A DNA stretch of 64,000 nt from Sycon ciliatum (taxonomy: Eukaryota > Porifera > Calcarea > Leucosolenida > Sycettidae), in contig NC_088654.1 in assembly GCF_964019385.1 (NCBI RefSeq), forward strand, positions 3,734,110-3,798,109, given 5' to 3'. A program made the position numbers and the translations under genes. Each line of letters opens with the position of its first letter. The first letter of the stretch is position 1. The notes under the pieces were generated by a model. The model had not been told where the DNA came from. It worked only from the letters and a program-made list of their open reading frames with translations, and ran no database searches. Below, piece after piece: positions 1 through 64,000 of the stretch.

Positions 1-2139
<2,139 letters not shown>

Positions 2140-3100
2140 TTAGTACTCAAGTATCAGGCCAGTGTTACTGCACGCTCCTTATCAGATCCACTTACATTAC
2201 AAGGCCTTTTTGTGCCGGACGACACGCCATCATTGAACATGATTGTCCCGGTATAATACGCGTGTGTATTTTGTTGTTGTTGCATATTACGTTGAGCAGT
2301 GGGTTAGGGCGAACGAACGGCGAGCCCTTCATGCGAGCTGCGCCCCGGCCCTGAACCTGTGCGGCATATTAGCCTGATTGTACTGTTCACATTATTCACA
2401 TAAACTTTTGTCAGGGAACTATTCTGCTTCTGCTGCTGCGAGATTGACATCAATCCATTTGCTTTGTGCCACATGTCGCACTGTCTGATCCTTCAGTATG
2501 TGAGTAATATATACATGTAATTACCGGAAAACGACAGCTCCTAACAGTTGAACATCATAGTTGTACATTTGGAATTACAAATGTTATTATTTACATTAGT
2601 CTGTATTTACAGCCATTTATCTCCTTTCTTCCTGTTGTATAATCACTGTCTGGCGTGTATTTACCGCCATATTGCCAGGTTCTAGGTGCGTGTTAACCAC
2701 CATATTTATGAATAAAATACTCAGTTGAACAGTTTAGAACAGAAACTCACAAATTCATCTTTCAAGTACATGTAAGTGCGTGAGCAGGACATTGAAGGGT
2801 CATATCCGGCTCAGTATTTCATGGTCGAATAAGCGCCCGTATCTGGGCGCTTTTACGCTTTAGGAGCTGCATCTGCGCCTTAGATCTTTGCAGAGTGGTG
2901 GCGTTCCTACAGATGCTGAAATTTCGGTCTAAATGAATCTCAAGCGAACCTTGACAAAAATGTGTTGATGGTCAGCGACTCACTGTTCCCGTTGTTCTCT
3001 GTGTACTGCGTTCTCCTCTTTCTTTCGTCTCCGAAACGTAGAGTCTTGGCCTGGAATGTAGAATGGTGGCGTCGGTCGCTAGTGACTTCATTCTCTATAG

Positions 3101-3363
3101 CATGGTTATCGGCTTCTGGCAGTGTCAGCAATGCCGTCTGGCCTTTCCCACGAGCATCGCAGCCAAGACTAACCTCACACAGCACGTAGGCCCTGTATGT
3201 TGCATCACCACACAGTCGCAGCCGTCAGCAACTACAACATCGACCACCAGCGCCACCAGCAGCAACCCCACCGCGACAGGAACTCGCACAGGAATGGAAG
3301 AGGCATCACGGAATGCCAGCGACAGGACGTATGTCTACGCACCAACCGTGGATTCAACTCGAG
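3101..3363 (+). CDS. Candidate internal or first coding exon, small Cys/His motif
   Basis: An acceptor (ttctctatag) precedes 3101 and a donor (GAG|GTGAGA) follows 3363. The frame from the ATG at 3102 is open across the interval and ends in phase 1. The translation begins with a short Cys-x2-Cys, then Phe and Leu, then His-x4-Cys, which resembles a single zinc-binding finger. A Ser/Thr/Ala-rich stretch follows, of the kind seen in low-complexity linkers. No partner exon with matching phase was found nearby, so the gene is incomplete. It could equally be a chance open frame between splice-like motifs. Function is unknown. Confidence 0.3.
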
Positions 3364-3526
3364 GTGAGAACTACTACAGCGGTTTGAAATCATAATCGGT
3401 GAGAAATCATAATCACATGCTAAGGGTAGGCCTACAGTGTACCTGATTTTATCATAAAAATTGATTGGATATATGTACATGTACTGATGCAGACCTACAA
3501 TCTAAGCTCAGAGAGTTACATGTCAG

Positions 3527-3702
3527 CACACGACGCACAGAAACCATAATTATAATTTTTTCGACTAGGCCTTTCATTCCATTACTCTTCAGGTCGAATA
3601 CAATGGTGATTAACAAGGTAGTAAGCAAGTCCTTATAACCGGTGGAATGAAAGGCCTAGTCGAAAACAATTATTTGGCTTCTGTGCTTCGTGTGCTGATT
3701 TG
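3527..3702. repeat. Palindromic interspersed repeat, copy 1
   Basis: Imperfect inverted arms: a left arm near 3527-3575 (gcacacgacgcacagaaacc) matches the reverse of a right arm ending in a CTTCTGTGCTTCGTGTGC run near 3700. The centre contains cgactaggcctttcattcc and its inverse. A second copy lies at 9222-9327. It behaves like a foldback/MITE family. Confidence 0.7.
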
Positions 3703-4205
3703 CTTTTCTCCAACCAAAAATCTACTCAGAGCTTTAAATGAAAATACATGTACATGTAGATCTTTCTGAGTCTGTTACATGTACATGTCCATGTGTACAT
3801 GTATGTAGATTTGTCCATGTGTACATGTACATGTAGGTCGCACTACGGCGAGATTTGCTGGATGCCACTCGAGAGAGCCTTGGCCAACGGAAACGCATTG
3901 CTCGTGGTGTCAGCAAAAATTAGTCAAATCGCGAGTTTAGAGTTTTGGGACAATACGATTGGTGCATTGTAATCGCGATCAAGACGAATACGTGTTCTGA
4001 GACCATTGCTTTCTTGTATGAAGAAAATACAGGCTAGAGCGCCTTGACACAACTAACAACACACAAGACTGTATGTTATCCGCCCCAGTCACGCGCTGGT
4101 GATCGCTATCCACAATCACAACTTTGGAAACACAACGGGTAATCAGTTAGCCATCCTGAGTGAATGGTATGGAAGGGCGCAGAACAACGGGTAACCGTAT
4201 CTAGT

Positions 4206-4302
4206 TGCCAGATTGCAATTCATCTGCATGTACATGTACTAGTAGTACTAGTACTAGTACTAGTACTACTAGTACTAGTACTAGTACTACTAGTACTAGT
4301 AG
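4206..4302. repeat. (ACTAGT)-type palindromic trinucleotide array
   Basis: About 70 bases of alternating tagtac/tactag units make a nearly self-complementary tract that could fold into a hairpin. It lies just left of a MITE. Confidence 0.85.
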
Positions 4303-4310
4303 AATGCAAG

Positions 4311-4495
4311 TACAGTCAACTTCGCTTATAACGACACCCGGCGGGGCATCAGAAAAGTGTCCTTATTCGTGAAGTTTCGTTATACCCGAAGTCTCATTAT
4401 GTGTTACAGTTGGACTTTGCTCTGGGCATGAAAATTCTGTCGTTATTCGCGAATTGTCGCTATATCCGCAGTCGCTATTCGCGAAGTTGACTGTA
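4311..4495. mobile_element. MITE family A, copy 1 (TA-flanked)
   Basis: A 185-bp element that starts tacagtcaacttcgcttata and ends with the inverse (gcgaagttgactgta). The termini are near-perfect inverted repeats beginning at a TA, as in Tc1/mariner/pogo-derived MITEs. A second copy at 55312-55486 is very similar along its whole length. There is no coding capacity. Confidence 0.9.
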
Positions 4496-4916
4496 AAGCA
4501 AAGTTTGCACATCCGCTTCACCATGGTCACCACCGGCTTAGAGTAACTCAACCAGCAGAGCTTTATAGACTTTCTAGAGAGGTAGTTTCGCTCGTGCCAG
4601 GCCACCAGCATGCCTGAGTATTCCAAGGTGGCCGATGCAGCGCCATAAACTGCGAGGGTGAGATGGTACATGCACATGCACATGTAAGTGTAAGTCTCAC
4701 GTTCAATGTCACGTTCAATGTGACGTTCAATGTCACTACAGGGAGTGAGGCCGGGGGTAAGTTGGGTAACATTACTGTTATCATTCGTTTCACAAAAACA
4801 GAGAGGTTCCAAGCTGATATCAGTCGTTTTATGTACATGTACATGCAATTTTGTTGATGCTTCCCAAATGTGATATTTTGCCCGTAAAAGGTAAAGAGGC
4901 TCAAGCTGTTTAGCAA

Positions 4917-4957
4917 AAAAAAGAAAAGTTGGGTAACGTTACCCAACTTTTCTTTTT
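4917..4957. repeat. Perfect hairpin palindrome
   Basis: A run of A and G followed by gttgggtaac is mirrored exactly by gttacccaac and a pyrimidine run, giving a roughly 20-bp stem with essentially no loop. Its role is unknown. It may be a short foldback remnant. Confidence 0.85.
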
Positions 4958-6697
4958 TCATAACGAACATGTACATGTAGATCTACATGAATGTGGACAT
5001 TTTTTATTGCAAACTGTGTTTACTTGGTATGACTGTGATGTTCAGCCGGTTCTACTGACAATACCCAGTTCGCGTTCGTACGTGCACGTGACGGTCAGGA
5101 CGTGTTCACATGGCGACTAACTTCACCACCGGCAAGCATTGCTATTCGCAGTCGCCTGCTCAGAATGCGGGTAAGATCTGAATAATTAGAATTCGTTTCC
5201 GTCTTCTTTTTTTGTGCCCTGTACATCTATCTATTTTCCTCTTTCTTTTTCTCATATTATCAATATCTTCATCATTTTGCGAGAACTGTAGCAATACGCC
5301 CAGTGAGAAGGAAACTTTTGCCTGTGCCTATAGTGAAGTAGAAAGCAGCTAAACAAAAAAACAAGGCAACATCTACATAATTTTTGGATTTAGCGTACAT
5401 GTACATGTGCAGCAGAGGGCAACGAAATCAGCCCCCCACCCCCCCCCACCGTCGCGTTGAAATGACAAAATCTAACAAGCGCTCAATATGCACATGTACA
5501 TGTACATGATTGTACAATGTACGTGTACGTGTAGGCTTGGCGGATAATTCTGGAACAATTGACAGATTGTGCTCCTAAATGTTAAACGTGAGAACAGCGT
5601 GAAGAGCTATTGTATGCGCTCATTAGTGGAAGAACACACCGCACAGGCGATGCAAATCTTACGCGGAATGACCCTACAACTGATTGCAATAAAGCGAGAA
5701 TAATTATGCCACTAGAAGTCATGTACATGTATGTTGTTCGTAGTGATATAAAATTAATTAAGATAGTGCAATGTCCCTCGTGTGCAGGCGAGGCGATACT
5801 CACAGCCGAGATTCGCCGACGCGACAGGCTCGGTTGCGGTTCATGGAGTAAAATGTCAAGTGGTGCTGCCAACTGAATATCATGCTCTCATCGCCCACAC
5901 GCACAGGCCATCGTTAGAATATTATTAATTATTATTCCCAGCGCAGCATTGAAACTACTTGGAAAGCTTTCGGGGTCCAGCATTTTTGAAGTCGCACACT
6001 TGCGCTGAAAAGGACAGTAGAATGTGGCCGGTGCATATGCCTGCAATGTGTGATGCTGGTACAGATGGCAGGAAGTGGCTCGACACGAGTAGATTGAAAG
6101 TCTACTCTCTTTCCTACTTTCATTAAAGCCACCCTCTCCAGACCCCCATTGAAATCTGTTCCCCTCACCAAGCGTGATTGGTGTGCATATTGGTCCCCTA
6201 CTCCTTCTCGCTGATTGTCTTTCTCAATACAATTGTATAAAAAAAATAAAAAATAAATTCGACGGGGTTCGCGCACCGGGCAGGTCAAGAACAAGGAGTC
6301 GTACAACTCCCTGGTCAAGAACCACCTTTCCGCTTCCGTGGGACGCCACCACCCCATGATCAGGCGTCAGATGCGGCTCCTAAACGGTGGTAACCATGGT
6401 AACGCGGACGTGCGATCTTTACTTGTTTTTTTCTCTTTCTCTTGTCACAGTAGTGTCGGTGTTCGTGGGGATGGCGATGTGCACATACATATACATGTAC
6501 ATTTTTTTAAAGTCTCAAAACGGGTTTATTCAAACAATACGACATGGAAAGAAGGAAGAACACCAAAGATACAAGGGATGAAACTAGGCAATGAAATCTA
6601 AATGCTGAAAATTTGAAATAGTCTAATCCAAAGAAACTTTAGGCCGATGTATCAAGGTATACATGTACATCTATATCTTACAATACTACCCTGATGT
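4958..6697. other. No gene recognised
   Basis: Short open frames exist on both strands but none shows a recognisable domain or consistent splice borders. Contains several TACATG palindromes (near 5398, 5495, 5720, 6492). Confidence 0.45.
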
Positions 6698-7015
6698 ATG
6701 GTGTGTGTTCCGCAGCCGTACGACCCGGATCGACACGGAAGCAAGTTTCGAATTTACAGCACTGGCGACATCATGCAAACATCGCCACTGCTCAACTTCC
6801 CGCAGACCGACCAAGAGTACTATATCGAGACGGATCGCCAGCGGAAGTTCCTCTGCATTGACGGACTCTCCAGGAGCAACGTTGACACGGACCGATGCCA
6901 CGGTCACCATCTCGTCACTCTGAGGCGATTTGAACCCTGTGACGTCATACCGCGTAATTGCGTCTTCCGATTTGGCGAGCTAGCCACATTAGCACTAACA
7001 GTACAGTCTGCTTAC
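6698..7015 (+). CDS. Possible exon or short ORF, unrecognised protein
   Basis: A GC-richer stretch holds an open frame of 106 codons from an ATG at 6698 to a stop near 7016. A possible acceptor (gttccgcag) sits just before 6716. The translation is rich in charged residues and Arg/Asp/His, with no repeat or transposon signature. Two other frames are also open here, which weakens the case. The phase does not match the candidate exon at 3101-3363. I do not recognise the family. Confidence 0.25.
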
Positions 7016-7019
7016 TAGG

Positions 7020-8503
7020 CACTTGCGTACATACATGTATAATGTGCACATAGTTCACATTTTACTACTAGTACTTGGAACATCTGACATCAATTTCGAG
7101 ATGTGACTGGTGATTGCAGCATCAAAGCTTCACTGATGTTGTGTCTACTCAATTCTCAATTCTGTGCCAAGTATCACTCGTGGTCTCGTCCATTTAGTAT
7201 GATTAACATGACATGCACAATGATTAGTCTCAGGTTTTACATGTAGTATCTGTCGTCTGATGATTGCATTGGTACAAATTCGATTGCATATGAATACAGT
7301 CACAGGAGCATATTGTGGGAAATAATGGCAAAGTGCTCGATGCACAAAGTCCAGAGGATATCAGAGGAGAAAGAGTAAGAGGCCCAGAGTTGGGATTCGA
7401 CGTGACTCACAGTGTCATACTGTACTTCTGTGTATACTGAGATGGACGGTAGTCTGTCTAGACGTACAGTGTAGTTTAGTGAGGATTGAATGGCAAGCTG
7501 CATATGGTCCGTTCATAATGGGACTCAGACCATGCACTGTCCTAGCCTGATGAAGAAGATTGTTGTACAGTAAATAAAGTCACGAGCCAAGTGCCACTTA
7601 AACGACTGGAATTAGAAGACTCAACATGCATACAAGTGTAGTAGATGTTGTAGTGTGTAGTTATAGAGCACACACCAAAACAAAGTGCGTGACTGTCAAA
7701 GTACGCGTTTGCTCATCGGAACTCCTCTTCGTACTGCACTCAATCCTATACAAAAGGAAGTGTAAATGTACATGCCGTGGACATTTCTATGTGGCGTGCT
7801 CTCTTGTTGGAATGCAATGGGGTTCGGTCCAATTCCCAGTGACTGCACACCTCGTCTTCAAAGACATTCCTCAGGGTAACACACCATCATCTGGGAAAGG
7901 TTGTTCCTGCCGTGCTGCTACCCACGGTCAACTGGGAACTTTTGGCCAGGCACAAGGAGTACATGGATGTGACCAAGAGTACATAACCACTCTTGATGCG
8001 ACTGATGGGGGTTTTCGCCACTTGTGCCAGTGGTTGTGAGGCTTATTCCCCTCCCCCCCCCCCTAAAAACGCTGTATCTCGCTAGGGTTTACAGGGTGTC
8101 AGGGGTCGTCGTGAGTTCCCTTCGGGAACGGACACGATACAGTACCCTTACACACCATCACCTACAGTAATCTCTCCTCTCCCAACCCACCATGTTCACA
8201 GGCATGATTGCCTTCTCACCGTCCCATAGGTCCGATTCTCACAGAAAGATGAAATACACATCAGATTCTACATATGCATGTACATGACTTGTATATCCTG
8301 TCATTGTCTACGCTATTATTTTACTACGTACATGTACATGTACATGTACTAGGCAAACGTGATGCATACGGTAGTCTCGCTTTCAAGTCCTGCATACATG
8401 TACATGTACATGTGCATTGGGACCATGGTGTGACGGCCATGGATGGAGGTTCCTCCTCGGATCCGTAACAACAGTCTGCACAACGGTGTGGGCTGAACAA
8501 TGA
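7020..8503. other. No gene recognised
   Basis: Contains open frames (for example 7626-8039) without recognisable domains, a C-run at 8048-8061, and TACATG palindromes near 8277, 8330 and 8398. Nothing further is supported. Confidence 0.4.
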
Positions 8504-8658
8504 GGTTAGGTTCGCTACGTTCAGCTTACGAGGACTCACTGCGCCATGGAAGAGGCACTCGCTCCAGCGAGACCTGAAGCGGTATCGAGTTGATGTTTGT
8601 GCAGTCCAAGAAACAAAAATTGTGAAGCAATTTGTACATCAAGGGAATTTGGTATCAC
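8504..8658 (+). pseudogene. Fragment of a LINE APE endonuclease N-terminus
   Basis: Reading from gaggttaggttc at about 8501, the translation runs about 45 codons with a central Tyr-x-Val-Asp-Val-Cys-Ala-Val-Gln-Glu-Thr-Lys. This is the conserved first block of apurinic-like endonucleases in non-LTR retrotransposons, where the Gln-Glu-Thr-Lys contains the metal-binding Glu. A stop follows within 60 codons and no downstream RT is present, so this is a short dead fragment. Confidence 0.6.
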
Positions 8659-8945
8659 CCCACATCCGTCATTGTTGAATATTCGATAATAGCGTGGATT
8701 TCCCAAACAATATATTTTTAAAGTTTTTAGGAAATTAGAGGCCACATGCCACGTACTGCTCTTTTCTCTCCCGAACTCAACACTTGCAAGCCAGATAAGC
8801 CAGAGCCAGATAAGCATACAATTAAAATGAAACAATTCCAATTGGAAACAATTCGAATAGTTTCATTTTAATTGTTTATACATGGTTATGAGTGCACAAT
8901 TGACATTTTTCATTGCTATTTTACGACTGTTGTCTCCTCGTCGGT

Positions 8946-9137
8946 TACCGTATAATCGGTATTTGTCAGAGTATAGTGCGCACCTTTGTGTAACGCGCAC
9001 CCCCAATCTTCATTGTGGGTGCGCGCTTCAATCTGCATTGAAGTAAAAGCATTTCATGTTCGGAGTATAGTGCGCACCTGCGATTTAGGGCCTAAAATAG
9101 CACATCTAGAGTGCGCAATACTCCGGAAAATACAGTA
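8946..9137. mobile_element. MITE family C, copy 1
   Basis: A 192-bp element with ends taccgtat... and ...ccggaaaatacagta around inner inverted blocks agtatagtgcgcac and gtgcgcaatact. A near-identical internal arrangement occurs at 43033-43218. Terminal TA and absence of coding capacity suggest a Tc/mariner-type MITE. Confidence 0.85.
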
Positions 9138-9221
9138 TTCAATATATTTTTATTTCTGTTATCCTCTCTCATACAGTTGTACATAGGCGGCTTGCCGCGG
9201 ATATGTCAATACTACTACTAC

Positions 9222-9327
9222 TATCAGAACACGAAGCACAGAAGCCATAATGTTTTCGACCTGAAGAGTAATGGAATGAAAGGCCTAGTCGAAAAATTAC
9301 ATGGCTTCTGTGCTTCGTGTGCTGATT
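9222..9327. repeat. Palindromic interspersed repeat, copy 2
   Basis: Left arm cacgaagcacagaagccat is the exact reverse complement of the right arm atggcttctgtgcttcgtg. It shares the central cgaaaggcctagtc-type block with 3527-3702, and the sequence right of both copies (gctgatttgctttyctcc) is also shared. Confidence 0.8.
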
Positions 9328-9464
9328 TGCTTTCCTCCAACCAAAACTCTATGTCATGTAGATGTACTACTGAAGTATACAGTCATGTAGATGTACTACT
9401 GAAGTATACATGTACATGTACATCTACGATCCAAGATTCACGTCATACATTATTATTCCGCCTT

Positions 9465-9815
9465 CAAGTCATGCATATCCTTCCGCCTTCAAGTCATGCA
9501 TATATTGCCACCTTCACGTCATGCACACATAATCATTGTTGCCTTCAAGTCATGCATACATTGCCACCTTCAAGTCATGCATACATTGCCACCTTCAAGT
9601 CATGCGTACATTGCCCGCCTTCAAGTCATGCGTACATTGCCACCTTCAAATGATTCATAATATATTTTGCCCGCCTTCAAGTCATGCATACATTGTCACC
9701 TTCAAATCATGCATGCATTGCCCGCCTTCAAGGCATGCATACATTGTACATTTTCATGCCTTCAAATCATGCATACATTGGCACCTTCAAACCATGCATA
9801 TCCTACTGCTTTGAC
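9465..9815. repeat. Minisatellite, about 23-26 bp unit
   Basis: About 14 variable copies of a unit built on ccttcaagtcatgcatacat followed by tgccac or tgcccg. Unit length and sequence vary. Open frames in it repeat a short peptide and are not genes. Confidence 0.9.
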
Positions 9816-9829
9816 CGGAGAGGCAGATA

Positions 9830-10790
9830 ATTCAGATTTTCAGCGTGCACAGTATCCGAATATATTACCATGCAAAGCTATCTGCTATGGCCTCAACCAG
9901 GGCGACGTAGAACACCATTTGCAGTTCCCCCTTAGCCTCCATGCTCCCTAGTAACTGTCGATATCGGAATCATTGTTCTGCTAACTGGTACATGTATAGG
10001 CAGACACACAGCAACTTCGTCTCCACACCGTCTACAGTCTGAACAAGCATTCTACTAGATGGTTCATGCATAGACAGAGCAAAGTGGTCTGGATAGTCCA
10101 TTCCAGATCCTGTCAGCTGGTATAGGCGGCCACAAAACAGCGTAGTGCGGGCATAGAAAAAGCATCGTGGTCTCTGCAGCGTGACCTAGCATAGTATTAG
10201 ATGGTTCAAGCATAGGCAAAGCAAGCCTAGAATCAACATCAATGGAGAATGTTGACGACAAAGAGTGGCAGCTCAATGGGAACAAGAAATTGGATGAACT
10301 CAAGCGTCATTTACAAGTGGTGGTGGTGGTGGGGGGGGGGGGGGGGTTGGTAAAGAGAGCAATGCAGCATGAGAAAGAGAAAGAGAGAGAGAGAGGGAGA
10401 GGGGGTGGGGAGAAAGGGATGGAAATGGAGACAGCGAAACAGGCAGAAAAGACATAATGTGTTTACTAAACGGGTTTCAAGGTTTTGCCACTAGAACACA
10501 TGCATTTTAATGAAAATGTCCTGTAAGTACTGTAAGTGTTTCTGATATACAGTGTGCATGTATGTTCGGTTAGAGAACATGCAACTACGTGACGTGGTAT
10601 GTTGAACGGCCACACTTGTAGAGTACACGAAAAGAACAGTCAGTAAGCATGTACATGATATTGCACACGTGTATGTACATGACATTGCACATTAACTTAA
10701 CCAGCCTATCAGGCGGAGGGGCGGACGAAGTGAGTGATTGAGGGGAGGGAGGGGGAGGGGGGGGGGGGGGTGTGCGTAAAGCGAATGTCA
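9830..10790. other. No gene recognised; two G-runs
   Basis: Short frames only. Contains poly-G runs near 10330-10346 and 10750-10770 and purine-rich stretches (10375-10450). Confidence 0.45.
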
Positions 10791-10794
10791 CACG

Positions 10795-11178
10795 GGATAT
10801 TGGATGTGTCGCGGCAACACGTACGTCACATGGCGCAGTGGATACCATGCAACATAGTGGATGACACATGGCATACTGGATGCCATACGGCGCTGTGGAT
10901 GCCATACGGCGTAGCGAATACCATACGGTGTAGCGAATATCATACGGCGTAGCGAATATCATGCGGCGTAGCGAATACAATATGGCGTAGCGAATATCAT
11001 ACGGCATAGTTATCCATACATGGCATGGTGCATTGCAAATTTCACACGTCATAGCGGATGCCATACAGAGTAGCAGATGCTATATGCCATAGCGGGTACC
11101 ACAAGGCATAGCGAATACATACAGTGTAGCGGATGTCACATGGCATGGTTGATACCATAGTGTATAATGGATACCGTC
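10795..11178. repeat. Degenerate 19-bp tandem repeat downstream of the NLR gene
   Basis: Roughly 20 degenerate copies of a 19-bp unit such as gcgaatatcatacggcgta, clearest at 10915-11000. The array lies immediately beyond the NLR stop codon, so it may form part of that gene's 3' untranslated region. Confidence 0.85.
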
Positions 11179-11212
11179 TTTTAGCCATACGGGTGAATGA
11201 CAGCTTCTCCCA

Positions 11213-13689
11213 CTAGTCATCGTCATCATCACTGTCCTCATCTGGGTTGTACACACCCTCACTGTCATGCTTAGGTTCGGGATAGTCTATGCACTTCTCG
11301 AACTGCACAGCCAGACCTGGCTTGTTTAGTGACACCAGTTCTTGATGCAGACGAGGATCGAGTAGCTGCATTTCTGGCATAACGAGCCGGTTCAGGGAAG
11401 TGCAGGACTCAACGGACCTAGCGAACGGCTCTGCTATAGCTTTGGCATCCTGGAAGTCATTTCCCGTGACATGCAGTTCGGAGAGAGCCTTGCAACTCCG
11501 GAGAAGTGAAGCTAGTACAGGTAGCGAGGATGTAGATAGGTTGCAGTCATCTAGATACAGGTGTTGTAGCTTACTGCAATTGCGGAGAGGGTTGCTGATG
11601 ACTTTAAGGCACCCATCAGTCAAGTGGCTACCGCTGAGTGCAAGCATCTGTAAAGTATCACAGTGCTTGTGCAGGATGTTAGACAAGACCATGGTGCTGC
11701 TCTCGCTTATTCCAACCTTTGCCAGAGCAAGGACTACCCGACTGGTTGTTGTGAGTAGTGGGGCAATCTGTGCCAGTCCAGCATCACCGATTCTGTAATC
11801 AACTAGCCCAATGACATACAGTAATGTGCACTCACCAAGGATCTTGGACAAGACGCTCAGGTTAATGGACTCATCCGTTGAGCCCTGACCTCCAATACTT
11901 AGCAGCTGCAATCCAGTACAGGTGTGAGTATAGTGGTGTAGCTCAACATTTCCCAGGCTGGTAAATGCATTTCCATCGGTGAAGAGTTTGCCCAGGCTAG
12001 AAGCATTGGTCTTGATGAGGGAAGCGATGTGTCCTGCATGCCGGTCCGTGAGCAGGTTGTCTTGTAAATCGATATCTGTCACATTGTTGAGCAGGGTCAG
12101 TCCGGCGCTGAGACACTGGTACACATCATCTCCAATAGCACAATCTTTTAGACTAACCCTGGTGATGCACTGGTGATAGTGGTGCATTACTGTGCTGACA
12201 GACTGACAATCCGCTGCAGTCAAGAGAACATTGTCGAAATCGAGGCCACTCTCCTGTAGGACTTGCTCTAGACTGGGAATCGACTTGCCCTGGAAGTGGT
12301 CGGTGCTGGCATGCGCTGAGAAGACCCGGCAGGCGAACACAAGGCGATATCCTCTACTTTCTGTTGTGTTGAGTTGGCTAGGAGAAGAGGAATTGGTCGC
12401 AGCGGATAGCATCGCGGTGCTGGATGAAGTACCGGGATCTGTTTGGCACTGTGGTGTAGCTGAAAAGCAACGTACAGCAAGTCCCTGCGCAAACCTGCAG
12501 ATGTAATCGTACAACATCTGTGTGTTAGCGCTCGGCGTGTGACGTAACCATAGCGACAAAAGAGTGCGAAGGAATTCCTTGCTTGTGACTTTAACCGCGG
12601 GATCCATTGCGGCCTTGACGACTTCAGAGGCTGATGAGGCCATGCCAATCTTTCCGGACAGAAGCTCCTCGGCGAGAGTCTCGGCATCTTCCAGTTGAAA
12701 AACCGAAGCTAAATGGTCGGCCCACAGCATCATGTCATCGCGTATGACGCAAAGAAAGTGCACGATACGGTGATCCTCTGCTCCGGTCATTGCCATCGGC
12801 TTGCCAAAGAGGATGCTGTGGAGGAGTGCTTCCACACATTCACTATCAAGCTCTGTGGCAAGGAAAATGCCAAAGGTACTGAGCGCGCCAGGCATTGAGC
12901 CGATATAGTTGACAAGCTGTCGAACATCAGCCGCTGTAGGCTTGCATGTGCGGGCATAGAAGTGAGCCGCGATTGCTTCTTGCATGGACAGGTGGCTAAA
13001 CCTCCACTGGTCACCGGTGTCGTGCACTGCTTTGTCACAGGCTACGAGAAAACCCAGTGAACGTGCGGCTGACGAGACTTGGAACATTGTGAAGTCGTCC
13101 TCCGTGAACACTACACGTTTGCGGATGAGCATTTGGAAAGCAAAGCAGCCGAGCTCCGCTACGACGTCCTTGATATGATCGGGAACGCTGCCCCAGTTAC
13201 CGTACTGCTGCTGGTCCTTGATAGCTTTCTGTTGCTGCTGCTGCTGCAGGACATTGAGGATGAGAGAGTTGAAGAGAGGGCCTAGCGTGTCCGGTACAGT
13301 CTTGTTGCAGCGGTACAGCTTGCACACGCCTTCCGCCAAGAACGGCGTTCGCATCATGGCTCCCAGCTGCGGGTTGGAAGAGATTTTCTCCAGGAGACCT
13401 GTGGCTTCTTCCGCTTTGAGGATGTTGTGCACGTAGCGGCCTAGGTTGTCGTCGTCAAAGCCGAGAAGTTCAACACGTCGCTGAAACGGTAGTGTGTGCA
13501 TGAGTCGCATGGCTTCAGCTGAATGCCGAGACGTCAGGATGAGACGAACTCCAGGCAGTTCAGTACCGCGGATAAGGTTGTTGATGAAATCGCTACAGTC
13601 GTCGAGGCTCACCTCGTCTAGGCCGTCTAGTACAATACACACACGTTGCGGATGGTCGCAGATGTAGTCGATCACTTCAGCCTGATCAA
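11213..13689 (-). CDS. NACHT-LRR (NLR) receptor, exon 2: Walker B to LRRs
   Basis: Second coding exon of an NLR-type intracellular receptor. These are STAND ATPases that oligomerise after ligand sensing in innate immunity. The acceptor CCTTTGCCAG precedes 13689 and the stop TAG is at 11215-11213. Joined in phase 1 to 26474-27053, the protein is about 1018 residues. Visible features: Walker B VCIVLDGLDEV (about residues 210-220), sensor-1-like LILTSRH (about 243-249), a short polyGln (about 342-347), the HD2-type FSHLSMQEAIAAHF block (about 424-437), about six ribonuclease-inhibitor-type LRRs from about 690 to 985, and an acidic Asp-rich tail. The frame is open throughout, so exon 2 looks functional. 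There is no in-frame ATG near its left end, which agrees with it being an internal exon. Confidence 0.9.
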
Positions 13690-13732
13690 CTGGCAAAGGA
13701 ATAGTAAGGGACAGCACACCACAAGAGATTGC

Positions 13733-14186
13733 GGATTTCTAAATGTAATTCCGTCCGGGAATTTGGATTTCTAAATGTAATTCCTACCGGGAATTTGGAT
13801 TTTTAAATGTTATTCTGTCCGGGAATTTGGATTTTTAAATGTTATTCCGTCCGGGAATTTGGATTTCTAAACGTAATTCCGTCCGGGAATTTGGATTTCT
13901 AAACGTAATTCCGTCCGGGAATTTGGATTTCTAAACGTAATTCCGTCCGGGAATTTGGATTTCTAAACGTAATTCCGTCCGGGAATTTGGATTTCTAAAC
14001 GTAATTCCGTCCGGGAATTTGGATTTCTAAACGTAATTCCGTCCGGGAATTTGGATTTCTAAACGTAATTCCGTCCGGGAATTTGGATTTCTAAACGTAA
14101 TTCCGTCCGGGAATTTGGATTTCTAAACGTAATTCCGTCCGGGAATTTGGATTTCTAAATGTAATTCCGTCCGGGAATTTGGATAT
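13733..14186. repeat. 32-bp minisatellite, about 14 copies
   Basis: The unit is 32 bp (it starts ggatttctaaacgtaattcc and ends gggaattt). Inner copies are nearly identical while the outer ones at 13733-13860 and 14150-14186 carry substitutions. It starts only about 45 bases upstream (in gene sense) of the NLR exon 2 acceptor, so it occupies the branch-point region. Confidence 0.97.
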
Positions 14187-14343
14187 GTATACTGTGAGTC
14201 TACAAATATTCGGCCCATATTTATTTTCACCTATTTTAGGCCAAGTCAAATTTGGCCGATAATTTATTCCGGCTTTAATTTGTTTTTGCAAGGTTCAGTG
14301 TGACAGTGAATGCAGGCAGGAGCAGTACAGGCTGAAAGATTAA

Positions 14344-15389
14344 GGGGGCACATCACCCAAAAATTTCATATGGCATTCAATTGACCGTAACTTTGGTGTT
14401 TCTCAGTGGATTTGAGTGAAATTTTGACCACACACTCCTGCCACTATGCTGGCCCTCAGGACATGATTTACAAGTTCTTGCGCCTCACTGACAGGCTTTC
14501 CAGGCCGGAAAAACTCAAATTTCCGGCATAGTGCCACGGTGTGCGAGCCACCCAGGAGCCAAACAAATGCATTTACATTTTTTTCACATTTTCGTGCCCA
14601 TTCTGTCCGTGCGCGGGACCCAAACCTAAAACAAGTCCAGAAGCAGCCATGGGTGGTGGGGTAGGGCCCCTCTACGTGGCCCTGGAATCTGTCACAACGG
14701 AACGAGTGGGCGTTCTCTCGCGGACTCCCACAGGCCCAAGTCAATTTTTGAATTTTTTTAGGTTTAGCACGTGCTACGAGGTCGTACCTTTGATACAACA
14801 TCCAGTGCTGGAACCTCCACAGCAAGCCATTTCCACAGCGCTGCACACCAAATCCAGGATGCCCTCAGAAACCGGCAAAGACTGCCACTCACGTTTCACT
14901 ACTGCCTAGTACTGAATCCTACCTGACTTCTTGACACGACTCAAACTTGCCAAAGTCACTAAATCAACGTCAACTACAATAATCAAGCCACATATCTGCA
15001 ACGTCACGAGGGTGCTGGCAAAAGTCCTGCTGCACGGCGGCGGGCTTCGCCCGCCGCCGTGCAGCCCAATACGTGGTTTTTTAACGTGATTTTTTGGACT
15101 TTTTTGGACTTGGGGCAAAATTCTGCACACTTTCGCGTGTTTCCATAATACGACAAGTTGCGCACGGTCTGCTCACATTCAAATACAGTGCTGCCAACAA
15201 ATGACAGCATGCAACAAAAAAATCTTTCCTTGCAAGGGCACATTTTCGGCCATAACTCTTGAACGGCTGGTCAGATAGGGACACAGTTTTCAGAGAATTT
15301 GCAGCTATTCATGCTCTTTCAACTGACGTAGCACTCAATATGAATTTACAAATTCGATTTTTCAGCGAATTTTTGGGTGATGTGCCCCC
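14344..15389. mobile_element. TTAA element (piggyBac-like MITE), copy 1
   Basis: About 1046 bp bounded by TTAA at 14340-14343 and 15390-15393. The termini are inverted repeats (gggggcacatcacccaaaaa and its complement). The interior contains a CG-rich palindrome (ggcggcgggcttcgcccgcc, about 15037). TTAA target use with G/C-rich ends is typical of piggyBac-type elements. Open frames inside match no transposase, so it is non-autonomous. Confidence 0.85.
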
Positions 15390-15393
15390 TTAA

Positions 15394-16441
15394 GGGGGGC
15401 ACATCACCCAAAAATTTCATATGGCATTCAATTGACCGTAACTTTGGTGTTTCTCAGTGGATTTGAGTGAAATTTTGACCACACACTCCTGCCACTATGC
15501 TGGCCCTCAGGACATGATTTACAAGTTCTTGCGCCTCACTGACAGGCTTTCCAGGCCGGAAAAACTCAAATTTCCGGCATAGTGCCACGGTGTGCGAGCC
15601 ACCCAGGAGCCAAACAAATGCATTTACATTTTTTTTCACATTTTCGTGCCCATTCTGTCCGTGCGCGGGACCCAAACCTAAAACAAGTCCAGAAGCAGCC
15701 ATGGGTGGTGGGGTAGGGCCCCTCTACGTGGCCCTGGAATCTGTCACAACGGAACGAGTGGGCGTTCTCTCGCGGACTCCCACAGGCCCAAGTCAATTTT
15801 TGAATTTTTTTAGGTTTAGCACGTGCTACGAGGTCGTACCTTTGATACAACATCCAGTGCTGGAACCTCCACAGCAAGCCATTTCCACAGCGCTGCACAC
15901 CAAATCCAGGATGCCCTCAGAAACCGGCAAAGACTGCCACTCACGTTTCACTACTGCCTAGTACTGAATCCTACCTGACTTCTTGACACGACTCAAACTT
16001 GCCAAAGTCACTAAATCAACGTCAACTACAATAATCAAGCCACATATCTGCAACGTCACGAGGGTGCTGGCAAAAGTCCTGCTGCACGGCGGCGGGCTTC
16101 GCCCGCCGCCGTGCAGCCCAATACGTGGTTTTTTAACGTGATTTTTTGGACTTTTTTGGACTTGGGGCAAAATTCTGCACACTTTCGCGTGTTTCCATAA
16201 TACGACAAGTTGCGCACGGTCTGCTCACATTCAAATACAGTGCTGCCAACAAATGACAGCATGCAACAAAAAAATCTTTCCTTGCAAGGGCACATTTTCG
16301 GCCATAACTCTTGAACGGCTGGTCAGATAGGGACACAGTTTTCAGAGAATTTGCAGCTATTCATGCTCTTTCAACTGACGTAGCACTCAATATGAATTTA
16401 CAAATTCGATTTTTCAGCGAATTTTTGGGTGATGTGCCCCC
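15394..16441. mobile_element. TTAA element (piggyBac-like MITE), copy 2, abutting copy 1
   Basis: Nearly identical to 14344-15389. Visible differences are extra bases in homopolymers (for example a longer T run near 15633). It shares the TTAA at 15390-15393 with copy 1 and ends at TTAA 16442-16445. The very high identity implies a recent duplication or insertion. Confidence 0.9.
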
Positions 16442-16445
16442 TTAA

Positions 16446-17061
16446 TCCAACCGAAATGAGTTTTATCCCTGGGAGGCGGAAATTTGAACGGACTTATTAT
16501 TTATACACTTGCAGTGAGTCCTTTTGAACAGAAATTGCAAAAACTGAAAAGTTATGAAGAAATGTGAATACAGGTGAAAACTAGAGAGAAAGAAACACTA
16601 TCCGTTCATCACGGAAGGAACAACAACAACCAGAAAAGGAACACATCATCAGCAGTGTCATACTTTACTGTATGATGCCCTGTATGGACCACATCACATG
16701 GACACCCCTATCAGCGCAGTGGCAAGATAGGGACATCCCCTGCTCGTCAGCCTCCCTGATCTCCACCTCCACAACCCCCCACCCCCGACCCCCCCCCCCC
16801 GGATCGTATGAACCCCCTCATAACCGTCCTCCCATGATTGCCATTCCCAGATCCAAAATCGAGCTTGATGAGCAGCAGACCCCCCCCCCCCCCCTGTGAT
16901 TCCCAGCACCCTCCCTGATCACTACCCCCCCCCCCTCCCCACCTGCCAAATCACCAGCGCCCCCAGCCCCCAATCACCAGCCATTACACACATCAGTAAA
17001 ACCATCAACAACACTAGTTGAATCATACAACACCAGTTAACCACCCAAGATCCTAATTGTA
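16446..17061. other. C-rich unassigned stretch
   Basis: Several C-runs (16790-16800, 16880-16895, 16926-16940) and simple CCACC-type sequence. No domain is seen. It may be decayed upstream sequence of the following LINE. Confidence 0.4.
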
Positions 17062-19905
17062 GCATCAGTGAGGTGGCCGACACGTTCCACTCCATTGTCA
17101 CCGATCCCAACCGTCCTGAACAACTCTGCACCCACAAGGTCCCGCTGGACCTGTCTCCTTGACCGAACTTGATCCTGTGACTCCTGCTGACGTCCGACGT
17201 CTCCTTGAGAAGTTGGATGCGCGGAAAGCCACAGGTAGTGACGGCATACCGGGCTCTCTGCTACAGCAGTGTGCTGACTTGTTGGCATAATCTCTTGCTG
17301 TGCTGTTCGGCACCTCGCTGAGGACTTGAACCATTCCAACCGCATTATGGTTGCATTTGTTCGGTCATTCCCGAATGGGCATGGAATAACGTCGGTACTC
17401 ACCGCGGAATCGAAATGAGCGTAGCAAACAAACGCGCTGGCATAGATTCGAGAATCTGGCAAAAGTTTTGCATCACTCTGGAAACGTATTACCTGTTGTT
17501 TGCACAAATTGCAGCGGCTTGCCAAGATTACTACATGCCAGTCCTGGTAGTTGCTATAATGCTTCCGTAAGTTTCTGCATGTCCCTACGACAGTCATTAT
17601 GAAGGAGCGGCCAAACACGGCGTAGATCAACGAGCGATCGTAACTAGGGTGCCTGTAGGCGGCGTTTGGCCGCTACTTCATCATGCTATACGACCTCGTA
17701 TCAGTCACAGAAACGTTTCTAGCTCTCGTGTTTATTTGACAGAGACGAGGCACTGTTTTAAGAAGAAGTGAAGTGGCAGGCTCAGTGCCTCTTTGGGTCA
17801 CATTGTTCTGGCTTGCCTCCTTGTGATTCTAGCGGCCCTGCTTGACGACGATGAGGAGCGGAGGTGCGAGGGCATATTTCCAGTTCATCAACGATCCCAG
17901 GCGAACACTTTCTCAGGCAGCGAAGGGTCAAAATACCACGAACAAGTTACTATGCCGTCCCCGAGGTTACAGTACCATCCTATACCCTAGACGATGTCCG
18001 CCAACATTTCTGTATGTCGAAAATCGCGCTTGAAGTTTGGTTGTGGAGGTGTGCAGCAACGACGAACTTCACGAAGCCCCTCCGCACATTTTCATTCCGC
18101 TCGGAATGAGACCTCATTCCACTTTTTCTTAGGAATCGCCAGAATTGATTCTGCCCCCTTCATTCAGCGACCGGAATCGGAATTGCACCAAACAAACGCT
18201 GTCCAGTGCATCAAACAAACGCTCCGGAATCAAAACACGGCGGAATGACTTTGGAATGGTGGCGGAATGGCACCGAACAAACGCAACCTTAAATTGGCGT
18301 CTGTCGTGCCACTGTGCAAGGCCAGTGACCCATCAGTCCCCACCAACTATAGACCTGTATTCCTTCTCCCAATAGTGTCCAAGTTGCTGGAGAGGGTAGT
18401 GCAACACCAGTTAGTTCGTCATTTGGACTTGAGCAAGGCATTACCCGAAACACACTTTGCCTTCCGCAAGAAATGTTCTACGGAAGACGCCCTCTGTGTG
18501 CTGACTGATAATCAGCAGAAGGCGAGAGACAGTGGCAAGACCACAGCGCTGTGCCTATTAGACATGTCGAAGGCTTTTGATAAAGTGCACCACGACAAAA
18601 TGATCCAAGACTTCCTTGTGGTTGGAGTTTCTGGAAAAGCCCTTAGTTGGTTCGTCGACTACTTGTCCGGCCGCAAGCAGCAGATCCTCATCTCGCCTTC
18701 AACCAGCCCTGCTCTGGCTTGCACCTGCGGAGTGCCCCAAGGCTCTGTTCTCGGCCCTCTCCTCTTCAGTATATAAACACGCGATGTCCCTTTGGTTTCC
18801 TCGCCTGTGACAAGTGTACAATTTTCAGATGACATAGCCCTGTACGACTTCCAGGCCTCAGCGGCGGAAGCGTCCAAAACCCTCACCACAGCGGAAACTG
18901 CTCAGGCTGATTGGCTGAAGTCTCGAGGCCTCATCCTAACGCCGCCAAGAGCCAGGTTCTGACTATCCCTCCCCAGTAGCACGTACAGGAAGTAACAGTC
19001 AAAAGCGGTGACTGTCTCCTTCCTTGTCTTCTGCGCGCTACCTCGGCGTTTACCTTGACAATCGCCTAGGTTGGGATACCCATGTAAACTATGTTGGTCA
19101 CCTAGGTTGCCAAGAAACATGGCGCCCTGTGGTGGGAACACCGAAGCCTATCAATACGCTCTCATCAAGTGTATGTGAAGGCGGTCATAATGCCCGACCT
19201 GCTTTTTGGCTCCTGCTGCTTTTCAGCCGCAATGCGGGAGGGTCAACTGAAATGACTGCGAACCGCGCAAAACAGAGTCATCCGTTGTATCGATGGCAAC
19301 CCGCCCCGGACAGCCATACAGCCGCTGCTCGCTGCTCACTCCCTGTACCGTGTCAGCGAGCTCTACAGGCAGAAAATATTGATCACCATCTGGCGGCGCA
19401 TCCACGCCTGCACCAGCCCTGTGCTCGCCCAGCTTCTGAACCCGGCACAAGGCACCCCTACCCGCCTTCAGCAGTCAAATGGCCTACTAAACCAGGGAAA
19501 CCGTAGCCGCCGCGGTCAGCGGAGATTTTCTGTTGCTGGTGCTCTGCTGTGGAACGCTCTCCCTTGTGAGGTCCGCACAATTACCCGGCTACCTGAGTTT
19601 AAGCATGCATGTGTACCATACGCCTGTAGGGAGTAGTTCGAGTTGCTGCTAATAGCTCCGCTCTCCCTCTCCGTGCAGTTCAGTAATCCTCATGTAGTAT
19701 CACAAATAGTATCACAAATACGTTGTATTCTCTCTCCCCCCCCCCCCCCCCCGTTTACTCGCACTCAATTAGTATTCTATTCTCTCACTATGTGCTTCCA
19801 TAGGCTTTACTATGTTCTTCTATAACCACTTCTAGGCTAAGCCTTCGCCGCCATTTTATTGGGTCGTCATCAAAACCAACCAACCAACCAACCCGTCGCA
19901 AATAC
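17062..19905 (+). pseudogene. LINE (CR1/Jockey-type) reverse transcriptase pseudogene, interrupted
   Basis: RT of a non-LTR retrotransposon, broken by frameshifts and by an insertion at 17348-18288. Before the insertion, with one frameshift, the protein reads through the conserved Lys-Ala-Thr-Gly-x-Asp-Gly-Ile-Pro block (about 17225). After it come NYRPV (about 18343), the catalytic-block ALCLLDMSKAFDKVHH (about 18550), GVPQGSVLGPLLFSI (about 18728), and FSDDIA (about 18825, in another frame; the usual FADD). The typical C-terminal block ending in Leu-Trp-Asn-Ala-Leu-Pro lies near 19555. The element seems to end in an (AACC)n tail at about 19878-19903. At least four frame changes make it dead. 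It lies in the NLR intron, antisense to the gene. Confidence 0.85.
17348..18288. mobile_element. Harbinger-like DNA element nested in the LINE
   Basis: Ends are inverted repeats ggttgcatttgttcggt and accgaacaaacgcaacc. The flanks both offer TTA (17345-17347 and 18289-18291), the 3-bp target typical of PIF/Harbinger. Removing the element rejoins the LINE reading region. Short copies of aacaaacgc recur subterminally. A frame at about 17970-18040 reads Tyr-Thr-Leu-Asp-Asp-Val-Arg-Gln-His-Phe-x-Met-Ser, reminiscent of the N-terminal part of Harbinger transposases; this resemblance is weak. Confidence 0.7.
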
Positions 19906-20684
19906 AAGTTAAGCCAAGTCAAACCATCACAGTGACCAGTAAAACCCTCTCAACACTGCAAACACTAGTTACACCGCTGAAAACACCTGTATTGCAAACA
20001 CCGGAAAAATTGTCGGAAACACCAGTGAAACCATCGCAAACACCAGCAAAACCACTGCAAAACTCACAAAACCATCGCATACACAGAAAACCCACTGGAT
20101 ACACCAGTGAAGCCACCGCATTCACTAGTAAAACCGCTGCAAACGCCAAGTGTCGCACACACCAGTGGAACCATACCAAACACCAGTAAACCCACCGCGA
20201 GTACCAGTGAAACCATCGTAACACAAAAGTGAACCCATCGCAAACACCAGGTACACCATGAAAACGCCAGGAAGGTCCTCACAAACACCAGTTAAACCTT
20301 TGCAAACACCAGTAACACTAATGCAAACCCCAGCAATACCACCTCAAACACCGGTCAAACCACTGGAAACCGTACCAGCAAAACCATCGTGAACACCGGT
20401 AATACAACTGCCAGCACCAAATAAAACCACTGCAAACCCCAGAATCTCAAACACCTGTACAACCGTCGCGGCCACAAGGAAAACCACGGCAGACACTGGT
20501 AAACCCCTGCAAACATAAGTGAAATCATTAAAAACACCACTTTCACCATCATGAACACATGGAGTACCATTGCAAACAGTTGTAAAAACCATCGCAAATG
20601 CAAGTGAACCATCACAAGCACCGGAAAAGGCATTAAAAACACCAGTAAATTTATAAATATCTCAAACACCAATAATAATACGAC
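19906..20684. repeat. 21-bp minisatellite, block 1
   Basis: Diverged copies of a 21-bp unit close to aaaccatcgcaaacaccagta. The same unit forms 25171-25975 and 54199-54330. Open frames here translate as short repeated peptides and are artefacts. The block runs directly into the truncated left part of a MITE. Confidence 0.9.
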
Positions 20685-20715
20685 CGTTTTTCCATGCACC
20701 GACAGTTCTACACAG
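20685..20715. mobile_element. MITE family E, left fragment
   Basis: Matches 54086-54110 of the intact copy (tttttccatgtaccgacag...). It is cut on the left by the minisatellite and on the right by a hAT MITE. The element resumes at 21192-21267 and again at 25156-25170. Confidence 0.8.
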
Positions 20716-21183
20716 TAGGCATTTCCCAAATCGGCCGGCCGAAAAATTCGCCGAAAACTGTGGTTTTGAAGAAATCACCGATCTTTTTGCCGAATATGCA
20801 ATTACTGAATTCGCCGAAAATCGATGTATTTTGTGCCTGAGCAGTATGCAAATGTAATCCCTGTAACCATTGTATTATGAAAAGTGCCTGTGACTTTAGG
20901 CATTACCGAAATCAGGAAAAGACGACGAAATCAATGGCTGTGAAGAAACCGCAGATAATTGCGCTGGATTTGCAAATTTCGCACTATATTCGCCGAAAAT
21001 CGATGTTTCAGTGCCTCTAAAGCGTGCATGTAAATATACACTGTATTACGAGCGGTGAATTCAAGTACTGCTTTGAGCCAAATTCTGACTTTGGGGCTCA
21101 TAAAATGGCGGAATTTGGACATTCTCTTAGCCGATCGAAAAGCCAATTAGGCGAAAAAATCGGACCGATTTAGGAAATGCCTA
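20716..21183. mobile_element. hAT-type MITE nested in MITE E
   Basis: 468 bp with terminal inverted repeats (taggcatttcccaaatcgg and, at the other end, the complement of taggcatttcctaaatcgg). It is flanked by an 8-bp near-duplication, ctacacag (20708-20715) and ccacacag (21184-21191). The intact MITE E at 54.1 kb has only one such site. An 8-bp duplication indicates the hAT superfamily. Non-coding. Confidence 0.85.
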
Positions 21184-21191
21184 CCACACAG

Positions 21192-21267
21192 ACACTATGG
21201 GACCTGGTCCTAAAGACCACCTGGCTTTAACGATCGCTTTTGCTTGCACCGTGGGGTGGTCGCTTAA
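21192..21267. mobile_element. MITE family E, middle fragment
   Basis: Continues the intact copy from acactatgggacctggtcc to the TTAA in gtggtcgcttaa, where a 3.9 kb block of TTAA elements interrupts it. The last bases of the MITE reappear at 25156. Confidence 0.85.
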
Positions 21268-21273
21268 CCTTAA

Positions 21274-23490
21274 TCAGGCCAATGTTCCCAAAAGGGAACA
21301 TTTCTTTCCGCATGCGATTTGGTCAAGGGAAATTCATTTTTCCTCTGCATTTTCTGTTTATATACATATCTAGAAGGCTGATGATCATGAATCTTGGAAT
21401 ATTTGTCAGGCTTTTGAAATTTTCAAGTATCGGGATATAACGCGAAATGTCGTGAATTTTCGGTACTCGGCCGTACTTCAGAAATTGAGAATTCTGGTGT
21501 GAAAAGCAGTCTTTCTCAGAGTAATCCACACGTAAGAAGTGCACTCTGCTACTATGGCCACCCAACTGGCCTGAAGATTCACCGGAAATTTGATCATGGC
21601 ACATAGAAACCCGCCGTCTTTCTTCGATGTTCCCAAAAGGGAACGTTGGCCAGATCCGAGACCCAGATATACCTCATTTTCACCTGATTTCAGGAACCAG
21701 TTTATCTAGCGCATATTTCTTGTTTGTAACATCCGTAAACGTGGATATATAACTGATGGAGCCTTTTTGATGTTTTGATGGTAATTGGACCGTCTCCATG
21801 GTAACCATATTTGGTCATATATTTGTGATTCACTAGCATGCGGAATACAGCAATGCTGTGCGAGGCTGACATTTGCCAAAGTAAAGATTGCTAAACAGTC
21901 TCCAAAGGAATATACTTCTGAAGTAGGTTTTCTTTTGTGTAACAAGATTCACTTGAACAATATTCAGCAAAGTATGGATGCTTTATGGCGTTCTCCTGGA
22001 CTTTCGATGATCTTTTCCTCCGCGCGGTTGCATTTTTGTCAGAAAATATCGCTTTAGCTGTAATGTGGTACGGCAGAGGGAAAGGTTTACAGTAGCAGAG
22101 TCCTTTCTGGAAAGGGACTCAAAAGTGATTGCAATGGAAGCTAATGACATTGTTGAGAACTCCAACACACTTCAGGACTTAGTCCTAGCGCCACCGATTA
22201 CTGGCAATCTGAACGTAAGCGCTATAGGGGTAAGGCATCCTGCAGCTCAGGAACTCGAAAAAGAAGTAAGGGAGCACAGTTGCTCCTTCTCTGAGCACTG
22301 CAAATTCAGAACTGCATGGTGCTAATGATTCCGTGATTCTGATGCAGTGAATTTGCTGTGCCCAGGGAAAGAGCATGTGTGCTCACCACTTCTCGTTGAT
22401 CTGAACGTGGACGATGAAATAGAGTAGTAATCAGATGATTCAACGGATGATAAGGGTTTCATCGAACTTGCAAGAGATATGGACCTAGACAACTACCACG
22501 TGACGAATGGAGAGGATGATGATGTCGGTGCCTTTCCTGTTGATAGTGAGTACGACCGCAAAAAAACGCCAACCCGCTGGAACAACGCTTTGGGTGAAAT
22601 AGACTGGTGTTTACGAAAGGCGTCCTGAAATTGAACTGGACAAATCCCTTCACGATCACCATGAGATCACTACAGCATCACCCACGTGCCAAACGCGAGA
22701 TATACACACCCTGTACATCTCTAAACACTATTGGACGAGTAAATACTGCGCGATACTCGCGATACAGACAAGGCCAACATTAGCTCGGAGACCGACAATC
22801 TTGAGAGATTCCTTGTAATTCTTTTTGTCTGGCTCCACATTCCTACAACTGATCTGAGAGTGCCAATTTTTAAAGCAGCGGTGAGCCCCAAGCCAATGTC
22901 CTACATCCAGGCTCATCCCGAGATCGCCGTCCTATTTTATTATAATGAGATCGCCGTCCTATTTTATTATAGCCGAGAAGCACCAGTGTCTTGCTGTTGA
23001 TGTGCAATACAAGCGCGTTTGACAACAAGAATGTGGACAACACAATGTCGTTGTAAATGGTGCAGACAAACCACGATATGTTACTGTTCTCAGTGTGGAG
23101 TTCGACTGCATTTCGATCGAGGATCGAATGCCACGGTGTATACGAGACGCGAACGGTAGCAGCCGAAAACACTAAGAAACATTGCTGGACACTCTTTGAC
23201 GACTATTACATATTTGTTTCTTCTCCATTACTGCTTGTTCATGTTTGCATTGCTCCACAAACACTCAGAAGACAATATAATCCATTATATCATATTGCAT
23301 CTTCCCTTCATAAAAACCATGGTCATTTTGGTACGCGATCCGGCCAACGTTCCCTTTTGGGAACATATAAATATTTCCATAACGCATGGACATATTCAGT
23401 TCAAACTTATAAACATGCTTAATTGGTCCAATACAAGCCGAAACAAAAGAAAAAACTACAAGAATACGCTGAATTCTTGTGATGGCCAAA
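21274..23490. mobile_element. Possible piggyBac remnant
   Basis: Lies between TTAA 21270-21273 and TTAA 23491-23494. A 16-bp palindrome gttcccaaaagggaac next to a GGCCAA block occurs near both ends (about 21288, 21630 and, inverted, 23350). A frame at about 23035-23130 has a Cys-rich stretch (Cys-x-Cys-x2-Cys ... Cys-x-Cys-x2-Cys-Gly) that recalls the C-terminal Cys-rich domain of piggyBac transposases. The rest of any transposase is too decayed to read. Assignment rests mainly on the TTAA context. Confidence 0.4.
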
Positions 23491-23500
23491 TTAAGGTTAA

Positions 23501-24361
23501 AGGGGTAGTTAAGGCTAAAATCAAAATTTCACCAGTTGTAGTCTTCGGGGTGCTGAGCCAAATGGTCGTGGTCCGAGGAAGCTGAGATGCTCCCTTCCTA
23601 CTTTAATCCCAATCGAACTCGCGCACTTCCACCGAAACTGGGTGATTGCGCCCTACTAGATGGAGATTTGTATGTAAAATGTCACTAAACGCCCCATTTC
23701 GTTCTTATAAAAGCACGGACGACCGCGATTGGCCCATATGTTGTACTCTTTTGGACGCGGAGTTGACTGGTTTTGGTCCGAAAAGGCTGTGATGCAGCGT
23801 TCCTCCTTTATTCCCAATCGAACATGGTTGAACAAGCGGTCAAGTGCTCCTGCGTACACCAGTCACCTGGTCACTGTGCCTGCAGGGTACCACTTACTAG
23901 CCTGTTTGACCTTTTTTGGGTGCAGTCCTGTCACTCGAGTTGAACATGAGTTGAACCTTGGTGTGAAAGTTGTCGCCTGCTGGCATGGTGACCTGGTGAT
24001 TTGGGCACCCAGGAGCACGTGACCGCTTGTTCAACCATGTTCGATTGGGAATAAAGGAGGAACGCTGCATCGCAGCCTTTACGGACCAAAACCAGTCGAC
24101 TCAGCGTCCAAAAGACTACAACATATGGGCCAATCGCGGTAATCCGTGCTTTTATAAGAACGAAATGGCGCTTTTAGTGACATTTTGCATACAAATCCCC
24201 ATCTAGTAGGGCGCAGTCACCCAGTTTCGGTGGAAGTGCGCGAGTTCGATTAGGATTCAAGTAGGAAGGGAGCGTCTCAGCTTTCTTCGACCAAGACCAT
24301 TCGACTCAGCACCCCGAAGACTACAACTGGTGAAATTTTGATTTTAGCCTTAACTTCCCCT
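23501..24361. mobile_element. Foldback TTAA element
   Basis: About 861 bp bounded by TTAA at 23497-23500 and 24362-24365. The two arms (about 23501-23855 and 24010-24361) are long, strongly matching inverted copies around a roughly 150-bp loop. They start aaggggtagttaaggctaaa and mirror at the right end. Such an element would fold into one giant hairpin. A diverged half copy is at 26085-26365. Confidence 0.9.
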
Positions 24362-24365
24362 TTAA

Positions 24366-25151
24366 GGGGGCAGCCTGGTCGTACAATCCCTGAAAATCGA
24401 AATTGTAAATTCATATCGAGTGCTACATCAGTTGAAAAAGCATGAACAGCTGCAAAGTCCCTAAAAGTTTTGTCTCGATTTGACCAGCGAGCAAAGCAAA
24501 GCGGGCAAAGCCCGCCGCCGCGAAGCCCGCCGCCGTGCAGCAGGACTTTTGCCCGCACCCTCGTGACGTTGCGGATATGTGGCTTGATTATTGTAGTTGA
24601 CATTGATTTAGTGACTTTGGCAAGTTTGAGTCGTGTCAAGAAGTCAGGTAAAATTCACTACTAGGCAGTAGTGGAACGTGAGTGGTAGTCTTTGCCGATT
24701 TTGAGGGTATCCTGGATTTGGTTTGCAGCGCTGTGGAAATGGCTTGCTGTGGAGGTCCCAGCACTGGTTGTTCTATCAAAGATACGACCTCGTAGCACGC
24801 CCTAAAGCTAAGAAAATTCAAAAATTGACTTGGGTCTGTGGGAATCTATGAAAGAACACCCACTCGTACCGTTGTAACAGATTCCAGGGCCACGTTGAGG
24901 GGACCTATCCCACCACCCATGGCTGCTTCTGGACTGTTGTTAGGTTTGGATCCCGTGCACGGACAAAATGGGCAAGAAAATAAGAAAAAAATTGTAAATG
25001 CATTTTTTTAGCTCCTGGGTGGCTCGCACACCGTGGCACTATGCCGGAATTTTGAGTTTTCCCGGCCTGGAAAGCCTGTCAGTGAGGCGCAAGAGACACC
25101 AAAGTTACGGTCAATTGAATGCCGTATGAAATTTACGACCAGGCTGCTACC
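24366..25151. mobile_element. TTAA element related to 14344-16441, inverted, with different ends
   Basis: About 786 bp between TTAA 24362-24365 (shared with the foldback element) and 25152-25155. The interior is homologous in reverse orientation to the two 1.05 kb copies (gtgcagcaggacttttgcc, gttgcggatatgtggcttg). Its termini are instead gggggcagcctggtcgtac and complement, so the ends were exchanged or diverged. Internally shortened. Confidence 0.85.
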
Positions 25152-25155
25152 TTAA

Positions 25156-25975
25156 TCCAGGTTTCACTGTAACACACATGTGAACACCAGTAAAACCACA
25201 GCAAACACCAGTCAAACCACAGCAAACACAAATAAAGCCACAGCCAACACCGGTAAAACCACAGCAAACACCAGTAAAACCATCGAAAACATTATCTACA
25301 CGGTCGTCAACACCAGTAAAACTAAAGCAAAAAGCAGTGAAACCATCGCAAACTCCAGTAAAATGATTCCATACACCAGAAAACCATCGCAAAATCCAGT
25401 AAAACCATCGAAAACACCAGTAAAACCATCGAGAACACCAGTAAGACCATAGCAAAGACCAGTAAAACCATCGCAAAGACCAGCAAAACCATCGCATGTA
25501 CCAGCAAAACCATCCCAAACACTAATAAAACCACTGGAAACACCAGTGAAACCAACGCAAACACCACTAACACCATTGTGAACACCAATGAAACAATCGC
25601 AAACACCAGGAAAACCATCGCAAATGCCAGTGAACCATCTCAAACACGGTAAAAGCCGTCGCAAACACCGATAACAACCTCACAAATACCAGTAACACCA
25701 TCGCGACAACAAATGAAACCATCGCAAACGCCATCAAACCGTTGCAAACACGAGTAAAACCATCGTGAACACCCGTGATACCACCGCAAACGCCAATAAA
25801 ACCCTCACAAACACCAGTAAAATCATCGCAAACACCAGGAAAGTCATCGCAAACACCGGTGAAAACCATCGCATACACCAGCAAAGCCATCGCAAACGCC
25901 AGTAAAACCGCTTGAAACACCAATAAAACCGCTGCAAACACCACTAAAACCGCTGCAAACACCAGTAGAACCATC
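25156..25975. repeat. MITE E right end fused to 21-bp minisatellite, block 2
   Basis: The first 15 bases (tccaggtttcactgta) complete MITE E. From there about 38 copies of the 21-bp unit (aaaccatcgcaaacaccagt plus a) run to about 25975. The junction sequence (tgaacaccagtaaaaccac) is the same as at 54198. Long minus-strand frames rich in Val/Leu/Phe/Trp are repeat artefacts. Confidence 0.9.
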
Positions 25976-26084
25976 ACTTTTAGTTTATACACTTCTAGTT
26001 TATACAGACATCGCTGCACTGGGATGGCTGTGTGGCATGTGTGACTGGTATACGTATCGGTATGGGATTCCGTTTGGCATCGTG

Positions 26085-26365
26085 TTCGCCCACGTTCAAT
26101 TAGGAGATGGGGACCAAACACTGTATCACAGCCTCCTTGGACGACGACCATTCGGTTCAGCGTTCATAATATTACAGGTTCTGGGAATTTCATGGTCAAC
26201 CCTGCTTCTACATCTTAATTTTTCCACACAAATTCCTAACTAGTAGGGTGCAGTCACCCAGTTTTGAAGGCAGTGTGCGAATTTGGCAGGAACAGTGGAG
26301 GAAGGGAGCGTCTCATCTTCCTTGGACCAAGATCATTCGACCTAGCCCCCCAAAGACTGTAGCTC
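26085..26365. repeat. Diverged half of the foldback element
   Basis: Blocks such as ctagtagggtgcagtcaccc and agggagcgtctcatcttcc match the right arm of 23501-24361 with many substitutions. Only one arm remains. Confidence 0.7.
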
Positions 26366-26473
26366 GAGAAAATGCCCCTTTCATTAACCACTGGCTAAGC
26401 TTAGTAAAACAATTCTCCCCGCCACAGCAACAACGCAAATCACACTACCACCACACAAGACAAGCAATCTCAC

Positions 26474-27053
26474 CTGGCAATGTGATTCCACGATTCTGCA
26501 GGTTCAGCAGGTCACCTATGCATTGCGCATTGCGTACGGACGACAAGCGTAGCTCCAGTGCACACAGCACGTCGATCTCATCCCACATGCGACCGAGCGC
26601 CCACTCGTACGGCGCCTTTTTCACCATCAACATGGTCTTGCCTCCACCAGCGCACGAGAGCACCATCACACGGAACGTGTTCTTGTACATGCGCTGACGC
26701 TGTGACCTCTTGAGGGTGAGCAGTTGGGCAAGTCGTATCTTTCGTAGCTTCTTCGCACCGGGAGAGAATGAGTGCGCCAAGTCTTCCATGCCTGCTGACG
26801 TGCCCAGCCTATCAACGTCCTCCATCCTGGCATTCAGCTTCTGTTTGGGCACTATGTGCAAGTCAGCGAACACCTCCTCCAGGTCCAGAGTTCTTTCTTC
26901 GTTTCCTTTGCACGCCTCAAGAGGATACTGGAAATTCTTGTACACAGCACGAAGACGATCGCGGTATTTCTCCACCGCCTTGGGCAGCAAGCGCTTACCG
27001 GAGCGAGATGCCTCGTCCGGACCTATCCTGGGAGGCGGATCAACCGGCTCCAT
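26474..27053 (-). CDS. NACHT-LRR (NLR) receptor, exon 1: N-terminal region and Walker A
   Basis: Upstream coding exon of the NLR gene. The chosen start is the in-frame ATG at 27053-27051. The frame stays open upstream to about 27155 without another ATG, so an earlier exon cannot be excluded. A basic, helical N-terminal segment (about 1-125) has the spacing usual before NACHT domains. No death, CARD or pyrin domain is recognised. The P-loop reads LSCAGGGKTM (about 132-141): the GK-T core is intact but the first Gly/Ala of the GxxxxGK[ST] pattern is Ser. The exon ends in phase 1 at the donor CCAG|GTGAG and joins 13689. Confidence 0.85.
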
Positions 27054-27159
27054 TCTCTCCTTCTTTTCCTTCTTGCGCTCTAGACTAGTGATAACAGGAG
27101 AGGCTGACTTCAGGATTTCTCCGCTCTCGATTCGGACCAGCCATGCAACCGGCACAAAC

Positions 27160-28483
27160 GTTTATTGCAAGAACACCACTAGTCACTGTGCATGGTAAAG
27201 CTAACGAACAGCGCACTAGTGCCAGTAGTGGGTCAGTTGCGAACTGGCGTGGCGTCGGGGACGATTGCAGTTCACTAGTTGGCAGTTGGAGGAGTTTGAA
27301 TGCTGGCACGCGAGTGCAGGCGATGGTGTGCACGGGCCGGCTGTGTGTAGCCTGTAATGTAGATTGTAGACCGAGTGTAGTGTTGTCTGTTGAGGAGACA
27401 CACGTAGCTAGACACGATAATGCTGCAGTCGACTAGTCTGTGGTAGGTCTACACAGCTAATTTTCAAAATCACTGGCTGCGCTAGATACTCAGCGTCTGG
27501 CTGGCTACAGTCACACCAAGTGCCAAGGCCAGTCTGACAACCAGTGACGTCAGGCATGGTCGTCCTGTGAAGCATTGACTCTAGGCCTTTCACGTCACTG
27601 CGCCGCATATTGACATGTCCTGTCAATCGGGTGTCATATTTACATCACTGACTGCCCATAACGTGCGACGATCACGCCTTGGACACTTGGACAGGTCTAT
27701 GGCCATATAGCCTAATATGGGTCTTGACGGAGACCAAGATCCAATGAGTGCTGCGCACAGCTGTATCCTTTGAGACATCTCTTGCAATGAACTTCCAACC
27801 GGCAATACACAAACAGACCCTGGCTAGTGGCTAAACAACGCGACTGGATTGCAACTGATTTTCCCCCAGGAGGGCAACATCCAAGATATACTCAAGCAGG
27901 GTGAAGTGATATTGTTCAAACTGTCACATTATCGCATTATTGTGCAAATTATCGACGTTATCGTTCCCATTATCGTTCGCATTATTATAATTATCGCTTT
28001 GATAAGACTCACGTCCGGCCGTCTCCAGCAAGAGTACATACAAGTAAGAGTTTAATTTTCCTGGTACCTTGAGTTGTGTTAACTGTTTAGAGAGCTCTCG
28101 ACACGGTGTGGCTGCAGTGCCTTACATGAGCATAGCGAGATTCTGATAAAAGGCAAAGGAAAACCGCCTGGCAGTGACTTTGTGTTTACCGCACAAAACG
28201 ACCATAAGCCAGCACAGGGCACAATAATCCGTGGATGGCGTCTTCATTCATTTTGTTTAGTCCAAAAGTAGAGTATTTTAAAGTGGGTGGGTTTTTATTT
28301 CGGTCTGACGGAACAACAGGACGCTGGAAAATACGAGCAACTGCACAACAGCAAGTAGTAGCAGTTACTTCGAACAAGCTCGTTTCGTTCCAAACAAAAG
28401 ATAACGGAAACTCACCAGCGGAGACGCAGCAATTGAAGATACTGCCGCAAAGTGTGTACTCACATACATGTACATGTGACAAA
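27160..28483. other. No gene recognised
   Basis: Lies upstream of the NLR exon 1, so it would contain that gene's promoter if exon 1 is first. No TATA box or upstream exon stands out. Short frames only. Confidence 0.4.
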
Positions 28484-28520
28484 CTACAGAACAGAACAAC
28501 AAGGACAATCAAGGCTTGTC

Positions 28521-28564
28521 TGCTGCTACTTCAAGTTTCATGCTCTCGCAATCATCAGGCAACA
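28521..28564 (-). ncRNA. Hammerhead ribozyme fold (HHR3)
   Basis: Minus-strand order: stem I TGTTGC, core CTGATGA, stem II TTGC-GAGA-GCAT, core GAAA, short stem III closed by CTTGAAG, cleavage triplet GTA, and stem I return GCAGCA. All invariant core bases of a type I hammerhead are present. The stem II pair next to the core is U-U in place of the usual G-C. About 80 bp from here to 28484 is repeated, inverted, at 33936-34019. Self-cleaving RNAs like this are known from Penelope-like elements and retrozymes; no such coding element is seen here. Confidence 0.8.
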
Positions 28565-28781
28565 TGAAAATTGGGCGCCGACCATGCCGGTATATACACG
28601 AAACTGGTGAGTGAGGGTAGCGTTTTTTTCAGCTCGTAGATTTTCGCCTTTTGGATAGCCCAGTCGGCATCAGGCCGGTCTGGAGGTACCGGTAGGGCCT
28701 AGCAGCGGTTGTAGTAGTCCAGTGTAATAGGTAGCAGTAGTAGTGTGGTGCCCGTAGTCGTAGTCCTAAATTTTTTTTTTA

Positions 28782-29854
28782 ATGGGCGAGCTGACAGGCG
28801 AGCCGACAAAACTGCTCTGCTCTCTGCCTGGTATTGAGCAAAATGTGGTTAGCTTGCTTCAAACTTTGACAACTTTTGTCAGCGAGTCTAGAGACCGGGA
28901 GAGGTGCCTCCTACGGCGCTTAGATGAGCTCTCTGCACAAATCGTGGAGTTGAAGGCGGAGGTTCGTGTCTCCCTTGAAAAGAAGTCCGCCATTACCAGA
29001 TTACAGCCGTGGATTCCTCCTCGGAGCTGCCCGGCAGTACCCATACTCTCAACAGCCAGCGTACACGCCGTACCCGTACCAAAGGCAAAGGCAACCATGC
29101 AAGCAAGCAGCAGCAGCAGGATCTGCAGGATCAGGAAACAACTGGAGCGCACGTGGAGGCCGTATCCCGTAGCGGCACTTTCGAAAAAGTGATCGAGGAC
29201 AGTGGGCCCTCAGGCACGGAGTGCTCGGACGCAGATGACTTTCAGCAGCATGGAGGATGTCGATCCGGACACATGCCAGCCAAGCCTGTGCCCAACGCAA
29301 CCTCTGCATTGGACTTGGAGGCCATCCAGGATGATTCTTGGCAGTTGGTGGCTCAAGAGCCTCACCGCAAGAAGCGAGTAGTTGTCTTTATCGGCAATCT
29401 TAGTGCGCAGTGCAATGACCAACGGCTAAGCGAGTTCATCACAACACGCTCCACCGCAGTACACCAGACAGTTGCAGTTCATGATTGCACTGTCCGTGAA
29501 AACAAGAAGGGAATGATGACAGGAAGAGTAACTGTTGATGCTGATGCCCTCCCCACAGTCACCTCTGTAAACTTTTGGCCTAGACCACTGTATGCGAGGG
29601 AGTGGACATTCCATGAAAAACGTCATGGGCCAGTGCCAGGAAAGGGAAATGGACAGTCTGTGCTGTCGAAGAAGTCAGGCAAGGACTCGGCCACTCACAG
29701 CTCCGACCTGACACCATTGCCTCCCGACCGCAAGCGGCGGCATGGGGATTCACCTGACTCCGGCAGCCCACTGCTCAAGAAACTGGACAAAGACCACCAG
29801 CAGCAAGAGTCTGCCGAGCAACAACAACTGAATGCAGACAGCCAGCAATCATGA
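28782..29854 (+). pseudogene. LINE ORF1 protein, one frameshift
   Basis: An ATG at 28782 follows a T-run. The first 65 codons look like a coiled coil (leucine heptads, Glu/Arg-rich), as expected for trimerising ORF1 proteins. The reading frame moves after about 28979. From there the long frame to 29854 has a Gln-rich linker and a beta-strand rich region (RVVVFIGNLSAQCNDQRLSE..., about 29365-29600) with the look of an RNA-recognition motif. It ends in a basic and Gln-rich tail. Such proteins coat LINE RNA. Confidence 0.75.
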
Positions 29855-32728
29855 AGCTCCTCCTGACCAATGCAGGCGGGCTGCTGTCCAAATTCGGAGA
29901 GTTTCAGCACACCCTGTTGCTCTCAGGTGTGGATGTTGCCATAGTGACTGAGACGAAACTAACAGTGGATAAATGCTCTCACAGTGCATCTATGATCCCG
30001 GGATACTGTGGCCCGATTCGCCGAGACCGAACAGAACACGGAGGTGGCATTGGAGTCTGGATCAAAGCCGGCATCGCGTACCAGCATCTGGATCAGTACC
30101 AGTCTGCTGAATTCGAAACAGCCTGGCTCACCGTTGGCCAGTGCAACAGCAAAACTGTCATAGGTGCAGCCTATCGCCTTGGTTCCTGCGCTGACAATGA
30201 TCTGGCTCTACTCGAGCACTTAGACCAAAACATAGATACCATGCGGCAGCATGGTAAGCACATTATTCTGGCTGGAGATTTTAATGTTCACAGCACGTCC
30301 TGGCTTGGCAGCTCTCGAACGACAATCGCAGGGGAGTTCTTGGAAGAAATCAGTGCAACACACTGTCTTGTCCAGCACGTGACCCAGCCAACCCGTGGGC
30401 CAAACACATTGGATCTCGTCTTGTCCGACTTTCCTGGCACTGTCCACACAGCAGTATCATCTCCCATCCGGCGCTATGACCACTGTGTAGTATTGTCCAA
30501 CTTTCAGGAAATCACTCCTGTACTGGAGCGGCCAACAAGCAGGAAAGTATGGCGTTATGGCCAAGCAGACTGGGGCAGACTGAGGGCACATTTCCGCAGC
30601 TTTGACTGGGCTGCTGTCGTCTGCAATGTCCCCGAACTTGCATGTGAACAACTCACAACTGTAATTCTGGATGGAATGGACACGTTTATACCATCTAAGA
30701 CCCTGACAGTACGGACGACAGACCCTTGTTGGTGGACACCTGAGTGCAGCACTGTAGTTCAAGCAAAGACTCGTGCATGGAAACGGTGGCGTCAGCACCC
30801 CGATGATGGAGATTTGCGAGCTTCATTCATCGACCTAGTGGCCCGAACAGCTGCTATTTTGCTGCGCGCCCAATCATCATAATGATGCTCGTGTTAAAGC
30901 TAAGCTCAGCTCAGGCTCACTTAACGACAAGCAATGGTGGTCTAACATGAAGAGAGCTGCTGGGATGGAGCGTGCCTCTGAGATACCTCTGCTGAAGGAC
31001 ACCGACGGCACAGAGTATCCAACTCGCCAAGCCAAGGCCAATTGCCTCGCCAGGTACTACTCCCAGAAGTGTAGCCTTGCAGATGATGCTATCTCTCCAG
31101 ACGATTTGCCAGAAATGCAGCATTTGGACCGCCATGGTCTTGACCGCATCCATTTCCGGCTTGCTGATGTACGCCGCCGTCTAGCCAAGCTGAATACATC
31201 GAAGGCAACAGGACCTGACAATATTCCAGCAAGAGTCCTAGCTCAGTGCTCCAGTGAGCTTGCAGAACCAGTCACCAAACTGTTCTCACTCTGCTTTCGC
31301 CACGGTGTTCAACCTACCAAATGGAAGCTGGCCCATGTGGTTCCAGTCTTCAAGAAGAGCCCCCGCTCGGATCCCAAGAATTACCGGCCAGTCTCACTAC
31401 TATCCATCCTGTCAAAAGTAATGGAGAGAATAGTAAACAAGCAGCTCGTGAATTATCTGGAGCGTTTCAATATTCTGCCCGACAGTCAATATGGCTTTCG
31501 GCAAGGAAGAGGCACGTGCGACATCCTCACTGCTTTGCACACTGAGTGGGTCAAGACTGTCAGCGATGGAGGGTAGGCTCACATGGTGGCGGTGGACATA
31601 GCAGGAGCATTTGATCGGGTATCACATTCTGGACTGATTTTCAAAGCCAAGAACGTTGGCATTGGTGGCTGCCTGCTGCACTGGCTGCAGGATTACCTCC
31701 TGAACCGCAAACTATCAGTCCTGGTCCAAGGCGACTCATCCTCTCCGGCGCCCATAACAGCAGGTGTGCCCCAAGGCAGTATCCTTGGCCCGACACTTTT
31801 ACTCTTGTATGTGTCTGACCTGGATCAGTGCCTGTCTCCCGAGACGCGACTAAGTTCCTTTGCAGACGACAAAACCCTCTACAGCCTCATCCGCACGCAG
31901 GACAATATGCATGACATGACTGCTGCCTTGCAATCCAGCCTCAAGCGTCTTGAAGAGTGGGGAGAACGCTGGCGCATCAGATTCGAGCCCTCTTAATCGC
32001 AACAGCTGCTGATGACTACGAAAGCCACACACCCTGCTGTCCCTGACATCAAGTTTGGAGGTATCGCGGTTCCGGAAGCCAACACCATCAAGCTTCTTGG
32101 AGTGACATTTGACGCCAAGCTGTCATTCCGGGATCACTTGCACTCAATTGCGACACGTGGCTGCCAGAGACTGGGTGTTCTCCGTCGGGCTTGCCGGGTG
32201 TTAGATTACCATGGCCGGCTTTGTGCGTACAAGGGATTTGTGCGACCCATCCTCGAGTATGCTCCCCTTGTGTGGATGGGAGCTGCATCCAGCCACCTCG
32301 CCCGACTCGACCGTGTACAGAAACGTGCAATGGCCATTATTGGCCCTGGTGCCCTTCTCCAAAGCCTGTGCCACCGCCGGATTGTATCTGGGCTGGTATA
32401 CCTGTACAAGCTCCAGTGCATCCCAGGACCACCCCAGCTCACCGCCATGATCCCCCCTCCAGCCAACCATGTAGAAGCTCGGCGCACCCGGAGTCAACCC
32501 CCTCCTGGCCAGCAGCACCATGTGCAGCTGCAGCGAGTCCTGGACAGGAGAGCACCTGCCTATGCTTCTCGCTCCTTCCCGTTTTCTGTAGTGTCAGTAT
32601 GGAACAGCTTGCCGAGCGAAATTGTAAGGGCTCCACTCAGCTTGAAGCGGCTCCACACGTTCAAAGAAGATGTCCATAAGTACCTCACGCACCAACACTG
32701 GCTGATGGCTACCGACTTCTACGGATGA
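29851..32728 (+). pseudogene. LINE ORF2: APE endonuclease and reverse transcriptase, disrupted
   Basis: The start ATG overlaps the ORF1 stop (ATGA). The N-terminal apurinic-type endonuclease has LLLTNAGGL, Thr-Glu-Thr-Lys (metal-binding Glu, about 29947), LAGDFNVHS (about 30269) and YDHCVV (about 30475). A frameshift near 30880 moves to the frame carrying the RT: KATGPDNIPAR (about 31203), NYRPVSLLS, GVPQGSILGP (about 31762) and the catalytic FADD (about 31858). In-frame stops at 31574-31576 and 31994-31996 break it. The C-terminal end (SVWNSLPSEIVRAPLSLKRL, about 32600) is typical of the group. The intact protein would be about 960 residues. Confidence 0.93.
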
Positions 32729-33262
32729 ACTCTTGACTGTGGCACGGGTCATGTTCCTTGGTTCGGCTATGCTGATGATATTGGGCTTCATTTACCTTTT
32801 ATTATTTAATTTTTTATCATTAATTTATTATTTAGTTTGTCTTGTTTGTTATGATTTCTTGGTTTTCCACCCGGTTTAGTTATAATTTAAATTATTATTT
32901 GGTGCAGCTTTAGCGCTATGTGGTTTATTATTTTCCTTTTTCTTAATTTCGTATTTAGCGCTTTTGGGCGTCATTATTTTCTTCTCATTATTTCGCACCA
33001 AGTTATTATTTTGTGGTATTCTCTACCTTCTGTTTGTTTGCAGTTGTTCTTGTGCAGCCCCCCCCCCCCAAACACACATTTTTCGATGCCTAGTTGCAAC
33101 GCTGACGCCGAGACCTCTGGTCGGTTGAGTTGCTCCCAGCACATCAGCACGTCGTCCCTACATCCCCTATGTTTTGTCCTTTTCCTCGTTTCTTTTTGTT
33201 CTCCACCTGTATTCCAGCAGGGCTGTGTCAATAGTAAAAAAAAAAAAAAAAAAAAAAAAAAA

Positions 33263-33938
33263 TTGCCAGGAGAGGGTGGTATGAAAAGCGGTGTGAGAAT
33301 GTGAGGGCTAGCGGTGTTATTTTAGGCAGGAGGCTGTGTGAAAACTGTGACAAACTAAAACAAACGGAAAAGTGTACTCGAAGTAGAATGAAGGTGTTGA
33401 GAACCCTGCCGGACAAAGCTAATACTTTAAGTAGAAGTGCGAATTCTACCATATCATTCAACAACTGCATCTCCTCTGATGAGTTCCCATTGCCTGTACG
33501 AGTGCGGTATGTGGAACGAAAAGAGTTTATCATTATTATTTATTATTATTGCAAATAACGCTGAGTAATTACACGAATGCATAAAAACCAGCATTTGCTT
33601 CCGGGAAGGATTCACAAACATAAGACAAAAACACCATCAATGTAACTGCACATACGAAAAGCAGCTTCTATTGTCAAGTTCGAGTGGCAATGTCAGAAAG
33701 ACGGTAGACTGTTCGTGCACGATGTTCACCCTGCAGGGGATAAGTCAAGGACGCGGCTCGGCAGAGGAAGATGTTGTACTTGCTGTTGTGAAGTGTTGCT
33801 GCTGGGCTATTCGTACTGGTGTTTGCAAGTGTCGTGTGGTCCCGTCGAGCCGAAAACAAACTTACCACTGACCTGTCAGTTTGAGCTCTCTGGCAAGGTA
33901 CGTTCGAGCCTGATTTAAATCTGTCTTTGGAAAGTTTA
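33263..33938. other. No gene recognised
   Basis: Begins right after the LINE poly(A) tail. AT-rich TATT repeats occur near 33530-33555. Short frames only. Confidence 0.4.
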
Positions 33939-33982
33939 TGTTGCCTGATGATTGCGAGAGCATGAAACTTCAAGTCGCAGCA
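33939..33982 (+). ncRNA. Hammerhead ribozyme fold (HHR2)
   Basis: Plus-strand order: stem I TGTTGC (33939-33944), core CTGATGA (33945-33951), stem II TTGC-GAGA-GCAT, core GAAA (33964-33967), stem III closed by CTTCAAG, cleavage triplet GTC (site after 33976), and stem I return GCAGCA with one G-U pair. The core is fully conserved and the GTC triplet is the preferred one. Sequence from 33936 to 34019 is an inverted copy of 28567-28484. As in HHR3 the first stem II pair is U-U. Confidence 0.85.
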
Positions 33983-34365
33983 AACAAGCCTTGATTGTCC
34001 TTGCTGTTCTGTTCTGTATTACGCTCTGCCTCCGCCGTGTTGAGCACTGTCAGCACACTGGGTACACCCTCCGGTGTTTCATTGCTATCAGGTTCGGCCT
34101 CATTTCCTCTGTGCTGCGCTGATGAGAACAAAGGACGAAACAGTTCCATCCGTAGATTGAGTGTCCCCTACCTTGGAGTGCATGCTAGACGACCAGCACA
34201 TCGTCTTCCAGGAGCAGGTCCGGAACGTTGTTGCTTTCGTCATAATGCCAGTGGCAAGCCGGTTGCTTACCGCATGATTCGACATTACGATGACACCTCA
34301 CTGCCTGGAGGCAGCGTTCATTCTACCCCAGCCTCATCCGGGTAACCACCGTGAGAATAAAAGGT

Positions 34366-34379
34366 TTAAAACAACAACG

Positions 34380-34416
<37 letters not shown>

Positions 34417-34417
34417 C
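34366..34417. repeat. (CAA)n microsatellite
   Basis: About 16 copies of ACA/CAA, starting after an AAAGGTTTAAA run. It may be the 3' tail of a decayed retroelement. Confidence 0.9.
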
Positions 34418-34889
34418 TGCAAAATAACATTATTCCATTGGGTACTGGCAAGGCGTTCCACTCCGACCGCAAGAACATGGCGCATAGTGGAGGTTGGAGG
34501 CAAACCAACAGATTTTGATTCATTTTCTGGAATGTTCCATGCATATGTTGTACGTAGAAAAGGAACAGGTGTAGGAACAGGGGAATTTACCTCCGTTTGC
34601 CCTGTACGGCTTTGCGCATTTCATTCTTGTTCCAGCAGAATCAGCCGCTTTAGACAGTACATGTACACCTATGAACAGTTCTAAAGGCGCAATCACGACT
34701 CATGTAAGAGAGGACGGCCCAATGTTTCCCTGAACGTGGTCTTCTCTAATTGTCTGCACATTACCCTGATCATGGGCTAGGACCGAAAATTTGGTGTAAT
34801 GTTAATCTTAATTTCAATTTGAATCGCAGTGAAGAGACCGTTTTTGGAGTTTGGAGTTTAGAAGTCAGCTGTAGAAACCTACTCCACTT

Positions 34890-35000
34890 TTCTGTTTATG
34901 TATCCATGTCATTCGGATATTCCCAAGTTGTACATTGTACTGTTGAGATACCGAATTCAAATAAATCAATACAGCACAATACAATACAAAAAATAGTGAA
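34890..35000 (+). repeat. 3' end of a retroelement, copy 1
   Basis: The block from ctgtttatgtatccatgtca through gttgagataccgaattcaa to an AATAC-type tail is repeated at 44228-44335, where the tail is a longer (ATACC)n. A shared 3' end with a variable short-repeat tail is typical of LINE or SINE copies. Confidence 0.7.
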
Positions 35001-35110
35001 GTTTCCTAAACGTGTTCTTCTAATATTCATTAGTTGGACATTTGGATTAATTATATTATCACAATACACAATCTGGGAAGATGACCAGACTATATCCAGA
35101 GAGGGAAGAG

Positions 35111-35335
35111 TGTGTTGCTCCCTACATGGGAGCTCGCGGTTTTCCTGCCGACTTGAATTCTCACTTGCCTGACTCACGACTGCCATCCAGAGCACACGAG
35201 AAGTCCATCGAACCGTCCACTCGGCAAACCTGCAAGAAAGCACCACTGCCTACTCAATACACAGTGTTTCGGGGAATTCACCCCAGTTGAGCTTGAGTAG
35301 GCTGAGGAAGATTGTGCCTGAAGAGCACCTCCGAA
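35111..35335 (+). repeat. Interspersed repeat family X, copy 1
   Basis: About 225 bp including cctgccgacttgaattctca and acacagtgtttcggggaatt and ending ctgaggaagattgtgcctga. Further copies: 38868-39095 (same strand), 42040-42177 plus an inverted piece 42190-42275, and 54670-54900 (opposite strand). No coding signal; a solo LTR or SINE is possible. Confidence 0.8.
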
Positions 35336-35794
35336 GTTGCAAGTCCCGACTCGTCCCTTCCACCACACCGAATTTATCGTGCCAATCAAATAATCTCCAC
35401 GTCTATTGCAAGATGAGTTGGATCCACTTTCTTACAAGATTCTCTTACAAATGGCTATCTCGAACCTTTTCTGACTAAATTATTTGACTGGAAACCAGTA
35501 CGAGCTAAACTACTGACTTCGGGACAGGATAAAAATAATATTTATCGTGACTGAAGTGGACGCGAGAAAAGCAAAAAACAATGATTTTAAAAGTATGCAT
35601 TTCAAAGTGTAATAAAACTTACAAGCAAGCAACAAATTGGTAAGTAATCAGTTTTCACATTCTTCTTGTCTCACCCTCTCTTGTGCCACCGACATGTACT
35701 TACCTCTTGTTTGCTTGTCTTGTAGTAGTAGTAATAGTAGTGGACTCAGATGGAGAGGCAAGGTTTAATTTATACAAAGGAGAAAGACCAAGGA

Positions 35795-35885
35795 ACTTTT
35801 GAGCCACACAAGTTGTGTGGAATGTTGCTTTGCGCTCTTGAATCGTGGTTTGACCGTGTGGTCCAATGGTCTTGCCAGTATCGTC
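35795..35885 (+). repeat. Interspersed repeat family Y, copy 1
   Basis: ttgagccacacaagttgtgt and about 60 further bases recur at 41756-41825 and, more diverged, at 57195-57270. The preceding actcagatggagaggcaag...accaaggaac block also recurs near 41340-41550 and, inverted, at 37655-37690. Confidence 0.7.
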
Positions 35886-36179
35886 ATCGACATGCATGAA
35901 CATCCGCCTACGTCCTTCACAGCTGAGACTTTCAGCTCGTGCTTATCTTGGTTGTGCTCACCTTCCCCTCATGTTATTGCGATAACTTAGAACCTTCCAA
36001 GTTGGAAGGCTGTTGGAGTGCGCATCCAAGATGTGCTAGAGCTTTCAGCCAGTTACTTGTAGAACGTCAGTACCGTCGGTCAGTGTCGTGCAATGTTATC
36101 GCATGAGCTGATGGTTTAGTAACTGGTGGTGTTAGTGGACATTATCACTCCCTTAGTATTGACTCCCATAGATTTTTGC

Positions 36180-36597
36180 TAGGGCTCAAACGGTTAGTCC
36201 GATTAACCGGTTGCAGACCGGTTACGAAGAATTAACGGTTAACGGATAAAGATAACGGTTCCGCAGTAACTTTTCAGTCAATTTTTCAAGTATCAGGTCG
36301 TTGCAAAGTATGCACTTCCGCAGGCTGTCGCACGCGTACGCAATTTCTGGGCTGTCAACTCGGTCATATCTGGTCTCTTCGTGTGAGAGTATGTATGAAT
36401 GAGCATGCAAGAGAATATACATGTGTGCGTTGTACTGAATAGGGTACATTTTTTGAGTAAGTATAGTCAAATATACGGTTAAAAAAGAGTCCGCAGGATT
36501 GCCGTGGCTTATAGGTTATAACCGTTAAACCGACCGTTAGCGTAGCACAAGTTAGCAGTTAACCTTTGGGGGTAAAACCGTGACCGTTTGAGCCCTA
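36180..36597. mobile_element. hAT-type MITE, copy 1, with perfect 8-bp TSD
   Basis: 418 bp with terminal inverted repeats beginning tagggctcaaacggt. A perfect 8-bp duplication atttttgc flanks it (36172-36179 and 36598-36605). The terminal TAGGG and 8-bp TSD identify a hAT MITE. It is non-coding and shares its full length with 37706-38379 in inverse orientation. Confidence 0.95.
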
Positions 36598-36852
36598 ATT
36601 TTTGCCATACCTAAGCAGTCAAATATTCCTGCATATTTCACTCCTTAGGGCTGTATTGACCGCTTATATTTGACTCCTTCTTAGCGATTGAACACAGGCT
36701 TTGTCTAGTCGTGATAAATCTAATATTGACTTCGTACTTGGTCAGTATAGGAAATAAAAGACCTCGTAAAAGACCTCGGCTTCGCCTCGGTCTTTTGCTT
36801 TATTTTTTATTTTTTTAAAAGCAACCCAATTATTGTGGAAAGGTCACAACAA

Positions 36853-37108
36853 TAAGAGACAAGATCAAAAGGAAAGCTTTACAATAATAATAATAATAAA
36901 ACGTAGCCTGTAAAATGTAAAAAGTCACTGAATTCAGTTTAATTCAATATCCATGTCCAGTATTTATAATAAAAATAATCTGCTGCAATTTATAGATTCT
37001 CACATGCGAGCAACCTGGGCCTCAGCAACAACCAGCTCAGCAGACTCCGGATGCCGAACCGATCGCTCACGGAAAAGACCCCGTGAACCCCGCAAACACA
37101 TGATGCAT
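36853..37108 (-). mobile_element. 3' fragment of the 44.6-45.9 kb retroelement
   Basis: Reverse complement matches 45625-45868 almost base for base, from gcatcatgtgtttgcggggt through the stop region to aaagctttccttttg. It is flanked by inverse copies of tataggaaataaaag (36751 and 37130). Confidence 0.85.
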
Positions 37109-37164
37109 GATCGCATCGGTCTTTTACTCGGCTTTTATTTCCTATATTGACCTCGTACTCAGTC

Positions 37165-37622
37165 GTGCCGGGATACCGTGGGCGGCCGCGGATCACGCTA
37201 CCGGTCCTGCTGAATCAAGACGCGGAGCGAGTCGGCTGCCGTCTGAGGACTCCAAGGGACTTGCAGCTGATGGCTCAGCGAGCACTGGATCGCCGTGAAT
37301 GGACATATCTGTGCAACGCAGTTACAGATGCGTACAAGGCAGAGTACTGGTGAAGGAAGCTGGCACTGCAATGGTTTGAGCTACATTCTTTGTTGTTGGT
37401 ACTCTGATTATCCGTATTATCCGTATTCACATGGCCTTGCCATTCATTCAGTATATTAATGTCATCAATAATGATATTCTTGTTTGTATTAGTTTATGTG
37501 ACACCATTTTCTATTTTTCTTTGCCTGCCTGCCTGCTGGTGGCCTTTTTTCGCATGGTTCGGTGCAAGCGAATTTGGGCGAGCCCATTGACGCGGGAGCA
37601 CAAATAATAATAATAATAATAA
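37165..37622 (+). mobile_element. 5'-truncated LINE with 9-bp TSD
   Basis: 458 bp ending in (AAT)n at about 37602-37622 and flanked by the perfect 9-bp duplication tactcagtc (37156-37164 and 37623-37631). The first 190 bases read as a C-terminal LINE-like peptide (Gly-Arg-Pro-Arg-x-Thr ... Asp-Arg-x-Glu-Trp) before a stop near 37352. Target duplication plus tail show a retrotransposed, truncated copy. Confidence 0.85.
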
Positions 37623-37705
37623 TACTCAGTCAATATTAGATACGTATAGCGTTAGTTGTAGTTCCTTGGTCTTTCTCTTTTGTATAAAGTAATAGAAGTA
37701 TTTAT

Positions 37706-38379
37706 TAGGGCTCAAACGGTCACGGTTTTACCCCCAAAGGTTAACTGCTAAGCTAACGGTCGGTTTAACGGTTATAACCTATACCTATACCTCCCTTGTA
37801 CGCTCTCCACTCTTTGTTGCTTACTCTGCTTGGCTTGCGCTGCCCGCTACTACGCGCAATGCCAGTACCCTGGACGCATTTAAATCTGCTCACTAGATTC
37901 ACCATCACCTGTCCCTCCCATGCTTCTCCGTCTTGACCATTACTTTTCTTCTTTTATTCACCATGGTTGGTTAACACCCACATCTCCCGTACTGGCTGAT
38001 TTTCTTCTCATGCCATGAGGTGTTGTCTATAATAATAATAATAATGTAAGCCACGGCAATCCTGCGGACTCTTTTTTAACCGTATATTTGACTATACTCA
38101 TTCAAAAAAATGTACCCTATTCAGTACAACGCACACATGTATATTCTCTTGCATGCTCATTCATACATACTCTCACACCAAGAGACCAGATATGACCGAG
38201 TTGACAGCCCAGAGATTGCGTACGCGTGCGACAGCCTGCGAAAGTGCATACTTTCCAACGACCTGATACTTGAAAAATTAACTGAAACGTTACTGCGTAA
38301 CCGTTATCTTTATCGGTTAACCGTTAATTCTTCGTAACCGGTCTGCAACCGGTTAATCGGACTAACTGTTTGAGCCCTA
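37706..38379. mobile_element. hAT-type MITE, copy 2, inverted and interrupted
   Basis: Same ends as 36180-36597, in opposite orientation, with its own perfect 8-bp duplication gtatttat (37698-37705 and 38380-38387). A roughly 260-bp insertion (about 37787-38046) splits it. The insertion ends in an (ATA)n tail and encodes a short LINE-like C-terminal peptide (Leu-Pro-Ala-x-x-Arg-Asn-Ala-x-Thr-Leu-x-x-Phe), so it is a 5'-truncated LINE. Confidence 0.93.
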
Positions 38380-38867
38380 GTATTTATTGTTAAATTTTTA
38401 TTTGGGTATACCCAACAGGCCTATGGCCTTCTTACAGGGTGCCCAAGGAGAAATTGTGAGCAGCTAGCGCGAAACGCAGGCAAGGTACGCTGGGATCGAA
38501 TGATAGTGGGTAGTGCATTATAGCGGCCAGCACCAAGAAATGAGAGACTGTAGAGGCCTTGCCTTCTTACTTCAGTCACGATATCTTCCGCTGATGATAG
38601 TGACATGAAAATCGATTCTGGAAATATTTTGACTTCCTTCTGACTTCAAGCATAATGATGACGGCACAGTTAGTTCTATTTTTTGTTTTATTTAACTTGT
38701 GCATGTAATACTGACTACTGTAGACATGAGAGCGCCTTTTATACTGTTCATAGCTTGAAGGGCTGAAATGGTGGTAGCGACATTTTTGTTTGTTTTTTGT
38801 TTATTTATTTAGAGTCGAAGAACAAACAGGCCAACTTGCCTAATTACTTCGGCGATGATTTCTTAGG

Positions 38868-39095
38868 AAAGGGCTTGCACCCAACACTGAAGGTCGCGCC
38901 TTTCCGCCAACTTGACTCGACACTTTACTGGCTCACGACCGCCCGATGATTCAGAGCACACGGGAGGTCCCTCGAACCGTCGACTCGCCAAAACGGCAAG
39001 AGAGCGCCACTCACTGCTCAATACACAGTGCTTCGGGGAAGCCAACTCTCAGCAGTTGAGCTTGATGAGCTGAGGAAGATTGTTCCTGAATAGCA
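38868..39095 (+). repeat. Interspersed repeat family X, copy 2
   Basis: Diverged copy of 35111-35335; shared blocks include tcaatacacagtgcttcggg and ctgaggaagattgttcctga. Confidence 0.75.
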
Positions 39096-39183
39096 CTACT
39101 TATAATTATAGTGCTCTTATGCAATCAACGGAATTCCGCCACCTTGCAGTTGATTTTCCCCGCTTCTCTCCTCATCAATCCCT

Positions 39184-39223
39184 ACTTGTCTTTGTACATA
39201 CAGACGTATGTACAAAGACAAGT
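39184..39223. repeat. 17-bp perfect-stem hairpin
   Basis: acttgtctttgtacata and its exact complement around the six-base loop cagacg. No T-run or gene end is attached, so no terminator role is claimed. Confidence 0.85.
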
Positions 39224-39559
39224 ACATGTACTAGTAGTAGTACTGTTCTTTCAATCAAATGAACCCCTCGATTGCCATACTGCCTGTGGGTCATTTCATA
39301 ATAGAATAATAAATATTATAATAGTGTACCGTTTGGCTCGTGATGTTCGTCGTACCGTACGTTCGTTCAGTAAAGACTTACGTGCAGTATTCCAGTCCGT
39401 TGGCTCGCTACAGGGTATGTTGGTGTCGTCATCGTCGTCTCGCCCTGAGTGCCCAAGGCAAGAGAAGTGTACCAGAGAAGAAGAAAGGACGAGGAAGGCC
39501 TGTTGAGTGTCGTGCCTGTGATGCCGGTATGTACGTATGTACATGTATGTATGTGTAGT

Positions 39560-39640
39560 ATGTATGTATGTATGTATAACTCATAATCACAAGGTGATCG
39601 TAGAGGCATTAATCAGCGAGAGAATTGTGAATGATGTCTC
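39560..39640. repeat. Short (ATGT)-tailed repeat, copy 1
   Basis: Follows (GTAT)n and shares about 80 bases (ataactcataatcacaagg... to gatgtctctgaatcca) with 40453-40539, where the target duplication can be seen. Confidence 0.75.
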
Positions 39641-40032
39641 TGAATCCAACTCTATCGTCGTATCCGTGAACCTATGTGCACGTAAAGGATATTCCACGGT
39701 TCCGAGGGGATTTTTTTTCAAATCCCCAAGGCGCGCTGCGCCGCGAGGATTATGAAAAATAATCCTCGCGTACACTGTGCAATATCCTGTATACTGTACA
39801 TTGTATACTGTAAAACCAGAAAGTATAACGACCAGGGAGTAGTAAAATACATTACTACTCCCTGCTAACGACCAAAACGTTTAACGTTTTTGTAATTTTG
39901 GCATGATTACGTGCAGAAAGTTTAACGATGGCTACCTGGCCAGTGGCCACCCATCTGTATAGGCATCTTTACACAGACATTTAGCCATAACGTATTTTTC
40001 AAATAACGAAAAAGAATTGGTCGTTAAAACGT

Positions 40033-40372
40033 TTAGCCCCTGGCGGATTATGCCGGCATAATATTTGGCATAATCTTGGGATCTCGTCAAAAAATTATGC
40101 TCCGGCATATTACGGATTCCAACGTGTAAGGTCGGCATAATCTTTCGGTTTAGACAAAAATTATGCTTAGGGGCACAATACAGCTTTGCCAGAAAGCCTG
40201 CAGATGTCTTTTTTTAATACCCCAGCTACGACTCCTTGCCATAGCCCTTGGCGGATTACGCCGGCATAATATTTGGCATAATCTTGGGATTTCGTCAACA
40301 AATTATGCTCCGGCATAATATACGAATTCCAACTTGTAAGGTCGGCATAATCTTTCGGTTTAGACAAAAAAA
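40033..40372. repeat. Two copies of a GGCGGATTATGCCGGCATAAT repeat
   Basis: Copies at 40033-40164 and 40246-40372 share nearly all of about 130 bp, with an inner palindrome around gccggcataat. Related pieces occur at 44346-44440 and 46549-46605. The ends contain inverted GGCGGATTATGC/GCATAATCCGCC motifs, so a MITE family is likely. Confidence 0.75.
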
Positions 40373-40452
40373 AATCTTCACGAGCGACTCCGCAATAAAA
40401 GTTTCAGTCTTTTCCTCAACTTTTCGGAGGAGCTCATTCAGATCGCCAATGT

Positions 40453-40539
40453 ATGTATGTATGTATGTATAACTCATAATCACAAGGTGATCGTAGAGGC
40501 AATAATCAGCGAGAGAATTGTGAATGATGTCTCTGAATC
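40453..40539 (-). mobile_element. Very short retroposed insertion with 14-bp TSD
   Basis: 87 bp flanked by a perfect 14-bp duplication cagatcgccaatgt (40439-40452 and 40540-40553). Read on the minus strand it ends in an (ATAC)n tail. A long target duplication plus a simple-repeat tail mark a retroposed, heavily 5'-truncated LINE or SINE end. Confidence 0.85.
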
Positions 40540-40674
40540 CAGATCGCCAATGTCGTTCAACAAAGGGGCTTCTTTTCTCACAGTTCCAGATCAAATGTTG
40601 GAGGGCCTTGATGACAGTTGTGGTTGCAAACAGTCGCTCTTCTGCTAGAGAGTCAGTCCAGTGGCTACTACCCG

Positions 40675-40770
40675 ACGGGTAGTGGAATCCGTTCCTGCCC
40701 GTCGTCAAGTGACGACGGGCAGTGGAATCCATTCCTGCCCGTCGTCACTTGACGACGAGCAGTGGATCCA
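40675..40770. repeat. Tandem palindromes of CTGCCCGTCGTCA type
   Basis: cctgcccgtcgtcaagtgac and its complement alternate, giving nested hairpins of 13-20 bp. Related cgacgggtag and cgacgagcag units flank them. Confidence 0.8.
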
Positions 40771-42039
40771 GTTCCATCACCTTTGAGCAGGCAGGACCGC
40801 GCTTTCCAGCCCGCGCTGTTTGATCTGTCATTGGTCAACTCCAAGGCGACAATCACGTGACATACGGGAATCATGGTTGTTGGTTCTCCCGACTTGGTTC
40901 CTTTCTTTTCTATCCGTCCTTCAGTTATTTACGTTTGCATTTTGTCTACTTCTAGCATTGTATGCTCAAGCCAGTCATTCTGTACAATCAATTCATGTTC
41001 TCTTTCTGTACACATGTGCCGCCGTGCATGTTTGGGTCGTATTCCTCTCACTCCTTCCTCATTGACATACTCAGAATACCTTTCATAACTTCCAGTACAG
41101 TGTTTTTGGACTGCGACGTGGCAAGCATACATTGTATTTCGAGCATATGTTGCTGCTTTTGGGTGATTTCGAAGGATATTTTGAAGCAAGTACTCCTGTC
41201 AGTGTTGTGCCTTGTTGTCGCACTATCTGACTGTATAATATCTCATTGCCTTGGGGGACTGTTTGTCATAACTCGTAACTTACTGGTCTTTTCTCATGAC
41301 ATGAATAAGACAAAAATCATTAAAAGCAGAGGAAAAAATAAGACTCGGATGGAGAGCCAAGGATTAAATTTAAAGGAAAGGACCAAAATGTTCAGGTCGT
41401 TGAAAGTCAGTTTCACATCAGTCAATATTGTGCTAATTGTTGTACCTTCTGACTACACACCATTTTACTTTTAACTGTTAGTGCTGGACAAAAACTACGG
41501 ATATTCATCATAATTTATACAAAAGAAAAAGACCAAGGAACTACACTCTCCATCTCAGTCCATTCCTGCACACCTAATCAGCCGTCTTTATCTATACGGC
41601 GACACGATCGTCGTGTGAAACTGCTGCTTGTTACCGCTGCTTATTGTCCATCTAAATTGTCATAGTCGAAGTACATGTACAGTGCTGTTTTACCGGGGCG
41701 TTCGGTTTTCATGATTCTTGTTCGCATAGCTTCCCCTTTTATTGATCTTCGCATCTTTTGAGCCACACAAGTTGTGTGGAATGTTGCTTTGCGTTCTTGA
41801 ATCGTGGTTTGACCGTATTGTCCCCTTCAAGACGAACAAATACGTACACAGTGTGGTATGAAACATTTGCACCGAAAGTGCCGAAAGTACCGAAAGTACC
41901 GAAAATAAAAAAGCACAACGAAAATTTGGGAAACTGCAGTAATTGGGTTTTTTCAACACGTGGTAATAGTCATGGCATGTTGAAGAAGAGGTTGTTGCGA
42001 CTTCGGCGATACCTTGGGAAATGGGTGACACATCCTACT

Positions 42040-42275
42040 TGAGAGATCGCGCCCTTCCTGCCGACTTGAATCTCGCTTGACTGGCTCACGACTGCCATCA
42101 AGAGCACAAGAGAAGTCCATCGAACCTTCCACTCGGCAAACCTGCAAGAAAGAAGGCACCACTCCCTGCTCAAGCAGGTCATACAGTTGGGAGTGGGGAG
42201 TTCTTGCAGGTTTGCCGAGTGAAGGTTCTAGGGATTTCGCGTGTGCTCAAGATGACAGTCGTAAGTCAGTCATGT
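42040..42275. repeat. Family X foldback pair
   Basis: A partial family X copy (42040-42177) is followed by an inverted partial copy (42190-42275) sharing gcaggtttgccgagtgaagg. The two arms could fold on each other. Confidence 0.75.
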
Positions 42276-42352
42276 TACAACAGCTAGAGTTGCTCACTAG
42301 CCACTAGTGATTAGAGTTGTTCGTCCACGAGATTTGCAAGTCCCAACTACGG

Positions 42353-42541
42353 TACAGTGGCCCCTCTATAATCCGGCAGCATTTGAGACAAGGGAAATCT
42401 GCTGGATTAGGGAGGGTACTAGATTAAAAAATCTGATTTACTGCTGCAATGTGCATGAAGAGGACATTTTGGCTACTGAAAATCGTGCTGGTTTGTCGGG
42501 TGCTGGATTATAAAGTGCTGGATTAGAGAGGGACGACTGTA
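42353..42541. mobile_element. MITE family B, copy 1
   Basis: 189 bp with ends tacagtggcccctctataat and its near complement (agagagggacgactgta). The TA boundary and ends resemble Tigger/pogo-derived MITEs. Confidence 0.9.
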
Positions 42542-43032
42542 CTAGCAAGAGTAAGTTGGCGTAGAACAAAAGCTATGCAAAGCCAAGTTCTTCTCCGCTT
42601 CACTTTGGAAGACAGTATAAGCACCCTTCGTACCTCGACATTGCCTTGGAGTGGAAGCAAATTCACTATGAGTTTTTCAAGTCGCTATAATCGATCTCGG
42701 AGTGATGACCGTCTATTCCCCATCACCACTTCAGCCTGCACTGCCTTCGGGAAGACATGTGTCACTCTCTTGCTCAACAGATTCCTATATCTAGATTTGG
42801 TTACCGTCAGGGAGTGAAATAGAGCTGCAAAACACCATAGCAATTGTTTTCTTTTTCAATTACACTGCTGAGCATGCACAGTATGGTGACCACTACGCAG
42901 TACGCACGTCATCAAGCCCAATGCCCAAACATGGAAGGTGTTATTTATGAAATTTGACACAGTTCCTCTTCTCTGATCGGCTCGAGACATAGCTCATCGG
43001 AATCAGTGCCCAATTCTCCCTCGGATAAGCCA

Positions 43033-43218
43033 TACCGATACTTTTCGGAGTATAGTGCGCACCTTTGTATAACGCGCACCCCCAATCTTCATTTGGGGTG
43101 CGCACTTCAATCTTCATTGAAGTACATGCATTTCATATTCGGAGCATAGTGCGCACCTGGAATTTAGGGCCTAAAATAGCACATCTAAAGTGCGCACTAT
43201 ACTCCGGAAAATACGGTA
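43033..43218. mobile_element. MITE family C, copy 2
   Basis: 186 bp, ends taccgatacttttcggagta and tactccggaaaatacggta. The interior agrees with 8946-9137 over most of its length. Confidence 0.88.
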
Positions 43219-43665
43219 CTTATTTTTGGCGGTCAGTTTCCCTTTAAAATTGAGGCACTTGTAGTTGTTCAGAGTTGTAGACGAAATTCAAGTTTGTAGA
43301 ACCGTACTAGTTTACGTGACATCAACAACATACGAGTTAGTATGGTTCTGCCAATTTCACTGCTTTTCGGGCAGAATCTGCCACCTTTTCGAGCATTATC
43401 CGCACACCCCTAACGAGTGGTACCATGCCACACTGTATGTAAGTGATCGGCCATTCAAGATGTTTTCGACACCGGTATGGACCCTGTCCGTAGTTGAATG
43501 TCAATACATGTCCGCCGCCATTTAAGGGAACGCTTGCCACTGGGAGAAGTTACTTGTGCTGTCTTCGGTCACAACGACTCTGGATAGAGCCCGGGGATAG
43601 AGCAGTGTCATGGCCACCTGCTGGCCTAGCTTTTCTTCCATAGTCCCAGTCACTGGTAAGATTAT

Positions 43666-43855
43666 TACAGTGGTCCCTCTATAATCCGGCACCATTTGTG
43701 CCACGAAAATCTGCTGGATTAGGGAGGGTGCTGGATTAACAAATCTGATTTACTGCTGCAATGTGCATGAAGAGGACATTTTGGCTACTGAAAATTGTGC
43801 TGGTTTATCGAGGGTGCTGGATTATAAAGTGCCGGATTAGAGAGGGACGACTGTA
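43666..43855. mobile_element. MITE family B, copy 2
   Basis: 190 bp, very similar to 42353-42541 including the inner gctggattagggagggt block, with the same terminal inverted repeats and TA flanks. Confidence 0.92.
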
Positions 43856-44227
43856 TATCTATTTTTTTTGGCCTCTTTTACGGGCAAATTAACACAATGG
43901 TTTAAAAATGCAATAAATCATACACTGGAGAAGAAATCAGAAAAATGCATGTGTTAAATAAAGAATTTCAAACCCAAACCAAAAGCAAACTTCAAATCAT
44001 TTTCTTTTATAAGATATCTACATTGAAACCTGGGTATACCCACTGATGTACATTGTACGTGTACATAATTGTATGTATAGTGTCATTGTTTTGCTCTAAT
44101 TGGTGCTTTTCTCCAATGTCATGCAGTCGTATTTATTCAGCTTTTATTTCTTGTGTACTTGCATACTGGTATTAGTTTAGTCCCACAACCTGCGATAAAA
44201 TGATCAGCTGTAGCACCTACTCCACTT

Positions 44228-44335
44228 TTATGTTTATGTATCTATGTCATTCGGATCTTCCCAAGCTGTACAATGTACTGTTGAGATACCGAATTCAAAT
44301 AAATCAATACCATACCAATACCATACCATGATGGT
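44228..44335 (+). repeat. 3' end of a retroelement, copy 2
   Basis: See 34890-35000. Here the tail is an (ATACC)n-like run at about 44310-44330. Confidence 0.7.
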
Positions 44336-44644
44336 GGTAGTAGGCACCGGCGGATTATGCCGGCATAATTATTGGCATAATTTGGTGGTTGAACATTTGG
44401 AGCATAATTTGGCATCCTCTCGGAGGTAGGAGCATAACTACACGATTATACCACAGTTCTAGTATGTAGGCTATACAATTGTGTACAATGCACCTGATCA
44501 GTGCTGGTGGTCTGCATGGTAAAGGGTTCGGAGGTCATGCAGATAGTGTTTTCAATGAAAAGCAGGGTAGAAATCAGGGCAATACAGTATTGTATGCTCG
44601 ATCTCGTCTTCTTCAAAGTCCTTTCTCACACTGACACAGTACGT

Positions 44645-45869
44645 TATGCCAGCAATGACGGGTCGGCCACCGCCTGGCACAGTGTTGAGGGAAGTACTAG
44701 CAATGCCCTGTCGTTTGGGTGGCCTGGGCCTGGTCAGCCCGATGACTTTGTGCGCCCAGTATGAGTCGTCTGTCGCCATCACAGCATCTCTCTCCCGGCG
44801 TATCAGATCGTGTTTCTGATATTGGGAATTCTCTGATTGGCATCCAGCGGGAGAAGGCGAAGAGGAAGAAGGAAGTGCGTCATAGCCAGGCGGAGTCGGC
44901 ACGGCGTATCAGCAATGATGCATCGGACGCCTTGCGACACACCATTGTCCTCGCCCGTGAACCTGGCGCCTCGAGTTGGCTGACTTGCCGTCCATTGAAA
45001 AAGTATGGCTTTTCACTGAGCAAAGCTGAGTTCATGGACGGCTTGTGCCTCCGTTATGGTTGGATGCCGCCGAGGTTACCAACTCATTGCTCTTGTGGAC
45101 GGGACAATGGTATTGACCATGCCTTGTCATGTCCCCTTGGTGGGTTTACCATTATCCGCCATAATGAGATCCGGGATGTGACAGCCTCTCTCCTTCAAGA
45201 GACCTGTCATAATGTCTCCATTGAGCCACTGCTGCAGCCACTCACTGGAGAGAGAATGAGATACAGGTCTGCTATTGTGGAGGTGCATGCGCGGCTTGAT
45301 GTAGCAGTCAGTGGTTTGTGGGGCAGTCGTTTTGAGCGTACTTTACTTGATATACGGGTTTTTAATCCTCATGCACGCTCAAATCGATCTGCACCACACA
45401 CCACTGTCTATCGGCGCCACGAAAAAGAAAAGCGACGATGTTATGAAGAGAGAGTGAGAGAGGTGGAGCATGCGACGTTCATGCCTGTTGTGCTGTCGGC
45501 AAGTGGTGGCATGGGAAGAGCGGCGACATCACTCTATCGCCGAATCGCGTTATTGAGAGCGGAAAGGAGGAAGGAGCAGTACTCCCACGTAATATCTTAC
45601 ATCAGATGCCGTCTCTCATTTGCCCTGTTGCGATCATGCATCATGTGTTTGCGGGGTTCAAGGGGTCTTTTCCGTGAGCGATCGGTTCGGCATCCGGAGT
45701 CTGCTGAGCTGGTTGTTGCTGAGGCCCAGGTTGCTCGCATGTGAGAATCTATAAATTGCAGCAGATTATTTTTATTATAAATACTGGACATGGATACTGT
45801 ACTCAGTGACTTTTTACATTTTACAGGCTACGTTTTATTGTTATTATTATTGTAAAGCTTTCCTTTTGA
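44645..45869 (+). pseudogene. Retroelement C-terminal region: zinc-knuckle plus endonuclease-like domain
   Basis: A first frame (about 44647-44815) reads Arg-Leu-Gly-Gly-Leu-Gly-Leu ... Tyr-Glu-Ser-Ser-Val-Ala-Ile-Thr, then shifts into the open frame 44761-45744. That frame has Cys-Ser-Cys-Gly ... His-Ala-Leu-Ser-Cys, Arg-His-Asn-Glu-Ile-Arg-Asp, then Arg-Leu-Asp ... Leu-Leu-Asp-Ile-Arg-Val. A CCHC knuckle, an RHN block and PD-(D/E)xK-like acids in this order resemble the restriction-like endonuclease end of R2/NeSL-type elements; the match is by pattern only. No RT block is seen upstream. The copy ends at an (AAAAC)n tail (45869-45906). Confidence 0.65.
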
Positions 45870-46935
45870 AAAAAAAACAAAAACAAAACAAAACAAAAAC
45901 AAAAACATGTAATGTAGCAGAAGATGCGAGTGAATCAGCCTTCATCAGATATCCCGGGGCGGACGAGATAGTGGCAGGTAGTCCGCAAAACTCCGTGTAC
46001 ATGTCATGAACCTGTATACAATGTATGTACATTACATTTGTACATTATGCATGTTACGAAGTCATGACCAGTCTGGATTTTAGCAGCCGTGATATGACTG
46101 CAGGCTATGGATACTGCTCTAAATTGATGTATAGTTGATGTTCGGTCATGATGGAAGGAGAAGTGGAGCTACGGGAGAGATGGGCTGACTATTCGCAGGG
46201 TGAGGGACTGAGGGTGACATCGGATGGACGAGTATGATGATTACGAAGACAGTTGAACATGATAATTTTCAAAGGTAACTCAAACTAATTTGGCAATGAA
46301 ATAACATACTGAAGTACAAAAGAAATCAAGTAATGAATAGAAGAAGTATTGTTTTCTCTTTTCCATGTTGATCTCTAACATGCATGGACACCTTGGTATG
46401 GAGATACTCATGTATTTTGTTGTACTTATGGCCACTTGCAACTTGCAAGTACGAAAAAGGCACAATTTCCCGAACTTTGAGGCTCCATAAGTACAACAAA
46501 GTGAATGTATATCCCCGGGTTCCAAAGCATATAGAGGATTTTACGAGCATAATGCGAGAATCCATGAAAGCATAATTCCATGATTTCGCGAGCATAATCC
46601 GCCGGAGCCCAGGTGGCAGTAACTGTTGACAGCTGACGAGCTGAGAGAAGGACGCCATGGGCAGAAGTTGGAAGAAAAGAAGTTGAGGTTTAAGTAGCTA
46701 GATGTAAATGACTACCAGGACGACATCCAGGAGCGATCAAAGAATACACGACGGACGTAAGGAGTAGTCTCCTAACCCCCTTAACATAATGAGGGTCAGA
46801 ACCGGGGGCGACACCCATATGGTTCAAATGGTCCGCAGGGACCGGGGCTCTGGCAACCGCGGAAGGTTGTACATGTAGTAAGGTCACAGTGTCCTCCACC
46901 TTGTTTCATGCTGTCAATCTAACAATATGCGTGAA

Positions 46936-48467
46936 CTATAACAAGGTTTGTGAGCGGTGTGCTATGGGTGAAGTTCCTGGCCTGTGGATGAGTCTCATCG
47001 GGAACTGTTGTAGATAATCCAGCCACCGTGTTCGTCGCCCATGGATCCCATCCATTGCCAGGCTGTTGATCCATTTGAGTGCTGCGTGTCGGTGATAAGG
47101 TCAAATGGCTGGCCGGAGAGATAGACCCTACACTTCTTGATGGCCAGGATCACTGCCAGCAGCTCACGGTCCGTGACAGGGTAGTTCCTCTCTGCCTGCG
47201 TCAATGTGTGGTGGAAGAACGCTACCGGCGCTAGATGCTTGCCGTCTCGTCGCTTTGCCAGCATTGCACCGGTACCGACGTCCGATGCATCCGTTACTAG
47301 TATGAACGGCCTCTTCATGTTCGGTAACTGCAAAACTGGTGCTGAGGCGACCTGTCGCTTTAGCGTCTCAAATGCTAAACTTGAGTTCTCACTCCATTGA
47401 AGCAGTGTGCTGCGAGGACCCTTCATCATTTCGTACAGCGGTTTTGCAATGGTCGCCATGCCTGGGATCCAGCGCTGAACGTATGAAAAGGCGCCCATAG
47501 CCTTCCGGAGCATAGTAACAGTTGTAGGCTTAGGTGTGCGGCGCAACGACTGAGTCCTGGCTTCGGAGATGCGCATTGTGCCTGCTGCTATCACGTTCCC
47601 AAGGAACTCCACCTCCCGCACACCGAAACAGCATTTGTCGGGGTTTAGCAGTACACCAGCCGACCTGAGTTTACTGAGCACCTCCCGCAACCGGCTCTTA
47701 TGCTCCGTCCAGCTGCGCCCCCATACCAGCACGTCGTCTAGGTAGCATAGCGCAGCCGTCCAATTGAGTTCGCCCAGAATCGCTGTCATCAGACGCTGAA
47801 AGGTCGCCGGGGCTCCCGACAGGCCAAACGGGATGCCCTGACCAGTCCATTCATACTGGCCATCCAGCGTGACGAAGGCAGTCTTGGCCGCATCCTCACG
47901 ACGCATGGGCATTTGATAGTAGCCGGGTTTCAAGTCAACCGTGGAGAAGAACTGCGCTTCAGTCAACTGATCCACCAAGTCGTCAATCAGAGGCAGTGGG
48001 TGATGCTGGGGATGACTGTCTGCGTTTAGCCTTCGGTAGTCCATTGCCAGTCTCAGTCGGCCATTCTTGCGCCGAGCGGCCACTATTGGAGCAGCCCATG
48101 GCGAAGTAGACTACCGGATCAGTCCCTGTTGAATGAGGTACTCTACTTCGTCCCGCACCTCCTTCCGTGCGTCCTGTGCCATCCTACGAGGTCTTGACCA
48201 CTGTGGTGCTGTATCACTCTTGAGGTGTATTTCATGCTGGATGCCAGTTCTTGCCGTCGGTAGCTGATCGCCTCCCGCCCAGAACACATCGCCATACCCG
48301 TTGACCAGCTCCTGAATCTCCTGCTTCTTGCTGTCCTGTAGGCTTTCATCCAGCTTGTACCCCGTTATCTGCCGCCTCGGCTCATCACTCTTCCCCGCCT
48401 CCATTTTGAGTTGGTGTTCATATTGTTGAGTTTGAGTGGGGGAGTGTGGGCGGTGTGCTATACACAT
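46936..48467 (-). pseudogene. Ty3/gypsy pol remnant: reverse transcriptase and RNase H
   Basis: Minus strand. The upstream half (48467-48111) reads to GLIR, then an in-frame TAG at 48110-48108, and continues in frame into STSPWAAPIV. RT blocks seen: RLAMDYRRLN, FFSTVDLKPGYYQ, FGLSGAPATFQRLM, the catalytic ALCYLDDVLV (about 47750) and EFLGNVI. The RNase H start (FILVTDASDVGTGAML) follows. A one-base deletion near 47088 shifts the frame; the other frame then continues ALKWINSLA ... RTRWLDYLQQF to a stop at 46938. No integrase, gag or LTRs are present. It is a truncated dead copy. Confidence 0.92.
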
Positions 48468-48717
48468 CTCCTACGTGACACTTGACACAATCATCATCAT
48501 ACTTTACACTATATGCATTAGCACCTGTATTGCTGTACTGGTATTTAGAGGGCTTCTGATTGTTGATGAAGGCAGAGTTATCCTGGACAATACAACCGTC
48601 TCAGGTTTATCTAATACTAGTTTTGAACTAGTATTGGGTTATAATATTGTGATTGTAAATCCAAATCCGTTGATCCCCGAGCTGCAGAGAGTGCTCAATG
48701 TCAGAGACAGAGCTTAG

Positions 48718-48836
48718 TACATGGCAGACTCAGCGGAGGACGTTCAGGTTGGTTGTTAGTTGTCTGATGATTGCCTAATGGCATGAAACTCAGAGTTACA
48801 ACCAACCTGAACGTCCTCCGCTGAGTCTGCTATGTA
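48718..48836. repeat. 119-bp palindrome carrying a hammerhead
   Basis: Outer arms from tacatggcagactcagcgg to its complement (ccgctgagtctgctatgta) pair almost perfectly for about 34 bp. They then continue into the stem I of HHR1. The element is thus one long RNA or DNA hairpin with a ribozyme core at its tip. Confidence 0.93.
48759..48802 (+). ncRNA. Hammerhead ribozyme fold (HHR1)
   Basis: Stem Ia GTTGT (48759-48763) pairs with ACAAC (48798-48802). Core CTGATGA is at 48764-48770, stem II TTGCC-TAAT-GGCAT follows, then GAAA (48785-48788), a short stem III closed by CTCAGAG, and cleavage triplet GTT (after 48797). A 7-base bulge (48752-48758) separates stem Ia from the long outer helix Ib (CAGGTTG with CAACCTG onward). 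A bulge at this place is where natural type I hammerheads make their tertiary contact with loop II. Stem II sequence differs from HHR2/HHR3 but pairing is kept. Confidence 0.83.
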
Positions 48837-48911
48837 ATAATCATTGTATGTAGTACAAGTACCGGTACTAACGAAGAGAATCCGTTCGTCAGCGGACTGT
48901 GTCAATCATGC

Positions 48912-49314
48912 TACAGTAAAGTTCCGTTAATAAGCCCCGGGGCGTACATGTATACTTTGCAGAGCGTCAAAAACCGGGCGTATATTTGGGCATGGGCTTA
49001 TTTTAGGGCATGGGCGTTATTTCGGTCGCAATCTGCAGAAGATCAATCTATCAGCAACCCACTAGTTTCAGTGAACCGCCATTCACACTGAGCGCGGTAC
49101 AGGTACATCAAACCACAGCTGGAAATTTGGTCGTAACCAAGAATGTAGTGATAAATTACAGATTTGATAGGTAAACCACTTGTCCACTTTACGCCCTGGG
49201 CTTATTTCGGGCATGGGCGCTAAAACGGACTTGAAGTGTACACCGCCTAAAACTGGGCTCATTATCGGACATGGGCGTTATTTAGGGTGGGCTTATTTAC
49301 GGAATTTTACGGTA
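48912..49314. mobile_element. MITE family D
   Basis: 403 bp with ends tacagtaaagttccgttaat and the near complement ttacggaattttacggta. Inner inverted blocks are built on ataagccc and gggcttat. TA-flanked; non-coding. Confidence 0.85.
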
Positions 49315-49399
49315 GCTAATAAGTGATGGCGAATCTTTCATCAGTTCTGTAATAGAGAACTACATGACTGTAATGATAAGTCAGAGTGATAGAGTCTAT

Positions 49400-49407
<8 letters not shown>

Positions 49408-49459
<52 letters not shown>
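49408..49459. repeat. (C)n(CT)n microsatellite
   Basis: A C-run at 49402-49411 leads into about 24 CT units. Confidence 0.97.
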
Positions 49460-49462
<3 letters not shown>

Positions 49463-50524
49463 TTCATTAAAAGTTTGTCAAAGTAGCAAAGCTCAGCTGG
49501 ATATCTGGACGATGACGTTCTTACGAGCACAGATACAGTCATGTACATCTACAACCCGGTATCCTTGCAGCTTGGCTCGTTGAACGAGGTCACAGCACTT
49601 GTTACACCTACCGCGCAGCAAACATTATGACAAGAACACTCGGTAGCGAGCTCGCTACAACTTAACCTTCATGCCGACTGGACTGGTCGCGAAGGTTGGA
49701 AATCTGCTTGAGTATTTTCAGTCCGGACGCCAACTGGATACGTTGCGCATTATTTTGTTGGTTTGATGCCCAGCCCTGTTCATCGATACAATCCTGTTTG
49801 TCAATCGCTATAGTAACGGGACGGGGAGAGAGGCGCACAGCAAACACCATGAACACTGTAGATCTAACTGTGATGTCCAACGTCATTGACACACAGGAGT
49901 TTCCCTATTTAAAAAAAAATTATACCTAGTTGTCTGTGTGTTGTGTACTACTAGTATTTCGTTTTTGTCGACCATGACCTGTCCCCACAAACCAATACCA
50001 TGAATACCGATACCGTATTACCGTTGATCTACGAATCGGGCCGCGACTCAGCGAGACAGATTGTACTTTGTAGCCTTAGCTAGAGGAGTACTACTACTAC
50101 TACTAGTACTACTAGATCAAATCGATACGCTGACGTGTGAGCTACCGGCTGCAGATTGTACAGACGAGAGATTAGGAGCAGTGCACGGTCACTGATAAAA
50201 TAATTATCGCTTTCTTTCTTTGCTGGCAAACCAGCCTACATTCCTGTCACATTTGTCATGATTTGAGCTGAGCGTTGCAAGGGGCGGCTGCGGTCCACCA
50301 CCAACCTGACAAGCCTCAAAACAAATCGTGAGTCTGCCCTGCACTGACCTGTACCATGTGTACTGTCTGTATACATATAGTGAGATCGTCAAAGTCGCAC
50401 TCCCGTCAACATACATGTACATGACTAGACTGTGTTACTTGAACAATCCATGCCAACTGGTGAGCTTGATCGAGGCTGGGGCCGGGGTACGCTGCCTGCT
50501 GCTGCTAGGGCTGGGCTGGCGAGA

Positions 50525-50705
50525 GATCTGATTGGCTAAGAAACCAAGAGGAAGTCTAAGTGGAAATTAATTGCCTGAAAACGTCAGCTGATAGGAGGCC
50601 CATCGATCGGTTCAGCGAGCACTGCATCATGGACCGTCCTGCGGGTAGCTGTGTGTTGCATGTACTTTTCTAGGGGCTGCGCGCCCGCTGCTCACAATAT
50701 AAACA
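50525..50705 (+). promoter_or_regulatory. Candidate promoter of the Polycomb-like gene
   Basis: An inverted CCAAT motif (gattggct, about 50530-50537) lies about 165 bases before a TATAAA (50698-50703). Downstream sequence is CpG-rich compared with the surroundings and leads to a strong donor at 51230. The link to the Polycomb-like gene is inferred from position and strand. Confidence 0.35.
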
Positions 50706-50729
50706 CACTCTCTGACACAGAGTTACGGT

Positions 50730-51229
50730 CAACTGCAGAAATCTGGCAGTCTACGCCTCGTGGTCGCCTTGCACTGTACGCACGCATGCACACTGACATG
50801 TCCGCGCGCACAATGAAAATCCACGGTGCTCACCCCGTACCCCGCGCTATCCGCTGTGACGAAGGACGCTGATTCGCTGATTTTTGGACGGGGAAGGATC
50901 AGATCTTCAGTGTACGGAGTCAGAGGACATTCGAGGACAAACTGAGCGTCGTGACACGTTTCGCAGCCTGACTGGCTGATAAGAAAAGCCGGCTGATGAT
51001 GTGATATCGAGTTTGTTCTTGTGTTGATTTCGGCCTGGTGCCTGCGCTCAACAGAGCTGTGAACGAGAGTGCGAGCAACAGAGCAAACTGCGTTTTCTCT
51101 CCTGGACCTGAGCTGCAGCTGGTTACTGGCCTAGGAGGACAGTACAGTGGAGAACTAGTTCGGGCAGAGTCCGCTTGCCTGCTCTTGTGTTCAGCGCGTT
51201 AGCTCACAGCTGCCTGCTGGCGAATACAG
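50730..51229 (+). other. Candidate non-coding first exon (5' UTR) of the Polycomb-like gene
   Basis: The right border is a consensus donor, ACAG|GTAAGT, at 51230. No long plus-strand frame spans it, which fits a 5' untranslated exon spliced to the Tudor exon, whose own ATG lies 13 bases inside. The left border is set by the TATAAA at 50698 and is approximate. Confidence 0.35.
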
Positions 51230-51589
51230 GTAAGTGCAGTGCGCAGCCGTGTGTGAGTGTGTGGACTGTGTGTACTGTGTGGTGCAGTGCGCAGCGAGCT
51301 CGTGACAGCTCGTAAATTCTGAAGCTAGGTAGTGCAATTGCAGGAGATACCGCGGTAATCAGTACCTTTCTTGGTAATCCCATTGGATTAGCCAAGCAGG
51401 CAGCGCCCCACGGGTAGCGAATAGTCCACTTGCGAAACGGTCACAACACTTTTGTTGGCGAACTCTTCTCAATCTTATGCCTTCCGCCGTGTTTGCCGCT
51501 GGGACATCGCGACCGGCAGAGATCAGGGTCCAACACGGAATGAAGCGCATCATCGCGGATTCAGACTAAGGACCAGGTCAAGGATTCAG

Positions 51590-52717
51590 TAAGGCCCCGG
51601 TCACACATGCACTTTTTTTGGCGGTTCCGCCAAAGCGTAACTTACGCTTCCGCTGTTGCCTCGGCAACGGCGGAGGCGTAAGTTACGCTTTGGCGGAAAG
51701 CTTGGATTTCGCTACGCCAAAAAAATGCGAGCGGAGCCTCCGCTTTGGCGGAACCTGCATGGTGGTGGCTTTGGAGTTTGGTGTGCTACTTCTGCACTGA
51801 GTTCTGGTGTTGTTTGGTTGCCGTTTGATATTCAGTTTTCAAATTGTTCTTCTTTGCCAATGAACTGTACGTTCTGGAGATCTCGCAAACAATACTGCAT
51901 CGTTATGAGTGGATAATTGGTGAGGGAATCCGTCTCCCAACTCATTGGCCCCGATCGCGGACGATCTCCAACTCTCTCCTTCTCTCTCCAAGCAATACAT
52001 CCACCAGAGTATGCAACACTAGGACTGCAACCAGGGAGTAGTACTAGTAGAGTACTCTGCCACACCATCACTGCAACTGCAGGCATCCACGCAGTCGCTG
52101 GGTCGATGATGGATCATGGAGCAGGCAACGACACCCTGCTATAAAGCTATTTGAATTTGATATTGATGTAAACTAAACTAATATTCAAATACACCCGTGC
52201 TGGGCCGGAGTGAATGTGCCCCAAATCCACGAGTGTACTTGACAGGAGACATTCAGCAGCCTGTCAGCGATCCACGATAGCTCTACTTGTACAAGCGAAG
52301 GTCGCTTCAACTCGGACAAGAAGGAGGCAACGACATCCTGCTATACAACTATTTGAATTTGATATTGATGTAAACCAAACTAGTAATATTCAAATACACC
52401 TGTACTGGGCCGCAGTGAATGCGCCCCAAATCCACGAGTGTACTTGACAGGAGACATTCAGCAGCCTGGCAGCGATCCACGATAGCTCTACTTGTACAAG
52501 CGAAGCTCGCTTCAACTCGGACAAGAACATCTAAAATTTCATATAATAGGACGTGCTGCATTTGCATTCTCTCCGCCAAAGTGGAGCGTTGAGGAGCACA
52601 GTAGTCTACATGTATGTGTGACCGCTGCATCGTGTGGTCCGCCAAAGCGGCTGCGGTAGTTCCGCTTTCCGCCTCCGCAAAAGCGGTGCAAGCTTTTCAT
52701 GTGTGACCGCGGCCTAA
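51590..52717. mobile_element. Large MITE with GGTCACACATG ends
   Basis: About 1.13 kb. Ends aaggccccggtcacacatg and catgtgtgaccgcggcct are inverted repeats. Inside lie a strong palindrome at about 51618-51705 (forms of ccgccaaagcgtaacttacg) and a direct tandem duplication of about 205 bp (52117-52322 and 52323-52525). No transposase is seen. Confidence 0.8.
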
Positions 52718-53194
52718 GCAGTCCTCTGTTTGAAGAGTGTCGCAGACTTCACTCGGTATAGTATTAGTGGTTGTGTGTGGGATTGCAGGATACTCCGCTT
52801 GAGAATGCGAGTTCGCCACGGGGCAGTATGTACAGGTGTGTGTGTGTGTGGTTTAGCCAGGCTGCGTCGCCTGCAAGCTGGGTCCTGCTTGCCAGTTCTC
52901 GTCTAGCGTAGGTGACTAGTGTCTTTCAAGTCTTTGAAAGTTCCTCCTGCTCTGGACAGCGCAACCTGTCTTCTGTATTCTCTTGGATGTGAGCTGTTGG
53001 CGCAGCGTTTGCTGCAGTCTACACTACATCTCAGGGCTCAAGTACAGTGTATTAGACTTGAAGCTTGCTGCCAATGCTGGCGACGCCTACTCCAAGATAT
53101 TTCGCATAACCCATGGGGCATGACCCTAGTCATTATGTGGGCACCAGTGTGTACTTTTGCTTGAGATCCTCCCACTCCAGTGGCAGTGGAGCCC

Positions 53195-53198
53195 TATC

Positions 53199-53229
<31 letters not shown>

Positions 53230-53230
53230 T

Positions 53231-53272
<42 letters not shown>
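53195..53272. repeat. (GT)n/(G)n microsatellite
   Basis: GT repeats split by a G-run at 53213-53229. Confidence 0.97.
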
Positions 53273-53273
<1 letters not shown>

Positions 53274-53569
53274 TGATCATGATCTGTACGCCCACATCCC
53301 CACATCCCCTCATTGTACTGCTTGAGTGTGCTGGTGCTGATTGTGAAAACACTGATAATGTGTGTTGCCTTCCTAGATCCTGACACTGCACTGGTTATTG
53401 GTACATGGTGACTGGTGACTGGGAGAGCTAGAGACAGTCATTATACTGTCAGTACTAACCAGTGATGTCAGCAGAACACTGATGCATGCATGGTGAGACA
53501 CAGGATGCATGGAGAGACCAGTGCTGGCAGTGAAAATCTAAGTCTAAGATCTTGAGCTCAGTTCCCGCA

Positions 53570-53789
53570 TACAGCAAAACCTGTCAAGGCGACCACTTAG
53601 ATAAGGCGACCACTTAGATAAGGCGACCACCTGTCCTGGAAGACCACTGCACCCAGGACCAAGGCCAGGGACCCTCTTTCCAGTCAAATGACCCTGGATA
53701 AGAAAACCACCTATAACAGAGACCACCTGGTAACAGAGACCACGCTTTGAAGGTCCCTTGAGTGGTCGTCTTAGACAGGTTTCTCTGTA
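53570..53789. mobile_element. MITE family F
   Basis: 220 bp; ends tacagcaaaacctgtcaagg and gtcttagacaggtttctctgta are imperfect inverted repeats. The left part holds two to three copies of an 18-bp unit (aggcgaccacttagataa), an incipient tandem repeat. Confidence 0.8.
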
Positions 53790-54016
53790 GTTCCCGGATT
53801 AATAAGATTCTCTCCATTTCACTGCTGCCTGTTGGAGAGGTCTCACTTTATGAACTTTCAAGTGTTTATTTTTTAGGATTCTCAGACAAAGAGTAGAATA
53901 AGATGTCAAGTTTTGGAAGTTAGTTTGGTGGGGAAACGGTGCTGGTTTCCAGTGAGCATATTCTCAAATCATTCCCGTTTGAAGTGGTTTCCGATGTTCT
54001 CTTCCCCATGTGGACC

Positions 54017-54198
54017 TACAGTGAAGCCTGGTGTAAGCAGCCTCTGGGTTTAGCGACCACCTGCTCTTAACGGCAGTTTTTTCCATGTACCGACAGCTCT
54101 ACACGGACACTGTGGGACCTGGTTCTAAAGCCCACCTGGCTTTAACGACCGCTTTTGCTTGCACCGTGGGGTGGTCGCTTAAACCAGGTTTCACTGTA
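54017..54198. mobile_element. MITE family E, intact copy
   Basis: 182 bp; ends tacagtgaagcctggt and accaggtttcactgta. It serves as the uninterrupted reference for the fragments at 20685, 21192 and 25156. Confidence 0.9.
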
Positions 54199-54330
54199 AC
54201 ACAAACGTGAACACCAGTAAAACCACAGTAAACACCAGTGAAACCACAGCAAGTACCAGTAAGACCATCGCAAACCCCAGTAAAACCATCGCCAACCCCA
54301 GTAAAACCATAGCAAACACCAGTGAAAAAG
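54199..54330. repeat. 21-bp minisatellite, block 3
   Basis: About six copies of the same 21-bp unit as at 19906 and 25171, starting directly at the MITE E end with the same junction sequence as at 25170. Confidence 0.9.
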
Positions 54331-54669
54331 GTTTTACTGCAGTACCATGACTCTTCTCCCGCTACAATCTAGCCTAGGTCTAGCAGCAGTTATGCATCAG
54401 GTGCTCCGAGCAGTGTTCGCATGCAACATCCAGCACCCTTGTGTTCCGGCTGTAGGCACGTGTCACTCGTGGAGGTGCTGAACACATTGTTGTCCCCGGC
54501 GCGGGCTTGCACATTAGATGGTTTGGAGGCAACAACGTTGTGAATGGTCAACGGTCATCAGCGTTTGTTCAGCACCTCCATGAGCGACACTGACTCGCGC
54601 TGGAAACGGAGCGTCTCTGTAAGTTTGTATCCCTGGTGATGTTTGTGCCTGGATACCACTCTATAAGTG

Positions 54670-54900
54670 GTGCTCTTCAGGCACAATCTTCCTCAGCCTA
54701 CTCAAGCTCAACTGATAGGGGGTGAATCCCCCGAAACACTGTGTATTGAGCAGGGAGTGGTGGTTTCTTGCCAGTTTTCCGAGTCGAAGGTTCGATGGAC
54801 TTCTCGTGTGCTCTGGTTGGCAGTCGTGAGTCAGTCAAGTGAGAATTCAAGTCGGCAGGTATAGCGCAAGCGCCCACGTTGGGAGCAACACACAATTCCC
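54670..54900 (-). repeat. Interspersed repeat family X, inverted copy
   Basis: Reverse complement of 35111-35335 over nearly its whole length. Confidence 0.85.
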
Positions 54901-55017
54901 CAAGTATCACCGAAGTCGCACCAACCACTTCTTCGCAAAAATGATGGATCGGAGAAATTCAGACTATTACTAAAGCTTCAAGCTGTTTGTATTCATTCTT
55001 GTTTTATTCTCATCTAG

Positions 55018-55232
55018 GGAAGAACTGAGCATGGGGAGCAAAGGCAAGAGCATGCTGGCATCGGAGAAGGCATTCGATCATAAGATCGGTGATGAAGTGT
55101 TGGTGCGCTGGAAAGATATGCGGGTCTATTATGCCAACATACGAAAGATCGATCGTGGCAGAAAGCGCTGTGTCATTCAGTTTGAAGATCATGGTCAACG
55201 TGGAACGGTGAAGTTCGACCAGATTCACAGCG
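55018..55232 (+). CDS. Polycomb-like protein, Tudor exon
   Basis: Acceptor tattctcatctag ends at 55017 and donor CAGCG|GTAAGT starts at 55233. The ATG at 55031 starts a frame of 67 codons plus one base (phase 1). It encodes a Tudor domain whose residues align position by position with vertebrate PHF1: VLVRW, Tyr33, then CVIQFED. In PHF1-type proteins this fold reads H3K36me3 for PRC2. Three cage aromatics are present (Trp27, Tyr33, Phe51), but the fourth position is Arg57. The phase fits the PHD exon at 62690. The frame is also open for the 13 bases before the ATG, so an upstream coding exon cannot be fully excluded. Confidence 0.85.
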
Positions 55233-55249
55233 GTAAGTGATAGTGTTCG

Positions 55250-55261
55250 TGTGTGTGTGTA

Positions 55262-55311
<50 letters not shown>
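55250..55311. repeat. (GT)n microsatellite, left half
   Basis: GT repeat beginning just after the Tudor exon donor; it continues at 55487 after the inserted MITE. Confidence 0.97.
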
Positions 55312-55314
<3 letters not shown>

Positions 55315-55486
55315 AGTCAACTTCGCTTATAACGACACTCAGCAGGGCATCAGAAAAGTGTCGTTATACCCGAAGTCTCATTTTATGTGTTACAGTTGGA
55401 TGGTACTTTGCTCTGGGCATGAAAATTCTGTCGTTATTCGCGAATTGTCGTTATATCCGCAGTCGTTATTAGCGAAGTTGACTGTA
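55312..55486. mobile_element. MITE family A, copy 2, inside a GT microsatellite
   Basis: 175 bp, same ends as 4311-4495 (tacagtcaacttcgcttata). Both flanks are GT repeat, so insertion into a TA within the microsatellite is likely. Confidence 0.92.
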
Positions 55487-55671
55487 TGTGTTTGTGTGTA
55501 TGTGTGTGTGTGTGTGGTGTGTGTGCGCGCGTGTGCGTCTGTGTGTGTATGTGTGTGTGTGTTTTTGGGGGGGGGTGGGTGTGTGTGCGCGCGCGCGTGT
55601 GTGTGTGTGTAGGCATGTGTGCGTGCATGTGTGCGTGCATGTGTGCGTGTGTATGTGTGCATGTGTCTGTG
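55487..55671. repeat. (GT)n-rich microsatellite, right half
   Basis: Imperfect GT/GC/GTAT repeats. His/Thr- or Cys/Val-rich frames on both strands are artefacts. Confidence 0.95.
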
Positions 55672-55895
55672 TGTCCCATATGGTGCAGTGGTATGTGCAG
55701 CGATTTCCAATTGATAGGTTGCGGGTTCCATTCCCGACGATTATGGTCACACACGTCTTTATTCTCTTTATGAGACTCTTCCTGACTTTTCTTTCACTCT
55801 CCTGGTTGGTTACCAACAGCCAGTGCATGCTGGAGTATGTGGTGTGGTGTGTGCGGGAAAAAAAAAGAAAAAAAGAAAATAGAAAAAGACCAAAA
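55672..55895 (+). mobile_element. tRNA-derived SINE
   Basis: Starts with a tRNA-like head: A box TGGTGCAGTGG (55681-55691) and B box GGTTCCATTCC (55724-55734), about 32 bases apart, as in RNA polymerase III internal promoters. An unrelated body and an A-rich tail (about 55857-55895) follow. The head does not fold as a clean tRNA, so a functional tRNA gene is unlikely. Confidence 0.65.
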
Positions 55896-56269
55896 ATAGG
55901 GATTCACTGGCCAGAAAAAGTCACTTCAAATAGCTGTATGGTGTAGACCAGGCTGAATAGTGACGGTCAATTCTTCAGCCTTGCAAGCTGTTGAATGGTG
56001 CAATCCCAGCACAAAGTGCTATGGCGTCTGCCGTAGCATTGCTATCATCTCCTCCGGCGATGGGCGTCAAAGGTCAAGGTCAAAGGTGTGTGTATGTGTG
56101 TGTTTGCATGCTCAGTTGTGTGTCTATTTTGTTTTTCATGGCTACTAGTATTGATGTTTCGACCAAACCAGACCAGCATCGTTTCAATACTGACGTTGGC
56201 ACTGCCAGTCTCAGTCCTGCTTGTAAATGAACTTCTTGAGCAGGTGATCACTATATTTGGGTGGTGGTC

Positions 56270-56605
56270 TTGATAGGTTGACACTACCAGAGTGATCTCC
56301 TTGTCAGGTTGACCATGTCTGCATGGTCGCATTGACAGGTTGACCACATCAGAGTGGTCTCCTGAAGAGGTTAGCTATATCAGAGTGGTCTCCTTGACAG
56401 GTTGACCATATCAGAGTGGTCTCTTTGACAGGTTGATCATATCAAAGTGGTCTCTTTGACAAGTTGACCATATCAGAGTGGTCTCTTTGACAGGTTGACC
56501 ATATCAGAGAGGTCTCCTTCACAGGTTGACCATATCAGAATGGTCTCTTTGACAGGTTGACCCGATCAAAGTGGTCTCATTTACAGATTGACCATATCAT
56601 AATAT
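56270..56605. repeat. 31-bp minisatellite
   Basis: About ten copies of a 31-bp unit such as ggttgaccatatcagagtgg followed by tctctttgaca. Its motif resembles MITE F internal sequence (gtggtc...acaggt). Confidence 0.92.
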
Positions 56606-56721
56606 GACTGTTCAATTGAAATTTTCTTCGATGCAAAGAGAAGGAGGTTTGCGAATTACAACTACTTGACCATTCGGGATGTCCATTGGCAGTGTAATTC
56701 TCCCTAATTATCAACCTACAT

Positions 56722-57625
56722 ATTTCCAACTAGACAGTTGTCTAAAGTCCCTAGGCTGCTTACAGTGCTCAATGTCCACTGGACAGAGCAAGTAATACAA
56801 TATTACACAGCAATGAATCAAACAAGTCTCATTCCGCTGTATTCCAACTAAACCAGTTTTTGAACAGTCCAACGTGCACAAGGTAGCACCTGACTGGCAC
56901 GGAGTACTGAGAATTTCCACAGCAAGGAAGTGAGCTTGAGCACTGCTCGATAGCGCTAACCAACGGCCTTCCAACTAGGAAGGCTCATGGATATTAGTGA
57001 TAATTCCAAAGAGGGGAAGGTGAGTACCACCAAGCCGAACACAAGCTACATTCCAAGCAATGCTGGCTTGGTACGATAACGGGATCTTAAGACCATTAGT
57101 CATAAACCAAGTATAGCACTGTAGGATATCGGCATTCGGTTTGTTACAATTCGTCCTCGCGAAGCTTCCCTTTCACTTCTTATCCTTGATAAATTGAGCC
57201 TCCCAAGTTGGGTGGTTGTTGCGTTGCGTTGTGGAATTGTGGTTAGACCGTATTGTCATTTGGTCTTACCGTCCCGTTATCGTACCAAGCCAGCATTCCA
57301 CTGTGCCTTGGAATGTAGCTTGTGTTTGGCTTGGTGGCGCTTGCCTTCCTCTCTTTGGAATTATCACTAATATCCATGATCCTTCCCAGCTGGAAGGCCG
57401 TTGGTTAGCGCTATCGAGCAGTACTCAAGCTCACGTCCTTGCCGTGGAATGTCCCACTACTCCTTGTCAGTCTGGTGCTACCTTATGCACGTCTGACTGT
57501 TAAAAACCTGGTTTAGTTGGTGGACTATAACGCATAACTTTTGCCCTACCATTTTCCTCGCTTCAATAAATAGAGAGCTTCCAGGCTGTCCACTGGAGTG
57601 CTCCATGTCGAAAGGCAGAGCTGGT
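56722..57625. mobile_element. Foldback element, about 0.9 kb
   Basis: The left arm (about 56722-57079) and right arm (about 57283-57625) are inverted copies: for example gctggcttggtacgataacg on the left and its complement on the right, and cgctatcgagcagt with its inverse. The central loop (57080-57282) includes a family Y-like piece. Matching open frames in the two arms arise from this symmetry. Confidence 0.85.
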
Positions 57626-57629
57626 TCCG

Positions 57630-58805
57630 AAAAGAATAGGACGATGAAAGGGTGCTTTCTGATGATCGCTTGGTGGGTCAAACTCGGAGTACAAAACACT
57701 TTTTTCATTCTCATATTTTTCTTGGTATTTCCCTCAACCTTACAAATCCTTTACGCATTCGGGTGCCATGGTTCGAGTTCCGGAGTTGAAAGGGAAGTGT
57801 TTTTGGTTCTGACGATTTTGACTGGCCCGAAACGTATCTCGTATCAGATAGTACCAATTCTTCTCCCCGTGGCACATGTTCAAATTGTCCACAAGACTTT
57901 CTCTTTGCCTTTTTGTATTGGTCGATCATCCAAGAATCTCAAGATAGAGTCGACCGAGGCGATGGCTCACAGTGAGCTGGTGCATGACGTATCTCCGTCG
58001 CCTCACAGCACAAAGCGCCTGACATCACGTTCTGGAGTACGGTTCTAAGCACAAATAGCCAGCTTAAGTCCGCTTCCCTGCCAACTTCTTACACGACAGT
58101 CTCCTCCACGCGTTATTATTTGTTTCTTAGCCACCTCGGGAGTCCACTTGAGATGGAGGCCACCGCAAAGGCTAGTGCGTAGATGAGCCAGTCTGATGTC
58201 TCCCTTGGTCGCAGTATCTTGTGCCTGTTTCTTGTACATCTCCATGTTGCGCTGGGTACTCAGAGCGCTGACCTAGAGATTAGGAAACTACAACTTCAGC
58301 TTGGCGAGCGATCCCCGAGGCAATCTATCTCGGTCCTTTGTAAGGGCCATGTAGTCTGGAACTATGCGCCATCCATCCGGGGTTTTGATTTCAGCTCCTC
58401 ATTTACGTGGCATTGCTTGTTTCACTTGCCTGGCTCAAGTCACACCACACAGCAGATATCTTTCTGCCTTTTCCTATACCGGTGGTGGCTTCCTTGCTGG
58501 CGCTCTTGTGCTGTTGTTAGTCGATCTAGCCATGATTGCAACCGAAAGAAAGATGGAATTGATTCAGAGTAAACGTGTATTTTCTTATGCGTCACACTTG
58601 TCTTTGCCTGTAGAGTGTGACAAGATATTCCATTTTGATGGGTCGTGGTGTCAAGCAGACCGCCCAATGCTCGTTCTCGAAAATCCGCACAAAATCTAGC
58701 TAGACCTTTCCAGTAGGAGTAAACTAACTTAACAAACCAAAGGCATCAGGAAATGGGCTGCCAAGTGAGCAGATAGCTTCCTATGGCCGTGTATATTATA
58801 CACTG
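57630..58805. other. No gene recognised
   Basis: Contains an unremarkable 147-codon frame (57605-58048) without a domain and several shorter ones on both strands. Decayed transposon sequence is possible but could not be assigned. Confidence 0.4.
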
Positions 58806-58809
58806 ATGT

Positions 58810-60162
58810 AGAGTAAAACCTGTAACTAAAGACCACCGTGACTAGCGACCAGCCTGGTACTACAGTAAAACCTGTAACTAAAGACCACCGTGACTAGGGA
58901 CCAGCCTGGTACTACAGTAAAACCTGTAACTAAAGACCACCATAACTAGCGACCAGCCTGGTACTACAGTAAAACCTGTAACTAAAGACCACCGTGACTA
59001 GCAACCAGCCTGGTACTACAGTAAAACCTGTAACTAAAGACCACCGTGACTAGCGACCAGCCTGGTACTACAGTAAAACCTGTAACTAAAGACCACCATG
59101 ACTAGCGACCAGCCTGGTACTACAGTAAAACCTGTAACTAAAGACCACCGTGACTAGCGACCAGCCTGGTACTACAGTAAAACCTGTAACTAAAGACCAC
59201 CGTGACTAGCGACCAGCCTGGTACTACAGTAAAACCTGTAGCTAAAGACCACCGTGACTAGCGACCAGCCTGGTACTACAGTAAAACCTGTAACTAAAGA
59301 CCACCGCGACTAGGGACCAGCCTGGTACTACAGTAAAACCTGTAACTAAAGACCACCGTGACTAGCAACCAGCCTGGTACTACAGTAAAACCTGTAACTA
59401 AAGACCACCATGACTAGCGACCAGCCTGGTACTACAGTAAAACCTGTAACTAAAGACCACCGTGACTAGCAACCAGCCTGGTACTACAGTAAAACCTGTA
59501 ACTAAAGACCACCGTGACTAGCAACCAGCCTGGTACTACAGTAAAACCTGTAACTAAAGACAACCGTGACTAGCGACCAGCCTGGTACTACAGTAAAACC
59601 TGTAACTAAAGACCACCGTGACTAGCGACCAGCCTGGTACTACAGTAAAACCTGTAACTAAAGACCACCCTGACTAGGGACCAGCCTGCTACTACAGTAA
59701 AACCTGTAACTAAAGACCACCGTGACTAGCGACCAGCCTGGTACTGCAGTAAAACCTGTAACTAAAGACCACCGTGACTAGCGACCAGCCTGGTACTACA
59801 GTAAAACCTGTAACTAAAGACCACCGTGACTAGCGACCAGCCTGCTACTACAGTAAAACCTGTAACTAAAGACCACCGTGACTAGGGACCAGCCTGGTAC
59901 TACAGTAAAACCTGTAACTAAAGACCACCGTGACTAGCAACCAGCCTGGTACTACAGTAAAACCTGTAACTAAAGACCACCGTGACTAGCAACCAGCCTG
60001 GTACTACAGTAAAACCTGTAACTAAAGACCACCGTGACTAGCGACCAGCCTGGTACTACAGTAAAACCTGTAACTAAAGACCACCGTGACTAGCAACCAG
60101 CCTGGTACTACAGTAAAACCTGTAACTAAAGACCACCGTGACTAGCAACCAGCCTGCTACTA
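58810..60162. repeat. 52-bp satellite, 26 copies, derived from a MITE end
   Basis: Regular 52-bp periodicity. Each unit starts acagtaaaacctgtaactaa and ends cctggt(act). Copies differ by one to three substitutions, often at the same sites (gcgacc/gcaacc/gggacc). The unit start is the terminal inverted repeat of the MITE whose right end lies at 60305. Confidence 0.98.
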
Positions 60163-60305
60163 CAGACCACTTGGCCACGCACGGACGGTCTCACAATCAT
60201 AATATGGTTGTACCATGCAAACCTCTAACTAAGGACCACCTGCCATTAAAGACCGCTTTCTCTGGCCCCAAGCCGGCGTGGTTGTTAGTCACAGGTTTTA
60301 CTGTA
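60163..60305. mobile_element. Right part of the MITE that founded the 52-bp satellite
   Basis: The sequence runs from cagaccacttggccacg to gtcacaggttttactgta at 60305. Its terminus is the inverse of the satellite unit start (acagtaaaacctgt). The inner tctaactaaggaccacc echoes the satellite once more. Confidence 0.85.
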
Positions 60306-60306
60306 T

Positions 60307-60407
60307 GTGCACAAAGGAGGTTTTCCAGAGTGACTTGAAGTCGCCTGGTGGTTGCATAGTGCAAGAAACTCGCTGTTGTGACGAACCCTGTAAAACCTCC
60401 TTTGTGC
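60307..60407 (+). ncRNA. Decayed hammerhead (HHR4) in a 101-bp palindrome
   Basis: Outer arms gcacaaaggaggtttt (60309-60324) and complement (60392-60407) are perfect. At the tip: stem Ia GTCGC with GTGAC (one G-U), core CTGGTGG in place of CTGATGA, a perfect 5-bp stem II (TTGCA-TAG-TGCAA), GAAA (60365-60368), a short stem III and GTT. The architecture equals HHR1 at 48718-48836, including the bulge between stem Ia and the outer helix. The two A-to-G core changes hit catalytically required bases, so this copy should not cleave. Confidence 0.75.
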
Positions 60408-60723
60408 CTGCCTGTGTGTAATAGTGCTCCACAGTAATGTGTGGATCACTCTCCACTGGCTAAACACACGACTTTTCTTCTTTACTGTAAAAGCCATTAT
60501 CCTAACGAGGCACATATATAACGATTTCCCAAAATTGACTAGTTTACGTGTACCAAAAGTAACGATTCTCACTCATTCTCAACGCTCAATAGGACAGTAT
60601 ATGTGTCGATTTCTGTACAACGATTTCTATTTTAACGACAGATTTCTCCTCGTTTAACTCGTTAGAGTTAGCACTTCGTTATATATATATGGCTTTTACA
60701 GTAGTTGTATGTGCATGTACATG

Positions 60724-61895
60724 TACCGCATTTTCTGGATTTTAACCAGTACTTGGAACACTCAAATTTCACCCACCCCCCCCCCCCCCCCCCCCCCCCC
60801 CCGCCGCCGAAAAGCGGGGTGCAGCTTATACTCCAATGATCAAGTTAAAGGGGAAGTGCATCGATTTTTCGAGTAGGGTCCAGAAGAAAGACAATTTGAT
60901 ATCGGTTCGAATGGCATATCTCTCGCTTCCATACGATAAGCCAAACTTGCCAAATCGCCAATTGTATGCTCACGTTGCCATAGCGACCAGAGCAGTGATG
61001 ACGTATGAAAGGCTTAGCTCCTCCACAGAGAAGGTCGATCACTGCAGAAATTGGTCATTTTTCAATTGTCTTATTGTATTCACGATGTGAAAGAAGTGCT
61101 GTGTTCAATGCTGTTAGTGTCGTGAACTATTTATCGCCCTTCTCATGCATTTCCCTAGGCTGACTGCGCCTAGGAAATGGTTTCCTCCAGGACAAGATGC
61201 TTGGAATTCGCCATCTCTCCTGAGACATTTTCCGCAAACTTTCAAACCTACGACATTATTTCATTCGTCAATCTCCACCACCCGTCGTCCCACCTGGCTT
61301 CAGAAGATGTTACGAGAGATAGCAGAGTCGCCAGGAAGCATCACATTCATCTTCAGGAAGTGGAAAGAGCAAACGGCATGGTCCTTGGTTGGGGGAAATG
61401 CTGAACGTCTGATTTGTCCCAACCAAGATTTCAGCATTTTGTTCGTCACTATTTTCGCTCTGCTGGTGTCTCCGCACTCCAGCTTTCTCCTGTCGGTGTC
61501 ACGTCCCAGTACACAACCGAGAGGACTACTAACAAACAGTTCACTGCACTAACAGCATTGAACACAGCACTTCTTTCACTTCGTGAATACAATAAACCAA
61601 TTGAAAATGACCAAATTCTGCAGTGATCGACCTTCGCTGTGGTGGAGCTAAGCCTTTCGTACGTCATCACTGCGCTGGTCGCTATGGCAACGTGAGCATA
61701 CAATTGGCGATTTGGCAAGTTTGGCTTATCGTATGGAAGCGAGAGATATGCCATTCGAACCGACATCAAATTGTCTTTCTTCTGGACCATACTCGAAAAA
61801 TCGATGCACTTCCCCTTTAATGGTGATCAATAGGGTCTAGGTCTGTATTTCTTGGCATAAAATGAGGGGTGCGGCTTATACCCCGGAAAACACGG
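60724..61895. mobile_element. MITE split by a foldback element
   Basis: The left half (60724-60844) starts taccgcattttctgg and includes a C-run and gcagcttatactcc. The right half (61821-61895) ends ggcttataccccggaaaaca. The ends are inverted repeats of the ccggggtataagccgcaccc type. The insertion at 60849-61816 lies between two TTAA copies. Confidence 0.75.
60849..61816. mobile_element. Second foldback TTAA element
   Basis: 968 bp flanked by TTAA (60845-60848 and 61817-61820). Arms of about 270 bp (60849-61120 and 61545-61816) are inverted copies; they start aggggaagtgcatcgatttt and mirror exactly at the right. The loop (61121-61544) has an open frame without any known domain. It shares only target and architecture with 23501-24361, not sequence beyond the AGGGG terminus. 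Confidence 0.9.
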
Positions 61896-62121
61896 AAGTA
61901 TCCTGTTACCTTTTTTGTGTTTCCGCCAGTGGTTTTATTACACTTGTATCATGATTTTATGTGGCATTTCTAACACCTTCTCTATTACTTCACTTCAGTT
62001 TCATTGGTTGGTATCCTTCAGTTCCGTATTCTCCCCACTGATGATTGGAACGGGAAAATCGATTCTGGATTTCAATATTATTTTTTAAATACACATGCAT
62101 GTACATGTCGAACCAGAAACG

Positions 62122-62336
62122 TACTGTTGCGGACATGGAAATCCGGTCGCACGTCTAGCGGCCCCAGGGCGCTGGCCATGCAGCCGTGGCCAAGCGACAT
62201 GTACACACATGCATTTTAACATGCGCTGCAGCCCGCTGGTCGCATCGGATCAACATGTGCACTGCAGGAAGCGTTCTGTACGCGCTGAGGGCGCCGGCCC
62301 CGGTCAATCGACTGGATTTCCATGTCCGCCACAGTA
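62122..62336. mobile_element. MITE family G
   Basis: 215 bp; ends tactgttgcggacatggaaa and tttccatgtccgccacagta are inverted repeats with TA boundaries. Confidence 0.8.
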
Positions 62337-62689
62337 GTTGTGTAATGTCTGCGGCATTCATCTTATTCATAGCTCTATCAAAACACGGCAGTTGCTTCTG
62401 TACATGTCAACTCTGTGTCATTGCTCCCCCCAAGAAATTGGATGTTGAGCACTTTTTCTGCAGCTGCAGGCATAGTCTTACTGAGCAGTTGTTTCTGTAT
62501 ATTGTTTGTTCTGTAGATGCTCCTCTGTTTTTTATGCTGGATGACGAAAAATATACCAGCATTTAAAAAACAATGCCCTCTCTTGAATAGTGCCCCATCT
62601 GTGATGGACATTGACAGATTAGTGTCCCAGGGGTGCTAGTCGCGCAAGTAAGGTATGCATGATTGTGCTTGTGTATGCTGTTTGTTCAG

Positions 62690-62794
62690 TTGATGCGCCC
62701 ATACCAGACGACATCTGGCTGGCGTGTGTGATCTGCAAGTTTGGTCATTCCAACCGGCCCAACGAGATTGTGCTGTGCGACAAATGCAGTGTGG
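62690..62794 (+). CDS. Polycomb-like protein, PHD exon 1
   Basis: Acceptor tgctgtttgttcag ends at 62689; donor GTGG|GTAAGT starts at 62795. The phase-1 entry joins the Tudor exon as Ser-Val-Asp, and phase-1 exit joins 63473. It encodes the first half of a C4HC3 PHD finger, ACVICKFGHSN...IVLCDKCSVG. In PHF1/MTF2/PHF19 this PHD directly follows the Tudor domain, as here. The short linker between the two domains also fits the family. Confidence 0.9.
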
Positions 62795-62973
62795 GTAAGT
62801 GAAGAGCTTCATTGCAAAACGCATTTCATCACTCACACGAAAGCCAGTCGACTCAGCTTCCCAAAGACCACAACATATGGGCGAAGTCAATCCTCAGATT
62901 GTGCTGCGCCATCTGAAAACTTCCAGAATGTGGACGTGATCATTAGCCTGATAATCTTAGTAATACGTGAAAC

Positions 62974-63178
62974 CAAGAGTCCATAACCCCCAGAGTGTGC
63001 AACGCCACATAAATGTCTGTCACGACTCGTTTTCAACATTACGTCATTTTCATGTAGCTTCGCGTGCAGGCCGCGACATTCGCTACATGAAAATGTACAT
63101 GAAAATGACGCAATGTTGAAAACGAGTCAAGACAAGACCCTATCGCGCGTTGCACACTCTGGGCGTTATGGACTCTTG
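62974..63178. mobile_element. Palindromic element with 7-bp TSD
   Basis: 205 bp with inverted arms from caagagtccataac and its complement, plus a central cgactcgttttcaacatt with inverse. It is flanked by the exact 7-bp duplication gtgaaac (62967-62973 and 63179-63185). It lies in the PHD intron. Confidence 0.85.
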
Positions 63179-63221
63179 GTGAAACTCAGAGTTGCGACAC
63201 AGCTTCCGATCTCTCTTGTGT

Positions 63222-63350
63222 GAAGTACTCATTATCTTTGCAATCTGAAAATTCTCAGAATGCGGAAGTACTCATTATCTTTGCAATCTGAAAATTCTTA
63301 GAATGCGGAAGTAGTCATTATCTTTGCAATCTGAGAAGTCCCAGATTGCG
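63222..63350. repeat. 43-bp tandem repeat, three copies
   Basis: Starts gaagtactcattatctttgc at 63222, 63265 and 63308. It is followed by an inverted pair gcaatctgagaagtcccaga and complement near 63328-63376. Confidence 0.9.
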
Positions 63351-63472
63351 TAGGCAATCTGGGACTTCTCAGATTGTGCAGGGCAATCTGGAATTGCGCA
63401 AATTCCCAGATAGCGCGGGTCAGATGCATAACCCCACGTGCCAATGTCCTGATCTGTTCCCATACACTGCAG

Positions 63473-63756
63473 GATATCACCAGCAATGCCACGAGCCTAA
63501 CATTGCAGAACAAGCCGCCACGGATCAGAACTTCCCCTGGACGTGCGTGTACTGTGAGCAGGATAAGGAAAACCCGCACTTAAAGCTAGACGCCGAAGAT
63601 CAGGCTGCTACCAACGAGGACGTTCAACATTCACAAGAAGTTCATAATGACAATGAAGTGGGGAAAGATGAGGATGGTTGCGACGATGAGATGGAAAGCA
63701 AACTGCAGAAGGATGTCGCAAAGGTTGAGGCTAGTAATGGAAAGCGGGGTGACAAG
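63473..63756 (+). CDS. Polycomb-like protein, PHD exon 2 and acidic linker
   Basis: Acceptor catacactgcag ends at 63472; donor GACAAG|GTGAGA starts at 63757 (phase 0). It completes the PHD finger with YHQQCHEP and WTCVYC, giving Cys4-His-Cys3 in total. A Glu/Asp/Lys-rich linker of about 55 residues follows, more acidic than the equivalent part of vertebrate PCL proteins. The second PHD, the extended-homology region and the C-terminus must lie beyond 64000. Confidence 0.9.
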
Positions 63757-63789
63757 GTGAGAGATTGGTGGATAGAAATGGACTGACTG

Positions 63790-64000
<211 letters not shown>

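Follow-up and report, generated by a model that had tools for sequence, protein, structure and literature searches.

A hammerhead-bearing palindrome in the sponge Sycon ciliatum as a probable twin mini-insertion of a Penelope-like element

Introduction

Inverted pLTRs, optional tails and hammerheads are already known for Penelope-like elements (PLEs). Minimal hammerheads of PLEs, reportedly described by Cervera and de la Pena in 2014, are said to lie in the terminal repeats and usually to lack helix III. For Poseidon PAc of Anolis carolinensis, the portion of PMC11167929 considered here describes reverse transcription that starts inside the RNA at two sites, which define the tail, target strands that are both cut and then extended, and insertion in vitro for which hammerhead cleavage is unnecessary. 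In the same portion of that paper by Frangieh et al., the start of reverse transcription was not seen to differ from one strand to the other in vitro, and the later insertion steps are left unvalidated (PMC11167929). Penelope of Adineta vaga has inverted pLTRs with an optional tail on one of them, and its palindromes are attributed to self-priming, with an antisense RNA strand as inferred template, in the part of PMC3846280 used here. The insertion route of PLEs, their frequent head-to-head arrangement and the purpose of their hammerhead are questions on which copies in Sycon ciliatum bear. Here, we describe a palindrome in a 64,000-nucleotide stretch of S. ciliatum DNA (the window; contig positions 3734110-3798109), which is quite probably explained by twin mini-insertion of a PLE through the steps proposed below.

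Structure of the palindrome

The preliminary description placed a hammerhead ribozyme at the tip of a 119-bp perfect palindrome. The palindrome at 48718-48836 is real, with arms (48718-48756 and 48798-48836) complementary over 39 positions, but it is not perfect, as 38 of the 39 pairs are perfect and one is G.T, and the 41 nt between the arms are non-palindromic. A wider inverted repeat (48707-48756/48798-48847) matches at 90%, and the palindrome folds as RNA at -89.6 kcal/mol (z -17.4). Its tip carries every part of a type I hammerhead, i.e. the core and three helices with stem I open:

48758..48802, plus strand: type I hammerhead, predicted cut after 48797
48759-48763 (GTTGT) / 48798-48802 (ACAAC), plus strand: stem I, 5 bp
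48764-48770, plus strand: core CTGATGA
48772-48775 / 48780-48783, plus strand: stem II
48785-48788, plus strand: GAAA
48788-48790 / 48794-48796, plus strand: stem III, 3 bp, followed by GTT

All parts listed in the preliminary description (CTGATGA, stem II, GAAA, a small stem III and GTT) are present at 48758-48802, the 7-base bulge that it saw within stem I is correct, and the motif yields the same predicted cut position, after 48797. The minimum-energy fold of the window copy (-89.6 kcal/mol) is not the hammerhead, which reaches -73.5 kcal/mol; with tertiary contacts left aside, a shifted pairing is 16 kcal/mol more stable than the hammerhead, so that this copy, even if transcribed, may cut only rarely. 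For the parent leader (+1 to +46) the respective values are -11.2 and -5.3 kcal/mol.

The surroundings of the palindrome hold further repeats and coding pieces. Just left of the insertion, 46995-48083 (minus strand) encodes a reverse transcriptase (RT) with RNase H (Pfam), which we take to be Ty3/gypsy-like. Pieces of a non-LTR retrotransposon (endonuclease and RT; Pfam) at 29009-32728 (plus) lie between outward-facing copies of a different hammerhead family, family a, at 28558 (minus) and 33945 (plus). A tandem array of ~52-bp units occupies 58809-60160, and its unit also occurs inverted at 60262-60305, where it adjoins the palindrome of another family, family d. A large foldback at 23497-24365 has arms of 399 nt that are 91% complementary and 71 nt apart, and one frame of the window matches an NLR-like protein of S. 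ciliatum at 100% identity across 99% of the frame.

The hammerhead motif and its relatives

A looser descriptor found hammerhead-like motifs in the window at 60345 (plus), 33945 (plus) and 28558 (minus) besides that at 48764, and gave 0-4 matches in each simulated window. The strict descriptor kept three of these four motifs (60345 was lost) versus none in 150 first-order Markov simulations, and in three of the four stem II has a U.U at its base. Rfam returned no hammerhead for the whole window at gathering level, nor for the stretches around 48764, 60345 and 33945 when relaxed to E 10. The preliminary description had counted a missing covariance hit against its reading, and with Rfam the hit is indeed missing, but tested copies of two other families were missed likewise. 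The relaxed matches that did appear (miRNA models on the hairpin and weak sRNA, lncRNA and snoRNA models) were all below gathering level and were dismissed as hairpin resemblance or chance.

Ten sequences, which stand for three families only, could be aligned to a common fold in which 95% of 120 pair cells are standard, against at most 59% in slid controls. Eleven cells were changed on both sides, and neither this nor the 95% was reached in any of 500 shuffles. Among five covariation measures on these ten sequences, two (the number of pairs with changes on both sides and that of additional pair types) were not above shuffles. Of 87 distinct copies retrieved through similarity to the parent element, 65 have an intact hammerhead core.

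A comparison of 48500-49000 with phage records gave no match. In a pattern search of IMG/VR, five contigs shared the same stem II; by eye they carry type III hammerheads and were rejected as relatives. In these contigs (L001-L005) the motif reads CTGATGATTGC..GCATGAAACT and lies a few tens of bases 5' of an ATG, with a stem II base identical to that of the sponge motif.

Genome copies and the parent element

A 20-nt piece of the arm occurs, with at most one mismatch, at 628 places in the S. ciliatum assembly (538 Mb), compared with 0 for the control. A search with the palindrome produced 794 candidates, and the 40 that were scored included some full palindromes and many matches to only the hammerhead and right arm at ~99%. 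In the 20 loci that were fetched, the right arm is the end of a longer sequence common to several loci, and facing arm ends are 105 to 2514 bp apart. These genome-wide searches, of the kind proposed in the preliminary description, uncovered many copies and a coding parent.

The parent is seen in locus L014, where a 733-aa open frame (4333-2135, minus) lies between hammerhead copies of the same direction at 4435 (minus) and 1742 (minus). A 515-bp inverted repeat, extending to 5604, adjoins this unit, a layout known from this one locus. The tail segment leads into the open reading frame and the hammerhead sits at the junction of pLTR and ORF. The protein contains a YRDD motif, presumably that of an RT, and is 47% identical over 586 residues to protein P0043 of Solemya velum, which passes the Pfam GIY-YIG cut-off (26.2 vs 22.6). 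In a protein search, 8000 candidates were scored, and 1792 of them matched with an E value of at most 0.001. With the Pfam RT and GIY-YIG models, nothing exceeded the cut-off in the Sycon ORFs (best GIY-YIG E 0.11, in L029) or among 25 aligned relatives including P0042. Judging from sequence, we class the parent as a PLE on account of the pLTR-ORF-pLTR layout, the inverted pLTR, the optional tail, the hammerhead at the junction and the protein likeness to P0043. The earlier idea of a mobile palindromic element holds in so far as the source is mobile and multi-copy (628 places, control 0), but the palindrome itself is not the mobile unit. Nor does the layout fall outside described families, as had been thought: the palindrome is a head-to-head double insertion from a PLE, a class that the preliminary description named but considered unfitting.

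Where copies begin and end

The ends of family c, to which the window palindrome belongs, were read from 100 listed places out of the 628; 16 of these were left out as they were already in the sample from the hammerhead search, and 77 loci were newly read. They hold 86 anchored copies, or 75 without near-identical ones, of which 15 reach the edge of the fetched sequence and 60 show a 5' end. Among these 60 ends, 23 lie at -4 to +2 of the A in AGTTGTCTGATGA, and the others are upstream (17), at 3 to 36 (10), at 37 to 43 (7, three of them exactly at 40) or at 44 to 52 (3). Parental upstream sequence is retained in 27 distinct copies; 18 of them have TATAAG at exactly -32, and in 25 the A follows TC. 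We regard the resulting TCAGTT at the inferred +1 as initiator-like. From copy ends and TATA box we infer that the RNA starts at the A of AGTTGTCTGATGA, which is the 5' edge of the hammerhead. Two sites separated by about 55 nt account for most 3' ends of the 75 copies, 48 being at site 1 (parental position ~79) and 18 at site 2 (parental position ~134), with nine elsewhere. Copy ends are a readout of the RNA 5' end and of two RT starts, and possibly of the ribozyme cut.

Head-to-head pairs

Across all loci sampled there are 32 head-to-head pairs, 26 of them distinct by end positions. In 24 of the 26, the two arms use different sites, one of them site 1 and its partner site 2, whereas independent ends would make 40% of pairs differ (p 3e-8); in the remaining two pairs both arms end at site 1. 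One arm, in L013, was assigned to site 2 despite an extension that ended at 97, and another alignment reached 134. At the 5' side, one arm lies near +1 (-4 to +6) in 15 pairs, both arms in seven and none in four. Exact direct flanking repeats of at least 9 nt accompany 14 of the 26 distinct pairs, one of them in a GATA tract, as a raw count without shuffle control; where seen, the repeats measure 9-15 nt. Junctions contain up to 27 nt of filler or short microhomology, and in L023, L074 and L103 full arms abut within one base.

The window copy is itself such a pair, in which a right arm from +1 to site 1 and a left arm from parental position 40 to site 2 are separated by one T:

48663..48756, minus strand: left arm, PLE leader cDNA in inverted orientation, parental positions 134 (RT site 2) to 40, by alignment
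48663..48716, minus strand: optional tail between RT sites 1 and 2 (parental positions 80-133)
48757..48757, no strand: single T separating the arms, not parental, by alignment
48758..48836, plus strand: right arm, leader cDNA in direct orientation, between the inferred +1 (the A in AGTTGT) and RT site 1 (parental position 79, CTATGTA)

The alignment of the left arm stops at parental position 134, and extension by flank similarity reached 144. Its start at parental position 40 is the first base 3' of the predicted hammerhead cut. The flanking repeat of the window copy is only 6 nt long.

Other hammerhead families in the window

Two further families, d and a, are represented in the window:

60309..60328, minus strand: family d palindrome, inverted outer arm, coordinates read from sequence
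60338..60410, plus strand: family d direct mini-copy with degenerate hammerhead (CTGGTGG for CTGATGA)
33938..34018, plus strand: family a mini-copy, starting at the 5' edge of the hammerhead
28485..28568, minus strand: second family a copy, with ~27 nt more family sequence upstream

The preliminary description had linked the palindrome to 60307-60407, rightly, as this is the same kind of object from a different family (d), though its hammerhead is probably inactive judging by its core. A genome search with family d gave 52 candidates, 40 of which were scored, with 41 matches, and 20 loci with 22 copies were fetched. By eye, CTGATGA is present in six of the 22 and nine fit CTGANGA, with the other cores decayed. 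In 17 copies no related upstream sequence was detected past the hammerhead 5' edge, although two of these (L124 and L135) resemble by eye the upstream sequence common to L126-L128; the two arms of L141 are alike. TTTATA stands at -35 and -33 in two loci (L126 and L127). In L131, two extra repeats of the copy's own first ~15 nt precede it, as if the reverse transcriptase had restarted at the template 5' end.

For family a, 1200 candidates were found and 40 scored, giving 50 matches with several abutting head-to-head pairs. By eye, 20 loci contain 14 pairs, and in 13 of them one arm ends at query position 80-87 and the other is longer, the same pattern of unequal ends as in family c; only the partner arm is informative, because selection of top scores favours one long arm per pair. 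The partner arm in L149 ends at 57, and L153 and L154 are probably one duplicated insertion. No conserved TATA box was found in family a. A run of ~17 C/G lies between the arms of L152, and a second upstream limit ~27 nt before ATGTTGC (TACTGGCATGG or TACCGGCATGG) was observed in L155, L157, L158, L161 and the window copy at 28558 (minus).

Origin of the twin copies

We have little doubt that the window palindrome is a PLE-derived twin insertion, and a mechanism with two strands and two sites is its reasonably likely origin. As proposed, the PLE RNA would start at the A of AGTTGTCTGATGA, as copy ends and TATA box suggest, so that the hammerhead makes up its first ~45 nt. The PLE reverse transcriptase would then start within the RNA at +79 or +134, where ends are observed, with the enzymology taken by analogy from Anolis Poseidon. 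With the template 5' end 80-135 nt away, synthesis would run off at +1 and leave a cDNA of leader size only. Both cut target strands would be extended, with one cDNA per site, and joined head to head, a structure that is observed and an order of events that is presumed. In the window copy, the right cDNA would have run to +1 and the left one ended at parental position 40 (+41), the 5' end expected from hammerhead cleavage. The long palindrome would accordingly be a by-product of two-sided insertion and not a designed stem I; the long stem I noted in the preliminary description was made by the second, inverted cDNA and does not belong to the ribozyme, whose parent form has a stem I of 5 bp. As leader-only copies retain the whole hammerhead, uncut RNA seems to be the usual insertion template, and the two target strands seem to use different RT sites.

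The main competitor is self-priming, in which a single cDNA folds back, the strands of stem I being able to prime, and copies itself so that both arms derive from one molecule. This was proposed for the bdelloid Penelope palindromes in the part of PMC3846280 drawn on here, and several junctions on short complementarity (AGTT, TCAG) as well as the junction at stem I in L143 and L144 of family a would suit it. However, self-priming predicts equal arm ends, as the copied arm should share the end site of its template, yet 24 of 26 pairs differ, and in L023, L074 and L103 the full arms are so close, within one base of each other, that there is no room for a fold-back loop. The different-site rule therefore disfavours self-priming for family c, and we consider it unlikely. 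An origin as a metazoan retrozyme, i.e. a non-autonomous element of small size that has circular RNA and carries a type I hammerhead, would account for the type of the motif, its many copies and the basal U.U of stem II, shared with HHR_Amex2 of the axolotl (PMC7229834, in part), but the loci read are head to head or single rather than tandem repeats of 150-450 bp, and the parent is protein-coding, which makes this origin highly improbable. The TA flanking the arms of the window copy and the plentiful other inverted repeats in the window might also suggest that a terminal-inverted-repeat DNA transposon or MITE with TA duplication carries a hammerhead by chance. The arms, though, form an end of a longer, protein-coding element, whose ORF resembles a PLE protein, facing ends are 105 to 2514 bp apart, there are two alternative termini, and flanking repeats have 9-15 nt where seen; the TA-flanked MITE was dropped when the coding parent was found, and we give it hardly any credence.

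Some arm ends bear on whether the ribozyme cuts in the animal. An arm starts exactly 3' of the cut on the left side of the window copy and on one side of L117, and in L046 and L122 both arms do so; a single extra base stands next to each, a C in three of these loci and a T in the fourth. The idea of a cut-site signal arose from the window copy; in the sample gathered afterwards, three of the 60 ends lie at position 40, more than the local rate predicts (P 0.004), but two of the three are arms of one insertion, leaving two insertions. L122 came from searches aimed at the cut-site junction, which gave one place exactly and two with up to three mismatches, and by eye this twin lies inside a larger imperfect inverted repeat. 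Arms of family a that start at 43 (L143 and L144) were considered as cleavage ends and rejected, as they overlap stem I and microhomology explains them. As a sign of cleavage, the cut-site ends of family c are a lead only, and that the left arm of the window copy records cleavage has a little less than an even chance. A fuller account would couple both strands and both sites, with strand 1 primed at site 1 and strand 2 at site 2, so that nearly every twin has a tail at one end and none at the other; lying at the extreme RNA 5' end, the hammerhead would, on cutting, remove the capped leader, templates with their 5' end close to the RT sites would yield only twin stubs of ribozyme size, and some stubs (window copy, L046, L117 and L122) would record cleavage in the animal. 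This combination is offered tentatively, and we doubt it more than we trust it.

Comparison with known systems

In a genome where leader-bearing copies number in the hundreds, often as twins, and fall into at least three hammerhead families, questions of PLE insertion become a matter of counting, and the rule of one end each can tell two-strand priming from self-priming. General searches of the PLE and hammerhead literature, not aimed at the rule and covering their sources in part, gave no description of leader-only twins or of this rule; together with the ribozyme at the inferred +1, these details may thus be new.

Poseidon PAc resembles the Sycon element in its hammerhead at the pLTR-ORF junction, two internal RT starts and extension of both strands, and differs in that its ORF begins at stem II and its hammerhead needs protein to cut (PMC11167929, in part). 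Its RT starts lie 111-118 into the ORF, and leader-only twins and the rule of one end each are Sycon features without mention for Poseidon in the portion of PMC11167929 considered. Uncut RNA as the likely Sycon template agrees with the dispensability of Poseidon hammerhead cleavage in vitro (same portion). The copies of Adineta vaga are whole pLTRs of ~200 bp as opposed to leaders of 80-135 nt in Sycon, and the part of PMC3846280 used here makes no mention of a ribozyme, whereas Sycon leaders carry a hammerhead. Metazoan retrozymes share the type I hammerhead and, in one axolotl family, the U.U at the base of stem II, but unlike the Sycon copies they are tandem, non-coding and expressed as circular RNA, as stated in the consulted part of PMC7229834. 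Minimal PLE hammerheads, like those of Sycon, are located in PLE terminal repeats according to the part of PMC6155905 used here. Compared with these minimal motifs, the Sycon hammerheads keep a stem III of 3 bp in three families, and in family c the 5' edge of the motif coincides with the inferred 5' end of the RNA.
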